Shown here: in pieces, positions 1 through 64,000 of the stretch
Numbering within the stretch: position 1 is the stretch's first letter
Layout: every line of letters begins with the position of its first letter
Assembly: GCA_016874735.1 (NCBI GenBank)
Contig: VGTI01000006.1
Location: 1 to 64,000, forward strand
Origin: Deltaproteobacteria bacterium
GTDB lineage: Bacteria > Bdellovibrionota_B > Oligoflexia > Oligoflexales > CAIYRB01
Reading direction: 5' to 3'
Length of the DNA: 64,000 bases
Notes under the pieces: model-generated
Told to the model about the DNA's origin: nothing
Databases searched by the model: none
What the model saw: the letters and a program-made list of their open reading frames with translations, nothing else
Translations under genes and position numbers: made by a program

Positions 1-125
1 TCGAGTAACGGACCGCTCACTTCGCCAAGCGAAGCTCACGGTGTGTCGGCCTTCACCACCAACCAAGCCTCAGACGCTAAAGCGTCCTACGGTATGGTTG
101 GAGTACTAGCCGACTTTCCGATAGA
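1..125. mobile_element. Structured end of a probable mobile element, truncated by the window edge
   Basis: This segment separates the MFS reading frame from its missing C-terminal two thirds. It holds nested inverted repeats: CTTCGC/GCGAAG at 20-34, flanked by ACCG (12-15) and CGGT (39-42); then GTCGGC (45-50) pairs with GCCGAC (109-114), CCAACC (59-64) with GGTTGG (96-101), and GACGCT (73-78) with AGCGTC (81-86). Subterminal hairpins of this sort are typical of IS200/IS605-type ends and of the RNA scaffold overlapping tnpB 3' ends, but no transposase residues can be recognised. Frame 1 of the plus strand is open from 1 to 135 without known motifs. A non-mobile structured repeat or a contig-edge artefact is also possible. 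Confidence 0.35.
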
Positions 126-577
126 TCCGTCGTGATGGCAAAGACGACGGAACCAATCACGCCACCGAACAGACCCGTCACTATGCGTGCCGTCAGCAGG
201 GCCTCAAAGGAGTTGGCCAGCGCACACATGAGCGTCCCAATGAGAAATCCCACGTAAAAGAAGAGCAGCATACGCTTGCGGTCAAAGCGATCGGCAAATC
301 CTGCCGACAAGATTCCGGCCACTCCAGCACTAAAGGCATAGGACGAGACCACTAAACTAAATTGCGATGGCGATATACCAAGAGTAGGCATTAAAATGGC
401 GCCAAGTGGCGCCAAAATCATGAAGTCTAGAATCACCGTAAACTGCAAGAACGCTAGCAGTCCGACCACCAACTTCTGGTAGCTCGTAAAACCACCGCCC
501 ACCTCTGCAGGTCGCAATGCGGGATTGATCTGCGATGGCTGGGACTCGAGAGAAACTTTGGAGGAATTAGCCGCCAT
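77..577 (-). pseudogene. MFS transporter, N-terminal fragment
   Basis: The frame encodes the first four to five membrane segments of a major facilitator superfamily transporter. After a hydrophilic N-terminus of about 30 residues come TM1 (about 35-55), TM2, and the family loop between TM2 and TM3 (GFADRFDRKRML, about residues 92-103), then TM3-TM5. The similarity stops at the residues TTDL (about 149-152), where a full transporter of about 400 residues would continue. The last 14 codons read into the nested inverted repeats at 45-114 and end at a stop. I infer disruption by an insertion whose bulk lies outside the window; the substrate cannot be told. It follows gltX in the same direction after about 100 bases. 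Confidence 0.7.
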
Positions 578-674
578 GGAACTGACCTCGCAATTGTGGC
601 CTAGAGCCTTCGGCAGGATCTGGCTCCCGCATTAACCGATAGTCAGTTAGTCCCTGAAAACGCAGCGGTAATTT

Positions 675-2114
675 TTAGAGCTTCCGCAAAAATTCCAAAG
701 CATTCCTCAACCTAAACCGCACCATCTCACGACCGATGATGACCATCGATTCTACTAGCGGTGGTGAATCCTTGCGGCCCGTAGTGACGAGACGCACGGT
801 CATAAAGTAATCCTTAGGCTTCCACCCCAGGGCCTCGCGGTGAGTATCGAGGCAAGCTTTGATGTGCTCAAAGTCCCAGTCGTAGAGGTCGTCCAATTTT
901 TCGACGAGCTCGCTGACCATGCCAGCGATGTCGGCAGCGGTCTTACCTTGCGGTACTAGTGGCACCCCCTCGTAAGGCAGTGCTCCGTTGAAGAAGAAGC
1001 TATTCTTATCAACGAACTGCTCCAGCCGGTCCATGCGCTCGACCACGTAGGGGCGCAGTGCCTTCAGCACTTCCGGAGCAAACACTTGATCACGGATCAG
1101 CGCGACAAATCGGTCGTCCGACAGTTTCTGCAGATACTGATTATTGAGCCAGTTGAGCTTGGTCTGATCAAAGATCGGTCCACCGAGGTGGATACCTTTT
1201 AGGTCAAAACGACTGGTCATCTGTTCGACGCTGAAGATTTCGACATTGTCGCCGTAGCTCCAGCCCATGAGACCCAAGTAATTGAGCAAAGCCTCGGGCA
1301 ACACACCGGCGCGCTCGTAGTAGCGCAGCGACGTGGGATTCTTGCGCTTGGATATTTTGGAATGGTCCGGGTTACGCAGCAGCGGCAGGTGACAGAACAC
1401 CGGCTTCTCCCAGCCAAACGCCTCGTACAGCAACACGTGTTTAGGCGTGGACGAGATCCACTCCTCAGCGCGCATGACATGGCTGATCTTCATCAAGTGA
1501 TCGTCGACGACATTAGCCAAGTGATAGGTCGGGTAGCCGTCCGACTTCAGGAGCACCTGATCATCAAGGCGCTGGTTGTCGATCTCTACCGTGCCACGCA
1601 GAGCGTCATCAAACTTAGTCACGCCGCTCCGCGGCATCTTCAGGCGCACGACGCAGGGCTCGCCCGCGGCCGCACGATGCTCACCCTCGGCCGGACTCAG
1701 GTCGCGGCAGTGTCGGTCGTAGCCAGTGGTCTGGCCTCTTTCCTTCTGCTCCTGGCGCACCTTATCGAGACGCTCCGCCGTGCAGAAGCAGCGGTAAGCA
1801 AGGCCCCGCTCAACGAGTTGCATGGCATGAGCCGCATGGATCTCACGCCGCTCTGACTGGCGATAAGGGCCATATTTGCCCCCGACATCTGGCCCTTCAT
1901 CCCAGCTCAGACCTAGCCACTTGAGGCTGCGCAGGATCATGTCCTCACTGGAGGCCCGGTAGCGCGACTGGTCCGTATCCTCGATACGGATGATGAACTC
2001 GCCGCCATGCTTGCGGGCAAAAACATAATTAAACAGAGCTACATAGGCCGTCCCCACATGCGGGTCACCGGTAGGCGACGGGGCTATACGCACGCGGACT
2101 CGGTCAAAGCTCAT
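675..2114 (-). CDS. gltX: Glutamate--tRNA ligase
   Basis: Class I aminoacyl-tRNA synthetase of 479 residues that charges tRNA(Glu) with glutamate in the cytoplasm. The HIGH-type motif appears as HVGT at residues 19-22 after the family sequence APSPTGDPH. The KMSKS-type loop appears as KISKR near residue 253. The zinc-finger cysteines of the bacterial enzyme are present as CFC near 108 and YDRHC near 135. The length is normal. The ATG is preceded by GAGGTG at a good distance. Whether it also charges tRNA(Gln) (the non-discriminating form used with GatCAB) cannot be decided from the sequence alone. Confidence 0.97.
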   Translation of the reverse strand: MSFDRVRVRIAPSPTGDPHVGTAYVALFNYVFARKHGGEFIIRIEDTDQSRYRASSEDMILRSLKWLGLSWDEGPDVGGKYGPYRQSERREIHAAHAMQLVERGLAYRCFCTAERLDKVRQEQKERGQTTGYDRHCRDLSPAEGEHRAAAGEPCVVRLKMPRSGVTKFDDALRGTVEIDNQRLDDQVLLKSDGYPTYHLANVVDDHLMKISHVMRAEEWISSTPKHVLLYEAFGWEKPVFCHLPLLRNPDHSKISKRKNPTSLRYYERAGVLPEALLNYLGLMGWSYGDNVEIFSVEQMTSRFDLKGIHLGGPIFDQTKLNWLNNQYLQKLSDDRFVALIRDQVFAPEVLKALRPYVVERMDRLEQFVDKNSFFFNGALPYEGVPLVPQGKTAADIAGMVSELVEKLDDLYDWDFEHIKACLDTHREALGWKPKDYFMTVRLVTTGRKDSPPLVESMVIIGREMVRFRLRNALEFLRKL

Positions 2115-2256
2115 GGTTCACCTCGAAAAGCGCTGGATCAGTCAAATTGGAGCCTGGGTCCCAAGGATTACTGACATTTAGTTTGGATTTCAATTAAGAA
2201 GTCAGTATAAGGCAACGTTTACGCCCTGACTGGCGGCATAAAGGTGGTGCAACAGA

Positions 2257-3216
2257 GTGAAAAACGCCTCGAATTCCAGCGACCTCGGTGAAGACACGGG
2301 CATCCGTGGGACGATCTTTCTCAACGACATCACATCGGTCGACTGCGCGATCTTTGACCCATCCAAGGGTATCTTTGGCCAGAGTTGGGACATCGACGTC
2401 ACACTGACGGGGACCTTGGGTGACAATGGCTTTGTCTTCGACTTCAGCCTGCTCAAAAAGATGGTGCGCCAGGTGCTCAAGACCAGCATCGATCACTCCT
2501 TAATCATGCCGATCAACTCCCAGGCCGTGCAGTTCCGGGGGATGGAATTCCGCGGTTCGGAAAAGAGTGAGTGGTGGCATATGAAGTCCCGATCGGGCAA
2601 GGTCGGTGCCGAGGGTGAGTGGGAATACCACAGCCCCAACGGCGCCGTATTCCCGGTCAGAAGCGTGGCCATCAACCGCCAAGTGCTCGAGCAGGAGATC
2701 GTCCGCAGCTTGCGCCACCGCTTGCCGCAGGAGATCATCAGCATCAGCGTCGCGCTGCGCGAAGAGGAAGTCGATCCCACCGAAGCAACCTTCCGCTACA
2801 CCCACGGCATCGCTGGCCACGAGGGTATGTGCCAGCGTCTTATGCACGGCCACCGGTCGCGCCTGCAGGTCTTTGTCGGCGAGGAGCGCCGCCCTGACCT
2901 TGAGCACTACATCGCCCGCGATGTCCTCGGCAATAATGTGCATATCGCCACGCCTGTGCAGTTCCGCAGCGGCGAAATTGCTCCCGGTACGCGCGGCAAA
3001 GGACGGGACCCTGTAGTTCTTGGCTACCAAGCGTCACAAGGCTATTTTGAGGCCACCCTGCCCGCCGAGCGGATCTTCTGCGTCGAGCGGGAGACTAGCA
3101 TCGAGTGTATTGCTGCCGAAGTGGCGCGCCTTGTTAAACGCGAGGAAAACACCAGCGAACGCGTGCGCGTGATCTGCTACGAGGGCATGGCCAAGGGTGC
3201 AATCGCCGAGTGCTGA
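2257..3216 (+). CDS. Tandem 6-pyruvoyl-tetrahydropterin synthase / QueD-like protein
   Basis: A 319-residue protein starting at GTG, about twice the length of an ordinary PTPS/QueD protein (120-150 residues). The N-terminal half keeps the mid-domain motif (VFDFS at 60-64, IDHSL at 78-82) but has GQS where the zinc-binding HGH should be (41-43). The C-terminal half keeps the zinc motif (C192, HGH at 197-199, with H183 and H188) but not the DFS/DH part. This reads as a fused or duplicated fold in which the active-site elements are split between halves. The cysteine spacing CX4HGH matches neither QueD (CX3HGH) nor the animal-type enzyme (CX5HGH). The likely role is pterin or deazapurine (queuosine) metabolism; the substrate is unknown. 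It overlaps the convergent amidotransferase gene by 40 bases. Confidence 0.75.
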   Translation: MKNASNSSDLGEDTGIRGTIFLNDITSVDCAIFDPSKGIFGQSWDIDVTLTGTLGDNGFVFDFSLLKKMVRQVLKTSIDHSLIMPINSQAVQFRGMEFRGSEKSEWWHMKSRSGKVGAEGEWEYHSPNGAVFPVRSVAINRQVLEQEIVRSLRHRLPQEIISISVALREEEVDPTEATFRYTHGIAGHEGMCQRLMHGHRSRLQVFVGEERRPDLEHYIARDVLGNNVHIATPVQFRSGEIAPGTRGKGRDPVVLGYQASQGYFEATLPAERIFCVERETSIECIAAEVARLVKREENTSERVRVICYEGMAKGAIAEC

Positions 3217-3809
3217 CCCATACCCATCGCACTTAGCCAGTTAAGCCGCATTTGGGCTGCACCTTCGCTGAGAAAAGACTCAGGATGAAACTGCAGGCCA
3301 AAGGCGGGCGCCTCCCCCTGCACGATGCGGCTCATCGCCTGGATCTCACCGTGACCACAAACGGCATTGATCTGCCAGTTGGGCGCGAGGGTACCAGGTG
3401 CAACGACCAGCGAATTATAACTGGCCACCTCCACCCCCGAGGCTAATCCGGCAAGAAGTCCTGGCGCGTCACTCATATGTAGGCGACGCGTCGCCCCGTG
3501 ATGCGGGTCTTTGGCGCGAACAACCTGACCGCCGGTAGCTACGGCAAGAATCTGATGGCCCAGGCAAATGCCTAGAATCGGCACCTTTCCAAGCCAGTCT
3601 TTGACTAATGCCAAAGTAGCACCTGCGTCCTCGGGGCGCTTGGGCCCAGGCGACACGACCAGTGGGCAAGGGTTGCCGCGCAGACGGGCGATGCCGGCAG
3701 GGTCGTCAAAAGTCAGGTAATCAACGGTCACGGCAGAATCCAAACCGGTCAACCAGTCTATGACGTTGAAGGTAAAGCTGTCATAATGATCTACAAGTGC
3801 CACACGCAT
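3177..3809 (-). CDS. Glutamine amidotransferase of anthranilate/aminodeoxychorismate synthase
   Basis: Class I glutamine amidotransferase of 210 residues, the size of TrpG/PabA. It hydrolyses glutamine and passes ammonia to a chorismate-binding partner. The nucleophile cysteine is in GICLGHQ (about residue 80) and the His-Glu pair in FHPES (about residue 175). The N-terminus DHYDSFTFN is typical of this subfamily. TrpG and PabA are often interchangeable. No trpE lies here, whereas a pabB-like gene is at 25294-26652, so a folate role as PabA is plausible but unproven. It converges on, and overlaps by 40 bases, the pterin-synthase-like gene. Confidence 0.9.
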   Translation of the reverse strand: MRVALVDHYDSFTFNVIDWLTGLDSAVTVDYLTFDDPAGIARLRGNPCPLVVSPGPKRPEDAGATLALVKDWLGKVPILGICLGHQILAVATGGQVVRAKDPHHGATRRLHMSDAPGLLAGLASGVEVASYNSLVVAPGTLAPNWQINAVCGHGEIQAMSRIVQGEAPAFGLQFHPESFLSEGAAQMRLNWLSAMGMGQHSAIAPLAMPS

Positions 3810-3853
3810 GACCGCCCTTATGGCACCAACCTCGCCGAGACGCCACGAAAATT

Positions 3854-4624
3854 ATGCTCATGTTCAGGTACGCAATTATCCTTGCTGTCAGCGCGACCGC
3901 TAGTCAGGTGGCCTTAGCTACCGGTGCGGAAATTCCGGCTGAGGCGGCCTTTCATGTCCTTGCCGACATCAATAGCCCGAGCCCGATGCAGCCTGCCTCC
4001 TGCCACGGATCCTTCGGCATCGACCTGGGCGTCGGCATGGAATACTTCGCCCTACCGACCTCGAGTAGCCTCCTCCTTGAGCAAGTAGGCCTTGCCTATG
4101 CCACCCAAGACGGTGACGTACGGCCCATGGCCACACCAAGGATGTGGCTCACCAAGGGTTTTACACTTCCGCTAGATTTCAGCGTGTCGATAGCCGCGCC
4201 TGGACGCAGCCAAGACCTGCTGCAGGTGAGTGGCATCCTGCAGTGGACGCTTTATCAGAGCTTGGGACGCCCAGCCCTGGCGCTCAGAGCCAGTTACGGC
4301 CAACTGCAAGGTCACTACGGTACTAAACTTAGTTCTACGAGTGGCGAGGGCATTGTATCTTATGGATTCTGGCGTTATCTCACCGTCTATGGCCGGGCTG
4401 GATTCTCAAGTCATCGCGGGTCCATTTTTGAAAGTCCCGTGACTACTGACCAACTTGGCTTCAATGAATCTCTCGCCTCGACTTCTTATGAATTAACACA
4501 CCTGAAAGGCGACACTGCTGCTGGTCTCAAGGTTAATCTTTGGTCGCCGTTTGCAGCTCTGAGTGGCGAGGCCAATTTCAACTCTAGTCGTAGTTATACG
4601 GTAAAGCTCAGCTACCTACTCTAG
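3854..4624 (+). CDS. Outer-membrane beta-barrel-like protein of unknown function
   Basis: A 256-residue protein with a signal peptide (hydrophobic stretch at about 6-22, ALA cleavage region). The mature part alternates polar and hydrophobic residues in short strands with many aromatic residues at strand ends, as in small outer-membrane barrels. I recognise no family. The first ATG (3854) and a second at 3860 are both possible starts. The start lies 44 bases from the divergent amidotransferase gene, so the two share a promoter region. The M14 peptidase gene follows after 21 bases and is probably cotranscribed. Confidence 0.55.
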   Translation: MLMFRYAIILAVSATASQVALATGAEIPAEAAFHVLADINSPSPMQPASCHGSFGIDLGVGMEYFALPTSSSLLLEQVGLAYATQDGDVRPMATPRMWLTKGFTLPLDFSVSIAAPGRSQDLLQVSGILQWTLYQSLGRPALALRASYGQLQGHYGTKLSSTSGEGIVSYGFWRYLTVYGRAGFSSHRGSIFESPVTTDQLGFNESLASTSYELTHLKGDTAAGLKVNLWSPFAALSGEANFNSSRSYTVKLSYLL

Positions 4625-4645
4625 CCTTAAGTGAGGTGACGGGCC

Positions 4646-5740
4646 TTGAGTCGGCGATCTACAGCACAAAAAGAGATGGCTCCGCTGCTTGATGCACCGC
4701 GTGTCGGCGATATTCCGGAGATCCGCACCAAACTGCCAGAATTAGTTGAACTCGAGGACATTGCCCGTATCTGTCAGGCCGATGGATCGGTGCAGGTTGA
4801 GGGTACCGTCGATGCCTTTGGCTTTCAGTTCCCAGTTTATTCCTTCACTTTTGGTCTCGGCAAGTGGACGGATCCTACAGTAGCGTTCATCGGCGGTGTA
4901 CACGGTCTTGAACGCATTGGCACCAACGTCGCCATCTCATACCTCCGCACGATCGTCGATCTCATTCATTGGGACAAAGGTTTGCAGCATCTCCTGAGTA
5001 AGGCGCGTCTACTTTTCCTCCCCCTGGTCAACCCTGCAGGCATGTTTGCCACCACGCGTGCAAATGCCAACGGCGTTGACTTGATGCGCAACTCTCCCAT
5101 TGATGCCGAAGAGGAACCCAACGTCCCTTTACTCGGTGGCCATCGTAAATCCTCAAAATTGCCTTGGTACCGCGGCCCAGTTGGCGCCCCTATGGAACTC
5201 GAGTCACAACTCCTAATCCAGTTTATCAAGCGCGAACTATTCCCATCGCGATTCTCCCTCGCCCTTGATATGCACTCAGGCTTCGGTACGGTCGATCGCC
5301 TGTGGTTTCCCTATGCTTACTCGCGCCGTCCTTTTGAGCATTTACCACTGATGTACGCGCTAAAGAGTAAATTGCAGCGCAGTCTACCTAACCACGTCTA
5401 CATCATGGAACCGCAGTCTCTGCAGTACACGACTCACGGCGATCTGTGGGATTACCTTTTTCTTGAGTCCACGAAAGAGTCGACCGGGCACACTTTGCTA
5501 CCGGTGACCTTAGAGATGGGATCGTGGATCTGGATTAAAAAAAATCCCCGCCAACTTTTTTCCTCGCTCGGAATTTTTAATCCAGTGAAACCGCATCGAT
5601 TGCAAAGGACACTCCGCCGTCACCACGCACTGCTTGATTTTATGCTGCGTGCCGTGGCATCGCACGAGAACTGGGCCAACGCCGAGCGGATCAATAACGA
5701 GTATACGGAGCGAGCTATGTCCCTCTGGTACGGCAAGTGA
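4646..5740 (+). CDS. Zinc carboxypeptidase, M14 family
   Basis: A 364-residue metallopeptidase-like protein. The zinc ligands of family M14 are visible: H86 and E89 in GVHGLE, and a second His near 209 in DMHSG. The substrate-binding stretch NANGVDLMRN (about 145-155) corresponds to the family's N-x-R region, and a catalytic-type Glu is in TLEMG near 290. There is no signal peptide, so it probably acts in the cytoplasm; M14 relatives include succinylglutamate desuccinylase-like and peptidoglycan-peptide-cleaving enzymes. The start is TTG at 4646, supported by GAGGTGAC a few bases upstream. It probably follows the outer-membrane protein gene in one operon. Confidence 0.8.
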   Translation: MSRRSTAQKEMAPLLDAPRVGDIPEIRTKLPELVELEDIARICQADGSVQVEGTVDAFGFQFPVYSFTFGLGKWTDPTVAFIGGVHGLERIGTNVAISYLRTIVDLIHWDKGLQHLLSKARLLFLPLVNPAGMFATTRANANGVDLMRNSPIDAEEEPNVPLLGGHRKSSKLPWYRGPVGAPMELESQLLIQFIKRELFPSRFSLALDMHSGFGTVDRLWFPYAYSRRPFEHLPLMYALKSKLQRSLPNHVYIMEPQSLQYTTHGDLWDYLFLESTKESTGHTLLPVTLEMGSWIWIKKNPRQLFSSLGIFNPVKPHRLQRTLRRHHALLDFMLRAVASHENWANAERINNEYTERAMSLWYGK

Positions 5741-5745
5741 CTAAG

Positions 5746-6492
5746 CTAGACGAAGTAATGTGCGACAATTTTTGCCCGCGTATCATCGGCCAACTTCTTG
5801 CGGCATCGGTGTCCGCGGAATTGCATATCGGGCAGGACCGTGAGACGCACAACGATGGATTTCACGCTCACCAACTTGAGTAGATGCGGCAGGAATTTCA
5901 TCTTGCCGTACCAAGCGATGGAGTCGTGATTGGCATGAGAGAAAGCTTCGCCGCCCACAGTCTCATAGCGTAGGCATACCGGCACCACACGCGCTTTACT
6001 GCGTATTGCCGCTTCAAATAACGATTTCTTGAAGGGCAAGATATGATCCCCAGCCGTCGTTGTGCCTTCAGGAAAAAGTGTGACGTTGATGCCTTCGTTA
6101 AGGAGGGCCGACAACCGATCGATATCGCGATGCAGATCGCGCTTGTGCCGCCTTTCAATGAAGGTACACCCTGCCACCTTAGTGATGTGCCCTAGCACCG
6201 GCGTTTTCTCAATCTCGCGCGATGTCACGAACACTGCGGGGAAAAGCGCGTTGATGACGAGGATATCGAGATACGACATATGATTGGGGATGATCAGCAT
6301 CCCGGCATGGTTGTCAAAATCCTGCGCCGCATCGGCCTCGATGATGCACTGAACATTTAAAAACCGAAGCATCGACCGCGAGAACAACTGCACCAATCTC
6401 GTGATGCGCCGCGTTCTCTTGATGTCACATACCGTGGTATAGCGAGCCAGCAGCGAGATCACGGCGATCGAGATGAGCACCGTAGCGACCAC
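5746..6492 (-). CDS. 1-acyl-glycerol-3-phosphate-type acyltransferase (PlsC/OlsA family)
   Basis: Lysophospholipid acyltransferase family protein of about 248 residues. The catalytic box is present in a variant form, NHMSYLD (usual HX4D), about 70 residues from the N-terminus, and the acceptor-binding box is FPEGTTT. A hydrophobic anchor begins at the chosen start. The frame is open up to 6621, but those codons overlap the preceding gene and look non-coding, so GTG at 6492 (or 6480) is preferred. It directly follows an OlsB-like N-acyltransferase gene. In ornithine-lipid synthesis OlsB makes lyso-ornithine lipid and OlsA adds the second acyl chain, so I infer an OlsA role; an ordinary PlsC is the alternative. 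Confidence 0.82.
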   Translation of the reverse strand: MVATVLISIAVISLLARYTTVCDIKRTRRITRLVQLFSRSMLRFLNVQCIIEADAAQDFDNHAGMLIIPNHMSYLDILVINALFPAVFVTSREIEKTPVLGHITKVAGCTFIERRHKRDLHRDIDRLSALLNEGINVTLFPEGTTTAGDHILPFKKSLFEAAIRSKARVVPVCLRYETVGGEAFSHANHDSIAWYGKMKFLPHLLKLVSVKSIVVRLTVLPDMQFRGHRCRKKLADDTRAKIVAHYFV

Positions 6493-6512
6493 GCCAACGC
6501 GCGCCCACGCTC

Positions 6513-7361
6513 TTAGTCGCGCATATACTTCTTGTCGTAGGCTGCGGTCATCCCGCCCATGTCGAGCACCGTCAGCCAGTCCGCGCAGTTGAAGTCCCGA
6601 TCGATCACCGGCTGCGAACATACCTTAGCTCCAGCTTTAATATAGGTCTTGAATAGTGCCGGCATAGCCTCAGGAGCTTCCCCCTTACCGGCCGTAGTGC
6701 GCGCGAAAGCTTGCTCGAAACCGTCGATGCGGTATTTCCCGCGAGGCGCAATACCGAAGGCGTCACTGACGATGCCACTATCGGTGAAGTAGCGATGAAT
6801 CTCGGCAATCCGGCGCAGATCCACCGTGTTGATACTGCTGAGTCCAAACAGATAGTCGATCTTGGCACGCTTGGCATACTCAGCAATACCGCGCCAAAGC
6901 AGGGTGATCACCACGCCGTTACGGTAATGGCGATCGATGCAAGCACGGCTCAGCTCAAGTTTAGAGCCAGATGAACCCAGGAACTGACTAATATCAAATT
7001 CCGTCGCAGAGTAAAAAGGCGCCGCAAATTCACTCGCAATCAATCTGTAGACGCCAGCCACGACACCAGCCTTCTCGTCAAAGATAGCTAAATGGTCAGC
7101 ATGTACATCAAACTCGTCCTGATCACTCCGAAGGCTCAGCCATTTACCGGCAAACTCGTAATGAAACACTGAGCGGCGCAGGGCTAACACCTGTTTGAGT
7201 TCACTGGGCGACTCGACCGTTTTGACACGGTAGTCGCGCACCTTAAAGTCCACCTCAACCTTGCGCACGAACTCGTTAGCTCCGCCACGAAGTATGGTCC
7301 ATGGACGGATAAAATTAGGCACCAAAGGTGCTACATTATCGCGAACCAAGGTAGACAGCAT
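6513..7361 (-). CDS. OlsB-like ornithine-acyl-ACP N-acyltransferase (GNAT fold)
   Basis: A 282-residue acetyltransferase-like protein of the hemolysin/OlsB type. The pattern ALRRSVFHYE near 65-75, an Asp-rich segment DEFDVHADHL (about 85-95) and ELSRACI followed by RHYRNG near 140-150 are the conserved core of OlsB and related acyl-homoserine-lactone-synthase-like acyltransferases. It would transfer a 3-hydroxyacyl chain from ACP to ornithine at the inner membrane. The frame can start at TTG 7373, but ATG 7361 has GGAG six bases upstream and is chosen. The PlsC-like gene starts about 20 bases after the stop, giving a probable two-gene ornithine-lipid operon. Confidence 0.78.
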   Translation of the reverse strand: MLSTLVRDNVAPLVPNFIRPWTILRGGANEFVRKVEVDFKVRDYRVKTVESPSELKQVLALRRSVFHYEFAGKWLSLRSDQDEFDVHADHLAIFDEKAGVVAGVYRLIASEFAAPFYSATEFDISQFLGSSGSKLELSRACIDRHYRNGVVITLLWRGIAEYAKRAKIDYLFGLSSINTVDLRRIAEIHRYFTDSGIVSDAFGIAPRGKYRIDGFEQAFARTTAGKGEAPEAMPALFKTYIKAGAKVCSQPVIDRDFNCADWLTVLDMGGMTAAYDKKYMRD

Positions 7362-7500
7362 GGAAGACTCCAACTAATAAAATGTGGCTTAATGTACTTA
7401 AGCTACCACCTTATTTTGAAGATGATATAAACCATTAATAAATTTTTGTCACCTTGCCAACCACTCAAAGTGACAAATTATCACTTGTGATATCAGCTGG

Positions 7501-8298
7501 TTATTTTTCGCTGGCCGTTGGGGCTGGACGCCAGACATCCACGGCACGGCTAAAAGCCGTCGGGAACACCAACCAGACCACCAAAAGGGCCAATACCACG
7601 CCCACCAGGGCCAAGCGGAGTGGTGACCAAATACCGACCGGCTTAGCCCTGATACCCTGCATCAACTGACTGAGGTTAAGCGTCATGGCGGAGGATCTGA
7701 CTGGCTGCGGATGCAGCACCAAATGCTCGCGCATGAACTGAACGACATCCGCACTCGCCCCCAGCTCCTGCTTCAGGAGCACCAAGCCCTGAGAAATCAA
7801 CTGCTCCACCTCGCGGATGGGTTGATCCGTGATCTCGCTGATTTCTGCGAGCTCAAATCCTGTAATCATCGACAGCAGCACAGCTTCTCGTTGCTGACCC
7901 CCGAGAGCCCTGAAGGCCTCGTCAGCCTTAAGCGCGGCCTTCGGGTTGGCCACGGCAACTTCAATGACATCGACGTTTCGCGCTTTGTCAGGACTCACAG
8001 CAGCATTGACCAGTATCGAGATATCGGCATTCCAGATGTCGGCATTAAAGCGTCGTGCTGTCGCGAATATACAGACCTTGAGTTCACCGTAGCTACCGAG
8101 CGTGGCAATAGTCTCTCGCGTCAGCGAAGAAAACACCTCGTCGACGGATTCATAAGAGCGCGTAACCTGACCAGTCATCCGCATCAGGTAGTCAAAAAGC
8201 TCGTGCCGCTCGCCTTCGAGGATGTCCATCAAAGCGGCTTGCTCGCCCTTGAGCACTTGACGAAACAGTTTGTCCTTTTCAGGTCGTTGTTTGTACAT
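7501..8298 (-). CDS. Membrane-tethered ECF sigma-factor-like protein
   Basis: A 265-residue protein. The N-terminal part resembles sigma-70 region 2 (about 25-85: FDYLMRMTG, then an acidic VDEVFSSL segment). A central part (about 145-195) resembles region 4, with a helix-turn-helix around FELAEISEITDQPIREVEQL. A single transmembrane helix follows at about 225-245 with a short tail of about 20 residues, so the tail would face the periplasm. The frame extends to 8361 but ATG 8298, six bases after the preceding stop, fits better than the overlapping longer form. It is last in a row with a DUF4105 protein, a thioesterase and a diguanylate cyclase. Sigma activity is inferred; it may be an inactive relative. 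Confidence 0.6.
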   Translation of the reverse strand: MYKQRPEKDKLFRQVLKGEQAALMDILEGERHELFDYLMRMTGQVTRSYESVDEVFSSLTRETIATLGSYGELKVCIFATARRFNADIWNADISILVNAAVSPDKARNVDVIEVAVANPKAALKADEAFRALGGQQREAVLLSMITGFELAEISEITDQPIREVEQLISQGLVLLKQELGASADVVQFMREHLVLHPQPVRSSAMTLNLSQLMQGIRAKPVGIWSPLRLALVGVVLALLVVWLVFPTAFSRAVDVWRPAPTASEK

Positions 8299-8303
8299 GA
8301 CTC

Positions 8304-9602
8304 TCAGGACTCCCGTCGCGTTGCTTGGCGGATCATAGTGCCATAGTAAACCAATCCACAAAGTCCCGTCGATGCCAGAACGGACTGCATCGTCTGCTTA
8401 ACCAAACCGGATTGACTCAAAACCAAAATCACCGCGAGAGCCGTCAGATGCAGCGAGGACAAAAATACAACCCCTCTTGCCAGGCGCTGCCAGCGGTCAG
8501 GCCGCGACCTTTTGACGAGTAGGACAATACCGAATACGACGAAGATCCAATCAATCGGCCACACCAGCCACAGAGCGGCGTTATGTTTTAGCATCACATA
8601 ATCCGACAGCACCCAGTTACTGGTCAGGACCGTGCCCCAGATGGCTGACCAGAGTCCGTAAACCAAGCTGGCACCGCCGAGTAAAGTGGCCGCCGTCGCT
8701 TCGCTGGAGAGACGGCCCAATGCTAAAAGCGTCGCCACCAAAATACCGCCTAAAGCCATGGTCACGACGAAGTAAGGATTACCATCCGCGCGAGGCTCTG
8801 GCATATCGACAATGAGTTCTGCCCCTTCGAGTAATTTCCGGTCTTTGGACAGAGTGCCGTCATCAGCGATCGCTGGGACTAAAAACAGTAGCTCACGTAA
8901 TCTTATGGGCAAAAACATCTCGTCCCAATTACTGATGGTGGCATCGAGAAAGTCATTGCTGCTCATGTCGAGGCCCAGATACACCCACCAGCTGGGTCGC
9001 GCTGCATCTTGAATATACTGGCGCCTTGTAACTGTGGATATTCTCGCAGTAAAAAACTGCCTGAGGACGCCACCAAGCACAGCGTTGAGGTGATCTCGTG
9101 GGCGCGTGGCACAGTTGTCAAGAAATTGATGATATTGGTAAAAAAGATTTTCTGGTTTAGCGTTATCCAGCAAGCGTTGATATAGGGCTCGCTTTTGATT
9201 AACCGTGAGCACTAAACGCTCTTGGATGATACTCCGCTTCTCGACGCGCCTATAGTGATCAATCAGCGGCTGCGTCTCGGCAATGGCCAGGGCGTAATTA
9301 AGGTCTCCACGATAGAATTTCCACGGAAATGCTGGATCAGCAAAATCGAAGATGCCCCAATTAAAACTCAGATCCCAATGCGACTGGTTATCGACCACAC
9401 GCAGGATCGTGTGTCCAAACAGGGCCTCGGGACGGGGGCCGCGACCCACAGTCAGGAGATAATAATCAACCTGGTTAAAATCTGCGGGAGACGGAAGCTC
9501 CTCGGTGGCGCCTAATCCCGCAACGCTGATCAACAGACATAGGCCCCCAAAGAGATGGGCGATCCCTCGTAGGACAAATTTTTTGAGCTCACCTTGCGTC
9601 AT
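8304..9602 (-). CDS. DUF4105 (Lnb N-terminal-like) membrane protein
   Basis: A 432-residue protein with an N-terminal signal or membrane segment (about 13-32). A periplasmic domain of about 200 residues follows, with the DUF4105 hallmarks: GHTILRV near 64 and a YHQFLDNCATR segment near 162, a His/Cys pair like that of NlpC/P60-type enzymes. Five or six membrane helices make up residues 280-430. The function is unknown; the His-Cys arrangement suggests a periplasmic peptidase or amidase. The start codon overlaps the stop of the thioesterase gene (ATGA), and the sigma-like gene follows after five bases, so translation is probably coupled. Confidence 0.75.
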   Translation of the reverse strand: MTQGELKKFVLRGIAHLFGGLCLLISVAGLGATEELPSPADFNQVDYYLLTVGRGPRPEALFGHTILRVVDNQSHWDLSFNWGIFDFADPAFPWKFYRGDLNYALAIAETQPLIDHYRRVEKRSIIQERLVLTVNQKRALYQRLLDNAKPENLFYQYHQFLDNCATRPRDHLNAVLGGVLRQFFTARISTVTRRQYIQDAARPSWWVYLGLDMSSNDFLDATISNWDEMFLPIRLRELLFLVPAIADDGTLSKDRKLLEGAELIVDMPEPRADGNPYFVVTMALGGILVATLLALGRLSSEATAATLLGGASLVYGLWSAIWGTVLTSNWVLSDYVMLKHNAALWLVWPIDWIFVVFGIVLLVKRSRPDRWQRLARGVVFLSSLHLTALAVILVLSQSGLVKQTMQSVLASTGLCGLVYYGTMIRQATRRES

Positions 9603-10099
9603 GGTACCCCACCGCTCGCATCCCTAGCCGCCAGGGCCGCCTTGAGTTCGAGACGCGCCTTCCGCCGTGCCTGGGCCTCGTGGTACCGCCTCTTGTCCGC
9701 TTCTGTCACCGGCTGCACCGGCGGAATCGCGGTTGGACGACCATAGCTGTCGAGAGCAACAAAAGTCAGATAAGCACTAGCCGTGTGATGTTTTTCGCCG
9801 GTAACTGGGTTGGTTGCCGTCACCCGCACACCAATTTCGCAGCTCGTTTTACCCGTATAGTTGACGCTCGCATCGAGACAGACGATCCACCCAACGTGGA
9901 CTGGCGATAAAAAGGCCATGGCATCAATGGAGGCTGTCACGACGGGACGGTCACAATGCCGCATGGCGCAGGTGGCAGCAGCAATATCGACCCAGGAAAC
10001 GACCTCACCACCAAATACCGATCCCATGGCATTGGTATGCTGGGGGCGCACCAAATGCTCTTGATGAGTCGCACTGTGGCTTGGGGCTCTAGCTGACAT
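9599..10099 (-). CDS. Acyl-CoA thioesterase, hotdog fold (YciA/BFIT type)
   Basis: A 166-residue cytoplasmic hotdog-fold protein. The conserved stretch NAMGSVFGGEVVSWVD (about 24-39) is the catalytic helix region of acyl-CoA hydrolases of the YciA/Acot7 type, with the Asp at the end as catalytic candidate. It is followed by the typical VTASIDAMAFLSPVHVG strand. The C-terminus is basic and helical. Hydrolysis of medium- or long-chain acyl-CoA is expected. The gene starts inside the end of the diguanylate cyclase gene (11-base overlap) and overlaps the DUF4105 gene by four bases. Confidence 0.88.
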   Translation of the reverse strand: MSARAPSHSATHQEHLVRPQHTNAMGSVFGGEVVSWVDIAAATCAMRHCDRPVVTASIDAMAFLSPVHVGWIVCLDASVNYTGKTSCEIGVRVTATNPVTGEKHHTASAYLTFVALDSYGRPTAIPPVQPVTEADKRRYHEAQARRKARLELKAALAARDASGGVP

Positions 10100-11129
10100 T
10101 CTGCTCTCCTTCTTGGGCGTCGCGACTGACTACGGTGACTCGGTTCTTGCCGCTGCGCTTGCTGCTGTACATGGTTTCATCGGCGAGCCGCAGGAGACTT
10201 GCTCGATCCCGCGCATGTTCTGGGTAGGCAGCTACGCCTATCGAGGCCGTGAGTCTGGCTGTGGCACCGTCTTCCATACGGAATTCCTTGGCCTCAATGT
10301 GACGGCGCACCCGTTCTGCCGCCAAGACACCTTTGGAGCAGGTAGCCCCGAGCAGCAAGACAACAAATTCATCGCCCCCATACCGAATGGGAATATCGAT
10401 CTCGCGTACGGCGTCTCGCAGCACGTCAGCAACTTGTTTGAGTACCGAACTACCCGAGCAGTGGCCATGACGATCGTTGATGGGCTTGAAGCTATCGAGA
10501 TCAATAAAAAGCAGGCAGAAGTTAGTTTGGAAGCGATCAGCCCGCCGCAACTCGTGATCGATCGCAATTTCAAGATAGCGATAGTTGTAGAGGCCAGTCA
10601 GTTCGTCACGGTAAAGCTCAGCCTGAGTCTTATCGAGCTTCCTTAACCAACGGCCTTCGTTCTGCACGATGCGTACTAGGTGATCTAGCTGCAACTTCTG
10701 CAACTGGGTGGTCTCGCTCGTGGCCGTTGGCAACTCCCACAGTAAGAGCGTCCCCGCACGACTGCGTGGATCATCAGCAACTGCCAACTGCAAAACCGTG
10801 TCACCTACCCTAATCTCACTCACCCCATCACGGAGCTCGCCGCCGAGCGCTCCGGCCTCACTGATGATGGCGGACACCTTATCCAAGTCCTGATCGCTGA
10901 TCGATTGAGCACCGGGCACGTTGACCCGGCGGCGCTTGAGGCTCACCCTGCCGCCTGACTTGCTGATCTTGGCACAGTCAAATTGCCGGATATGAAATTG
11001 CTGCATGAGTACCTCGCCCATGCGTCGGTAGAGCGCTCTTGGACCAGGCGCACCCGAGAGCGTTTTGGCAGCCTCGTTTAAGCCGCGAAGGATAGCCAAA
11101 TGGTCCGCCACATGCTTTTCCTCAGTCAT
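10089..11129 (-). CDS. Diguanylate cyclase with GAF-like N-terminal region
   Basis: A 346-residue soluble protein. Residues 1-160 look like a GAF-type sensor region. The C-terminal GGDEF domain begins at DELTGLYNYRYL (about 175-186). The active-site GGDEF is intact at 251-255 and is preceded by RxxD at 242-245, five residues upstream, which is the product-inhibition site. It should therefore make c-di-GMP from two GTP and be feedback-inhibited. No membrane segment is seen. It follows the prepilin peptidase gene after about 46 bases. PilZ-type proteins elsewhere in the window (53474-54196, 63014-63574) are candidate c-di-GMP readers. Confidence 0.93.
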   Translation of the reverse strand: MTEEKHVADHLAILRGLNEAAKTLSGAPGPRALYRRMGEVLMQQFHIRQFDCAKISKSGGRVSLKRRRVNVPGAQSISDQDLDKVSAIISEAGALGGELRDGVSEIRVGDTVLQLAVADDPRSRAGTLLLWELPTATSETTQLQKLQLDHLVRIVQNEGRWLRKLDKTQAELYRDELTGLYNYRYLEIAIDHELRRADRFQTNFCLLFIDLDSFKPINDRHGHCSGSSVLKQVADVLRDAVREIDIPIRYGGDEFVVLLLGATCSKGVLAAERVRRHIEAKEFRMEDGATARLTASIGVAAYPEHARDRASLLRLADETMYSSKRSGKNRVTVVSRDAQEGEQNVS

Positions 11130-11175
11130 CTCGGTAATCCGTCAATCCGTAGCGAGTTTGCAATGAAGGCTGGCA

Positions 11176-12021
11176 TTAACGATCAACAAGCGGTGCCAAC
11201 ATGGCCTGCTGAATGAACGGTCCAGCGAATAAATGAATTATAGCACCTAGGGCGAGAAAAGGCCCAAAAGGAATGGCTGACCGCAGGGTTAGCTTGCGCG
11301 TCACGAGCATAAGCAGAAGTCCGGTCAGCGCCCCTGCCACCGAACCGTAAAGGACCGTCGGCAAGATCGCTTGGTATCCGAGCCATCCTCCCATGGCCGC
11401 GAGAAGCTTAACGTCGCCCATACCCATGCCGACCTCACGCCGCACGAGCCAATAAAGCCAAGCGATGGCGTAAAGGCTGCCACCCCCGAGGACGACTCCT
11501 AACGAAGCGCTGATCCAATCCAAATCAGGATGCAAATAGACCACTAAGGGGGTCAGGGCTACCATCGGCAAGCTGATCACGTCCGGGATGATCATGAGCC
11601 GCAAGTCGATCACCGAACAGACGATGAGGACGCTGCAGAATACCGCGGCGTGGAGGCTACGCAGCAAGTTAGCGTAATCAATCTGGTAGCCAAATCCAGT
11701 CTCCACCATAAACGGAAAACGCCAGTATATAACGGCAAATAAAGCCGCTGTGAATGCTTCAACCGCCGGATATTGTAGGCTGATCTTGGCACGGCAGCAG
11801 CGGGCACGGCCGCCGAGCATAAACCAGCTCACGACCGGAATATTGAGGTACCAGGGGATTGGGGTGCCGCAGGCTGGGCAGATAGAGCGCTGGTGCTCTA
11901 AAAAGGTGCCCTCAGGCACGCGGAGGATGCAGACGTTAAGGAAACTACCGATCACGGCACCGAGCACGACTGCCGCCCAGGTGAACCCCGAGCTCAGGTA
12001 TTGAGTCCAAGAAAAAATCAT
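11176..12021 (-). CDS. Prepilin peptidase / type IV leader peptidase
   Basis: A 281-residue inner-membrane aspartic protease of the PilD/GspO family. It has eight predicted membrane segments, the cytoplasmic cysteine loop beginning CPACGTPIPW (about 48-57), and the catalytic GMGMGDVK motif (about 200-207). A first catalytic Asp is in VIDLRLMIIPD (about 142-152). In the second cysteine pair the first Cys is replaced by Ala and an extra Cys sits next to the last one (GRARCCRAK), so the zinc site may be altered. It processes type IV pilins or type II secretion pseudopilins. GAGGGG precedes the ATG. No pilin gene is recognised nearby. Confidence 0.92.
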   Translation of the reverse strand: MIFSWTQYLSSGFTWAAVVLGAVIGSFLNVCILRVPEGTFLEHQRSICPACGTPIPWYLNIPVVSWFMLGGRARCCRAKISLQYPAVEAFTAALFAVIYWRFPFMVETGFGYQIDYANLLRSLHAAVFCSVLIVCSVIDLRLMIIPDVISLPMVALTPLVVYLHPDLDWISASLGVVLGGGSLYAIAWLYWLVRREVGMGMGDVKLLAAMGGWLGYQAILPTVLYGSVAGALTGLLLMLVTRKLTLRSAIPFGPFLALGAIIHLFAGPFIQQAMLAPLVDR

Positions 12022-12202
12022 GTGTTCCCCTCGAGCCTGACGACTTATCTAGCCTTGCGTCAATTACGCTTCATCCCGATGAAGACATCGGCTAGGTTGA
12101 GTATCGCACAGCTTGGGCGGCCAAGGCAGCACGTCCCGTGGGTCGCACTAGGCGCGTCAAGCGCGTCCATCGCGTTAATACATCACTCAGTCGGAAGGCA
12201 TC

Positions 12203-14344
12203 ATGCAGGTTTACGCCAGCGCCCAAACCCTGGAAAAGCTAGAGTGGCCCGCACTCCTCCAGATTCTCGCGGACTTCAGTCAAACTGTCGAGGGCCGCAG
12301 TGCGACTTTGGCCCTGACGCCGCATTTGACCACCAACGAGGTGCAAGCGCGCTGGGACGCTGTAGAGCCTCTAAAATTGCTCGCAGCCCAGGGACTGAAA
12401 GCACCCATTGGCGAACTCTTGCCCATGGCAGTGGTGTTTCGGGCCGCAAGTAAGGGGCAGGTACTGGACGGACCTTCGCTTCGGGCCGTTGCCGACCTCC
12501 TTGAGTCGACGCGGCGTACCCATGCCTTTGCGAGTGGGTACGAAAATAAATGTTCCACGCTGAGGCGTACGCGCGGCCAACTCCTGCCGATGCCACAGCT
12601 GCTCCTTGCTATCACCAAGGCCGTCGGTGCCGAGGGTCAACTACTTGACGACGCCTCTCCCGAGCTGTCTGCCATCCGTCGTAGCAAAGTGCAGACGCGC
12701 CGCCGCATCGAGGAGACGCTAACCAAGCTTATTCATGGCGATAGTGAGCTTATGGCCTACTTGCAGGATGACTTCTTCACCCTGCGCGCCGAACGTTACG
12801 TCGTCCCCATGAAGTTAGATGGTCGGGGCCGTGTCAAGGGCATGATCTTAGACACCTCCGCCAGCGGCCAGACTCTTTACATTGAACCGCTGGCCATCGC
12901 ACCCTTGAACGCCCAGCTGCTCGATCTCGACCTCGAGGAAAAACTCGAAATAGCCCGCATTTTCCGAGAATTGAGCGGCCTAGTCGAGAAGGACCTCGAT
13001 ACTCTCAAGCATAATTACGAGGCACTGATTGCTCTCGATGTCATGACCGCCGAAGCCAGTCTGGGGGCAGCCCTAGAGGCGGGTCCTGCTAAGCTACGAG
13101 ATCAGCCGGGACTCGATCTGCGTGATGCCAGACACCCCTTGATCTCGCGACAAAAAACTAGCGTGAGCAACGCCATCGCCCTCGACGATCAGCACAACAT
13201 CCTCATCGTCTCGGGTCCGAATGCCGGCGGTAAAACGGTGGTCTTAAAGACCGTCGGCTTACTGCATCTGATGGCCAAAGCAGGTCTCTTGTTACCGGTC
13301 GACAGCACATCGAGCCTATACCTTTACGACCACGTATACCTCGAGATGGGTGATGCGCAAAATCTCAGCGCCAATCTATCGACTTTCTCTGGGCACCTGA
13401 TGGGGCTCAGGCCGATCCTTGAGTCGGCGGGTAGCAACGACCTGGTGTTACTCGACGAACTAGCGGTCGGTACGGATCCGGAAACGGGCGCCGCGATTGG
13501 GGCGGCGATCTTGGAGTCACTCGCGGATCGTGGCGTCCGCGGGGTAGTAACAACTCACTTTGATGCACTCAAGAGCATGGCCCTGTCTGACCGCCGCTTC
13601 CGCAACGGGTCGATGGAATTTTCGCTACAAAATCTCCGGCCGACCTACCGCTTGCTGCTGGACCTACCGGGTCAGAGCTTTGGACTCGAGGTCGCCGAAC
13701 AGATTGGCCTTCCGCCTCAAGTCCTTAAAAGAGCGAAAGAACTGCGCCACGGTCGCGCCTCAAGTATGGACCAAGCCGTCGCTGCGCTGATGGCAGCGCG
13801 CGACGAGGCCGAGAGTGCAACTAAAACAGCTCGAGGCGAAAAGCTGCAGGCCGAAGCTGAGCGCCTCAGGTGGCAAAACGAAGTCGAGCATATGCAGGAG
13901 GCCCGTCGGAAAGCTTCACAACAGCTAGCTGATCGTTATGAGGAGCGTCTCGCTGATCTCAGACGAGAATTCGAGGCCGCTCTCAAAGAGGTCAAACAAG
14001 CCGCCAAAGACCAAGTCCAAGATGGCCGTGCAGCTCTCCTAGCCGGACGGCAACGGGCCGAACAGTCTCTGAAGGAGATGGGACAGACTATCAACGAAAT
14101 CCAACGCGCTTATGATATCGAAGGCAAACTTCCGGGTCAGCCTGCAAGTCGCGACTTGCTCAGTGTCAATACGCCGGTATACGTGTTGCCACTCAAGAAA
14201 ACCGGTCGGGTCCTGCGTATTGGCGCTGGTGGTGACGACACCATTGAGGTGGAAGTCGGCATACTTAAACTCAGGGTACCGTTGCATGACTTGCGCGTCC
14301 TGAGCCCTGGCGAAGGGGCCGGCAGTCAAAGGTCGCAGCGCTGA
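12203..14344 (+). CDS. mutS2: MutS2-family ATPase lacking the C-terminal Smr domain
   Basis: A 713-residue DNA/ribosome-associated ATPase of the MutS2 family. The N-terminal core starts with the typical TLEKLEWPALL. The Walker A motif GPNAGGKT is at about 337-345 and Walker B VLLDELAVGTDPE near 416. A coiled coil rich in Glu/Arg covers about 515-640, and a KOW-like beta module (about 655-700) ends the protein. Usual MutS2 proteins have about 780 residues with a terminal Smr nuclease domain; here the frame stops three bases before the convergent methyltransferase gene, so the domain is absent rather than frameshifted. Known roles are suppression of recombination and rescue of collided ribosomes. 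Confidence 0.92.
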   Translation: MQVYASAQTLEKLEWPALLQILADFSQTVEGRSATLALTPHLTTNEVQARWDAVEPLKLLAAQGLKAPIGELLPMAVVFRAASKGQVLDGPSLRAVADLLESTRRTHAFASGYENKCSTLRRTRGQLLPMPQLLLAITKAVGAEGQLLDDASPELSAIRRSKVQTRRRIEETLTKLIHGDSELMAYLQDDFFTLRAERYVVPMKLDGRGRVKGMILDTSASGQTLYIEPLAIAPLNAQLLDLDLEEKLEIARIFRELSGLVEKDLDTLKHNYEALIALDVMTAEASLGAALEAGPAKLRDQPGLDLRDARHPLISRQKTSVSNAIALDDQHNILIVSGPNAGGKTVVLKTVGLLHLMAKAGLLLPVDSTSSLYLYDHVYLEMGDAQNLSANLSTFSGHLMGLRPILESAGSNDLVLLDELAVGTDPETGAAIGAAILESLADRGVRGVVTTHFDALKSMALSDRRFRNGSMEFSLQNLRPTYRLLLDLPGQSFGLEVAEQIGLPPQVLKRAKELRHGRASSMDQAVAALMAARDEAESATKTARGEKLQAEAERLRWQNEVEHMQEARRKASQQLADRYEERLADLRREFEAALKEVKQAAKDQVQDGRAALLAGRQRAEQSLKEMGQTINEIQRAYDIEGKLPGQPASRDLLSVNTPVYVLPLKKTGRVLRIGAGGDDTIEVEVGILKLRVPLHDLRVLSPGEGAGSQRSQR

Positions 14345-14346
14345 GG

Positions 14347-15075
14347 TCACGCCGCAGGGGCCTCTGCTTGACGTCTTAAAGTTGAGGCTAATTTCACGAA
14401 AATTTGGAATGTCCCCGCGCCTTGCTCCATATAGCGACGGTCTGAGACACGGTGAAACCACGCCTCGAAAAAGGGGCGGCGGCGGAATATCCATTTGGCT
14501 ATGTAAAGATTCAAGATGAACAGGGACTCGAAAATCCCACCTTTGACCGTCATCGTTTCCACATGAAGCCCAGCGTTAGCGGCCAAACCCGCAATCTGCG
14601 GCAACGAATAATGCCTGTGTCCGATGAGGCTATAAGCAGGGTCCAGCAGATTGACCAGTAGACTGTTGTGAGGCGTCGATAGGTAAATTTTTCCGTTAGG
14701 TTTGATGACCCGCTTAATCTCTCTAAAAAATTCGGGTTCTGTGCCTTTGGGGATATGCTCCAGCACCTCCCAAGAGACTACGGTATCAAAGGTCTGGTCG
14801 GGATACGGTAATTTGATACCGCTGCCGACTTTAAACTCTACACGTTGGTCAGTGATGTGCTTCCTTACGGCCGCCAAATCCTGATCCGACACATCGAGGG
14901 CACAAATCTTTTTGATGCCAAGGCGCAAAGCAGCGTGCTCAAACCAGCCAAAGCCACAGCCGATATCCAGGACTGACATGCCCTCTAGATCATTGCGGTC
15001 CACGAACCGATGCACGGCGTATAACTGTCCACCGTGGAGTTCACTTTCAGAACCTTCATTAATTAGGTTTTTCAT
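14347..15075 (-). CDS. Class I SAM-dependent methyltransferase
   Basis: A 242-residue Rossmann-fold methyltransferase. The SAM-binding motif I is VLDIGCGFGWFE (about 35-46), motif II is an acidic CALDVS (about 58), and FDTVVSWEVLEHIPKG (about 97-112) is the post-I/motif IV region common to UbiE/UbiG-type enzymes. The acceptor is not evident. GGTGG stands before the ATG. It converges with mutS2 with two bases between stops. It and the next gene (15266) are divergent methyltransferases of similar type, which may act on related lipids or sugars; this is inference. Confidence 0.85.
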   Translation of the reverse strand: MKNLINEGSESELHGGQLYAVHRFVDRNDLEGMSVLDIGCGFGWFEHAALRLGIKKICALDVSDQDLAAVRKHITDQRVEFKVGSGIKLPYPDQTFDTVVSWEVLEHIPKGTEPEFFREIKRVIKPNGKIYLSTPHNSLLVNLLDPAYSLIGHRHYSLPQIAGLAANAGLHVETMTVKGGIFESLFILNLYIAKWIFRRRPFFEAWFHRVSDRRYMEQGAGTFQIFVKLASTLRRQAEAPAA

Positions 15076-15265
15076 CGGACACCACCCATGAAGCGATGGA
15101 AGGGATTCCGGACTTTGATATTAATTCTCAGACAACAGATCGCTATCTGCGATAAAATCTCAATGAGTGTGTTGATAATATCTATTTAGTTTACAATCGG
15201 TCAACCTCGCTCAGACTAGCCGCGCTCGCTGTAAACGGAGACGTCCCTGGACGCGGTGGAGGACA

Positions 15266-15961
15266 ATGATGTTCCGATCGTTTTTAGTGACACTTTTTGA
15301 CGCAACCTACACGCTAAACAAATCGAACATACTCTCGTTCTGTCAAACCGACCCAAAGGCCAAGATCCTGGATCTTGGTTGTGACGATGGCATTTGGACC
15401 GAGGCCATAGCGCGAAAGATAGGAACTAGCGAGGTCCACGGTATTGAAATCGTGCCAGAGCGCGCTGCCGCCGCACGCGAGCGCGGCATCTCCGTTGTAG
15501 AGCACGATCTTAATTACCCCCTCCCCTATGCAGATGGATCCTTCGACATGATCCATGCCAACCAAGTGATTGAGCATGTGGGATCCATCGACACTTTCAC
15601 CGCTGAGATTTTTCGCTGCCTGAGACCCGGGGGGTACGTCGTCATCTCCACCGAGAATGCGAGCAGTTGGCACAACATCGGGGCGACCATCTTGGGCTGG
15701 CAAATGTTTTCCCTAACGAACCTGTCGGTAAAGCGGCTCGGCGTCGGCAATCCCCTCGCAGTGCACCGCCACGATACCGGTCACCTGGGCTCATGGACCC
15801 ATAAAACCATCTTTAGTTACCGAGGACTCATCGAATTTTTAGGCTGCCACCAGTTCCGTCATGTCCAGATCCGCGGGTCTGGTTATTACCCACTAGCCGC
15901 GAAGTTTGGACTGCTGGATCCGCGCCATGCTCACTTTATCACCGCCTACGCCCAAAAGTGA
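15266..15961 (+). CDS. Class I SAM-dependent methyltransferase
   Basis: A 231-residue methyltransferase with motif I ILDLGCDDGIWTE (about 35-47), motif II HGIEIV (about 60) and the IHANQVIEHV segment (about 94-103). It lacks a signal peptide. Two adjacent ATG codons follow GGAGG (15258-15262) at a normal distance. The 190-base divergent spacer to the methyltransferase at 14347-15075 is AT-rich and should contain promoters for both genes. The substrate is unknown; the arrangement resembles small-molecule or glycan methyltransferases. Confidence 0.83.
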   Translation: MMFRSFLVTLFDATYTLNKSNILSFCQTDPKAKILDLGCDDGIWTEAIARKIGTSEVHGIEIVPERAAAARERGISVVEHDLNYPLPYADGSFDMIHANQVIEHVGSIDTFTAEIFRCLRPGGYVVISTENASSWHNIGATILGWQMFSLTNLSVKRLGVGNPLAVHRHDTGHLGSWTHKTIFSYRGLIEFLGCHQFRHVQIRGSGYYPLAAKFGLLDPRHAHFITAYAQK

Positions 15962-16108
15962 TCGACAAAATTCTAGCACCTGACTTGCCTCGCTAAAGGC
16001 TTGCGATTAAGGTAGCTGACATCAGCCCCCGCAGGTTAATTACTGATGCGAGGAGACGGCCCCCTTTAGCGGCAGCCGTTGCCCGTTGATCTTATTAGGA
16101 GACGTACC

Positions 16109-18517
16109 GTGGCCAAAGCCAGCCGAGCCAATACTAGTCGCGGCAAGCCAATAGACAAGACCGAACTATTGGCCGATTATCGGCTCGGGTGGGCCAGCCG
16201 CCATGCCAGCCTCATCGGACGTAAAGAAGTACTCACGGGTAAGGCCAAGTTTGGGATTTTTGGCGACGGTAAGGAAGTGGCTCAACTCGCCATGGCTAAA
16301 GCCTGGCGACCCGGTGACTGGCGTAGTGGTTATTACCGCGACCAGACGATCATGTTGGCTGTTGGCGTTTGTACGCTCAAACAACTTTTTGCACAGCTCT
16401 ATGCTGACACCGACCTTGCGCACGACCCGATGTCGGGTGGTAGACAGATGAACGCGCATTTCTCGACGCGCTACATCGATGCCGACGGGCGTTGGCTCAG
16501 TCAGACGGCCCAGGCCAATACGGCGGCCGATTTGTCACCCACAGCCGCCCAGATGGGACGCCTCGTGGGCCTCGGTTACGCCTCTAAGTTGTATCGGCAA
16601 AACCCCAGGCTTCATGGGCTCAAAGATTTCTCCGTCAATGGTAACGAAGTCGCCTTTGGCACCATCGGCAATGCTAGTGCCGCGGAAGGCATATTTTGGG
16701 AAGCCTTAAATGCCTGCGGTGTCCTGCAGGTACCCGTGGCCGTATCGGTGTGGGACGATGGTTTTGGTATCTCCGTACCCAATAAGTACCAGATGACTAA
16801 GGACTCGATCTCGGCCGTTTGTGCAGGATTTGCTGCCGATGATAGCGTCGATGGCTACGACATTTATGTGGTGAAAGGCTGGGATTATCCGGCTTTGGTC
16901 GCGTCATACACAAACGGTATCGACCGTGTCCGTAAGCTTCATCGTCCGGCCCTCTATCACATTACGGAACTAACACAGCCGCAAGGCCATTCAACTAGCG
17001 GTAGCCACGAACGCTACAAAACTGCCGCGCGGTTGCAGTTCGAGCAAGACGCTGACTGCCTGAAACGGATGCGTGAGTGGCTACTCAGTGCCGCTATTGC
17101 CACCGAGGCCGAGCTCAACGAAGCCGAATCACTGGCTCTGGCCGATACGGAAAAAGCACGTTCGGAGGCGTGGCAAGAATATCTGCAACCAATCAGTAAC
17201 GAGCGTGCCGCGCTGATGGCGATTTATGACCGCATTGCTGAGGCATGTGAGCGGCACGACCTGGTTGATGAAGCGAAAAAGCACCTTAGCAAATTACCTG
17301 CGCTACTACGCCGCGGCATCGTTAGCTCGGCCCGCAAGACACTTTTTGAACTGCGTCTAGAAACGGACGAAGTCAAGGCTCCACTGCGCGATTTTGTGCA
17401 GCATCAGCAAGCCATCAACCAAGATCGCTATACCCGGTGGGTCCATAGCGAGACGGCAAGCTCACCACTTAACGTTAAAGAAGTACCCGCCATCTACGGA
17501 GACATCCCGCAGAGTGTTCCCGGCAATGAGGTGATTCAGCGTTGTTTTGACGCCTTGTTCGCCAGAGAACCGCGCCTATTCATCATTGGCGAGGATGTAG
17601 GTAAACTGGGAGATGTAAACCAAAACTTCAAAGGTCTACAGGAGAAGTACGGTGAATGGTGCCTCACCGACACCGGCATACGGGAAGCCACTATTTTAGG
17701 CCAGGGCTTAGGGGCTGCCATGCGCGGCCTACGTCCTGTCGTCGATATTCAGTATCTTGATTATCTACTCTACTGTTTCCAGTTGCTCTCAGACGATTTG
17801 GCAACTTTGCACTATCGCTCGGCTGGTGGTCAGATCGCCCCGGTGATTGTGCGTACTAAAGGTCATCGGCTTGAGGGAATTTGGCACAGTGGGTCCCCGA
17901 TGGGAGTCATCACGAGCGGTCTTAGAGGTATGCATATTTGCGTTCCCAGATCGATGGTACAGGCCGCAGGCATGTACAACACGCTCTTCCAAGGTGACGA
18001 TCCTGCTTTAGTTATCGAAGTGCTCAGCGGCTATCGCCTGCGTGAAGCCGTGCCGGAAAACTTAAGTGAGTTTACAGTTCCACTTGGGGTACCAGAAGTG
18101 GTGATCTCTGGATCTGACATCACCGTAGTTACCTATGGCGCCTGCGTGCGCATTGCTGAAGAAGCAGCGGAACGCCTGGCGCATGCTGGTGTGAGTCTAG
18201 AGGTTATCGATGTGCGGACGCTACTACCGTTCGATAGACCGCAGCTCATCGCCCAGTCGATCAAGAAAACCAACGCCGCGATCTTTATGGACGAGGATGT
18301 CCCTGGTGGTGCTACGGCTTTCATGATGCAGCAAGTGCTGGAACACCATGGAGCCTACGACTACCTCGATGCCCCACCTAGAACCTTAACAGCACCTGCG
18401 AACAGACCGGCTTACGCCTCTGACGCCGATTACTGGTGTAAACCGAGCGTTGAGGACCTGGTCGAAGTAGCGATGAGCATCATGCACGAGCGTGACCCAG
18501 CGACACACAAAATCTAG
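16109..18517 (+). CDS. Fused alpha/beta E1 subunit of a 2-oxoacid dehydrogenase
   Basis: An 802-residue thiamine-diphosphate enzyme joining the E1-alpha-like part (about 20-400) and the E1-beta-like part (about 475-795) of a branched-chain or pyruvate dehydrogenase in one chain. In the alpha half, a DQTIMLAVG segment and GGRQMNAHFS are the usual active-site stretches, and the TPP motif is AFGTIGNASAAEG with WDDGFG. The beta half has GEDVGKLGDVNQNF and DIQYLDYLL. GTG at 16109 is preferred because AGGAG lies seven bases upstream; TTG at 16079 has no such site. The enzyme decarboxylates a 2-oxoacid and passes the acyl group to E2, but no E2 or E3 gene is in the window. Confidence 0.88.
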   Translation: MAKASRANTSRGKPIDKTELLADYRLGWASRHASLIGRKEVLTGKAKFGIFGDGKEVAQLAMAKAWRPGDWRSGYYRDQTIMLAVGVCTLKQLFAQLYADTDLAHDPMSGGRQMNAHFSTRYIDADGRWLSQTAQANTAADLSPTAAQMGRLVGLGYASKLYRQNPRLHGLKDFSVNGNEVAFGTIGNASAAEGIFWEALNACGVLQVPVAVSVWDDGFGISVPNKYQMTKDSISAVCAGFAADDSVDGYDIYVVKGWDYPALVASYTNGIDRVRKLHRPALYHITELTQPQGHSTSGSHERYKTAARLQFEQDADCLKRMREWLLSAAIATEAELNEAESLALADTEKARSEAWQEYLQPISNERAALMAIYDRIAEACERHDLVDEAKKHLSKLPALLRRGIVSSARKTLFELRLETDEVKAPLRDFVQHQQAINQDRYTRWVHSETASSPLNVKEVPAIYGDIPQSVPGNEVIQRCFDALFAREPRLFIIGEDVGKLGDVNQNFKGLQEKYGEWCLTDTGIREATILGQGLGAAMRGLRPVVDIQYLDYLLYCFQLLSDDLATLHYRSAGGQIAPVIVRTKGHRLEGIWHSGSPMGVITSGLRGMHICVPRSMVQAAGMYNTLFQGDDPALVIEVLSGYRLREAVPENLSEFTVPLGVPEVVISGSDITVVTYGACVRIAEEAAERLAHAGVSLEVIDVRTLLPFDRPQLIAQSIKKTNAAIFMDEDVPGGATAFMMQQVLEHHGAYDYLDAPPRTLTAPANRPAYASDADYWCKPSVEDLVEVAMSIMHERDPATHKI

Positions 18518-18528
18518 GAGCACGCGCA

Positions 18529-19131
18529 CTACCGGTAACGTCTCAGTTTATTTTGTAAGGACTTGAGCTCGCCTAGCAAAGGTGATTCTAAGTCCTCCTC
18601 CCGGCAAACTTGCAGTAGCAGTTGTACCTTTTCCCGCAGCTTGGGCATCCTCGGTTTGAGTCCCAACGCTAAAGCGCGTTCACAGTTATCGATGAGATCG
18701 GCGCAACGCGCCAGCAGCGCCCCCTCGCCAACGACCGCACAGCGGGCCACGCTGTCGGCATATCTGGCTATTGGATCTCGAATTCTCAAATCATTGGTGG
18801 TAGCCTGCACTGTCGAGGCAACCTCAAGTCCGAAATGCCGCATGACTTGCTGGGGACTCATGAGGGACTTTTCGAGCAAGTCGTGCAGAAGTCCGCCAAG
18901 AACGACGTTTAGCCCGTAGCCTTGAGACATCAGCTTGAAAGCCACCCGTAAGCTATGCATAATTAAGGGTTTTCTACCCTTCTTAGGGCGAGATTTGGTG
19001 GCTACAAACAGGACCTGGATAGCGTGCTCGAGTGGCTCTTCGCATGCTATAATCATGGGTATGGCAGACTCTGTCTGGACTGCCACCCCTCGCTGTAAGC
19101 GCCTCAGTTTCTTTAGCTTTTTTTTTGCCAT
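18529..19131 (-). CDS. HD-domain protein resembling the (p)ppGpp hydrolase fold
   Basis: A 200-residue protein with a very basic N-terminus (about residues 1-14). An HD fold follows, with His in MHSLRVAF (about 59), the HD pair in LLHDLLE (about 83) and RCADLIDN (about 142-149), the same order as in SpoT/Mesh1-type hydrolases. The usual Glu-Asp after HD is Glu-Lys here (HDLLEKS), so catalysis may differ. It is divergent from ppk1 with 72 bases between starts. Both polyphosphate and alarmones belong to starvation responses, which makes an alarmone role attractive, but it is only inferred. Confidence 0.65.
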   Translation of the reverse strand: MAKKKLKKLRRLQRGVAVQTESAIPMIIACEEPLEHAIQVLFVATKSRPKKGRKPLIMHSLRVAFKLMSQGYGLNVVLGGLLHDLLEKSLMSPQQVMRHFGLEVASTVQATTNDLRIRDPIARYADSVARCAVVGEGALLARCADLIDNCERALALGLKPRMPKLREKVQLLLQVCREEDLESPLLGELKSLQNKLRRYR

Positions 19132-19203
19132 ATCTGAAAAATTAACGCGAATGACCCGACCAAATCAAGCACTGTCCGCACTCCTTGCGGCTGGAGGCCC
19201 ATT

Positions 19204-21495
19204 TTGACTGCTGAACTTTTAACCACCAAGACGCCAGCGGCACCGGGCGACCCCTACTTCAATAAAGAGCTAAGTTGGCTCGAATTCAACGCTAGGGTAC
19301 TAGACGAAGCCCTTAGCGACGACACCCCACTTTTGGAACGCCTGAAGTTCTTGTCTATTTTCAGCTCCAATTTGGACGAATTCTTCATGGTCCGGGTCGC
19401 CGGCCTAAAGAAAATGGCCCAAGAGGGTCTGCGGCTGAGCGATTCGCCGGATTCGATGGAGACTAGCGCCGTACTCTCTGGCATTCGGCAGCGGACGATT
19501 GAGCTGCAGCAGATGCAGTACAAGTGCCTCAACGACAAAGTGCTACCTGCCCTGGCTCATTATGGGATCCGCATTGTCAGGCTCGATACGTTAACGAGCA
19601 AACAAAAAGCTGCGATCGATGGCTATTTTGAGTCCGATGTCAGCCCGGTATTGACCCCACTCGCCTTCGACCCGGCACACCCTTTTCCATTCCTGTCCAA
19701 CCAATCACTTTACCTAACAGTTCGCTCTGGTGGACCTAATCGGGGCAGCGATGACTTAGCTGGCCTCGGGTTTGTCGAAATCCCGTCGATTTTGCCGCGG
19801 CTCATCCGGGTGCCAACCGACCGGCCTGAGGATGCGCAGTTTATCTTGCTCGAGGATCTCATCGCTCATCATTTGCAGAGCCTCTTTTTTGGCGTTGAGG
19901 TTGAGGCAGCATTCACCATCCGCGTTCTGCGCAATCTTGATTATAACCTGCTCGAAAATAAGGTCGTCGACCTCCTCAAGTCTGTGCAAAAAGAAATCAC
20001 CGAGGCTGAACACCAAGAGGTCGTGCGCTTTGAAATCGATGGCGAAGTTCCGCCAAACCTCTTGGCACTTCTGCGTGAGCGTCTGAATATTAGCGATGCC
20101 GACATTTATCATTTACCGAAACCGCTCAATATCCCAGCTTTCATGCCCCTCTACAATGCTGTGCACCAGGACGACCTCCGTGATCCTCCGTTTAACCCCA
20201 GGCTGCCGCCAGCCCTGGCAAACAGTGAAGACATGTTCTCAGTGATCGCCAAAAAAGACCTATTGGTGCATCACCCCTACGAAAGTTTTTACGCCGTCAC
20301 TGAGTTTCTGCACCTTGCTGCACAAGACCCCCATGTCCTGGCGATTAAACAAACTCTTTACCGCACGGCCGGTGACTCACCCATCATTGACGCTCTGATT
20401 ACAGCTGCTGAAAATGGCAAACAAGTCACGGCGGTGGTCGAGCTCAAGGCGCGGTTTGATGAGCGCAACAATATCATCTGGGCACGCCGCCTCGAGCGGG
20501 CTGGAGCCAACGTGGTGTTCGGTTTTGTCGGCTTAAAGACGCACTGCAAGGCCACGCTCGTCGTCCGCCGCGAGAAGCAGCGATTGGTTCGTTATGTCCA
20601 TTTGTCGACGGGCAATTACAATTCGAGCACCGCTAAGCTTTATACAGACATTGGGTTATTCACCGCGGACGAAAGTATCGGTCGCGATATTTCTACCATA
20701 TTCAATTTAATCACGGGTTTTGACGTCCTGACTGGCGTACATAAGATCCCTGAAGAAGTCATCCTTAAAAAGATCGAAAAACTAGCAGTCGCCCCCCTGA
20801 ACATGCGCCTCACGGTACTGCATCTTATTGAGCAGGAAATTATTGGTCAGAATACGCGTGGCGACGGCTTTATCATGGCTAAAATGAATGCCCTGGTAGA
20901 CAAAGACATCATCGATGCACTCTACAAGGCATCGCAAGCCGGGGTGAAAATACGGCTGATTATTCGCGGTATGTGCTGCCTGCGCCCCGGAGTTGCCGGA
21001 CTCAGTGAAAACATCGAAGTGATCTCGATCGTCGACAGATTCCTCGAGCATTCGCGCATCTTTTACTTCCACGCTGGAGGCGAACATAAAGTGTTTCTTG
21101 CCAGCTCAGACTGGATGCCGCGTAACATGGATCGCCGCATTGAGATCGCGTTCCCCATTGAACAAAAAGAAATAAAGGCACGACTTATCACGGAAGTTCT
21201 GGAGACTGCCTGGAGCGATAACGTTAAGGCGCGTGTGCTCTCGCCAGAGGGTAAATACAGCCTTAGGAAACGCGGCAATAATGAGCCTGAAATCAGATCT
21301 CAGCTCAAATTTATTGAATTTGCCCGTAAAGGTGGCATCCAATCGATACCCTACGACATTGCTATTAAGCACAATCCCATGCGACAACAAGGCAAAAGGC
21401 CCATCGCCAAAAGGCGTAGTAAAAAACCAGAGAAACCGACACAAGTCAGTTTGGTGTCGTCCACTACATCACAAAATCGTGACGACAAGTCCTAG
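19204..21495 (+). CDS. ppk1: Polyphosphate kinase 1
   Basis: A 763-residue membrane-associated enzyme that polymerises the gamma-phosphate of ATP into polyphosphate, reversibly. The N-terminus NKELSWLEFNARVL (about 20-33) is the family signature. The autophosphorylated His is in RYVHLSTGNYNSST (about 463-476), and the second catalytic His region is HSRIFYFHAGGE (about 618-629). The start is TTG at 19204 with GGAGG six bases upstream. The last 50 residues are a basic, Lys/Arg-rich tail. Its stop codon is immediately followed by the stop of the convergent barrel gene, with no base between. Confidence 0.96.
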   Translation: MTAELLTTKTPAAPGDPYFNKELSWLEFNARVLDEALSDDTPLLERLKFLSIFSSNLDEFFMVRVAGLKKMAQEGLRLSDSPDSMETSAVLSGIRQRTIELQQMQYKCLNDKVLPALAHYGIRIVRLDTLTSKQKAAIDGYFESDVSPVLTPLAFDPAHPFPFLSNQSLYLTVRSGGPNRGSDDLAGLGFVEIPSILPRLIRVPTDRPEDAQFILLEDLIAHHLQSLFFGVEVEAAFTIRVLRNLDYNLLENKVVDLLKSVQKEITEAEHQEVVRFEIDGEVPPNLLALLRERLNISDADIYHLPKPLNIPAFMPLYNAVHQDDLRDPPFNPRLPPALANSEDMFSVIAKKDLLVHHPYESFYAVTEFLHLAAQDPHVLAIKQTLYRTAGDSPIIDALITAAENGKQVTAVVELKARFDERNNIIWARRLERAGANVVFGFVGLKTHCKATLVVRREKQRLVRYVHLSTGNYNSSTAKLYTDIGLFTADESIGRDISTIFNLITGFDVLTGVHKIPEEVILKKIEKLAVAPLNMRLTVLHLIEQEIIGQNTRGDGFIMAKMNALVDKDIIDALYKASQAGVKIRLIIRGMCCLRPGVAGLSENIEVISIVDRFLEHSRIFYFHAGGEHKVFLASSDWMPRNMDRRIEIAFPIEQKEIKARLITEVLETAWSDNVKARVLSPEGKYSLRKRGNNEPEIRSQLKFIEFARKGGIQSIPYDIAIKHNPMRQQGKRPIAKRRSKKPEKPTQVSLVSSTTSQNRDDKS

Positions 21496-22812
21496 CTAGA
21501 AGCGATAGATGAATCCGAGCGGGATGCCAATTTTGCGATAAAGATAAGCACCCGGTAGCTCACCATTACTGTCTATACCCAACGAGCTATAGGTGTAGGT
21601 AAGACCTGCTTCAACAACCAATTGATAGTAGCCCTTTTCCCGACTGTGTGCGGGGGAGGTACGACGTACAGCTTTCTGGATCAGTCCTAGTTGAATCCCG
21701 GTGGCAACCATCGTGTACGGAGTCAAGGGCGTCAGACCAGCTATGATTTGTACCAAGTTGATGGTACCGAAACCAATCAATGGATTATCACCGCGCTGTC
21801 CTGGCCCTATATTACTTGGCTCGGCATGGATACCCATGAGCAAATTGAGGCGAGGCATAGCGCTGATAATAGCCCCAGCGCTGACGGACGTCGTATCATA
21901 GAGATCCTGCTTAGACTGCTTGAGACTTACGAGGGAAAATCCGGTTTGTGATTTATCTACACGATTGTGACGCAGGTCAGTTAAGATCCTAACTCTATGG
22001 CCTACCCCGAGTTGCGCTCCGAGCAAGATAGAACTGAATGATTTACTGCCGCTAAAAGCATCCCCGGCGTTACCGAGGCCACCGTCAACGCCCGTACCAT
22101 CGAGGAGGGGAGATTTAACGTTTAAGCTAACTTTTTGCTGACTCATGACATCAGTGGCAACACCGACCTGCAGAACACCGGGAACTACGACCGCACGAAC
22201 GCCGACGATCACACTAGTCTGACTCCCAGAGCCATCGACATCGGCTAGAAGACTATTGTCCGAAGAGGACGTCATCTTAGCTTTAAATGTCGCCGCCTGG
22301 TACGTGGCGCCAAGCCCAATGCCAAGTCGCTCGTTAATCCTGTAGCCAAAGGTGCCTCCACCGACGCCATTAACTTTAGCGTTAACGCTGAGGTCGATAA
22401 AGTTTTGCGCTCCAAGAATGACGATTGGAATCTTCGGCTTCTTCACGTTGACCGAAACTGGGATCGCAGGAATGTAAAATCCACCGATGCCGATACGTGG
22501 CGTCATTTTGTAGATAAAAGCAGGTTTGGTAATTGGCGCGTTAAACCCTGAGTTACTCACCGTTACCGGATCAAAGCCTGGGTAGCGAACCTTGATCTGC
22601 TCATCCCGGAGAAACTCGGCAATGTAGACCGCCTGGTGCTGCTCAAGAAAAGCCGCATTAGCTGGGTTAGCGTCAGCTGCCTCTGCCGTCGAGTATGCCG
22701 CCATAGCTTGGCCAAGCAGAGGGTCAGCGTAAGCCTTGGGAAGACCACCAAAACCCAAAATCATCGCCAAAAACAAAGTAGATTTAGTTGATCCCACCAG
22801 ATTCTCACTCAT
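21496..22812 (-). CDS. FadL/OmpP1-like outer-membrane protein
   Basis: A 438-residue protein with a signal peptide (hydrophobic 12-22, cleavage near KAYA-DP). The mature N-terminus has the FadL-like pattern of an early helix followed by DANPANAAFLEQ. Many amphipathic strands rich in Gly and aromatic residues follow, and the chain ends in phenylalanine (YRF), the usual barrel-assembly signal. FadL-type proteins carry hydrophobic compounds across the outer membrane. It lies 60 bases after two overlapping lipoprotein genes and is probably cotranscribed with them, suggesting an envelope transport unit. Confidence 0.68.
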   Translation of the reverse strand: MSENLVGSTKSTLFLAMILGFGGLPKAYADPLLGQAMAAYSTAEAADANPANAAFLEQHQAVYIAEFLRDEQIKVRYPGFDPVTVSNSGFNAPITKPAFIYKMTPRIGIGGFYIPAIPVSVNVKKPKIPIVILGAQNFIDLSVNAKVNGVGGGTFGYRINERLGIGLGATYQAATFKAKMTSSSDNSLLADVDGSGSQTSVIVGVRAVVVPGVLQVGVATDVMSQQKVSLNVKSPLLDGTGVDGGLGNAGDAFSGSKSFSSILLGAQLGVGHRVRILTDLRHNRVDKSQTGFSLVSLKQSKQDLYDTTSVSAGAIISAMPRLNLLMGIHAEPSNIGPGQRGDNPLIGFGTINLVQIIAGLTPLTPYTMVATGIQLGLIQKAVRRTSPAHSREKGYYQLVVEAGLTYTYSSLGIDSNGELPGAYLYRKIGIPLGFIYRF

Positions 22813-22871
22813 GTCATCGTGAGTTAATCTGGCTATGGTAACAAGAGGGTCTCGTTCAGGGAAGCGGTGGT

Positions 22872-23831
22872 TTAGAGCTTGTACTGTTTAACCTGCAGTT
22901 CGATCCTTAACTCCCCTAGAAGTTGGCTAGCCACATCTCCCAGAGTATCATTTAATTTTATGAATTCGCGCAAGTTCCCTGTAACAACGACCATGGGCAC
23001 CATAATGGGGTTGGTGTTCCAGTAATACTCGATACTCTTAAAGGCCAACGTCTCAGCTACTGGCAGTGTCTCATAGCCTGTTGCCGTGATGCCCCAGTGT
23101 AAAACTTTATCAAACTTTATGTTGGCATCACCATCACGCTGGTACTTCTTCAGAACGACATCTTCACCTTTGGAGTTTTTGGCAGCGAAGACCTTGACGT
23201 TGAATTTACCATTTGCCGTAGTCAGTTTGCCCGTTGCCGCATCGCTCTGCGTAGCGGTCGAAGCAATTTCACGCTCAAACCCCAAGTACTCGCGAGGATC
23301 CTGAACAATCGGTCCGATCAGCAACGGACGTGCTGGAGCAAAATCGACCTTTCCGATCCGCGAAGCCGACACCATTTTATCGGCGGCCGTAAGCTTATCC
23401 AGCGAGATAAAGCTCTCCGCATTTTTACCACCGACCATTGCTGCGAGATTGATATCGTCAACCTTTATACCCATGCAGTTGATCGAGGCTCCTAACTTGC
23501 CGAGAGTAAAGTCAGACATCACTTTGGCAGAGGCTTCACCAATACAGAGCGTATCCGGCTCCGCAGCAGGGTTTCTCTTCAGCTCCTCCTGGTACTCAGA
23601 GTAGCGAGTTTGGTTGAAGATAAAAATATCGTAGGTGACACTGACAAGCTCAGTCGCTTTCTTCATGTCGAGCCCTGGGCGTTCGGCATCTGAAATCTGC
23701 GTGACGCGCGGCTTGCTCTGCTGATTACCAATCGAGCTAAAAACAGAATCATCCGACCCGCTGGTACAGCCCCAGGCGGGGAGCATTAGCAGTCCCATCT
23801 TAGTCACGAATCTGCTCGCGCAAAGTTTCAT
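22872..23831 (-). CDS. Predicted lipoprotein, unknown function
   Basis: A 319-residue protein with a lipoprotein signal: hydrophobic segment at about 12-20 and lipobox LPAWGC with the Cys at about 22. The following CTSGSDD favours outer-membrane sorting. No family is recognised. The mature part is mixed alpha/beta with no Cys-rich or repeat region. Its start overlaps the stop of the upstream lipoprotein gene by four bases (ATGA), and the barrel gene follows. Both lipoproteins have similar length and an internal stretch mentioning matching strand patterns, but I cannot show homology. Confidence 0.62.
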   Translation of the reverse strand: MKLCASRFVTKMGLLMLPAWGCTSGSDDSVFSSIGNQQSKPRVTQISDAERPGLDMKKATELVSVTYDIFIFNQTRYSEYQEELKRNPAAEPDTLCIGEASAKVMSDFTLGKLGASINCMGIKVDDINLAAMVGGKNAESFISLDKLTAADKMVSASRIGKVDFAPARPLLIGPIVQDPREYLGFEREIASTATQSDAATGKLTTANGKFNVKVFAAKNSKGEDVVLKKYQRDGDANIKFDKVLHWGITATGYETLPVAETLAFKSIEYYWNTNPIMVPMVVVTGNLREFIKLNDTLGDVASQLLGELRIELQVKQYKL

Positions 23832-24718
23832 GAGTTAGCCCTCACTGCTAGTACCGAATCTAGCGTACCCTTCATGACTGTGCCTAAAATCGCACCCATC
23901 TGGCTGTCGATGATGGAGCTGACACCGAAGTCGTACATGTTAATCGCCATAAAGACATCGACGTAGGTATCACCGGCAAATGGCGTGAACAACACCACGG
24001 TCTCGATACTGTGCAAAATCGACTTGGCATAGGGCACCCCATTGTTCGAGCGTGCCACCACGGCAAAAGTGTTTTCGAATAATTGACCGCTGATATCGAT
24101 CTGCTGGTACGCTTTAACGATGCCGCTCATCTCAATTTCGATGCTCGCGTCTAGCGTTAAGTTGTCCATGTCGAGGACGGGAGGCTTGGCCAGGGTGACC
24201 TTAGTCGTCGCTAAATTTTTCAGTTTGCTAAGTTCGCTTTCGGGCAGCTTTACCTCGCCTGCCGCGGCATTTTTGTTGTTCTTCATGAAAGACGAGAGCA
24301 CACCAGCGAGGTCCAGTATCGAACGATTGAGCCATACCTGGGCGCGGTAGGCACGGTAGATGACTTTAGGGTCTTCGGGGTTTGAGCTACGGACTTTGCT
24401 AGCCTCGGCTTGGGAGCTCACTGGAGTGCCGTCTCCTAGCGCCGTGCCATCTGCGTTCACAAATCTAAAGGTGGTGAGGCCCGCGTAGTTCTGTGCCCCC
24501 TCTCCAGCCAGAGGGCAGTCACCGATCTGCATGGTCAAGTCTTTAACCGATGGAGCCTCTGTCCTCTCACGCAAATACTTGCAAAGTGGTGTCAGCGTGC
24601 CTTGCAAAGTCGCGGGCTGGCTGAAAAGCGCACTAACCGACGCGGCAGACTTCGACGGAGCTCCGCACCCGGAGAGGGGCGCGATGCCAAGCAACGTCAT
24701 GAGCGCGAATCGTTTCAT
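23828..24718 (-). CDS. Predicted lipoprotein, unknown function
   Basis: A 296-residue lipoprotein. The start is ATG 24718, preceded by AGGAAGG at a normal distance; the longer frame to 24757 would spoil the signal peptide. The signal MKRFALMTLLGIAPLSGC ends with a clear lipobox (LSGC), acylation Cys at 18. The mature protein has no recognised domain. It is the first gene of a probable three-gene operon with a second lipoprotein and a FadL-like barrel. The upstream 240 bases are AT-rich and hold the likely promoter. Confidence 0.62.
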   Translation of the reverse strand: MKRFALMTLLGIAPLSGCGAPSKSAASVSALFSQPATLQGTLTPLCKYLRERTEAPSVKDLTMQIGDCPLAGEGAQNYAGLTTFRFVNADGTALGDGTPVSSQAEASKVRSSNPEDPKVIYRAYRAQVWLNRSILDLAGVLSSFMKNNKNAAAGEVKLPESELSKLKNLATTKVTLAKPPVLDMDNLTLDASIEIEMSGIVKAYQQIDISGQLFENTFAVVARSNNGVPYAKSILHSIETVVLFTPFAGDTYVDVFMAINMYDFGVSSIIDSQMGAILGTVMKGTLDSVLAVRANS

Positions 24719-24956
24719 GCCAAGCCTTCCTATGGGTAGCCCACCAGCACCGTTCATTAGCGCTTTCGGAAGAGTTAGCGCAAAACTTAAATCATTATTA
24801 ATTATTGTTTATTTTCAGGTACTTGGAAGATTTTATTGGCTTACATTTGATAAGCCGCTTTTGACTCCAGCAGGCTTTTTTGCGTCCCAGAGACATGCAG
24901 GAAACCCCAGCTACTGCAGTCGATTTAGCCTCGTAAAAAGCCAATCCTTCAGCCTT
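24719..24956. other. AT-rich intergenic region, probable promoter of the lipoprotein-barrel operon
   Basis: About 240 bases between the MazG-like gene and the lipoprotein operon, both on the minus strand. The part at 24780-24840 is strongly AT-rich. On the minus strand a TTAAGTTT box is followed by TTCCGAAA, resembling a sigma-28 promoter but with 12 rather than 11 bases between boxes. I see no gene, tRNA or clear terminator here. Confidence 0.35.
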
Positions 24957-25316
24957 TCAAGGCTCCTTAAGCTCCGTATATTTCGTCGCTCGCCCTTTAG
25001 CCAGATCAACCGGATATTTTGCTGCGTTCTTGGCAAGCTTAGCCCAAATCGCCGCCTCCAGATCAACGCCGAGCACATCGGACAAACGCAGCACATAAAG
25101 CATCACGTCGGCTAACTCATCGCGGACATTCTCTGCCACCGCTGGTGTCGCCGTGACGGCAGCACTTTGCTCGGGAGTTAACCATTGGAAAATTTCTGTA
25201 AGCTCCCCTACCTCGCCACTTAGCGCCATCACTAAATTCTTCGGCGTATGGAACTGATCCCAGTCCCGAGCAGCGGCAAAACTTCTGAGATGCTCACAAA
25301 TTTTCTTGGAATCCAT
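24957..25316 (-). CDS. MazG-like nucleotide pyrophosphohydrolase
   Basis: A 119-residue all-alpha NTP pyrophosphohydrolase of the MazG-like/dCTPase group. The metal-binding pattern is SGEVGELTEIFQWL (about 34-47) and RDELADVMLYVLRL (about 65-78), an EExxE plus ExxD arrangement. It would cleave non-canonical or excess nucleoside triphosphates to monophosphate and pyrophosphate. ATG 25316 has GGAGG eight bases upstream, so it is chosen over the in-frame ATG at 25334. The start overlaps the end of pabB by 23 bases, indicating cotranscription. Confidence 0.85.
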   Translation of the reverse strand: MDSKKICEHLRSFAAARDWDQFHTPKNLVMALSGEVGELTEIFQWLTPEQSAAVTATPAVAENVRDELADVMLYVLRLSDVLGVDLEAAIWAKLAKNAAKYPVDLAKGRATKYTELKEP

Positions 25317-26652
25317 AAGTAAATCCTCCGGCATCTGAGGCCATGTTTTTGTATTCTTCCATCACCGCGTGCTGCGTGGCTGCCCGACATTTGGCGGCAA
25401 TCTCTAGGCGCTCAGATACGGGATCGCTTCCAATAACTAGCCCGCTGCCGGCGGCATAAGCAAACTGTCCGTCACCCCGCCCTACAAAGGTCCTTATCAG
25501 GACCGAAGAGTCCCATGCACCGTCGTCGCTAAGGGAGAACATATGGCCCATAAAGTAACCGCGGGCTCTGCCCTCAAACTGACGGATGGCGGCCATCACC
25601 TCACGCTTGGGTGCCCCTGTGATTGACCCAGCCGGACAGAGCTTTTGCAGTAACGCCCCCCAGTTGAGCGGCGTTGCCAGTGCGCCGCGAATCTTAGCCT
25701 GCAGGTGATGGACGCCACAGGCACTTATCAATGCGGCATGCTCATCGACTTTTACGGAACCCAAGCGACATACCTGCTGCAAGTCGTTGCGCATGAGGTC
25801 GACAATCATGGCAAGCTCGGCACGATCCTTGGTGCTTGCCGTCAGATGAAGCGCAGCTTTTTGATCAGCTAACGGGTCACCGTCGTGACGCGGTGCCGTA
25901 CCTTTGATGGGATAGGTCACGATCTCTGGAGCACCGTTGCCGGCTTGGACCGTGACAAAGCGCTCAGGACTCAGAGACATCAAGGTGAGACCAGGAAGCT
26001 CCAGGTAGCCACTCATGACACCGCCGCAAAGGTCCATACGTGCCACCAGCTCGCGGCGCTGTAGGCGCTCACGCAGATCAAAAAAGCGGAGTAAATTGAG
26101 CTGGTAATACCGTCCTGCCCGAATATCTTCGATCACGCGATCGACCAGAGATTCGTAGGCGTCGTCGGAAATAGCGGGCGTTAGCTGTAGAGCGTCGCAA
26201 AAGTGCGGCATGACGGAGCAGCTCTGCACGAGCCGTTCACTTAACGCCGCAGCATCAACCCAGACATCCCCAGGCTGACGTGCCTCGGACTGCCGCGGCA
26301 CGTAGAGTTTACCCTCCACGCGGTCATAAACCAGAGCCGATTCCACCCGCACAACGCGAGGGGGCGCACCTGCAACGTCATGCGGTAAGTCTGCAAACTG
26401 ATCGTAGCTGAGGACCCCAATATAGCCACTGTGCATGGGCCCTGAGTCCTGACGGGGGGAGCGAATCTCCAGCGCAGCAAACTCTGCCCACGGGACTTCG
26501 CGAAAATGGGTCGCCACCGTCAAAAAACGCCCACCGCGGCCAAGACAAACCAGTGGTAGCTCCGCTGGCCATAGGGCGGCAATCTCAGACATATATAGAT
26601 TTGATAGGCGAATAGGTGGTAACCACATGGGCGAGTCTATACCACGATGCAT
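25294..26652 (-). CDS. pabB: Aminodeoxychorismate synthase component I
   Basis: A chorismate-binding enzyme of up to 452 residues. The motif PIKGTAPR (about 244-251) has the Lys typical of PabB, where anthranilate synthase has Ala. Downstream motifs [27 protein letters not shown] and the [12 protein letters not shown] segment are the conserved chorismate site. It makes 4-amino-4-deoxychorismate for folate together with a glutamine amidotransferase (candidate at 3177-3809). The start is uncertain: ATG codons at 26652, 26628 and 26592 are all possible and none has a good ribosome binding site. It is divergent from the dehydrogenase gene at 26712. Confidence 0.88.
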
Positions 26653-26711
26653 TGGCGCTCGCGAGTCAGGATCAAAAGGCGAGCCTAGCCTTTTTTGGGG
26701 AGGTAAACGAT

Positions 26712-27560
26712 ATGCTACAACACGGTTTCAACCGCATAGGTGTCCTGGGTGCAGGCCAAATGGGTAGTGGAATCGCTCAGGTATGCGCATCGAACGGCAT
26801 CCATGTGACCCTGGTCGACCACGCCGCAGCGCAACTCGACAGAGCCAAAGCCGGCATTACCGCAAGTCTCGCTAAGCTCGAAGCCAAGGGGTTGGTCGAT
26901 GCCGCCAAGGCAAGCGTACACCTTCATTACGCGACGGACATTGGTGATCTGGCTGGCGCAGACCTCGTGATCGAAGCCGTATCAGAAGACGAGACGCTTA
27001 AAACGCGTCTTTTGACTCAAGTGGATAAGCTTCTAGGCCCAAACGCCATCATCGCTAGTAATACGTCGTCGATACCGATCACGCGCCTGGCTGCAGCAAC
27101 CTCCCGACCTACCCAGGTCGTTGGTATGCACTTTATGAATCCCGTACCTTTGATGAAGCTGGTCGAGGTAATCCCCGGGATGGCCACATCTGAGGCAACG
27201 ACTGGCAGGATCTTGGCTCTTTGTCATGCACTCGGTAAAGAGGTGTCACGCAGTCAGGATTATCCTGGATTCGTCGTCAACCGGATCCTGATGCCGATGA
27301 TTAACGAGGCTTTTTGCGCCCTGATGGAGGGCGTCGCCACGGCCGAGGATATCGACAAAGGCATGCGCCTTGGCACCAATCAGCCTATGGGGCCACTGGC
27401 TCTTGCCGATTTCATTGGTCTAGACACCTGCCTTGCGATCATGCAGGTGCTGCATAACGGCCTTGGCGATCCCCGATACCGCCCATCGCCACTTTTGAAA
27501 AAGTATGTAGAGGCAGGCTTTTTAGGGCGTAAAACCAAGCGCGGAGTCTATACTTACTAA
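26712..27560 (+). CDS. 3-hydroxyacyl-CoA (3-hydroxybutyryl-CoA) dehydrogenase
   Basis: A 282-residue NAD-dependent enzyme. The Rossmann motif [14 protein letters not shown] is at about 9-22, the catalytic His is in [13 protein letters not shown] (about 137-149), and the C-terminal domain has the family stretch [18 protein letters not shown]. It reversibly oxidises 3-hydroxyacyl-CoA to acetoacetyl-CoA-type products in fatty acid or butyrate metabolism. ATG 26712 follows GGGGAGG at a normal spacing; the in-frame ATG at 26616 overlaps the divergent pabB start and lacks such a site. The enoyl-CoA hydratase gene follows after 28 bases, so the two consecutive steps are probably cotranscribed. Confidence 0.93.
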
Positions 27561-27588
27561 CCGCAACTCTAAATGGCGAGGCTCCCTG

Positions 27589-28389
27589 ATGACAACTGAA
27601 CCCGAATTCGCAACACTGATCGTTGACCAACAAGGCGCCGTCTGTCGCATCACCATTAATCGCCCCGATCATCTGAACGCGCTCAATACACAGGTGTTTG
27701 AAGAGCTAGAGCAAGTCCTTTACGGCGGCATGTTATCAGCCGACCAGACGCGCGTTTTGGTGCTTGAGGGAGCTGGGCAACGCGCCTTTGTGGCCGGTGC
27801 TGATATCGCGGCGATGCAGGCTTTCGCGCCAGAAGAAGCACGAGCCTTTGCCCGGACGGGGCAAATGATTACCAAGGCACTAGAGTCATCGCCTTTTGTG
27901 ACTGTCGCAAAAGTTCAGGGCTACGCGCTCGGTGGCGGCTGCGAACTCGCTATGGCTTGTGACATCGTCATCGCCTCGCGCAATGCCAAGTTTGGCCAGC
28001 CTGAGGTCAATCTTGGGCTGATTCCCGGATTCGGTGGTACACAGCGCCTGGTGCGTCGCGTCGGTATGCACGTGGCGATGGATATGCTGCTTTGTGGCCG
28101 TGGTCGGACCGTTAGCGGTACCGAAGCCCATCAGTTGGGACTTGCATCACGAGTGGTCGATGACGACAAGTTAGAGGCAGAAGTTGGCAAGGTGATTCAA
28201 GCAATACTGGCAGCCGGCCCGATGGCCGTGGCCGATTGTAAACGTTTGGTACGCGAAGCGTATGCTATGACTCTTGATGCTGGCCTAAATGCGGAGGCAA
28301 CGAGTTTTGCCCATTGTTTTTCGGGGAATGAGGCTGAGGAGGGAATCAGTGCTTTCCTCGATAAACGGAATCCAGCATTTACGCGGTAA
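27589..28389 (+). CDS. Enoyl-CoA hydratase
   Basis: A 266-residue crotonase-fold enzyme that hydrates trans-2-enoyl-CoA to 3-hydroxyacyl-CoA. The oxyanion-hole stretch is AFVAGADIAAM (about 65-75), and a second is YALGGGCELAMACD (about 110-123). A catalytic Glu is in GLIPGFGGTQRL (about 142-153 region, with Glu in QPEVNLG). GAGG precedes the ATG. With the dehydrogenase just upstream it forms a short beta-oxidation or butyryl-CoA-type unit; thiolase and acyl-CoA dehydrogenase are not in the window. Confidence 0.93.
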   Translation: MTTEPEFATLIVDQQGAVCRITINRPDHLNALNTQVFEELEQVLYGGMLSADQTRVLVLEGAGQRAFVAGADIAAMQAFAPEEARAFARTGQMITKALESSPFVTVAKVQGYALGGGCELAMACDIVIASRNAKFGQPEVNLGLIPGFGGTQRLVRRVGMHVAMDMLLCGRGRTVSGTEAHQLGLASRVVDDDKLEAEVGKVIQAILAAGPMAVADCKRLVREAYAMTLDAGLNAEATSFAHCFSGNEAEEGISAFLDKRNPAFTR

Positions 28390-28410
28390 CTAAAGAAGTG
28401 CCCTAAGAAC

Positions 28411-28440
28411 TTGACCGACAAGGCAAGTCGCCTTAACAAT
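28411..28440 (+). promoter_or_regulatory. Possible vegetative promoter of the histone-like gene
   Basis: TTGACC (28411-28416) and AACAAT (28435-28440) with 18 bases between resemble a sigma-70 promoter. The -10 is weak. A short inverted repeat AAGGC/GCCTT lies inside the spacer. It would give a leader of about 55 bases before the ATG at 28497. Confidence 0.35.
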
Positions 28441-28496
28441 AGAAATGGATTTTATTAGTTTAGTGCCGCCGTCAGCCTTAAAGGAGTACCAAGACT

Positions 28497-28928
28497 ATGG
28501 CAATCGAAAAACCCCTGAGCGATTTCTTGAGTAACTTTCAAAAAGACGTTAAGCAGCTTCAAAAGAAGATCAAGCAAGAGACAGATCATCTGGTCAGTAA
28601 GGCAAAGACGGCTGCAAACAAGGACAGCATCCAAGCCAAGCGCCAGGAAGTCGAGCACCTGGTTGAGCAAAAGCTGAAGAAGCTGGAGCCCACCATCAAC
28701 CGCTTCGTTCACGAGCTCAACAACACCGCAAAAAAGGCTGGACTCGATCTGACCGACCTCGAAAAGAAAGTGCGTAGCAATCTCGCTACCGCTCGCGGTC
28801 GTCTCGGCAAGTCCGCTGCCAAGGGCAAGAAAGCTGGCGCCAAGGCCAAAAAAGCTGCACCTAAAAAAGCTGCCGCTAAACGCCCTTCTGCGCGTAAAGG
28901 TGATGCTGGAGCTGCAAGCGAAGCGTGA
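28497..28928 (+). CDS. Histone H1-like Lys/Ala-rich protein
   Basis: A 143-residue protein. The N-terminal 100 residues are charged and probably coiled-coil (many Lys, Glu and Gln with heptad leucines). The C-terminal 40 residues are a Lys/Ala/Pro tail with KKAAPKKAAAK-type repeats, as in bacterial H1-like and HU-tail proteins. Such proteins bind DNA or RNA without sequence specificity. AAAGGAG lies before the ATG. The stop overlaps the GTG start of mutY (GTGA), so the two are translationally coupled. Confidence 0.75.
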   Translation: MAIEKPLSDFLSNFQKDVKQLQKKIKQETDHLVSKAKTAANKDSIQAKRQEVEHLVEQKLKKLEPTINRFVHELNNTAKKAGLDLTDLEKKVRSNLATARGRLGKSAAKGKKAGAKAKKAAPKKAAAKRPSARKGDAGAASEA

Positions 28929-30085
28929 GTCTCAACTCTATTCAAGTGGCCAGCGCGAAGTCACCGCTTTTAGCGGTAGAAGATTTGCGCTGGCCATTTT
29001 CATGCCCCACGCCGCGTAAGTCCCTGCTCAACTGGTATCGGCGCCACAAACGCGATTTACCCTGGCGCTCCTTGTGGCAAAAGTCTGGTGATCCTTACGT
29101 CGTCTGGATCAGTGAGATCATGCTGCAGCAGACGGTGATTAAGGCCGTGATTCCCGTCTATCATCGATTCCTGAATCAGTTTCCGGACCTGAGCGCATTT
29201 GCAGCGGCTGACGAAGGTCAGGTACGTGAGGCCGTGCGTGGGCTTGGCTACTATCGGCGCTTCGGTTTCATGCACAAAGCCGCTCGTCAACTCGTAGACG
29301 CGGGTAGTGCGTGGCCGCAAACTTTTGCCGCCTGGAGGGCTCTACCTGGCGTGGGCGACTATACTGCAGCCGCGGTTAGCAGCATTGCCTTCGGCGTCGC
29401 CGAGGCCGTGGTTGATGGCAATGTCGAAAGGGTATTTTGCCGCCTTTTGGATCTACGGCTACCGCCGAATGAACCGCGGCTTAAACGCGCATTCAAGCGC
29501 CTAGCACAGCAGCTACTTGACCACGATCACCCCGGTGATTTTAATCAGGCAGTGATGGAGCTTGGTCAGACCATCTGTACCGTGGGCGAACCTAACTGTG
29601 CTGCCTGCCCCCTGAAACGACATTGCCTCGCCTATGAACGCAGCAGCCAATCGTTAGCGCCGGCGGCTAAAATTAAGTCGGGAGCACCCATCGATCGGCG
29701 CGCGCAACTTGTGATCCTGTTGCGAGACGGCAAGATTGGCCTCGTCGAAAGACCGGCTACCGCTAGATTTTTGCGTGGGACTGCCGGCTTCCTCACGATG
29801 ATAGACCACAACGAAGTCGCCATGCAGGCAGACGGATGGCCCGAGGATTCATCCCTGCAACTTTGGCTGCAAAAAAATCGCCAATCCATGAGCACAATCG
29901 GTAGGTTTAAGCACACGATTACGAAACATCGTATTCAGGTTGAAGTACTTGTGAGCGACCAGCACCCCAAGCTACACGCCATTAAATGGACACCGATCGC
30001 TGAAGTAGAGCGATCTTTGCTCGCTAATTTTGATCGCAAGGCTTGGCAACTGCTACATACCAAAAGACCCCACGCCAAGCATTGA
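28925..30085 (+). CDS. mutY: Adenine DNA glycosylase
   Basis: A 386-residue DNA repair enzyme that removes adenine mispaired with 8-oxoguanine. The catalytic Glu is in WISEIMLQQT (about 56-65). The helix-hairpin-helix is LPGVGDYTAAA (about 139-149), with catalytic Asp in AVVDGNVERV (about 158-167). The iron-sulfur cysteines are in CTVGEPNCAACPLKRHC (about 218-234). The C-terminal part is a NUDIX-like 8-oxoG recognition domain. The start is GTG at 28925, overlapping the stop of the histone-like gene; GGAG lies 14 bases upstream, which is distant. Confidence 0.94.
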   Translation: MSLNSIQVASAKSPLLAVEDLRWPFSCPTPRKSLLNWYRRHKRDLPWRSLWQKSGDPYVVWISEIMLQQTVIKAVIPVYHRFLNQFPDLSAFAAADEGQVREAVRGLGYYRRFGFMHKAARQLVDAGSAWPQTFAAWRALPGVGDYTAAAVSSIAFGVAEAVVDGNVERVFCRLLDLRLPPNEPRLKRAFKRLAQQLLDHDHPGDFNQAVMELGQTICTVGEPNCAACPLKRHCLAYERSSQSLAPAAKIKSGAPIDRRAQLVILLRDGKIGLVERPATARFLRGTAGFLTMIDHNEVAMQADGWPEDSSLQLWLQKNRQSMSTIGRFKHTITKHRIQVEVLVSDQHPKLHAIKWTPIAEVERSLLANFDRKAWQLLHTKRPHAKH

Positions 30086-30092
30086 GGTGATT

Positions 30093-31598
30093 GTGCCCAC
30101 GTCAGTTCTCACACTGAAAGTTCTCCATCTTGATGACGATCCGTTCGAACTTGAGCGCATCAAAACATCGCTGGAAAACCATGCCCTTGACTGTCAGTTC
30201 CAGGTGACCAGCGTGTCCAAACCTGGCGATTTTATCACTGCATTGGATCACGAGCCCGATGTGGTGATTCTCGACGTCCACATCAATGATGAGCACACCA
30301 ACGGCATTCAGCTAGCGGGTAGCACTAGAGAAAAACTACCAAGCACAGTGATTCTAATGTGCTCAAGTGCCGATGACGTGACGACTATCAAAAATTCTTT
30401 GAATGCTCAGGCTGACGACTTCCTATCAAAACGCTCCGATAGGGGCGAGCTCAGCCTCCGCGTGCTCAATTCTTATCAGTTAGCAAGTTTAAAGCGCCCA
30501 GCAAAAAAATCCCTGGCGGTTGCCAATTCTAAAAATGCAGACCAACCAGTGGGAGCGACGATAGCAAGTATTAGTGTGCGCATCCCGAGGCTACTTGATT
30601 CAGCTGTGTCGGCAGTTTTTATCAGCGGTGAATCGGGTACTGGTAAAGAGGTGGTGGCCGACTTGATAGGCCAGGCGCTGCATGAAGGCACCCCATTCAT
30701 AAAGGTAAACTGCGGCGCCATTACGCCAAGCCTGCTTGAAAGCGAACTTTTCGGGCACATCAAAGGAGCCTTTACTGGCGCCACTACGGACAAACGTGGA
30801 CTTTTAGAAAGTGCGTCTGGTGGCTGGATTTTCTTGGATGAAGTTGCAACACTTTCGCCTGCGGCACAAACCGCACTACTACGCGTCTTAGAGAATAAGA
30901 CTTTGCTACGCGTGGGGTCTCCTAAACCAGTTCAGGTAGACCTGCGCGTACTCTCCGCCACTAACGAGCCTCTCGCTGAGCTGGTCAAGCAAGGGAAATT
31001 TCGGGCCGACCTATGGCAGCGTCTACGCGAGACGGAAATTGTGCTGCCTCCCCTGCGGGAACGCCCTGACGAGATTCCGGCATTGGTCGCGCACTTTTGC
31101 GACACTATGGCCGGCGGGCCCTATACCATCAGTGGTCCAGCTCTCACGGCACTCTGCGGTGTTAGCTGGCGTGCAGGCAATATCCGCGAGCTGCGCAATT
31201 GCCTCAGAGCCATGACGGAGCAGCACGTCAACAAACTATTAACTCCGCTTGCCATACCTGAGCGTATCTGGGACGAAATCGGAGATCAGAGGCCCTCCAC
31301 TCAGGACCGCGTCGGCAGCCCGGACCCGAGATCCGACGGGCCTTCGGAGACTCGGGACCAGATCGTACTACCGTGGAGCGCGGACAGCCGTTATACTTAC
31401 GATTACCTCTGTGACTTGCTACTCCTTGACATCACCCGCAAGGTGGCAGATCGACCAGGTCGACTGTCGTTACGTGGATTAGCACAGACCATTGGCATGT
31501 CGCGAAGTACCCTATCGACTAGGCTCAAGGCACTGGTTCATCGCAACCTGATCTCCCTGCGCGAGCTGTCTCAGCTTGTAGGGATTAACGAGGTTTAA
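30093..31598 (+). CDS. Sigma-54-dependent response regulator (NtrC family)
   Basis: A 501-residue transcriptional activator. The receiver domain (about 5-125) has an acidic triad DDD at its start and the phosphoacceptor D61 in VVILDVH. The AAA+ domain (about 150-385) has Walker A GESGTGKE (about 179) and an intact GAFTGA loop (about 225) that contacts sigma-54. A DNA-binding helix-turn-helix (GLAQTIGMSRSTLSTRLKAL) ends the protein but is unlike the usual Fis type. GTG 30093 is chosen: GAGGTGA precedes it and it lies just after the mutY stop, whereas the longer frame runs into mutY. No partner histidine kinase is nearby. Confidence 0.92.
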   Translation: MPTSVLTLKVLHLDDDPFELERIKTSLENHALDCQFQVTSVSKPGDFITALDHEPDVVILDVHINDEHTNGIQLAGSTREKLPSTVILMCSSADDVTTIKNSLNAQADDFLSKRSDRGELSLRVLNSYQLASLKRPAKKSLAVANSKNADQPVGATIASISVRIPRLLDSAVSAVFISGESGTGKEVVADLIGQALHEGTPFIKVNCGAITPSLLESELFGHIKGAFTGATTDKRGLLESASGGWIFLDEVATLSPAAQTALLRVLENKTLLRVGSPKPVQVDLRVLSATNEPLAELVKQGKFRADLWQRLRETEIVLPPLRERPDEIPALVAHFCDTMAGGPYTISGPALTALCGVSWRAGNIRELRNCLRAMTEQHVNKLLTPLAIPERIWDEIGDQRPSTQDRVGSPDPRSDGPSETRDQIVLPWSADSRYTYDYLCDLLLLDITRKVADRPGRLSLRGLAQTIGMSRSTLSTRLKALVHRNLISLRELSQLVGINEV

Positions 31599-31602
31599 AG
31601 CA

Positions 31603-32169
31603 TTGTTAACAGATAAAATTCAGTTAAGCCGTATCCGGGTCAATGTCATTGTCGGCATCCTGCCCCCAGAGCGCCTGCTGCCGCAGCCGGTTGATATGAG
31701 TATCGATTTAAGCCTCGATTTAGAGGAGGCTGGACACAAAGGTGACTTGAGCAAGTCGATCGACTACTCAGAGCTGCTCAAGCAAGTTAGCTTCATTATG
31801 CACGCCGGACGCTTTGAGTTACTCGAAACGGCGGCCCTCGCCATCGTCCACTACCTACTTACTCCTACAGCGAATGGAGCCAAGGTCGAGCGCGCGCGCG
31901 TGAGTCTATGCAAAAGAAATGCGCCGCGCGTCAGTCCTGCCTTACCAAAAGTCACCATCACACGGGCCAGAGAGCAGGTTAAAACTACCGAAGAAAAACT
32001 GGGTGAAGTGACCGTCCAGCAGATTTTCGCCAGCAAATCTGTGGTGATTCAGAGGTTCACTGGTCGGAGCGCAGCGTATCCGACAGCCGAGATTCATCCT
32101 AAATTCAAATCCGAGGATCTTGACCTAGGAAACGGCAGTTTGCTGAGGGTCAGAGGGACGGCCGGTTAA
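31603..32169 (+). CDS. folB: Dihydroneopterin aldolase-like protein (FolB family)
   Basis: A 188-residue protein whose first 120 residues match the FolB/T-fold: RIRVNVIVGILPPERLLPQPV with a DYSELL segment near 48 and the ELLETAALAIVHYLL helix near 67-81. The catalytic Glu of the family (in the G-x-x-x-x-E part) corresponds to GILPPE. The last 65 residues are extra and unassigned. FolB converts dihydroneopterin to 6-hydroxymethyl-dihydropterin for folate. The start is TTG at 31603, four bases after the activator gene, so they are cotranscribed. It converges on the tetrahydrobiopterin operon, so pterin genes cluster here. Confidence 0.8.
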   Translation: MLTDKIQLSRIRVNVIVGILPPERLLPQPVDMSIDLSLDLEEAGHKGDLSKSIDYSELLKQVSFIMHAGRFELLETAALAIVHYLLTPTANGAKVERARVSLCKRNAPRVSPALPKVTITRAREQVKTTEEKLGEVTVQQIFASKSVVIQRFTGRSAAYPTAEIHPKFKSEDLDLGNGSLLRVRGTAG

Positions 32170-32188
32170 CGGGCCGAGCGACTGCCTA

Positions 32189-32968
32189 CTAAGTCGCTAG
32201 CATGCCCCCATCAACCGGCAATTCTACACCCGTGATCCAACCAGCTGCTTGACTGGCGAGGAACACTACAGCCCAGGCTATGTCTTCTGGTTGGCCCATC
32301 CGCCCAATCGGATGCAGTTTGTCTACATCGGGAACGCTCGCGAGGTAACTTTTTTCGTCAGGATAGCGGCCTCGGTACATAGGCGTATCGACTATCGCTG
32401 GCAGTACGGCATTGACCCGGATGCGTTCTGAACCCAACTCCAAAGCCAGAGTGCGCGTCAACTGCCCCAGCGCCGCTTTACTTGCGTTGTAGGCTGCCGC
32501 TCCAGGAATCGCTTTAATGGCTAGAGTTGAGCTAACGTTGATGACAGAACCACGACCTGACTTAGCCAAAAGATCAACCATACCTTTTGTGAGCATCACG
32601 GGGGCCAGGGCGTTGATATCGAAATTTTGCTGCCACTGACTAACGGTCAACTCACGCAGTGGTTGGCCGCCGAAATAGCCGGCGTTATTGACGAGCACAT
32701 CTAGCCGTCCTACGGCAACAACTTCGGCGATCACCCGCTGGCGATCCGTCTCAAGACTTAGATCGGCAGCGATCAGATGCGTCTTTGCCGTCCCTAGTTG
32801 CGCTACTGCGGCCTCAGTCCGCTCTAATTTGGCACGGTCACGACCTACCAAGATCAATGTCGCTACACCGCTGTGTGCCATAGCTTGTGCCGTTGCCGCA
32901 CCTATACCTGAGCCAGCACCGGTGATCAGCGCTGTGTAGCCACCTAGACTGAAGGGGGTCTGCATCAT
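32189..32968 (-). CDS. Short-chain dehydrogenase/reductase, candidate sepiapterin or dihydropteridine reductase
   Basis: A 259-residue classical SDR. The cofactor motif TGAGSGIG is at about 16-23, NNAG at about 92-95, a catalytic Ser in INVSS, and the YNASK catalytic pair near 160-164. It ends with GVELPVDGG as usual. Its start overlaps the pyruvoyl-tetrahydropterin synthase gene by four bases (ATGA), and the phenylalanine hydroxylase gene is upstream in the same operon. From this I infer a pterin reductase: either the final sepiapterin-reductase-type step of tetrahydrobiopterin synthesis or recycling of the oxidised cofactor. The sequence alone does not prove the substrate. Confidence 0.85.
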   Translation of the reverse strand: MMQTPFSLGGYTALITGAGSGIGAATAQAMAHSGVATLILVGRDRAKLERTEAAVAQLGTAKTHLIAADLSLETDRQRVIAEVVAVGRLDVLVNNAGYFGGQPLRELTVSQWQQNFDINALAPVMLTKGMVDLLAKSGRGSVINVSSTLAIKAIPGAAAYNASKAALGQLTRTLALELGSERIRVNAVLPAIVDTPMYRGRYPDEKSYLASVPDVDKLHPIGRMGQPEDIAWAVVFLASQAAGWITGVELPVDGGMLAT

Positions 32969-33387
32969 GACTGCCGCCGTTTACGGACACGGTTGCTCGC
33001 AGTCTCGTGCAATACGATTTCCTCGAGCACGACGTGAGGCGCCTCTTTTTTTAGGACCGCTTCAATACGTTGCCAAATTTTATCAGCAAACACCTCGGTC
33101 GTTGGGATAGCTCCCTTCATCCATGCCACATCGACGTTGAGATTCTTGTGATCGACATCAGCAATGACCTTCTCCTTAACAACCTCCTTGAGCTGCCGCA
33201 GATTCATGATCATACCCGTCTCATGGTCGAGGGGGCCAGTAACGCTGACCTCAAGAGTGTAATTGTGCCCGTGACCAGCGGGATTCGAGCAGAGACCAAA
33301 AACGGCCCGATTGTGCTCTTCGTCCCAATCCGGTCGGTAGAGTCGATGCCCACTACAAAACTCAAAAGCACGCGTGATAGTCATCAT
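32965..33387 (-). CDS. 6-pyruvoyl-tetrahydropterin synthase, CX5HGH (eukaryotic) type
   Basis: A 140-residue T-fold enzyme that converts 7,8-dihydroneopterin triphosphate to 6-pyruvoyl-tetrahydropterin. Zinc ligands are H14, H39 and H41, and the catalytic Cys33 stands in CSNPAGHGH, giving CX5HGH. This spacing is that of animal PTPS (type II); bacterial QueD has CX3HGH. VDHKNLN (about 98-104) and LHET near the end complete the active site. Location between phenylalanine hydroxylase and a reductase supports a tetrahydrobiopterin role over queuosine synthesis. The gene follows the hydroxylase by about 25 bases. Confidence 0.92.
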   Translation of the reverse strand: MMTITRAFEFCSGHRLYRPDWDEEHNRAVFGLCSNPAGHGHNYTLEVSVTGPLDHETGMIMNLRQLKEVVKEKVIADVDHKNLNVDVAWMKGAIPTTEVFADKIWQRIEAVLKKEAPHVVLEEIVLHETASNRVRKRRQS

Positions 33388-33411
33388 GTAAATCAGTCTC
33401 TCTTTCTCACG

Positions 33412-35175
33412 CTAGGCGTGATGAGCAGCCAGGGCTAGACCTTGTCGAATCAACCACTGTTTATCGGCCGCAGCTGTGGCTACCAGCCCACTCAAAAGCA
33501 TTTCGTTAGCTGGCAAGTCTACCCCGAGCTGCCGCGCTAGCTCAATGATCTCCAAATGCAATAACCACTCATCTGGGAATTTATTGCTAAAAATTGCGGC
33601 GACCTCTTTCAACCGTGCCACAAACCTGGACGCATCGCCTTTGTTACTCACCTGATCGCGTAACTGACGTACGGCATCATAAGCTTGAAAGATTGCAATC
33701 TCATCGCTAGTAAATGGCGAGGTGCGGGCTGGACTAGATTCCGCCGTACCCACATCATGCGCGCCGTAACGCTCAGCATCGCTCGGTCCACCGGCAACGG
33801 CCGTCACCAACTCGCCAACGGCCATGTCAAAATCGCCCCATGAGGGCTCGAAATACGTATCTTCACCGCGCTTGACGGTGCAATCCTTCCACTTGATAAT
33901 CACAAGATCCCCAGAGTCCCGCCGCAAAATCGAAGCTACCTGCCCAGTCACTTGAAATCCACTGGTCAGCATGAGAGTCGTATGGCTACCAACCTTGATC
34001 CCGAGCCGCTGCAAATCACTGTCTGTCGCCTTAGACAGAGGTCTGTCGCTCAGGCTTTGAGCGCGCCCCAAGGGGGTGCTGAAGCCACTCGGATGATGCG
34101 CCGTGCTCTGACCCGGTAATTCGGATCCACCAATCGCTAACTGCACGGGACCTTGCCACCGCATAAAGGCCACTTCCATGTGATCTGCTGGTGCAAACCC
34201 AGCTAGGACACCGCTGATCTCAATACCGGAATCCAGCGTAGTGGTCGTTACGGTGGCCCCAGCAATTCCCTGTTCAATAGCGTATTTGCCACCACGACGG
34301 TAGGATAGCGATTGTTCGAATTCCAGGAGTACCGCTTTGAGATGGTTGATATCCTCGGCAACGAAGAGTTGAGGTTGCGGTTCGGTTATGTCGTAGCTGG
34401 TATCGATACAGGCAAGCGTCAGGCGCAGTTTCTTAACTTTAGCGCTGAGACAAGATTGACTCTCGCCAACGGAGGACAACAGGCCAGCACCATATATTTT
34501 TGGTGCCTTGAGATCTCCTATCAATCCGTATTCGACAGTCCACCAATTCATCCGCGCCACCTTCGCGGCCTCGGACACATAAGTTATTGCGGCGGTTGCC
34601 GCCTGCAAGGCGGCTTGCGCTTCCTCAATCTGCCGCGGGGTGCAATCCGGATTTTCTTTAACATCAGATAGGCGCCGAATCGCTTCGTAGAGCTTGAGGT
34701 CTTCGCCCGAGAAAATAGCCTTTTTGGCCATTGCTGCGTACATCTGCAGATATTCAGAGTACTCTGGATTGGCCAGGATTGGTGCGTGACCGGCTGCTTC
34801 ATGCACGATATCAGGTGCCGGTGTATAGTGAATGTGGTCCACCGAACGCATATCCGAGGCTATCGGCAAAATACGCCGCGCCTGGAAATCGAGAAAGGCC
34901 GCGGGTGGGATAAAGCCCTGTACGGGCACAGCACCCCACCCTAGCTCGCGTAACCTTGCATCCATCTCCGCGATATGCGGAATGCGATCGGTAGTAATCC
35001 CAGTACGACGCAGCCCTTCAAGATAGATGGGCACCGCGTGCTCTTTAAAGTAATGCGTCGACTGCCGCATAATATAGCGCCAGCCGGCATGATCGCGTGA
35101 TGAGTATTTAGTTGGTTGCTGCTCAACACAGTACTTCTGGAGGTAAGCTGGTAGATTGGCAATCGTTCTATGCAT
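33412..35175 (-). CDS. Phenylalanine 4-hydroxylase with long C-terminal extension
   Basis: A 587-residue pterin-dependent aromatic amino acid hydroxylase. Iron ligands H125 and H130 are in PDIVHEAAGH and E215 in WWTVEYG. The catalytic domain occupies about 1-300 and has no regulatory ACT domain before it. The C-terminal part of about 285 residues has no recognised domain; it includes a beta-rich section (300-460) and a helical end. Ordinary bacterial enzymes are about 260-300 residues. It converts phenylalanine to tyrosine using tetrahydropterin and oxygen. It begins an operon with PTPS and an SDR, and a leader of about 40 bases separates it from pepA. Confidence 0.9.
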   Translation of the reverse strand: MHRTIANLPAYLQKYCVEQQPTKYSSRDHAGWRYIMRQSTHYFKEHAVPIYLEGLRRTGITTDRIPHIAEMDARLRELGWGAVPVQGFIPPAAFLDFQARRILPIASDMRSVDHIHYTPAPDIVHEAAGHAPILANPEYSEYLQMYAAMAKKAIFSGEDLKLYEAIRRLSDVKENPDCTPRQIEEAQAALQAATAAITYVSEAAKVARMNWWTVEYGLIGDLKAPKIYGAGLLSSVGESQSCLSAKVKKLRLTLACIDTSYDITEPQPQLFVAEDINHLKAVLLEFEQSLSYRRGGKYAIEQGIAGATVTTTTLDSGIEISGVLAGFAPADHMEVAFMRWQGPVQLAIGGSELPGQSTAHHPSGFSTPLGRAQSLSDRPLSKATDSDLQRLGIKVGSHTTLMLTSGFQVTGQVASILRRDSGDLVIIKWKDCTVKRGEDTYFEPSWGDFDMAVGELVTAVAGGPSDAERYGAHDVGTAESSPARTSPFTSDEIAIFQAYDAVRQLRDQVSNKGDASRFVARLKEVAAIFSNKFPDEWLLHLEIIELARQLGVDLPANEMLLSGLVATAAADKQWLIRQGLALAAHHA

Positions 35176-35217
35176 AGCAATACCTCCTCAAGTTGTGTCC
35201 GAGCAGCTAGCGACACA

Positions 35218-36741
35218 CTATTGGTTAAACTTCAAACAAGCGGCCACTAATGTGCGTAGACCGAACGTCGAACCGCCGCTCGCCGGATAACCTAAAGCTT
35301 GGCAGTTCCAACCTGTGCCGGCAATATCAAGGTGGACCCACTTAGAGGTACCGACGAACTCCTTCAAGAACAGGCCGCCCATGATGGTCCCGCCTTTGAC
35401 ACTGGGCTTGGCGATATTTTTGAGGTCGGCAACATCACCCTTGGTCTCTTTTTCCAGCTCTGGCCACAGCGGTAACTGCCACAAGGGCTCGCCCTCGGTT
35501 GCTCCTGCTTCGATAACAGTATGTGCAGCAGCTTGATCGTTGGACATGACTGCCGCACCAACGCATCCTAGCGCCATCAGCACGGCGCCCGTAAGGGTAG
35601 CAATGTCGATCGTCAGCTCGGGCTTGTATTCACTGATGGCATAGTGGAGTACATCCGCCAGAACTAGTCTACCCTCGGCATCAGTGTTGAGCACCTCGAT
35701 GGTCTTACCGTTCATCGCCCGGACCACATCGCCCGGTTTAGTGGCAGTGCCGGAAGGCATATTTTCGGTGGCACCGACTAAACAAACAACGCGCACCGGT
35801 GGCTTAACTCGTCCGAAATAATAGGCAGCTCCAAGCACGGCAGCACCGCCAGACATGTCGTACTTCATCTCCTCCATGCCAGCCGATGGTTTGATACTGA
35901 TACCACCAGAGTCAAAGGTAAGACCCTTGCCCACCAGTGCTACCGTGCGGCTGTTATCGTGCCCGTCAATTTCGATCACGATCGTGCGTGGCTCCGTGCT
36001 GCCTCCATCGGATACGCTCAGAAATGAGCCCATACCCAGCTTGGTCATCGCTTCTTTATCGAGAATCTTGGTCTTGAGGCCGGCCTCCTCAGCCATCTGC
36101 TTGGCAACCTCTGCTAGCTTGATGGGATTCATGTAGTTGGCCGGAGCGTCCTGCAAAAAGCGCGTAAACGCCTGTGCTTTGGCAAAAGCAAGATGCTGCG
36201 CCAGTAGCTCAGCCGAGACATCAGCACCCACCAGGCTAAGTTGCGCCGGGTAACGAGCCAGGTCCTTTTTCCGCGTTCCTTTGAAAGCGTTAGATGTGTA
36301 AAGACCACTGACGTAGCCGTCGAGAACTTCCGTGGCCGTCAGCCCATCTGCTGCCGCAAATGCGAGGTGCGCAATCTTGAGATCCTTGGTGGCTTTTGCC
36401 GCGTCGAGCCCAAGCTGCCGCGCTGTCTGCTTAGCATGCACTTTAACTGCCGACTGCGAGACCAAAGTGAAACCCGCCCCGTCGACGACCAAGTGCAGCG
36501 CACCGGCGCTCGGCTTCCAGCCCAAACCAGTCGCTGCCGCACTAATCTTGCGTACCAGCTCGCTATTGAGTTTCGGCGCGTTGATTACAAATGCATCCTT
36601 GTTGTCCTCATTGCCCTTCACGGCCACTATCGTGTGAGCGCCAGCGGCGGTTTCTGTGGCATGGAGCTGGACTTGGCCTAGCCAGTCGATGGTGTCGGGT
36701 AGAAGATTTTTCCAAGATTCCGATTGTAGAGCGTGGCGCAT
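35218..36741 (-). CDS. pepA: Leucyl aminopeptidase, M17 family
   Basis: A 507-residue cytosolic dimetal aminopeptidase. The M17 signature NTDAEGRL (about 354-361) is intact, and the metal-binding stretch VGKGLTFDSGGISIKP (about 272-287) is also present, including the active-site Lys. The N-terminal 170 residues form the regulatory domain. It removes N-terminal residues from peptides. It is followed closely by the phenylalanine hydroxylase gene in the same direction. The upstream 190 bases are shared with the divergent enolase gene. Confidence 0.95.
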   Translation of the reverse strand: MRHALQSESWKNLLPDTIDWLGQVQLHATETAAGAHTIVAVKGNEDNKDAFVINAPKLNSELVRKISAAATGLGWKPSAGALHLVVDGAGFTLVSQSAVKVHAKQTARQLGLDAAKATKDLKIAHLAFAAADGLTATEVLDGYVSGLYTSNAFKGTRKKDLARYPAQLSLVGADVSAELLAQHLAFAKAQAFTRFLQDAPANYMNPIKLAEVAKQMAEEAGLKTKILDKEAMTKLGMGSFLSVSDGGSTEPRTIVIEIDGHDNSRTVALVGKGLTFDSGGISIKPSAGMEEMKYDMSGGAAVLGAAYYFGRVKPPVRVVCLVGATENMPSGTATKPGDVVRAMNGKTIEVLNTDAEGRLVLADVLHYAISEYKPELTIDIATLTGAVLMALGCVGAAVMSNDQAAAHTVIEAGATEGEPLWQLPLWPELEKETKGDVADLKNIAKPSVKGGTIMGGLFLKEFVGTSKWVHLDIAGTGWNCQALGYPASGGSTFGLRTLVAACLKFNQ

Positions 36742-36825
36742 AGCGACCTTTCATTTAACCCGCAGGATGATTACGGACCCGAATCTACAAGATTGATCGA
36801 GGCAGAGCAAGGCGGCGACGAGGGC

Positions 36826-36854
36826 TTGAGACTTGGGCCGATACCGACTACAAC
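36826..36854 (+). promoter_or_regulatory. Probable sigma-70 promoter of enolase
   Basis: TTGAGA (36826-36831) and TACAAC (36849-36854) are separated by 17 bases, the optimal spacing. The start would be about 70 bases before the ATG at 36931. The spacer to pepA is otherwise without features. Confidence 0.5.
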
Positions 36855-36858
36855 TTAA

Positions 36859-39319
<2,461 letters not shown>

Positions 39320-39356
39320 AATCTATAAGCAAATACTAAATTGTCCTTACCCCCTC

Positions 39357-39383
39357 TCAAGTTCCTGCGCCGCCGGCCGAAAA
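39357..39383 (+). promoter_or_regulatory. Sigma-28-type promoter of the chemotaxis operon
   Basis: TCAAGTTC (39357-39364), 11 bases, then GCCGAAAA (39376-39383) match the flagellar consensus TAAAGTTT-N11-GCCGATAA at 6 of 8 and 7 of 8 positions with exact spacing. It is 40 bases upstream of the first gene. Chemotaxis genes are typical FliA targets, so this is a good candidate. Confidence 0.6.
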
Positions 39384-39422
39384 GCCTGTATGGGACAAGT
39401 CCTTTAACGGGAGTCGCTTGGC

Positions 39423-39932
39423 ATGGCTACGAACACAGTGGATTTCGGCAACCTGACGATCGAGATCCAACAATCTGCAAACGAGGTGGTGTATCGCTTT
39501 TGCGGTGAGGTCGACGAACACTTCCGCCAACGCGAAGTGCCGCGCATCGCTAAGCCCAACATAACCTTCATTCTTGAGGACGTAGCGACCTTTAATTCAT
39601 GCGGTATTCGCGAGTGGATATACCTCGTTCGCGAAATCGGCGACCTAGGCTCGCTCCGGTTCACGAGGTGTTCCGTGGCGATGATCGATCAAATCAATAT
39701 GGTACCTGACTCTCTCGGGAAGGGTGTGGTGGAGTCATTCTTTGCGCCCTACTACTGTGGTTGCGGAGGAGAGGTGAACCGCCTCATAAGCGTAGCCGAT
39801 AGCTTGAGTCACCTGGTATCAAAACACGCACCCGAATTTAAGTGTGAAAACTGCGGCAACACCCTGGAGTTCGACGCCCTTGAGGAGAGTTACTTTCTCT
39901 TCACCGAGGCCGTTATGCCCAAAGCCTCCTAG
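39423..39932 (+). CDS. STAS-like protein with Cys-rich (zinc-ribbon-like) C-terminus
   Basis: A 169-residue protein. Residues 35-100 have the layout of a STAS/anti-anti-sigma fold (TFILEDVATFNSCGIREW corresponds to the conserved loop where phosphorylated Ser normally stands). The C-terminal part has YYCGCGGE (about 108-115) and CENCGN (about 141-146), four cysteines likely to hold zinc. The pair of features suggests a small adaptor or partner-switch protein. It precedes CheA by about 45 bases in the same direction and is just downstream of the sigma-28 site. Confidence 0.6.
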   Translation: MATNTVDFGNLTIEIQQSANEVVYRFCGEVDEHFRQREVPRIAKPNITFILEDVATFNSCGIREWIYLVREIGDLGSLRFTRCSVAMIDQINMVPDSLGKGVVESFFAPYYCGCGGEVNRLISVADSLSHLVSKHAPEFKCENCGNTLEFDALEESYFLFTEAVMPKAS

Positions 39933-39976
39933 GGATCTCCCTTTTGACCAATCGAAAAGCCTACTGAGGTTCAGCC

Positions 39977-41893
39977 ATGAGCATGGATGCTCTCACTGCG
40001 ACGGCCTTCTCAGCACTAGCCAAACGCGATCTTCCGGCTCTTCACGGCAAGCTGGTGGCTCTCGCGAAACTACCACCGCAAAAAAGAGCTAAAGATCCGG
40101 ACCTGGCCTCACTAATCGATACGGCGATGGCATCGCTCCGAGCGCTGAGTGCCTGGGCTAAAGATGAACCTACGTCCGTGCCGCCACCGATCGAGATACC
40201 ATCTCAGATACCCGTCGTGACCACGTCCTCCACTTCTCCCGAGCTTTCACTCGACGACGATATCAAGCGGGATTTCCTAGCTAACGCGGATGACATGATG
40301 CAGCAAATAGCCACTGGGCTGCTGGACCTCGAACGAGTTGAGCTCAACCGAGACTCCTTGGACCGTATCTTTCGCGCCGCCCATAATCTCAAAGGCGCCG
40401 CAGGTATGCTCGGACTGCAAGTTATAGGTCAACTGACACACGCCTTGGAATCCCAATTTGATCGGCTCCGCCGTGGTGAGGTACGTCCAGATAGTAAGCT
40501 CATTGATCAGTTGCTGCACGACCTCGACCAAGTTAGGTCTGAAATTCAGACCATGAAAAATCCACCCATCCACACACTGCCCTCTGGTGACAGCCGCTTA
40601 CCCTCCTCTGCTACCGAGACCGAGGAAAACGGCACGATCCGTGTCGATCTCCAAAGGTTAGACAAGCTAGTCAATCTAGTTGGCGAACTGGTCATCGACC
40701 GCACTAGATTCGCCGCGATCGAGGATGATCTTCGCTCTTCGGAACTGAAATCGCGCCTCGGAAGTAAGATGAGCGAGACCCTTCAGCTCTTTGGGCGTCA
40801 TATGTCTGAGATTCATGACACCGTCATGAAAATCAGAATGGTACCTATCAGCAACGCCCTCACAAACATGCCCCGAGTTGTTCGCGATCTGAGTCGACAA
40901 CTTGGGAAAGGTCTGACCCTGGAACTTGCTGGTGAGCAAACCGAACTGGATAAAACCATAGTGGAGGCAATTGCTGATCCCCTACTGCACATAGTTCGGA
41001 ACGCCTGTGATCATGGGATTGAATCTAAATCGGAGAGGCTTGCCCTAGGCAAAAGAGAAGTTGGTCACATAAGTATCAAGGCCAAACAAGAGGGCAACCA
41101 AATTGTAATTACCGTCCGCGATGATGGCCGAGGCCTCAATGCCGATATGATCCGACGCAAAGCGATTGAACGAGGTATGATCGCACCTGACAGCAATCTT
41201 TCGCGCAAAGATCTCTTCAATATTATTTTTGAAAGTGGCTTCTCAACAGCCTCTCAAGTTACCGAACTCTCCGGCCGGGGCGTGGGTATGGATGTCGTTC
41301 GTCGCCAAGTCGCCAGGCTTAAAGGGGTGATCGACATTGACTCCGAAGTCGGACAAGGCACCGCGATCGAAATCCGCCTACCGCTTACTTTATCGATCCT
41401 GCAAAGTTTACTTGTTGAGGCACAAGGTCAAGTTTTCGCTATACCTTTGAGCTCAGTCATCGAGTCATTGCGCATTACTCCTGATGATATTCAGGTCATT
41501 GGTGATCAAGAGGTCATTAAGTGGCACGATCGCGTTCTACCACTGCTACACCTCCATAAGGCTATGGGTCTTGAGTATCGTGATGAAATTTCTTGGTACT
41601 CTCAGGCTCCACAGATCGACGCATCAGCCAAGCTCAAGGCACTTCGCATAGCAAGGCGTAAGGATCGCCTCTACGTAGTGATCATCGGCACTGGCGAGAG
41701 AAGGATCGGTATCGTCTGCGATCAGTTACTAAATCAGCAAGAGATGGTCATAAAGTCCCTTGGGCCTATTTTACAAAACGTCGCGTGTGTCGCCGGAGGG
41801 GCGGTACTGGGGCACGGTGAAGTGGTCCTGGTGCTGGACATTCCAGAGTTAGCTTCAACATTTCGCAGCCCACTCAGGAGACTGTCGGCATGA
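39977..41893 (+). CDS. cheA: Chemotaxis histidine kinase CheA
   Basis: A 638-residue kinase. The Hpt domain (about 95-190) carries the phosphorylated His136 in AAHNLKGAAG. An unusual N-terminal segment of about 95 residues precedes it, ending in a Pro-rich linker. Dimerisation and ATPase domains follow (HIVRNACDHGIE for the N box, DDGRGL and GRGVGMDVVR for the G boxes), and a CheW-like domain ends the protein. No CheY/CheB-docking P2 domain is evident between Hpt and kinase, where only a linker of about 40 residues is found. It receives receptor signals and phosphorylates response regulators. CheW overlaps its end by four bases. Confidence 0.95.
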   Translation: MSMDALTATAFSALAKRDLPALHGKLVALAKLPPQKRAKDPDLASLIDTAMASLRALSAWAKDEPTSVPPPIEIPSQIPVVTTSSTSPELSLDDDIKRDFLANADDMMQQIATGLLDLERVELNRDSLDRIFRAAHNLKGAAGMLGLQVIGQLTHALESQFDRLRRGEVRPDSKLIDQLLHDLDQVRSEIQTMKNPPIHTLPSGDSRLPSSATETEENGTIRVDLQRLDKLVNLVGELVIDRTRFAAIEDDLRSSELKSRLGSKMSETLQLFGRHMSEIHDTVMKIRMVPISNALTNMPRVVRDLSRQLGKGLTLELAGEQTELDKTIVEAIADPLLHIVRNACDHGIESKSERLALGKREVGHISIKAKQEGNQIVITVRDDGRGLNADMIRRKAIERGMIAPDSNLSRKDLFNIIFESGFSTASQVTELSGRGVGMDVVRRQVARLKGVIDIDSEVGQGTAIEIRLPLTLSILQSLLVEAQGQVFAIPLSSVIESLRITPDDIQVIGDQEVIKWHDRVLPLLHLHKAMGLEYRDEISWYSQAPQIDASAKLKALRIARRKDRLYVVIIGTGERRIGIVCDQLLNQQEMVIKSLGPILQNVACVAGGAVLGHGEVVLVLDIPELASTFRSPLRRLSA

Positions 41894-42441
41894 AGGCAAG
41901 TACGTTACCAACCTCACTCGCATCAAGTGGTTTAAGTGACACCAGTATCTTCCAAATTCATGGGGACTTAGACGGTGGACAGATTGGCGACTTTGAGGCA
42001 CGCGAACAGGTGATAGGCGTATGCATTGGGGATGATCATTTCTTTCTCCCCTTAAAGGCAATTCAAGAAATTACCATGGTACCTGCTATCACCTTTATTC
42101 CCAATGCAGATCCTTACATTGACGGCATCACCAATTTGCGCGGCAATTTAATTCCAGTGATCAATGTACGGAAATTGATGGGCTTCAATCGGGGGGCTCG
42201 CAGTGCGGGCGAGCGTCTTGTAGTGCTGAAAGAGTGCCACGTGACCTTTGCTTTGATAGTTGATGGTATCTCCGAGGTGATTGGCCTCAGGCCTCATGAG
42301 ATTGACACCCCACCCTCCTCTCTCGGCGCATCTTTTGATTTCATGCCACGCGTTAGTAAACAGGGTGACAACATTCGTGGCATTATCGATGCCGCCAGAA
42401 TCCTAAAGTATGTTGTCGGGGACGACGCGTCTGTGACATAA
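41890..42441 (+). CDS. cheW: Chemotaxis coupling protein CheW
   Basis: A 183-residue adaptor between CheA and chemoreceptors. The SH3-like core is recognisable from VIGVCIGDDHFFLPLKAIQEI to the NLRGNLIPVINVRKLMG segment (about 76-92), the CheW signature. About 38 residues precede the core. The start overlaps the cheA stop by four bases (ATGA), so translation is coupled. The ParA-like gene follows after 38 bases. Confidence 0.92.
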   Translation: MKASTLPTSLASSGLSDTSIFQIHGDLDGGQIGDFEAREQVIGVCIGDDHFFLPLKAIQEITMVPAITFIPNADPYIDGITNLRGNLIPVINVRKLMGFNRGARSAGERLVVLKECHVTFALIVDGISEVIGLRPHEIDTPPSSLGASFDFMPRVSKQGDNIRGIIDAARILKYVVGDDASVT

Positions 42442-42479
42442 TCACCGACAAAACAACTCTGATTTGTTGGGGAACGGCT

Positions 42480-43256
42480 ATGAAACGTGCCATCTTTAAC
42501 CAAAAAGGCGGGGTGGGAAAAACCTCAATCACCTGTAATCTAGCGGCAGCGTTCGCTAAAGCGGGCCGCAAGGTGCTGGTCGTTGATTTAGATTCCCAGT
42601 GCAATAGCACCCAATATTTGCTCGGTGATGCGGCAGCTGACGTGAGCCACACGGTTGGGGACTTCTTCGAGTCAACTCTGAGTTTCAAGTTGTTCGGTGA
42701 CAGTTTAAAAAAGGCCCTCTACAAAACCGAATTCGATAATCTGTGGCTGATACCGGCCGAACGCGAGCTAGCTGAATTGCAGCCGAAACTAGAGGCCCGG
42801 TACAAGATCTTCAAATTGCGGGACGCCGTCGACGCCTTAGTGCAAGATCTCGGCTTTGATGACGTGTTCTTCGATACACCGCCAGCCCATAACTTCTACA
42901 GCATGAGCGCACTCATGGCCTCTGATCGCGTCCTGATCCCCTTTGACTGTGATAGTTTCAGCGCCCACGCGCTCATACAAGTACTTGAGTTAATTGATGA
43001 AGTCGCATCAGACCACCAACCTAATCTAGTGGCCGAGGGAATCGTCATCAATCATTTCCAGGCCCAAGCCAAACTTCCTACGGAAGCCATCGAAAATCTA
43101 CGCGGTCAAGGCCTGAACGTGCTCGAGCCCTTTCTTTCGACCTCGATAGTGATGCGCGAGAGTCACGCAGCTCACGTACCATTGGTCCATTTCCGTCCCA
43201 AGCACAAGCTCGCGGAGGAGTTCAAAAATCTCGCCACAAATCTGATGCAGCGCTGA
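42480..43256 (+). CDS. ParA/MinD-family ATPase, possibly ParC-like chemotaxis array positioning
   Basis: A 258-residue deviant Walker ATPase. The P-loop KGGVGKT is at 9-15 with both lysines, and DLDSQCN (about 39-45) and FFDTPPA (about 136) are the further motifs. Such proteins position plasmids, chromosomes or protein clusters; ParC/PpfA types position chemoreceptor arrays. No ParB is present, and it directly follows cheW in the same direction, which favours array positioning. The inference rests on context. A small inverted repeat (CAAAACAA/TTGTTG) in the 38-base gap may affect expression. It converges with the giant gene 13 bases further on. Confidence 0.8.
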   Translation: MKRAIFNQKGGVGKTSITCNLAAAFAKAGRKVLVVDLDSQCNSTQYLLGDAAADVSHTVGDFFESTLSFKLFGDSLKKALYKTEFDNLWLIPAERELAELQPKLEARYKIFKLRDAVDALVQDLGFDDVFFDTPPAHNFYSMSALMASDRVLIPFDCDSFSAHALIQVLELIDEVASDHQPNLVAEGIVINHFQAQAKLPTEAIENLRGQGLNVLEPFLSTSIVMRESHAAHVPLVHFRPKHKLAEEFKNLATNLMQR

Positions 43257-43269
43257 ATTCTCAAGTCGC

Positions 43270-46200
43270 CTAAACCTTCAACTTGGTGACGAACTCTATC
43301 AATCCGCGTGCATAGGTCGAACGTTGATAGATTTCACTATGCTTATGAATGTTAGCAGTCAGGAGATCCTTATCTAGGAGGGCCTCAAAAAAGCCAACTA
43401 CATCGAGGGTCTCGGCTAATTGCATGCGGTAAATATGCGTGCGCATTGATTCCCAAAGCTGGATGACCTGCTCCTCGTTGGGCATACCTGTCTTCTCGTG
43501 TAGAGACCTGATGGGACGGAGATCGACGTCGCGGAGATATTTACCGATACCCCCCGCTCCAGCTAACTGAAGCTTAAGACGCGAGAGCCCTTGTTTACTT
43601 AACAGCTCATGAATACCCGCTATGAGCGGCATAACTTCTTTACGTGGGTCTAGCGTCAATGGAATAAAGTAGTTAATTTGCACAGACCACATCAGAGTAA
43701 TAATGCGATGAAATAGATGACTAGGCGGCATCTTACTATAATGCTTCATGTCAACATAAAGGGAGCGCCGCCCACCCTCAAAAAACAGCTCAGCACCAAG
43801 ACCAGGCAAATCGAAAACGGTGCATTTATTTAACTTAAGACGTTCGGTATAAAGACTTAACCCAACTTCTTTAAACCGACCTTTGGCCCAATCAAGTTGT
43901 TTGCGACGCTGCTCCAGAGTCGCATCGTCTATATTTAGTTTCCGCTTCAAATAATCGATTGAAAAGCGGTCATTGTGAGCTCTGACAAAAACCACTGCTG
44001 TTGCCAATATGAGCTTATGAAGGCTCGTATTCAACCCTGGAGTGCGCAAACGACTCGGGAATCGTTCTTTACCCGATAGAGGATAACCATATTCCTCAGC
44101 CTTACGCCATACGCGCCAATGCCAGTTTGATAAGCGCTCACAGTTACCGGCCACAAGGGCTACGCACTGGATGGCTAAATGTTTTTCGAGCTCACTCGCA
44201 AAGGCTTGCTGCATGAGCCTGCTAGTTAAATCGGCGTTAAAGTCGCCTTTAATGACCGATGCGCGCCAGTCTGCCGCATCGTCTGACTGATCGATGCCCA
44301 CTGTGTAACCATCCTGACCTCCAGTACGCGAAATCTCCCCAACATCGATCGCACTGGTCTCTGACACGTCACTAAACTGCGTCGAGACATCAATTCCCGT
44401 GGATTCCCCAACCTGACTAAGCGTACCAGTCAGCGACGCCGTCATGGAATCATCGTTGAGGTTGACAGCAAATGGTGGTGGTGGTGCTACCGGCTTGCTA
44501 GCCTCAGTCGTAGGTACCTTCGGTATATTTAACTGGAACACACCATCTTGGATACCGTCGGGCGCCGCAATTTCCACGATGAAATCGGAGCTCTGATCGC
44601 TTGGACTCACAGGTGGAATTTCTATTGCGCCAGCGACTGGTACAAATCCCACAGGCTCCGCAATGTCTTCGGTGCTTTCAGCCGGAGACTCCTCATCTTG
44701 GTCGAGGTCGTCGCCATTATCAAAATCGACCGATTGGATACTAAGGACGTCTGCGGCATTGTTCGACACCTCCGATTCCTCGGCGTCATCGTCAACAATA
44801 GGGCTCAGATTATTTGGTTCCAAGTCTATCTTGAAGAGCCCATCAGCCGCTTCGATAGCGTCATCAGCCTCACTGACAGAACTCGCATCGTCAACGGGCA
44901 ATATTAAATCAAGATCAGGTGGAACCGGTAGATCAACGGGTCGACCACCTCGTTCTGATTGGCGGGATTCAGGCGCCATATATGGAACGGCAGGAATAAA
45001 ATCACCGGCAACTGCTGCCAGCTGCTCCGGCTGAACATCCATTGCCGCTACCTCTTGACTCTGGAAGCCCAGATCCAGTACCTCCGGCGCGATTTCTAAT
45101 TCGCTTACGACAGCTGCCTTTGCCACCTGAGGTTCAGGTCGATAAATTTCAGCTGGCTTATCGACGACCTTGGTGACTGGACGTATATTCCCAGCACCTG
45201 GCTGCAATACTTCTTTCTCTAAATTACGCAGCTCTAATTGGAGCGATTCAATAGTCAGTGGAAACGATTTCAGAGGCCTTTGGTCGATCTTCAACTTAGG
45301 CAGAATCTCTCGCAGATGCGACAATCGTTCCGTGGCCGTACCCATTTCGAGCAAAAGAAAGTAGAGCGGCATCCATGTTCTGTAGTCGTTTGAATCTGCA
45401 GCATAGGCTTCTGAATATATAGCCAAGGCACGCGATCTCAAGTTATCGCTGTCAAATAGCATGCCCGCGTAAACCAACATAAGTTCTTGTTTACTTGTTG
45501 GACCGATACGATCACCCACGTTGTGATCCAGAGCTGCCTTGTAACATTCGAGCAACACATGGCGCAAATCACCGCGCTCGATCATGACAGTGGTTTCAGT
45601 CAGATAGCTTTTCATTTTCGACTTATTTGCCACACATGCTAGTCCACGCCACCAGCAATCAACAACCTGTTCCTGATTTTTCTCAATGATCGACGCTTTA
45701 AGACGAACTTTGTAAAGGTCGCTAGACACAATACCAACATCGATTAGGACGCCGGCCAGAGCCGAGGCCTGATGCCACCTGCCTTTAGCAAAGGCCTTAT
45801 CGACGTGTTTCTGCAGAAACTTCTGCACCGTATTGGGATCTTCGCCAATGCCGATGAGGCGCTCCGCATTTTTGGTAAGAAGCTCGATATCTACTGTAGA
45901 CGCTGGGTCTGATAAATATTCTCCTAGATGCTGCTTTTCACGCTCGGCATCATTGATGTCAGCCGCGACTTTGGCCAAGATATGATGAATTTTGTGAGGT
46001 TCATCGGTAAATCTGGCCGATGCGCTGAACGCTAACCGAGCCCGAGCATGATCCTTAATCTTGTGCCAAAATACATGCCCAAGTTGGTCAAGTAACGTAA
46101 ACTTGGCGCCGCGGTCGTCTTCGAATTCGGCCTGCTTTTGCAGAGCTTTCGCTAGTAGCTTCCAGTGACCGGTACGCTCTACTAACACTTTCAGTTCACT

Positions 46201-49137
46201 AAGCTCTTCAGCCGTCGAGGCTACCAAGGTACAAACCCGAGCGACCATTTTCTCTGTCGCCGTCTCTTGTCCTAACCTTTTACTGTAAAGTGCCGCGGCA
46301 GTGCGCGCATGACTTACGGCCACTGGCACTGTTGTCGCTTTAAATGACATGAGCTCATGATAGACAGCTAGCTCCTGGTCCATACCGCGGAGCAGCTTAA
46401 TAATATCGCGTTCGGCCAATTCCGGTGTCAAACCGCGACGCAGCAGCTCTCTGACAAAAAACAGCATTTGCCGTGGCTCGGGCGACTCCTTCAGGGTCCC
46501 GATAGCCTCGCTCAAAACTAGAGTCTGATCGTCAACAAGCGGCAGCATTTGCTCATAAATTTGCGCCATGAGATTAAAGCGTCGGTCATCGCTAAGATCT
46601 AGCAGGGACTGGAGGGCCTCACGCATCCACTGCAGCCTTTGCACCGAAGTTAGTTTACGGATTTCCAGGATACTGCGTAGCAGGCGAGCAATGGCATCAA
46701 CCTGATTTGCCTGCTGATAGGCCAAGAAACGTTTTTTGACAGCAGCCTCTGCATTTGAGTCGAAAGCATAGACGCGCAATGCAAGATTGTCCCTCTGCAT
46801 GTCGCTTAGTTCGGCCGGGATGGCCAGCATTTCGATGATCAAACCTTGCTGCTCGACAGGTTGCAGCTGTTGCAAGCGAAGTTCATAAGCCTGCACCAAA
46901 GATCGGTAATCTCTTTGACTTGCAAAGTACTCGATCAAAAATCTGAATCCTGCAGGGTCGATCCACCCCTCTTGATTGGCAGCCCTAAGATGTCTAATAG
47001 CACCAACAGTATCACCGAGACGATCGCGATAAATTTCAGCCAGCCGACAGAGAAATTCGGCACGCCGCTTACCGGACTGCACTGCCGGCAGCTTGGTCAG
47101 TAATCGCGCGCTGAGATCAGACCAGTCGATATCAATGTCGTTCCAACTAAACAGGAGCTCTAGATCCTGCGTTGCGGTAGCGCTTGCGGCAAGTAGGCGC
47201 AGATAGATATCGAGAGCTTTTTGAGGCGAGCGTACAGGTCCACGGTAGAGAGCTACTAGGTCATCAAAAAGTGGCTTTAGGCGCTCACTGTTTGCAGCTT
47301 GTTCAAATACGGTAAACTGTGCCTCCAGGATCCGCGCTAGTGATGCATGTGCATTATTTCGCCGGTAAATCTGCTCTAACTCCGACAAGGAGTCTAGATC
47401 TGACATGTCATATTTAATAGCCATTTCATAGCGATTTGCAGCTAGGTCTGATCTATGCAGGTGGTGGTTCCATATCCTACCGATGGTAGCCTCAAGATCA
47501 TGCCGCGCCGAAGGAGACAAAGTTAGGTGACGATCTTTGAGCAGACTATCCAGGGCCTGGATGGCTTCCTCAAAGCGCTCGCGCTCAACCAAAATATCGG
47601 CAGTGAGTAGCGCCGCAGGCACCAAGCTGCGATCGAGTTTCAATGCTTTCTGAGCTAGATTAATCGGCTCGTCACCACTAATTTTTTGTGCGCGACGCAA
47701 CTCGGCTAGTCGTAAATTGATACGAGCGAGTTCCAGCCGCCGCCGCTCCGCTTTCGCCAGCCGATGAAGTAGACTAATCTCATTATCAATGGCACCGCTT
47801 TGGCGTGCCAGCGCTATCAACTTCTGTAGAATGCGTGGTAATTCACCACGCTTTTCGAGAATCCGATGATAGCAATCAGCGGCTTTGTCGATATTCTCGG
47901 TAGTCCAAGCGTCACCCAGCAACTCGGGCATCACGGCATCAAACACAGCCAGATGATCCGCACCGCGGACTTCCTTCATGATCTGGCCGCCAATCCGTGA
48001 CAGATGTTCGAGCACTAGCGCGTGAGCACCAGTGGTGAGTGCGCGTTGTACGGCATAGGAGTGAAACAGTTTGTGATCGGGCTCTAACTCTAAGGTGCGG
48101 CTGATGGGCAAAATCTCTGTATGATCACCACAGCCGACGACCCCCAGCATGGCTAACCTTCGCCATAGATACAAGGGATCGACCTCAGTCCGGCCCTGTT
48201 CGACGGCAAGCTCAAGCGCCTGATTGAGCTTGCCTGCGATCATCAATTTATCAACCGCGCGACACTCTTCGATCCGCTCGCGCGCCTCGAGAGCCTCAAT
48301 TGGCACGTAAGTCACATCGGTTTGGCCGAAAGGCGTCTCACGCTCCTCAGCAGCTAAACTCACATAGAGTCCATCATCTCCGCAGCGTACAGACGGACTA
48401 TAGAGTCCTTTAGCATCTGCGCAAGCAGCCTCTAGGTGACGCAATATTGCCGGACTAGTGCCGGCCTCTGCAAGTGCCACTAACGTGGGAGCCAAAAGTG
48501 GAAATCTTAGTTCGTAGATGGTGAAAGGCACGCTGTCTTTTCGACTGATCTCACCCCAAGTCCTTAGTCCCAGAGCCTCAGCTAAAAACCGTAGAGTCAC
48601 TGTCACGAATACAAAGGGTACGAAGCCGAATCCAAATACGTCTGAAACAATGACCTGCCCCTCAATGCCATCGGACAGGATGCGTACCTTGAATCCACCG
48701 ACGCCGCCACCAACCAGTGAAAGTCCACCCACCGGATCCTGAGGCTGATTGGGATCGCGACGCGTCACGCGACTGAATTCAAAAAGACACCAAAAAGACC
48801 CATCTCTATTGAAGACAAAATTACCTGAGGTTCGCGCGCCAAGGTATTTTTTGGTTAGGTTTTCGAAATTTTTAATGACATTGTCTTTATCCAAAAAGAG
48901 CTGAAGTTTATGTACCGCTAAGGAGCCTTTACGCGCTGCAAGCTCACACTCCTTCGTCACCCAAGGACTTGCAACACGATGCGAATGTGCTTTGGTAACA
49001 GGCTTTTCAGCTAACTTTTGTTTGTGTTGCAAAATTTTGGGAGGCAAACGCCAAAGCGTCCACGTCTGCCGCGACTCGGACTCAAATCCAAGCTCCGTCA
49101 GTACCGCTTCGCTTCCTTTTTTGCTCTCCTTACGCAC
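43270..49137 (-). CDS. Giant TPR-rich multidomain protein, unknown function
   Basis: A protein of about 1955 residues, the largest in the window. The N-terminal 330 residues are mixed, including a Gly-rich hydrophobic stretch (about 150-190). Residues about 330-1240 are long helical repeats of TPR type, with many LALxLY-like helices. Residues about 1270-1610 are acidic, Pro/Glu-rich and probably disordered. The last 300 residues are a globular helical domain with no recognised motif. No signal peptide is seen. GTG 49137 (GGGAG eight bases upstream) is chosen over TTG 49161. It faces the chemotaxis/ParA operon convergently. Scaffold or motility roles are plausible but unproven. Confidence 0.6.
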   Translation of the reverse strand: MRKESKKGSEAVLTELGFESESRQTWTLWRLPPKILQHKQKLAEKPVTKAHSHRVASPWVTKECELAARKGSLAVHKLQLFLDKDNVIKNFENLTKKYLGARTSGNFVFNRDGSFWCLFEFSRVTRRDPNQPQDPVGGLSLVGGGVGGFKVRILSDGIEGQVIVSDVFGFGFVPFVFVTVTLRFLAEALGLRTWGEISRKDSVPFTIYELRFPLLAPTLVALAEAGTSPAILRHLEAACADAKGLYSPSVRCGDDGLYVSLAAEERETPFGQTDVTYVPIEALEARERIEECRAVDKLMIAGKLNQALELAVEQGRTEVDPLYLWRRLAMLGVVGCGDHTEILPISRTLELEPDHKLFHSYAVQRALTTGAHALVLEHLSRIGGQIMKEVRGADHLAVFDAVMPELLGDAWTTENIDKAADCYHRILEKRGELPRILQKLIALARQSGAIDNEISLLHRLAKAERRRLELARINLRLAELRRAQKISGDEPINLAQKALKLDRSLVPAALLTADILVERERFEEAIQALDSLLKDRHLTLSPSARHDLEATIGRIWNHHLHRSDLAANRYEMAIKYDMSDLDSLSELEQIYRRNNAHASLARILEAQFTVFEQAANSERLKPLFDDLVALYRGPVRSPQKALDIYLRLLAASATATQDLELLFSWNDIDIDWSDLSARLLTKLPAVQSGKRRAEFLCRLAEIYRDRLGDTVGAIRHLRAANQEGWIDPAGFRFLIEYFASQRDYRSLVQAYELRLQQLQPVEQQGLIIEMLAIPAELSDMQRDNLALRVYAFDSNAEAAVKKRFLAYQQANQVDAIARLLRSILEIRKLTSVQRLQWMREALQSLLDLSDDRRFNLMAQIYEQMLPLVDDQTLVLSEAIGTLKESPEPRQMLFFVRELLRRGLTPELAERDIIKLLRGMDQELAVYHELMSFKATTVPVAVSHARTAAALYSKRLGQETATEKMVARVCTLVASTAEELSELKVLVERTGHWKLLAKALQKQAEFEDDRGAKFTLLDQLGHVFWHKIKDHARARLAFSASARFTDEPHKIHHILAKVAADINDAEREKQHLGEYLSDPASTVDIELLTKNAERLIGIGEDPNTVQKFLQKHVDKAFAKGRWHQASALAGVLIDVGIVSSDLYKVRLKASIIEKNQEQVVDCWWRGLACVANKSKMKSYLTETTVMIERGDLRHVLLECYKAALDHNVGDRIGPTSKQELMLVYAGMLFDSDNLRSRALAIYSEAYAADSNDYRTWMPLYFLLLEMGTATERLSHLREILPKLKIDQRPLKSFPLTIESLQLELRNLEKEVLQPGAGNIRPVTKVVDKPAEIYRPEPQVAKAAVVSELEIAPEVLDLGFQSQEVAAMDVQPEQLAAVAGDFIPAVPYMAPESRQSERGGRPVDLPVPPDLDLILPVDDASSVSEADDAIEAADGLFKIDLEPNNLSPIVDDDAEESEVSNNAADVLSIQSVDFDNGDDLDQDEESPAESTEDIAEPVGFVPVAGAIEIPPVSPSDQSSDFIVEIAAPDGIQDGVFQLNIPKVPTTEASKPVAPPPPFAVNLNDDSMTASLTGTLSQVGESTGIDVSTQFSDVSETSAIDVGEISRTGGQDGYTVGIDQSDDAADWRASVIKGDFNADLTSRLMQQAFASELEKHLAIQCVALVAGNCERLSNWHWRVWRKAEEYGYPLSGKERFPSRLRTPGLNTSLHKLILATAVVFVRAHNDRFSIDYLKRKLNIDDATLEQRRKQLDWAKGRFKEVGLSLYTERLKLNKCTVFDLPGLGAELFFEGGRRSLYVDMKHYSKMPPSHLFHRIITLMWSVQINYFIPLTLDPRKEVMPLIAGIHELLSKQGLSRLKLQLAGAGGIGKYLRDVDLRPIRSLHEKTGMPNEEQVIQLWESMRTHIYRMQLAETLDVVGFFEALLDKDLLTANIHKHSEIYQRSTYARGLIEFVTKLKV

Positions 49138-49246
49138 CCATTCGGCTCCCGTGGACGACAAAATTAATCAAGCATTACGTATGGTTAACGACATAAACAG
49201 AGGGGCCTGGCGCCACCCAGCTTGAAGCTGAGAGCGTCCATGTGAG

Positions 49247-49273
49247 GTATCGGCCATTTACATCTCAGGCTTA
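49247..49273 (-). promoter_or_regulatory. Weak sigma-28-type promoter of the giant gene
   Basis: On the minus strand GCCGATAC (49247-49254) matches 7 of 8 positions of the -10 consensus. Exactly 11 bases further upstream lies TAAGCCTG (49266-49273), which matches 4 of 8. A perfect TAAAGTTT box is seven bases further away than the spacing allows. The leader would be about 100 bases. Confidence 0.3.
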
Positions 49274-49308
49274 AACTTTAGCCGGTAACGCCCCCCCAGG
49301 CGTCAGGC

Positions 49309-49318
49309 TTGCTATAAT
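49309..49318 (+). promoter_or_regulatory. Extended -10 promoter of the 49380 gene
   Basis: TATAAT (49313-49318) preceded by TTGC gives an extended -10 (TGnTATAAT), which does not need a good -35. It is about 60 bases before the ATG at 49380. Confidence 0.5.
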
Positions 49319-49379
49319 CAATTCGCCCCAAGAGCAGTGAATCCGGCAATTGGTAAACTTCAAGATGAGGAATCAACTG

Positions 49380-50606
49380 ATGTCACTAGCGCAAATGCGC
49401 CACAGATTAGCTTTTCTCAACGCACCACGCTTAGAGGCAATTACCGGCTCGGTAGCTGCGGCTATCGACCATGCACTTGCACCGATACTGGGCAATGGCC
49501 TCGTACCCAGGGGTACTCTCAATGCTGCTGCGTTCACGCTGCTTTATGCTGCCATGAGACATCGAAGCTGGCTGAGCTGTCCGCTCTTAACACCGATCTT
49601 GATCGATCACCTTGCAACTCATTTCGGATTTCCTGAGGAACTCGCAGCGGCTTGTGTACGCAGCGCCATCGGCGCGGCTAAACAGAATCTGAATCCTCCA
49701 CAACGCAGTGATCGGGACTTTCTCAAATATATCTGCGTCGCCACAGCACTCTCGCAAAACGAACTGGAGCTTGAAACAGATTTAGGCATAGGGCGCAATT
49801 TATTAGGGCGCATTAAAGAGGCGCTTGGACTTATTTCAGAACAATCGGAAGTCGTCCGCTACTTGGCGGAACTCGACCACGAAATCGCTGATGCCGTAAG
49901 CTCCCTGGCTAGTGAGCTCACCACTTCACCATGGGCGCTGCAGCGCGCGCGCCTCTCTTATCTCCTTTTGGATGCCGCTGGTCCATGGGAGCAGATCATC
50001 AAAGAACACGGCAGCGATTGGATCTTCGACTTGCTCGTCAGGTTCGTCGAAAAACAGACCATGTCCCTACGGGAAATCAGCGCGGCAGTGTCCGAGCTTG
50101 TGCCCGCGGCGTGTGAGACGTCGGAGCCGATTGGGCCGGAAGCGATCTGCCAACTCTTGACGGAGCGGGGCCTGATTGCGGCCGATGGACCGAAGAAGTG
50201 GCGCAATCTGCCACTTGCCAGCCAAATCACGGCTGAGGCCGTTGCTAACGGTATGCCCTCGGCCATACTGAATCGCCAAGGACAGTTAAGTCGCTACGAT
50301 AGTGACCTTCAAGTAGCACTAGTTTCCAGCGCCCATCTTAAGGCCGAAGATCTTTTAACTCTGGTACGGGAAGAGCCTGCCTTGAGCCCTGGAGCCTTGC
50401 GCGCAGCACTTCGCAGAATTAGCCGGGATATTGGCCAGGCCGAGGCCAACCAGTTGCTCCGTGTCTTGGCTGCACGGGAGCTACCGACATTTGCCCTTGC
50501 CGTCATACGCGAAATGATGCTGGACTTGCCTAGCTCTCATGGACAGGAAAGCTACACCATGGCAAACTCCGGCTATGAAAACCGAACACAACAATTGGAC
50601 CACTAA
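49380..50606 (+). CDS. Unassigned soluble protein
   Basis: A 408-residue mainly helical protein without signal peptide or membrane segment. I recognise no family. A part around 205-270 (MSLREISAAVSEL, then ICQLLTERGLI) looks like a winged-helix arrangement, so nucleic-acid contact is possible. ATG 49380 is chosen because GAGGA is eight bases upstream; ATG codons at 49350 and 49365 are alternatives. It overlaps the start of the DUF4301 gene by about 30 bases. Confidence 0.55.
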   Translation: MSLAQMRHRLAFLNAPRLEAITGSVAAAIDHALAPILGNGLVPRGTLNAAAFTLLYAAMRHRSWLSCPLLTPILIDHLATHFGFPEELAAACVRSAIGAAKQNLNPPQRSDRDFLKYICVATALSQNELELETDLGIGRNLLGRIKEALGLISEQSEVVRYLAELDHEIADAVSSLASELTTSPWALQRARLSYLLLDAAGPWEQIIKEHGSDWIFDLLVRFVEKQTMSLREISAAVSELVPAACETSEPIGPEAICQLLTERGLIAADGPKKWRNLPLASQITAEAVANGMPSAILNRQGQLSRYDSDLQVALVSSAHLKAEDLLTLVREEPALSPGALRAALRRISRDIGQAEANQLLRVLAARELPTFALAVIREMMLDLPSSHGQESYTMANSGYENRTQQLDH

Positions 50607-52113
50607 GCTTCGCGCCCTCGGACTTGAGCCTCATGATATCGAGTTTCATGGCAGGCAGCTTCGGCGTGCCATAGCCGGGGACATAAAGCGCACGTTCCCC
50701 ATGCTCGACACCTGTAGGCCCGGAAGCGGCAGTATGCTGCTTCTACCCGAGCTGGCCAAGACACCGGCTGGACAGGGCTATTTAGGTTTCGTTCTGGCCG
50801 CTGGCGCGGCAAGCCGTTACTCGCAACCACTGCATCTTCTCAGCGAAGCTCTCGAGGCCGCAGACCTCACTGCCGTCGAAGCAAGCTTACGCGGTATGGC
50901 TCACGAGGGGGCACTCAGTTGGCCGTTGCCCGAGACCTTAGCAAAGTTAGTGGCTCATCCAGAGATCGCAAGGTCTCTGACCACAGCAGGGTTAACCCAG
51001 CTGAAAGAAGCCATTCAGTTACCCAAAGCGCTGATGCCTTGCGTTAAGGATGGCACCACTTTCCTGACCGTGAAGCACTGGGAGCACGCCGCCCTTGGCA
51101 GCCTCAGTGGCGAGGTTTATGTGGCTCCGGCAGGACGCACGGCGGCTTTTTTGGCAGAAATTGCCTATGCCAAGGAGCAACGCTATGGCTCTCCCGACCT
51201 TAAGTCCATGGTTCTCGAGCAGGGACCGGATTTATCGACCATTCGCTTTCACCGCGATGGTACACCTGTACTCGATCACCAGGGGCAACCCAGTTTAGTG
51301 CCAGCGGGACACGGAGCAATCACCAAGCTTTTTCCGGCCGCGCGTGCACTCAACATAGTTGCCGATTCACTTTTTATTCGTAACATCGATAACATCATGG
51401 GATGCGGCCCCGAGGCGACTTCGGCCACGCTCAAGTTCCTCACGCTGCATAGGCAGCTTCTCACCGCTGTGTGCGGTATTAGGGAAACGTTAGCGTTGGG
51501 ACAGCTCGATCACGCAGCTTACAACGCCAGAGATCTCATGCGGCAACTTTTGCCGGGCGATCATCGACTCCATGAGAATGCGATGACTAGCCCAATTGCC
51601 GCTCTCAAGTTGCTGCAACAGCGCCTCTTCCACAGTGTGGTCAGCGAACATCCCACAACCGCTGAACTGAAGGGCCTCTACGCACGACCAGTCAATCTGA
51701 TGGGTCAGGTGCCTAACACCGGTAACGACGTAGGTGGCACTCCCTGTTTTATCGAAAAAGACCCCGGTCAGCCGCCTATCAAAGTTAGTTTGGAGTTACC
51801 GCATATTTCTCCCGCCGATCGCCAGGCATTTCTGCAAGACGCCGCCGTGGCCACGCATTTCAACCCTGGCTTTTGCGCCGTCGAAATACCAAACGATCCT
51901 GGATATTACACCGAGAGAAATCAGGATTTTTGGATTATGGCAGAAAAGACCTACCGCGGTGAGTCCGTTGTCTATTTTGAGACGGTCATCTACGAGCTCG
52001 TAGGCAATAGTAGTTTTGCCAATATGGCATTTGTCGAGGTGCCACGTTTGGTCTTCAACCCACATAAGGCGCTCACTGACGCCATGAATCAAAGCTTAGC
52101 CAACTGGCTTTGA
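50575..52113 (+). CDS. DUF4301 protein with nucleotidyltransferase-like N-terminal motif
   Basis: A protein of about 512 residues. Two parts fit DUF4301: LGFVLAAGAASRY near 70, which resembles the glycine-rich nucleotide-binding loop of sugar nucleotidyltransferases, and the C-terminal strands GQVPNTGNDVGG, ATHFNPGF and FVEVPRLVFNPHKAL. No biochemical role is established for the family to my knowledge. ATG 50575 is chosen over ATG 50539, but neither has a clear ribosome binding site. It is translated in overlap with the upstream unassigned gene, so the two products may act together. Confidence 0.65.
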   Translation: MKTEHNNWTTKLRALGLEPHDIEFHGRQLRRAIAGDIKRTFPMLDTCRPGSGSMLLLPELAKTPAGQGYLGFVLAAGAASRYSQPLHLLSEALEAADLTAVEASLRGMAHEGALSWPLPETLAKLVAHPEIARSLTTAGLTQLKEAIQLPKALMPCVKDGTTFLTVKHWEHAALGSLSGEVYVAPAGRTAAFLAEIAYAKEQRYGSPDLKSMVLEQGPDLSTIRFHRDGTPVLDHQGQPSLVPAGHGAITKLFPAARALNIVADSLFIRNIDNIMGCGPEATSATLKFLTLHRQLLTAVCGIRETLALGQLDHAAYNARDLMRQLLPGDHRLHENAMTSPIAALKLLQQRLFHSVVSEHPTTAELKGLYARPVNLMGQVPNTGNDVGGTPCFIEKDPGQPPIKVSLELPHISPADRQAFLQDAAVATHFNPGFCAVEIPNDPGYYTERNQDFWIMAEKTYRGESVVYFETVIYELVGNSSFANMAFVEVPRLVFNPHKALTDAMNQSLANWL

Positions 52114-52185
52114 GACCGACTTTAATGGGCGTTAACACGGCATCTTTCGCACGGCGGCAACAGCATGCGCTGCAAAGATTTCCCG

Positions 52186-52215
52186 TTGTTTCCGCGCATG
52201 CATTTTAGCTACAAT
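52186..52215 (+). promoter_or_regulatory. Probable promoter of the 52299 gene
   Basis: TTGTTT (52186-52191) and TACAAT (52210-52215) are separated by 18 bases, a reasonable sigma-70 pair. The transcript would have a leader of about 75 bases before the ATG at 52299. Confidence 0.45.
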
Positions 52216-52298
52216 TAGAGAGTCAGAACTCACCGCGCCAGCCCCCTCTTTTGCACCAACCCATAACAACAATCTAACCCCATAGCCTGGAGGTCTCG

Positions 52299-52565
52299 AT
52301 GCCCACGCAGGTCAGTAAAGAAGCTTTCGCGCAAGCTTTGTACGAGCTCGGTCACAACCCTGAGCAGTACCGTGGACAGCGTCTTGCACTGGCGGGGATG
52401 TGTGAGCTTTATAGCTTAGAGATTGAATCCGTGTTGGAAGCAATCGAACACAGATTGATCGCAGCGCATTACGACTACCTTAATGACACGATCTGGGTTG
52501 ATGCATTAGACGCGGCACATTTTTATTTCTGCGTCAGGCATACGCAAGAACTCTTCATGGACTGA
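52299..52565 (+). CDS. Small unassigned protein
   Basis: An 88-residue acidic, helical, soluble protein preceded by GGAGG at an ideal distance from its ATG. The sequence contains three or four helices and a hydrophobic patch (LDAAHFYFCVRHTQELF) near the C-terminus. I do not recognise a family. It stands alone with its own promoter-like sequence and converges with tlyA 20 bases later. The good ribosome binding site and start make a real gene likely. Confidence 0.6.
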   Translation: MPTQVSKEAFAQALYELGHNPEQYRGQRLALAGMCELYSLEIESVLEAIEHRLIAAHYDYLNDTIWVDALDAAHFYFCVRHTQELFMD

Positions 52566-52584
52566 GTTCTGCGCAGATTGACAA

Positions 52585-53334
52585 TCACGACTTACCGTAA
52601 AAAAAGAGCTCCTGGTTCCCAGCACGTCCTGGGAGTCGACAGTCGATAACCTTGCACTGGCTCAACCCAACAGCGGCAAAAGCCTGACTCACTTGGGTTG
52701 CGGCAAGTTGTCGCAGACTCGGGTCGTTCACGATGCCGCCGTCGGGCACCAGGTCGCGCGCAAGCTCAAATTGCGGTTTAACCAGCAAAAGAAAATGCAC
52801 ACCACCGCCCGGTGCTGCAGCCACTACCGCTGGTGCAAGGCGTGCCAGCGAGTTAAAGCTGACATCAGCGACGACAAATTGAATGGCGGGTTGCTCCGCA
52901 GGAACAAACTGGCGCACATCCGTCTGTTCCAGAACAGTCACCCTCGGGTTCGTGCGCAACTCCCAGGCGAGTTGATTACTACCCACATCCAGCGCAACGA
53001 CGTGCTGGGCTCCGTGCTGCAAACAGCAGTCAGTGAAGCCGCCCGTTGAGGCGCCAATGTCGAGCACTGTCAGCCCCCTGATCACTTCCGTCAATTGAAG
53101 ATCAGCGAGGGCCGCGGCTAGTTTTTCGCCACCGCGACTAACAAAGCGGCTTGCCTCCTTGACCCGTACCGTGGCATCTGCAGCCACAAGGTCTCCAGCT
53201 TTATCGCGCCGCTGATCGTTGACCAGAACTTTACCGGCCATGATCAGGGCTCGGGACGCCTCAATGGTATCGGCTAGGCCTCGTGCGACCAAGGTCAGAT
53301 CTAGTCTGTTTTTTGCACGACGATCGTCCTGCAT
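52585..53334 (-). CDS. tlyA: TlyA-family rRNA 2'-O-methyltransferase (hemolysin A)
   Basis: A 249-residue protein with an N-terminal S4 RNA-binding domain (about 1-65, LDLTLVARGLADTIEASRALI) and an FtsJ-like methyltransferase (motif VLDIGASTGGFTDCCL about 90-105). TlyA methylates ribosomal RNA at ribose 2'-O positions in several bacteria. ATG 53334 follows GGAGGG, though at a rather long spacing; TTG 53352 is in frame. It is divergent from the receiver-PilZ gene. Confidence 0.88.
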   Translation of the reverse strand: MQDDRRAKNRLDLTLVARGLADTIEASRALIMAGKVLVNDQRRDKAGDLVAADATVRVKEASRFVSRGGEKLAAALADLQLTEVIRGLTVLDIGASTGGFTDCCLQHGAQHVVALDVGSNQLAWELRTNPRVTVLEQTDVRQFVPAEQPAIQFVVADVSFNSLARLAPAVVAAAPGGGVHFLLLVKPQFELARDLVPDGGIVNDPSLRQLAATQVSQAFAAVGLSQCKVIDCRLPGRAGNQELFFYGKS

Positions 53335-53409
53335 GCTTGGGTTTCCCTCCAAACAAGGAGAAATAATTAAATAATTCTAGTTTATTAGAAGATTTTTTGC
53401 AATTTGTCC

Positions 53410-53436
53410 TAAATCTATTTCGAGATTTTCCGAAGC
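53410..53436 (+). promoter_or_regulatory. Weak sigma-28-type promoter of the receiver-PilZ gene
   Basis: TAAATCTA (53410-53417), 11 bases, then TCCGAAGC (53429-53436). The distance from TAAA to CCGA is exactly that of the flagellar consensus, but only 5 of 8 positions match in each box. It is 38 bases upstream of the ATG. Confidence 0.3.
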
Positions 53437-53473
53437 ACCTTTGTGTGCAGCATGCACCAGAAGGAGTCGGTAA

Positions 53474-54196
53474 ATGAGCGATGCACAATTCATTCGGATG
53501 ATCCTGATTGACGATAAAGCTGTGACAACCGATTTAGACCGGGCGGGTTACCGTAAGATGGGTGTCTTCGTAAGAGCTGCGGGCAACTACGAAGAAGCCT
53601 GCAAAACTATGGCCAAGGAAAAGATCGACCTCATCGTGATCAATCTCGATTACGCCGCCGTCGATGGGACCACTCTCACGCGTCACTTTAAGGCGCAAGA
53701 GAATTTTGCCGCTGTACCGATAGTTTTGACTAGCGTCAGGACTTCGGCTCGTGTGAAAGCTGCTGCACTCGAAGCGGGCGCAGATCTGTTTGTGGAGCAG
53801 CCTCTGCCGCGGCAGTACTTTATTGAAAAGTTAAAGCAGCTTTTGGAGCAGAAGACCCGAACGACGGAGCGCGTGGAAGGAGCCGGGGACGTCCGCTGCG
53901 CCTTTAACGGCACGGAAATGACCTGTCCGATTAGCGATCTCTCGCAGTCCGGCATGCTCGTCGCCGCCACAGAAGAAATCCCAGAGGGGACCGATATTAT
54001 TGTAGAATTCGATCTTCCGGGCGGCAAAAAGCCGGTCAAGATTAAGGGTCTGGTGGTTCGAAACCTGCGAAACGGCAACCAAATCATGGGGGTAGGCATT
54101 AGATTTGTGCAGTTTACTGGCGACGCCGAAAAGCGCCTGGAAAAGTTCATAGCCAAGACCTCGCAGGGGGACACTAAACTCCAGTATTACCTATGA
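53474..54196 (+). CDS. Degenerate receiver fused to a PilZ (c-di-GMP-binding) domain
   Basis: A 240-residue protein. Residues 8-125 have the receiver fold with an acidic pair at D13-D14, but the phosphoacceptor position is N57 (IDLIVINLDY) and the conserved Lys is Q109 (VEQP), so phosphorylation is unlikely. The PilZ domain starts at RTTER (129-133, RxxxR) and has DLSQSG (155-160, DxSxxG), both intact, so c-di-GMP should bind. It may signal c-di-GMP through the pseudo-receiver. GGAG precedes the ATG. It has a possible sigma-28 promoter upstream and stands before a lipoprotein gene. Confidence 0.88.
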   Translation: MSDAQFIRMILIDDKAVTTDLDRAGYRKMGVFVRAAGNYEEACKTMAKEKIDLIVINLDYAAVDGTTLTRHFKAQENFAAVPIVLTSVRTSARVKAAALEAGADLFVEQPLPRQYFIEKLKQLLEQKTRTTERVEGAGDVRCAFNGTEMTCPISDLSQSGMLVAATEEIPEGTDIIVEFDLPGGKKPVKIKGLVVRNLRNGNQIMGVGIRFVQFTGDAEKRLEKFIAKTSQGDTKLQYYL

Positions 54197-54249
54197 CGCA
54201 ACCAACCGAATTTAATAGATAAAAAATTAAACTCAAGTCTTTTACCAAT

Positions 54250-54280
54250 CTCTCCGAAGCGTCTTCAAGCCTTCGGAGAG
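54250..54280 (+). promoter_or_regulatory. Hairpin sequestering the ribosome binding site of the lipoprotein gene
   Basis: CTCTCCGAAG (54250-54259) and CTTCGGAGAG (54271-54280) form a perfect 10-base stem with an 11-base loop. The right arm contains GGAGAG, the ribosome binding site of the ATG at 54287, so it is paired in the folded RNA. The short T-run that follows (TTTGG) is too weak for a typical terminator, though attenuation of the upstream gene is possible. Confidence 0.6.
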
Positions 54281-54286
54281 TTTGGC

Positions 54287-55252
54287 ATGAGGGGACCTAC
54301 AAAAATTGCGTGCTGCCTGTGGCTAGCGTCAGCCTGCATCGAAGTTACAGACTCGGGCGATAACGACGACAGCGGCACCAAAATGGCCGGCGTGGTCCAA
54401 GATGTGGGCGGTGTCGTTGCTGCTGAAATTCAAGGCGAAAGCGAAAGGCCTCAGCAGATAAACGCCAGCGCCGGGAGTGCGATACGCGGAGCTGCCGTGC
54501 TTTTCCCGCCTGGATCACTTAAGGCAACGACTGTCGTAAAATTGGAACAGGGGGAATCCATCTTACACCCGGATCTACCGAGCCAGGTGGGACAAAGTAA
54601 CGAGATGAGCCTAACGGAGGCCACACGGGCGATCGTCGTTTCTGCTGACAATAGCGCACCAGCGGCAGATGCCTTCGCCATGGCACTCCCGCTCGCCGAT
54701 TACGGCACGCTTGCCGCCGCTGATCCCGACTTAACTGCGGTTTCGGTAGTTTATATAGCAGCCGACCCGATGCGTCAGCGCAATGTGATCGGTATCATCC
54801 CGACCAAGGAAATCACTTTAGTCGGACGGCGCCTGCACTTCATGACTAAACTCTTCGGTCTTTACCAGGGCGTGATCGCCGGCCAGGCCGTCAACGAGCG
54901 CAAGGAATTTGGTACCGCACGTCGTATTTTAACCACTCAGAGTGCGGCCACGCTGCCAGGTGTGACTTGGAGTCCCATTGGCGCCACGGTCGAAGGCCGC
55001 AGCCTCCACGTTGCGGCGACACCATCAGGACTGCTTGGCACTCTCAACTGTGCTGCCACCTTGGTGGGAACAGCGTCGGGTAAAGTCATGATCGCGGCAC
55101 GCTTCGAGAATGGCAGCAGCGGCAAAATTGTGCTAGGCGACGACCATACTGGCGAGGCCCGCCTCCGCCTGACTTGCACTGAGGAAAACGGGCGCACGTC
55201 CACATCGCCGTGGTCAGACGTGCTGACACTTCCCGCTAGCGGAGCAGACTAA
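54287..55252 (+). CDS. Predicted lipoprotein, unknown function
   Basis: A 321-residue protein. Its N-terminus MRGPTKIACCLWLASAC has a lipobox-like LASAC with Cys at 17, followed by acidic residues. The mature part is beta-rich; the stretch IRGAAVLFPPGSL near 62-74 resembles the ZU5/adhesin-type repeats found in surface proteins. No further domain is recognised. Its ribosome binding site lies in a hairpin (54250-54280), which suggests translational control. It converges with rlmN after about ten bases. Confidence 0.58.
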   Translation: MRGPTKIACCLWLASACIEVTDSGDNDDSGTKMAGVVQDVGGVVAAEIQGESERPQQINASAGSAIRGAAVLFPPGSLKATTVVKLEQGESILHPDLPSQVGQSNEMSLTEATRAIVVSADNSAPAADAFAMALPLADYGTLAAADPDLTAVSVVYIAADPMRQRNVIGIIPTKEITLVGRRLHFMTKLFGLYQGVIAGQAVNERKEFGTARRILTTQSAATLPGVTWSPIGATVEGRSLHVAATPSGLLGTLNCAATLVGTASGKVMIAARFENGSSGKIVLGDDHTGEARLRLTCTEENGRTSTSPWSDVLTLPASGAD

Positions 55253-55262
55253 TTCAGAGCCT

Positions 55263-56390
55263 CTAGTTCAGGGCCGTCTTGTTTTTGGCCTCGATAGCTA
55301 CCAGCTGGCCACATGCGGCAGCAATATCTTGGCCCTTACTGTAGCGCACCATGACGCGAATGCCTGCGCGGTGCAAATGGTCACGAAATGCTTGGATACG
55401 CTCCGGAGCGGGAGCGGACATACGCGATGTCGCAACATCATTCAATGGTATCAGATTAATCTTGGCGTTTAGCCCGGAAGTCAGGGCGCGCAAAGCTTCT
55501 GCATCATCATCGCTATCGTTTACACCAGCAATCATGGTGTATTGAAACATGACGGGAGGACCATCGCACCCGAGATGCTCACGCAACCAGCCAACGACCG
55601 CGGCCAGAGGCCAACGCTTATTGATGGGCATGATGCGCGACCGCTTACTCTCAAAAGCGCTATGCACGCTGAGCGCCAACCTAGCCTTGGGATGAGCCGC
55701 ATAAAGCTGCTTGATGCCTTCCAGGTGGCCGGCAGTTGAAATCGAAATGTGTGCCAAACCAAGAGCGAGACCGTACGGATCGGTCATGATTGTGACAGCC
55801 TGACTCACCGCCTCAACGTTATCAAGCGGCTCTCCCATCCCCATAAAGACGACGTTGCTGATCCGGGTCCCGGGACTTAATCTCACGTCGTGCAACCACT
55901 CGGGATTGGCGGCCACCCATCTTTGCGCCAGAAGTAGTTGCCCAACTATTTCCGCGACACTTAATTGCCGCGTCAGTCCCATCCGCCCCGTGTGACAGAA
56001 GACGCAGGCCTGAGCGCAACCAACCTGAGACGAGAGACACAGCGTGAGCCGCGCCTTTTCTGGCATGAGCACGGCTTCAATTTCGCGCCCATCACGCAGC
56101 TCGCAAAGAAACTTAACACTTTGATCGTAACCAGAGCGTAGGGCTTTTTTGATGTTCGGTAACTCGAGACGTCCGTGGGCGCTCAAATGCGCGGCAAGTC
56201 CCCGCGGCAATGTCGGATCTGTCCAAGGCTCTACCGCGAGATCTTTATAGAGGCGCCGAAACAAAGTCCGCGCGTGTACAGCGGCGATCCCGCGTTGGCT
56301 TAAACTGTGGGCCAACTGCTGGCTAGTGACACCGATCAGATTGGTCTCGATGTCGCCTGGTTTGTAAATTTCTCTAGTTCGCTGCGCCAT
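55263..56390 (-). CDS. rlmN: Dual-specificity RNA methyltransferase RlmN
   Basis: A 375-residue radical SAM enzyme that methylates C2 of A2503 in 23S rRNA and A37 in some tRNAs. The iron-sulfur CxxxCxxC motif is CAQACVFC near 120, followed by the RlmN GRMGL. The GMGEPLDN motif (about 185) and the C-terminal Cys region (AACGQL) are present. ATG 56390 is chosen; the frame is open to 56489 but that part overlaps the divergent pfk start and is poorly coding. No good ribosome binding site is seen. Confidence 0.93.
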   Translation of the reverse strand: MAQRTREIYKPGDIETNLIGVTSQQLAHSLSQRGIAAVHARTLFRRLYKDLAVEPWTDPTLPRGLAAHLSAHGRLELPNIKKALRSGYDQSVKFLCELRDGREIEAVLMPEKARLTLCLSSQVGCAQACVFCHTGRMGLTRQLSVAEIVGQLLLAQRWVAANPEWLHDVRLSPGTRISNVVFMGMGEPLDNVEAVSQAVTIMTDPYGLALGLAHISISTAGHLEGIKQLYAAHPKARLALSVHSAFESKRSRIMPINKRWPLAAVVGWLREHLGCDGPPVMFQYTMIAGVNDSDDDAEALRALTSGLNAKINLIPLNDVATSRMSAPAPERIQAFRDHLHRAGIRVMVRYSKGQDIAAACGQLVAIEAKNKTALN

Positions 56391-56469
56391 GGGCTCGCCA
56401 AATGGTCGATTTGACAATATATAATTGGGTGAGTTGGACACACCATGAAAACCGCGAGGGTGATAACAC

Positions 56470-57768
56470 ATGGCAGGGCGCTTTAGCATTGAAAATCTAG
56501 GTGAGGCTAGCTACCCATCTCCGATCGAGCGGGTGGACGGCTTTCGCTTCACTAACGATGCCGAGCGGATCGCCCTTAATCCGATTCTCAGTGCTGCCAC
56601 GGATGGGGCTAAACCCCTAGAACAAGAAGGCTTTGAGGTTGCCGGACCACGCTCACGCATCTATTTCGATCCGAGCAAGACGCGCACGGCTATTGTCACC
56701 TGTGGCGGACTTTGCCCGGGTATCAATGCCGTCGTCAGAGGCCTCGTGCTGCAACTTTGGTTTCGCTACAACTGTCGCGATATCCTCGGCATTCGCTATG
56801 GTTTCGGTGGCCTAGGCGCCAAAGCTGAGCCGCCACGTAAGCTGACACCCGATAGCGTGGCTGACATCCACATGCAAGGTGGTACGGTACTCGGCACTAG
56901 CCGCGGCACCCCTCCCGCGACGGAGATCGTCGACCACTTGGTGGCGCACGGCATCAACGTGCTCTTCACAATCGGTGGTGACGGCACGATGCGCGGTGCC
57001 ACCGCCATTTGGAACGAAGTGAAACGCCGCGGCTTGAAGATTGCTGTCGTCGGTTTGCCCAAGACCATCGATAACGACATTCCCTTCGTACGCCGGGCGT
57101 TCGGCTTTGAAACCGCGGTTTCCATCGCTACCCAATCGGTACACTCCGCCCATGTCGAGGCGACTGGCGCCCCCTACGGCATTGGCTTGGTCAAGTTGAT
57201 GGGACGTCACGCAGGATACATCACGGCGACGACTTGCCTTGCGGCTGGCCAGGCCAACATTTGTTTGATTCCTGAGGTGCCGTTTAAGCTCGAGGGAAGC
57301 AACGGGCTGCTGCAGCTCATTGAGGACCGCGTCCGGACCAGGCGTCACTGTGTCATCGTCGTTGCTGAGGGCGCGGGGCAGCAGTTTTTCGCTGGCGAAG
57401 CGCAGCAGCACGATGCCTCGGGGAACGTCAAGCTCCGCAACATTGGCACGTACCTGCAGGAGCATATTACGGCGCACTGTCAGGCGCGGGGGCTGGATAT
57501 GACCCTAAAGTACATAGACCCCAGCTACCTGATAAGGTCAGCCCCGGCCAATCCTACCGACCAGCTCCTCTGTGCGCGTTTGGCACAAAATGCCGTTCAC
57601 GCGGCAATGGCTGGTAAGTCAGGGCTTTTGATTGGTTACTGGCATGGTCTGATGACCCATGTTCCCATGGCGGCTCTGAGCGGCCGCAAACAAGCTATTA
57701 ACCCCGGGGGCGAAACCTGGTTCAACGTCTTGGAGACTACCGGTCAACCGGTGCATATAGGGACCTAA
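56470..57768 (+). CDS. ATP-type 6-phosphofructokinase
   Basis: A 432-residue phosphofructokinase of the long bacterial/plant group. The phosphate-donor loop is GGDGT (about 168-172), with Gly where pyrophosphate-dependent enzymes have Asp, so ATP is the expected donor. VTCGGLCPGINAVVRGL (about 76-92) and PKTIDNDIPF (about 197-206) are the substrate regions. It phosphorylates fructose 6-phosphate in glycolysis. The stop codon TAA at 57766-57768 is inside the sigma-28 promoter of the next gene. Confidence 0.92.
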   Translation: MAGRFSIENLGEASYPSPIERVDGFRFTNDAERIALNPILSAATDGAKPLEQEGFEVAGPRSRIYFDPSKTRTAIVTCGGLCPGINAVVRGLVLQLWFRYNCRDILGIRYGFGGLGAKAEPPRKLTPDSVADIHMQGGTVLGTSRGTPPATEIVDHLVAHGINVLFTIGGDGTMRGATAIWNEVKRRGLKIAVVGLPKTIDNDIPFVRRAFGFETAVSIATQSVHSAHVEATGAPYGIGLVKLMGRHAGYITATTCLAAGQANICLIPEVPFKLEGSNGLLQLIEDRVRTRRHCVIVVAEGAGQQFFAGEAQQHDASGNVKLRNIGTYLQEHITAHCQARGLDMTLKYIDPSYLIRSAPANPTDQLLCARLAQNAVHAAMAGKSGLLIGYWHGLMTHVPMAALSGRKQAINPGGETWFNVLETTGQPVHIGT

Positions 57769-57792
57769 AGATTTCCGCTTGGCTGCCGATAC
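57766..57792 (+). promoter_or_regulatory. Sigma-28-type promoter of the HAMP-only gene
   Basis: TAAAGATT (57766-57773), 11 bases, then GCCGATAC (57785-57792) match the flagellar consensus TAAAGTTT-N11-GCCGATAA at 7 of 8 positions in each box with exact spacing. Its -35 box begins with the pfk stop codon. It is 45 bases before the GTG start and is the best such site in the window. Confidence 0.75.
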
Positions 57793-57836
57793 TTCCACCA
57801 AGGGTAAAAAGTACCCCCAAGGCGAAAGGAATCGCA

Positions 57837-58340
57837 GTGAGTGCAGGCACCACAACAGATTTAGAGAGAGCCCGCCGCAGTCTCAGATCGACTGTCATCG
57901 AGCCCTTTAAACAGATCAAATTTGGCCTTTATGTCATCGGCGTATCGGTGGCTTTCGTCGGCATCTGCGCCCTGATGTTTGTGATCGCATTCGAGGATCA
58001 GTACAACCACGTGATGGGTATATTTCACGTCGTCGATCCCAACATTCAGTGGGAACTGGTGACAAACGATGTGTTCTACACCAATGCTATCCGCATTGGG
58101 GCCATGCTAGCCTTATTCATTGCTGTCATGCTGACCATGGTGTTCAAGCTAACACACAGATATTACGGCCCTTTAGTCAGCATCGAACGTTTCGTCGCGC
58201 AAGTCACTGAGGGCGATTACACCGTTCGTTGCAAAATTCGCGAAAAAGATGAGTTGCATGATCTGGTAGTCAAACTCAACCAAATGGCTGACGTGCTGGA
58301 GAAGCGCCACGGATCACACCAGAAGACACACCAGAGCTGA
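57837..58340 (+). CDS. Two-TM HAMP-domain protein without output domain
   Basis: A 167-residue inner-membrane protein. After a short cytoplasmic N-terminus come TM1 (about 29-52), a small periplasmic loop of about 35 residues, TM2 (about 88-111) and a HAMP domain (about 115-158, YGPLVSIERFVAQVTEGDYTV then KDELHDLVVKLNQMADVLEK). It ends there, with no kinase, cyclase or methyl-accepting domain. The GTG start follows GAAAGG. The sigma-28 promoter 45 bases upstream places it in the flagellar regulon. A role as a partner of a chemoreceptor or motor protein is speculation. Confidence 0.78.
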   Translation: MSAGTTTDLERARRSLRSTVIEPFKQIKFGLYVIGVSVAFVGICALMFVIAFEDQYNHVMGIFHVVDPNIQWELVTNDVFYTNAIRIGAMLALFIAVMLTMVFKLTHRYYGPLVSIERFVAQVTEGDYTVRCKIREKDELHDLVVKLNQMADVLEKRHGSHQKTHQS

Positions 58341-58413
58341 AAATGTACTTGCACTTTTGCAATGTCCTGGTTAACTTCGGCAGCCCTATATCACTAGCAG
58401 TTGGAGTTCTGAC

Positions 58414-58518
58414 TTGCACGGTTCTAGACACAGAAGAAAACATCCCAAAGGTCGCCGCAAAGTTGGTCGTAAAAAGCGTAGGATGATGCGTAAGCGTCGC
58501 CAGCTGCGGACAGTCTAA
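58414..58518 (+). CDS. Very basic 34-residue protein (COX24/bS22-like)
   Basis: A short frame starting at TTG 58414 with GGAG eight bases upstream and ending at TAA 58516. Of its 34 residues about 20 are Lys, Arg or His, in the pattern RHRRKHPKGRRKVGRKK and MMRKRRQLR. This resembles the KRR-K-M-K-KH-type sequence of COX24/AURKAIP1-like proteins and the small ribosomal protein bS22. The spacing, ribosome binding site and composition favour a real gene over chance. It follows the HAMP gene and precedes a structured RNA element and a terminator. Confidence 0.65.
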   Translation: MHGSRHRRKHPKGRRKVGRKKRRMMRKRRQLRTV

Positions 58519-58537
58519 GCGTCGGTGACATCAGGAC

Positions 58538-58599
58538 TAGACCAGGTAGGTACCCGCAATGTTGGTAATTTACCAACGTTAACTTGGTGCTCTGGTCTA
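58538..58599 (+). repeat. Nested inverted-repeat RNA element
   Basis: TAGACCAG (58538-58545) pairs with CTGGTCTA (58592-58599), and inside it AATGTTGGTA (58558-58567) pairs with TACCAACGTT (58571-58580) with one G-U pair. It lies 20 bases after the small basic ORF and before the terminator. It may be a 3' regulatory element or a second hairpin of the terminator region. Confidence 0.45.
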
Positions 58600-58615
58600 T
58601 CTTGAGAAAAAATAT

Positions 58616-58662
58616 CTTGGCTATCAGGCTTAAGCCTGATTATGGCCGAGGTAGTTTTTTTT
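58616..58662 (+). terminator. Rho-independent terminator
   Basis: The palindrome ATCAGGCTTAAGCCTGAT (58623-58640) is extended by CTTGGC (58616-58621) pairing with GCCGAG (58645-58650), and is followed by eight T (58655-58662). It closes the HAMP/small-ORF transcript before the 58761 gene. Confidence 0.8.
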
Positions 58663-58760
58663 GTTAGTTTTTCGATACTTCCTGCCGAGTCCCCATGTTA
58701 TCCTAACAAGACGCCGCAAAGGATAGTGGACGTCTCAACCATGGAATGGGGAAGGCCTCG

Positions 58761-59453
58761 ATGATGCTCGACTTTATCTGTGAACTCGAGAGGGTTATTG
58801 GGAAGTGGCCCGAGGCCACAAGTTGGACTCTGGCCCAGATCGCTGACAAGACCAAGACTGGTGTACCGCAGGTGGTGGATATCTTGTCCGACACGCTGGA
58901 CCGCGAACTGGAGGTCCACGAGACCCTGACCCAGATTGAGGCTGCACAGGTGTTGAGCAGTCTAAAAGAGCGCATGTCTGGGGAGCTTGCTGCCCGGCAA
59001 AAACGTCTCGATGAGCGTCGGGAAAAAGCCATCCGCGCCTACGACAACACGATGGAGAAGGTTCGCGTGCTGCTTGCCGCCAAGAACTGGCGCAACGCCT
59101 ATAAGACGCTCGGCTACTACGTCGGCTGTAACGAAAAAGACCTGCCTGAGGATTTACTGCTTACATTATGCGGTGAGTGTCTTAGGCTTGGAGCGAAGAG
59201 TGAAGCTAACATGCAGGAGCTCAGCCAATGGTTGCGCAAGGGTATCAATGCCTGCATGACCACGCCGTCGGCCGCATGGATTGAGGAAGCAATAGACTTT
59301 ATCGATGCTTATGGCCAAGTTTTTATGGACGACAGCACTCAACGTGGCAGAAAGTTAATCGAGAACGTACTGGAAACCATCAAAGATCAGGCAGCACATC
59401 ACAATCTCATGTCACGCTACGACGAGGTCGTGCGCGAGCTGCGGGTTCTGTAA
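58761..59453 (+). CDS. Unassigned soluble helical protein
   Basis: A 230-residue helical protein without membrane segment or signal peptide. Its N-terminus (about 10-60) could be a helix-turn-helix: SWTLAQIADKTKTGVPQVVDIL. A coiled coil rich in Glu/Arg (about 65-105) and a helical C-terminal region follow. No family is recognised. ATG 58761 is chosen because GGAAGG is five bases upstream. A Lon-like protease gene follows after 17 bases in the same direction, so this may be an adaptor or partner of the protease; that is inference. Confidence 0.6.
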   Translation: MMLDFICELERVIGKWPEATSWTLAQIADKTKTGVPQVVDILSDTLDRELEVHETLTQIEAAQVLSSLKERMSGELAARQKRLDERREKAIRAYDNTMEKVRVLLAAKNWRNAYKTLGYYVGCNEKDLPEDLLLTLCGECLRLGAKSEANMQELSQWLRKGINACMTTPSAAWIEEAIDFIDAYGQVFMDDSTQRGRKLIENVLETIKDQAAHHNLMSRYDEVVRELRVL

Positions 59454-59470
59454 CGTAAAAAGGATTACCT

Positions 59471-61930
59471 GTGTCTAAAAAGCAGTTGCGGCCGACCGAG
59501 CGTAAGAAGCCAGCGGCAGCAAAGGCGACGCGCTGGACACTCCCCAAACCAGTGCCAGCGCGTCTGACTTACCTCAAATGTCCAACGAGTCTCTTTAAAT
59601 TCCGGGACACTTCGGACCTTGGCAAATCACACGATATCATCGCCCAGGATCGTGCCGTTGGTGCAATCAATATGGGGCTGGGGATTCGTAAACCCGGCTA
59701 CAACATTTACGTCGCTGGAATTCAGGGTACTGGTAAAACCAGCGTCATCCGCTCCTTCCTGGAGCAATGGTCAAGTGACTCACCGCGCCCCTCTGATTAC
59801 ATCTACGTGTACGACTTTGAGGATACCGAATCGCCCAAGGCCATCAAGATGCCGGCCGGCGAAGGGCGGAAATTCAAGAAGCAGATGGATGCGCTGATCA
59901 AGCAGCTGCGCGAGCTTGTGCCGTCGGCCCTTCAGAGCGAAGATTACGAAAACGCCGTTAACGCCTACGTATCTGCGTCGAACGAGCGGAAGGCCAAGCT
60001 TTACGCCGAGCTCGAAAAATTGGCCAAGTCCATGGATTTCGTCATCAAGTCTACACGCATGGGCATCGAGACGATCCCGGTAGTCGATGGACGCGCGCTT
60101 ACAGAAAAAGAATATAGCAAACTCGGCGATGTCGATCGTGAATCGATTGAAGACCGACGATCGCAGCTTGAGCCTGAGGTGCTCGACTTTGCGCGCAAGG
60201 TCCGCGCAATCGAGCAAGAGACGAGCGGCTTTGTCGAGTCCCTACGCAACGATCTTGGCCTCAATCTCGTCGGTCGCGAAATTGATCCCCTACTCGAAGA
60301 ATACAAGGACCACAGCGAAATTGCGGCTCACCTGACCGCAGTCAAAAATCATATTCTTGAGAATCTGCTCGATTTCGTCGACGAAAGCCATGACCAGGAG
60401 CAAGAGCCTGCGCATTTGATGAACGAGGAGCGCGATCGCTTCGTCAAATACAAAGTCAATGTCTTCGTCGACAACACCAATGTTCAAGGCGCCCCCGTCA
60501 TCATCGAGTCAAATCCGACCTACTATAATTTGTTCGGTCGTATTGAAAAAAACGTCGAACACGGTATGTACCTGACCGACTTCACCATGATCAAGGCCGG
60601 CGCTATCCACCGCGCTAGCGGTGGTTATCTGGTGCTGAACGCCATGGACATCTTCAAGACCACAAGCATCTGGGATACGCTCAAGCGGGCATTGAAAAAT
60701 CGGCTGGGGTTCATCGAGGATATGGGCGAGCAGTATTCACTACTGCCCACGTCAGGCCTAAGACCGGTACCGATTCCACTCGATGTCAAAGTTATCCTGA
60801 TCGGTAACAACGACATCTATCATCTCCTCCATTCGGGCGACGAGGACTTCCACAAAATATTCAAGATCAAAGCTGACTTCGATCATCGCATGACGCGCAA
60901 TGCCGAGACTGTGAATGCTTACGCTAGTTTTATAGCAACGCGCACGCATGTCGAAAAACTTTTGCCCTTTAATGCCGATGGCATTGCGGCAGTCGTCGAA
61001 TACGGCTCACGAATGGTCGAGGATCAGCGCTACCTCTCCACGCAATTTGCTGAGATTAAAGATCTCACCATCGAAAGTGATTATCTTGCTCGCGGTGAGA
61101 AGGCGAAGGAAGTGACACGCTCTCACGTCGAGCAAGCGCTAGACCTGAAGCACCACCGCTTGAGCTTGGTGGAAGAGCAAATGCTCGACATGGTACGCCA
61201 TGAAGACATCATGCTCACAGTAGACGGCAGCCGCATAGGCCAGGTCAACGGACTTGCCGTTTATGACCTAGGCGATTTCTCATTCGGCAAGCTGGGACGC
61301 ATCACCTGCAACGTCTCGATGACGCGTGAAGGCATTTTCAACATTGAGCGTGCTAGCCGCCTTTCGGGTAAGATTCATGACAAGGGTATCTTCATTCTGA
61401 GCAGTTTTCTCAATGCTATTTTGGCGAAAGAAGAAGCCTTGGGAGTCGCTGCCAGCATATGCTTCGAGCAATCCTACGGTGTCATCGATGGTGACAGCGC
61501 CACGGTGGCCGAAACAGTGGCCGTGCTTAGTTCGCTCGCCGAAATCCCCGTCCATCAGCACGTCGCGATGACGGGAAGTCTCAATCAGTTCGGTGATGTA
61601 CAGCCAGTTGGGGGCATTAACGAAAAAGTTGAGGGCTTTTTTAAGACCTCGCGACTCATCGGCAAAGGCAAGAGTTACGACGTCTTGATTCCGGCACAAA
61701 ATGTGCCAAATCTGATGCTTCATGCAAAGGTTCGCGCAGCGATAGACGCTCGAAAATTCAGGATATTCCCGATTCGCAGTATCAACGACGCCTTTGAACT
61801 AGCCACCGGTGTGCCTCTAGGATACACGCAGGTGCAGCACGATAAATTTCCTGATGGTACAGCACTGGCGACAATAGTTGCGAAGCTTGTCAAACTCCGG
61901 AAAGCGCGCAAAGCCAAAAAACACGAGTAA
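59471..61930 (+). CDS. Lon-like ATP-dependent protease (LonB/Lon-related family)
   Basis: An 819-residue AAA+ protease of the Lon-related type (AAA_32 plus Lon C-terminal domain), without transmembrane segments. Walker A is GIQGTGKTS (about 85-94). The long middle part includes a helical insert (about 135-320). The proteolytic Ser is in MTGSLNQFGD (about 702) and the Lys in GGINEKVEGFF (about 719), the usual Ser-Lys dyad. It degrades misfolded proteins. The start is GTG at 59471 with AAAAAGGA upstream. A Lys/Arg tail ends the protein. EpmA is 14 bases downstream. Confidence 0.9.
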   Translation: MSKKQLRPTERKKPAAAKATRWTLPKPVPARLTYLKCPTSLFKFRDTSDLGKSHDIIAQDRAVGAINMGLGIRKPGYNIYVAGIQGTGKTSVIRSFLEQWSSDSPRPSDYIYVYDFEDTESPKAIKMPAGEGRKFKKQMDALIKQLRELVPSALQSEDYENAVNAYVSASNERKAKLYAELEKLAKSMDFVIKSTRMGIETIPVVDGRALTEKEYSKLGDVDRESIEDRRSQLEPEVLDFARKVRAIEQETSGFVESLRNDLGLNLVGREIDPLLEEYKDHSEIAAHLTAVKNHILENLLDFVDESHDQEQEPAHLMNEERDRFVKYKVNVFVDNTNVQGAPVIIESNPTYYNLFGRIEKNVEHGMYLTDFTMIKAGAIHRASGGYLVLNAMDIFKTTSIWDTLKRALKNRLGFIEDMGEQYSLLPTSGLRPVPIPLDVKVILIGNNDIYHLLHSGDEDFHKIFKIKADFDHRMTRNAETVNAYASFIATRTHVEKLLPFNADGIAAVVEYGSRMVEDQRYLSTQFAEIKDLTIESDYLARGEKAKEVTRSHVEQALDLKHHRLSLVEEQMLDMVRHEDIMLTVDGSRIGQVNGLAVYDLGDFSFGKLGRITCNVSMTREGIFNIERASRLSGKIHDKGIFILSSFLNAILAKEEALGVAASICFEQSYGVIDGDSATVAETVAVLSSLAEIPVHQHVAMTGSLNQFGDVQPVGGINEKVEGFFKTSRLIGKGKSYDVLIPAQNVPNLMLHAKVRAAIDARKFRIFPIRSINDAFELATGVPLGYTQVQHDKFPDGTALATIVAKLVKLRKARKAKKHE

Positions 61931-61944
61931 AGCTAAGCCGGCAT

Positions 61945-62892
61945 ATGAAGAACGACATCGTCTTGGGGCTCAAAGCTAGAGCCCGACTAAAGGCAGCAAT
62001 TCGCGATTTTTTCGCTGAGCGCGACTACCTCGAAGCCGACACTCCGATCGCGGTAACAACGCCCGGCATCGAGGTACATCTCCGCTATTTTAAAACGGCA
62101 TGGGTCGATCACAGCGGCCAAGCGCACCCGCTCTACCTGAGATCTAGCCCCGAGATTCATATGAAAAAGCTGTTGGCCGCGGGAGCTGACCGCATTTTTC
62201 AGTTGGCGCCATGTTTTCGTAATTGGGGTGAAACTTCAGATTGGCATCATCCAGAGTTCACGATGCTCGAGTGGTACGAGGTGGGTCTTTCCTTTCACGG
62301 TTTGATCGACCAGACCGAAGCTCTGATAAGAAGTTGCCGGAACGCTCTCGGGTCCCATTTAAAATTGCCTGCCAAAATCGAACGAATCAGTGTCTTTGAA
62401 GCTTTCGAGCGCTGGGTAGGCGTCTCACTCATTGATGAAGATCAAGCGTTGGCAGCTAAAGGGATTCGTGCGGGTGCCGTTTCCCTGCGGGATGACGATG
62501 ACTTTGAGACTGCCTTTTTCAAATTACTCCTCGAGCGCGTCGAACCTGGTATCGAAGCTCTTGGTGCCGCGGTGCTCTACGACTACCCTGAGTCACAAGC
62601 GGCGTTAGCAACGGTGCGTGACGGTACCGCTAAACGCTTTGAGATTTACATTGGGCGCGTCGAGCTATGCAACGGGTTCGAAGAATTGCTCGATGCCGAC
62701 GCCAACGCAGCGCGCATTCGCAGTAGTCTCCAACGGCGCGCTCAACTGGGCTACGAGGTCCCAGAGGAGGACCAGGCATTCTACGCGGCTCTGCGCCGTG
62801 GCATCCCTGCGTGCTCGGGAAACGCCCTTGGCTTTGACCGCCTATTAGCGCTGCTTTTGGGACAAAATAAACTCGTGTCTCTCATCCGATAG
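61945..62892 (+). CDS. epmA: EF-P lysine beta-lysyltransferase EpmA (PoxA/GenX)
   Basis: A 315-residue paralogue of class II lysyl-tRNA synthetase without the N-terminal anticodon-binding domain. The class II motif 2 region FQLAPCFRNWGE (about 91-102) and HPEFTMLEWYEV (about 108-119) are clear, and motif 3 is GNALGFDRLLALLLG (about 293-307). EpmA attaches beta-lysine to elongation factor P, using EpmB-made beta-lysine. Neither efp nor epmB is in the window. No strong ribosome binding site is seen; it may be translated by coupling from the protease gene. Confidence 0.9.
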   Translation: MKNDIVLGLKARARLKAAIRDFFAERDYLEADTPIAVTTPGIEVHLRYFKTAWVDHSGQAHPLYLRSSPEIHMKKLLAAGADRIFQLAPCFRNWGETSDWHHPEFTMLEWYEVGLSFHGLIDQTEALIRSCRNALGSHLKLPAKIERISVFEAFERWVGVSLIDEDQALAAKGIRAGAVSLRDDDDFETAFFKLLLERVEPGIEALGAAVLYDYPESQAALATVRDGTAKRFEIYIGRVELCNGFEELLDADANAARIRSSLQRRAQLGYEVPEEDQAFYAALRRGIPACSGNALGFDRLLALLLGQNKLVSLIR

Positions 62893-62935
62893 GCCGCAAC
62901 AACACATTGAATTTACATATTTTTTTAGGATTCTC

Positions 62936-62962
62936 TAAAGTAATTTAAAGTGGCACCGACAA
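62936..62962 (+). promoter_or_regulatory. Sigma-28-type promoter of the PilZ gene
   Basis: TAAAGTAA (62936-62943), 11 bases, then ACCGACAA (62955-62962) match the flagellar consensus at 6 of 8 positions in each box with exact spacing. It is about 50 bases before the ATG at 63014. Confidence 0.6.
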
Positions 62963-63013
62963 GAGGTGTGGGAGTACTTGAGGCAACTGATAACTCCTAC
63001 TTAGGTGCGTACT

Positions 63014-63574
63014 ATGAGCCTCGAAAAAATCAAGCTGCGATCGATAGGACTCAAACCCGATCCGGAGCGCGTTTGGATGGTGGCAGCACATGCCTCGCAA
63101 GTCTGCGGCCCGCTCTTAGCGGAAGAGGTCATAAGCCTCGGGCGCCACGGAGGTATCCGTGCCATGCGCATATGGCATGTGATGCGCCCGGAGGACGTAC
63201 GTGACTTCGCTGGAATTGAGGCTGACCTTAAAGAGAGTCTTCAGGGGGACAAGCGCCAAGGTTGCCCGCGCATCCCTTGCGATGCCTCAGTACTTCTGCA
63301 ACTTAGAAACCAAGTGACCGTGCACGGGCAAAGCATAGACCTAGCTTTCAATGGCATGCTGCTGCGGACTGACCGTGGGATCCTAAGGGTCGGCACGGGC
63401 CTGAATCTAACAGCAAGTAGCGATCGCTTCATTGGCCCATTCACGACTCGTGGGCGCGTTGCCCGCAAGGCAAGCGATGGTATCTACGGCATCGAATTCC
63501 TCGAGCCGGATGATGAAGCACGCGAGGTGATCGATAAATTCTTGAGTGATGCAACTAAGCGCGCAGCGGCCTAG
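63014..63574 (+). CDS. PilZ-domain protein with degenerate c-di-GMP motifs
   Basis: A 186-residue soluble protein. The first 75 residues are unassigned, with a segment IKLRSIGLKPDPERVW at the start. The PilZ-like barrel covers about 88-175 (CPRIPCDASVLLQL, then GIYGIEFLEPDDEAREVIDKFL). The RxxxR box is incomplete, and the DxSxxG box reads DLAFNG, with Ala for Ser, so c-di-GMP binding is doubtful. ATG 63014 is chosen because AGGTG is six bases upstream; GTG 63005 is in frame. It has its own sigma-28 promoter. Confidence 0.78.
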   Translation: MSLEKIKLRSIGLKPDPERVWMVAAHASQVCGPLLAEEVISLGRHGGIRAMRIWHVMRPEDVRDFAGIEADLKESLQGDKRQGCPRIPCDASVLLQLRNQVTVHGQSIDLAFNGMLLRTDRGILRVGTGLNLTASSDRFIGPFTTRGRVARKASDGIYGIEFLEPDDEAREVIDKFLSDATKRAAA

Positions 63575-63576
63575 CG

Positions 63577-63592
63577 GACATCTAAGGATGTC
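63577..63592 (+). repeat. Short hairpin after the PilZ gene
   Basis: GACATC (about 63578-63583) and GATGTC (about 63588-63593) with a TAAG loop form a six-base stem just after the PilZ stop. Only two T follow, so a terminator role is weak. Confidence 0.3.
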
Positions 63593-63678
63593 TTGGCTCA
63601 TGTCACTTCCCCGTTGAGCAGGTCTGTGATTTAACGTCATCGGTGATAGGACATAACAATTCTTCCAGAGTGTCGAGA

Positions 63679-64000
63679 TGCAGGTGATGGCAACAACCTT
63701 GCTGCTGGCGATGGCGTTTTACTTGGTTCGCGTCCAACTACTGACGTTTACTAAACTCAATCAATTGAGTAGTGAGACGGCGTCACACTGGCAAGACGAG
63801 CGAAACTTAAAACTTTGTGGTCACTTAGCTGCTGCGGCTGCCAACCTTAAGGTTTCCTCTCTCTTTCTCACTCACATCATGGGGAGCGGTCATGATGATG
63901 TACCATCTCTTGCTCTGGAGATGCGCGATCAACTTTTTAGGCATTACCCTTTGAACTCGACGCCGCGTCAGGGTGGAGGTTGTGATCATGCAAGAGCGAT
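63679..64000 (+). CDS. Unassigned protein with N-terminal hydrophobic segment, cut by the window end
   Basis: The frame is open from ATG 63679 to the last base (107 codons seen). A second ATG is at 63688. The N-terminus (about 4-24, TTLLLAMAFYLVRVQLLTF) is one hydrophobic helix, followed by polar helices and a Gly/Cys stretch. A single-pass or pseudopilin-like envelope protein is possible, but I recognise no family. The upstream 100 bases hold only the short hairpin after the PilZ gene. Confidence 0.5.

Follow-up and report, generated by a model that had tools for sequence, protein, structure and literature searches.

The window (the whole stretch of 64,000 nucleotides that was analysed) contains three closely packed ORFs on the minus strand, from 35175 to 32189, in the order PAH (phenylalanine hydroxylase), PTPS (6-pyruvoyl-tetrahydropterin synthase) and SDR. 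This cassette lies on contig C6 of a 4.65-Mb genome. Its ORFs and immediate neighbours are:

33412–35175, minus strand: PAH, 587 aa, a long aromatic amino acid hydroxylase of the PRK14056 type
32965–33387, minus strand: PTPS, 140 aa, a 6-pyruvoyl-tetrahydropterin synthase of the PTPS-II type with the CX5HGH motif
32189–32968, minus strand: SDR, 259 aa, a classical SDR according to Pfam, motifs and orthologues in the genus
32965–32968, minus strand: overlap of the PTPS stop and the SDR start, 4 nt, ATGA in the junction sequence
31603–32169, plus strand: FolB-domain protein (Pfam FolB, 75.8 bits), the convergent neighbour of the cassette
35218–36741, minus strand: M17 aminopeptidase, co-directional and 42 nt upstream of the cassette in the window

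The PAH stop is separated from the PTPS ATG by 24 nt, and GAGGAGG precedes the PAH start. The first-pass annotation described these genes as one operon with a four-base overlap and about 25 bases between genes. The ORFs and their Pfam domains (Biopterin_H in PAH, PTPS in PTPS, adh_short/adh_short_C2 in SDR) agree with this description, and the overlap and the gap were found as described. A search for riboswitches or other known RNAs yielded no Rfam match across positions 28000–40000.

PTPS and SDR lie immediately behind the long PAH in all six genomes of the window's genus, and SDR orthologues are found in the operon of each member (6/6). As it is conserved in all six genomes, the linkage of PAH, PTPS and SDR is not due to chance. 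The cassette faces FolB in the window and in genomes G014, G016 and G017. In G015 and G018, the whole cassette is turned round in its place between FolB and the M17 peptidase: FolB, PAH, PTPS and SDR are co-oriented there, while FolB, the M17 peptidase and enolase retain their mutual orientation. That the three genes flip together strongly suggests that they form the unit. The M17 peptidase was rejected as a fourth operon gene, as in G015 and G018 it runs opposite to the cassette. FolB was also rejected as part of the system: each genus genome carries a single copy, and this gene lies on the opposite strand in the window, scores as FolB rather than FolX and is probably a folate-pathway aldolase outside the unit. 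The contigs that match the genus are from uncultured lake-sediment and freshwater bacteria, and Fluviispira and Spirobacillus belong to the same class.

The PAH matches the NCBIfam model NF010657 (PRK14056) with 646.9 bits (cut-off 346) over residues 5–584, and its full-length match in the PDB is 7vgm (E 2.7e-127). The predicted iron ligands are His125, His130 and Glu215 (PDIVHEAAGH and TVEYGL, aligned with 7vgm), and the protein carries a C-terminal extension of ~290 aa. PAH of some kind is present in 46 of the 58 genomes of the phylum, and among the PTPS proteins examined in the phylum, single-domain CX5HGH PTPS occurs just in the window's genus and in Silvanigrellales. This means that most PAH-containing genomes of the phylum, which lack PTPS-II, must depend on a different pterin or obtain it by a different route. 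Two Spirobacillus-type genomes (G050 and G051) contain PTPS-II and had no PAH match. A second, divergent aromatic amino acid hydroxylase of 291 aa, scoring well under all NCBIfam cut-offs, is encoded at G000:C28 (L148 7097–7972), where it adjoins an FAD monooxygenase-like protein and a lipocalin; several genus members also have short hydroxylase paralogues. Most genomes of the phylum have PAH and no match to prephenate dehydrogenase, and in those genomes PAH may be the tyrosine route.

The PTPS contains the motif CSNPAGHGH (C33-SNPAG-H39-G-H41), which confirms the CX5HGH motif with Cys33, His39 and His41 that had been noted at first pass. CX5HGH is the signature of PTPS-II, whereas CX3HGH marks QueD (PMC5041015). 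The CX5HGH spacing is shared by animal PTPS and by bacterial PTPS-II (Synechococcus PCC 7942). The best PDB matches of the window PTPS were rat PTPS (6.6e-29) and human PTPS (1.9e-28), followed by a third, worm-like PTPS chain, 2g64 (1.9e-20); E. coli QueD was far behind (3.8e-7). Residues H14/H39/H41, C33/D79/H80 and E128 align with rat His23/48/50, Cys42/Asp88/His89 and Glu133, the zinc ligands, the catalytic triad and the pterin-anchoring residue of the rat enzyme, respectively, and they are invariant in an alignment of eleven relatives. The window PTPS thus matches the PTPS-II subfamily of COG0720 in its zinc and catalytic residues, its overall length and its closest solved structures. It differs in being in an operon with PAH and not beside FolE, and it has ~40–53% identity to the PTPS-II of other lineages.

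In a PTPS phylogeny of 137 columns, a PTPS-II side of 84 rows was parted from seven CX3HGH/QueD rows with a support of 98/87. The genus formed its own clade, and its nearest relatives by path were Silvanigrellales PTPS-II, while the animals were placed elsewhere in the tree. As the alignment has 137 columns and a grouping of the genus with animals was not rejected (AU test, p 0.23), the order within PTPS-II is unsure. Holding the genus and the CX3HGH rows together gave an AU p of 0.30; this constraint only shifts the root within PTPS-II, so that the value is silent on QueD membership. The phylogeny with animal and QueD sequences that had been proposed as a check thus groups the PTPS with bacterial PTPS-II and not with QueD. 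The description as 'animal-type' holds for the CX5HGH subfamily and implies no special closeness to animals, as the nearest relatives are bacterial. It names a subfamily rather than a transfer from animals, and PTPS-II is already known in bacteria. Gene transfer from animals is unsupported, given the bacterial relatives, although the AU test did not reject a sister relation to animals.

It seems scarcely credible that the PTPS is a QueD-type enzyme for queuosine synthesis that lies beside PAH by accident. The two enzymes share one superfamily, and the QueD model scores the window PTPS at 65.8 bits, under its cut-off of 89.25. However, the five-residue spacing of CX5HGH, the PDB ranking, the tree position and the conserved linkage to PAH all argue against such a role. 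Moreover, no real match to QueC was found in the six genus genomes, with just a 28-bit fragment in a 696-aa frame, whereas the same search succeeded at 1e-58 to 1e-60 in G007, G009 and G010. A genome that has no QueC is unlikely to use this PTPS as QueD, and QueD identity was ruled out by motif, PDB ranking and missing QueC. The prediction that the window PTPS is a PTPS-II enzyme without a queuosine role is therefore well supported by its motif, its full active site, the PDB ranking, the tree and the lack of QueC. Spread on plasmids was rejected, as the plasmid search returned just a weak QueD match. The window also encodes a 319-aa tandem PTPS-like protein (2257–3216, plus strand) beside gltX and a glutamine amidotransferase. 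Its first half has no zinc motif and its second half has CX4HGH (CQRLMHGH), with CX3HGH in its Silvanigrellales relatives. This protein is present in most genomes of the phylum and scores under the curated PTPS and QueD cut-offs.

A scan of named genomes for PTPS-II identified 80 loci, 75 of which are outside the window's genus, in Nitrospinota, Gemmatimonadota, Zixibacteria, Ignavibacteria, Sumerlaeota, Parachlamydiaceae and others. At 51 of these 75 loci, GTP cyclohydrolase I (FolE) is encoded in the same stretch, and in the Ignavibacteria-type loci FolE is followed by one or two SDRs. This ties PTPS-II to the first biopterin step and supports a role in cofactor synthesis. PAH was found at none of the 75 loci within the stretch examined around each, and of 35 whole PTPS-II genomes that belong neither to the genus nor to the class of the window, just two contain PAH of any kind. 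As PTPS-II is rarely accompanied by PAH elsewhere, the direct link to PAH is the unusual part of the window operon. The Ignavibacteria-type PTPS-II-FolE-SDR-SDR clusters resemble it in the linkage of SDR genes to PTPS-II; unlike it, they contain FolE, and 33 of the 35 genomes of the wider set have no PAH.

FolE is present in two copies in the window's genome (C1 and C91). The second copy was rejected as a dedicated first enzyme, as no such copy was found in G014 or G017 and genomes without PTPS-II have one. No pterin-4a-carbinolamine dehydratase (PCD) was found in the six genus genomes by a search that finds PCD elsewhere in the phylum, which leaves recycling of the cofactor unexplained. In Silvanigrellales, weak Pterin_4a matches lie inside open frames of about 340–400 codons, which may encode divergent or fused dehydratases. 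The genus encodes a prephenate dehydrogenase (fused to chorismate mutase in the window's genome), so that tyrosine supply is independent of PAH, and homogentisate dioxygenase is also present, with a partial match alone in G016. Given these two enzymes, the flux probably serves phenylalanine and tyrosine breakdown as much as tyrosine supply.

The SDR has the motifs TGAGSGIG at 16, NNAG at 94, NVSS at 144 and YNASK at 160, with GRD at 42 after beta-2 and an intact Ser-Tyr-Lys. This fold, the Ser-Tyr-Lys and the NADPH site fit sepiapterin reductase, but as they are common to very many SDRs they do not discriminate. Among named models, the SDR comes closest to glucose 1-dehydrogenase/FabG-like ones, and its best 60 PDB matches (E<=1e-30) include no sepiapterin reductase. 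An SDR from the Ignavibacteria clusters, on the other hand, has Chlorobium sepiapterin reductase (2bd0, 6.2e-34) among its matches, along with many other SDRs; in an SDR tree made with a quick method and showing long branches, the window SDR was not near the SDRs of these clusters. Outside the genus, the SDR has a single close homologue, encoded in G022 (E 1.3e-55 at 40% identity, against ~1e-37 for the next best), which shares the segments SSTLAxK, HPxGRxG and GWITG..LPVDGGML. It is the last gene in a row (L183 6682–9422) that encodes an ExxHGH PTPS-like protein, FolB and a Vut_1 transporter, and no FolE was found in G022. The two different pterin contexts of these homologues suggest a pterin substrate, without specifying which one.

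On this evidence, the SDR is a candidate either for the final reduction that yields tetrahydrobiopterin or for recycling of the cofactor. This SDR, of the classical FabG/glucose-dehydrogenase type, is the weak step of the predicted pathway. The earlier proposal that it serves tetrahydrobiopterin synthesis is consistent with its place in the operon and with its homologue in a pterin cluster, whereas no specific relationship to sepiapterin reductase was recognised. Alternatively, PTPS could make the precursor while the SDR recycles the oxidised cofactor as a substitute for quinonoid dihydropteridine reductase, with other SDRs or aldo-keto reductases reducing 6-pyruvoyl-tetrahydropterin. The lack of PCD in the genus and the many SDR paralogues in the genome are in keeping with this, and the Ignavibacteria-type clusters, in which two SDRs lie beside PTPS-II and FolE, make two SDR roles plausible. 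However, the SDR shows no sequence feature of dihydropteridine reductase and the gene order fits synthesis equally well, and we consider recycling by the SDR unlikely.

A further alternative is that tetrahydromonapterin is the cofactor of PAH, as it is in Pseudomonas, and that the PTPS-II product has another use, for instance for a pigment or for a different oxygenase like the second hydroxylase paralogue at G000:C28. The many PAH genomes of the phylum without PTPS-II would fit such a division, as would the 33 of 35 outside PTPS-II genomes without PAH, which show that PTPS-II has other uses. The Pseudomonas and E. coli tetrahydromonapterin route (FolX and FolM, with PhhA/PhhB) likewise combines a bacterial PAH, a pterin cofactor and an SDR-type reductase. 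However, with one FolB-type gene per genome there is no separate FolX for tetrahydromonapterin, and PhhB is also lacking in the window's genome, which has PTPS-II instead. The motif of FolM, PTR1 and PruA is TGX3RXG (PMC13259868), and the window SDR does not carry it, with Gly replacing Arg in TGAGSGIG (16–23). As the operon with PAH is also conserved, use of tetrahydromonapterin is very improbable.

The reading that we favour is self-supply of the cofactor: the operon probably couples phenylalanine hydroxylation to the synthesis of the cofactor that the reaction requires. From a gene outside the operon, GTP cyclohydrolase I would make 7,8-dihydroneopterin triphosphate, which PTPS-II would convert to 6-pyruvoyl-tetrahydropterin; the predicted steps up to this point are well supported by sequence. 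The SDR would most likely reduce the side chain to give tetrahydrobiopterin or a close relative, with which PAH, iron and oxygen would convert phenylalanine to tyrosine. The same reactions can be assigned as in the mammalian tetrahydrobiopterin pathway (GCH1, PTPS and sepiapterin reductase) with PAH, with FolE encoded elsewhere. Unlike in mammals, the SDR is not recognisable as a sepiapterin reductase, no carbinolamine dehydratase was found, and PAH is of the long bacterial type. From the conserved operon we infer a cofactor supply dedicated to PAH, as the first-pass annotation had proposed, although GTP cyclohydrolase I lies elsewhere and PCD was not found. The glucose 1-dehydrogenase/FabG-like affinities of the SDR also weigh against self-supply, as does the rarity of PTPS-II among the PAH genomes of the phylum, which indicates that the PAH family can use another pterin.

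All parts of the operon belong to known families; the direct linkage of PAH, PTPS-II and SDR is rare in bacteria, and the arrangement is new. In bacteria, biopterin is regarded as a rare pterin (PMC13259868). Tentatively, biopterin synthesis may have been captured into a PAH operon in this genus, which could point to biopterin-dependent phenylalanine breakdown, to recycling without PCD and to the classical SDR as a reductase of a new kind that forms or recycles biopterin, a possibility that we hold with some reserve. It is often uncertain which pterin serves bacterial PAHs in the cell, and this compact operon would allow the question to be addressed with few genes in E. coli.
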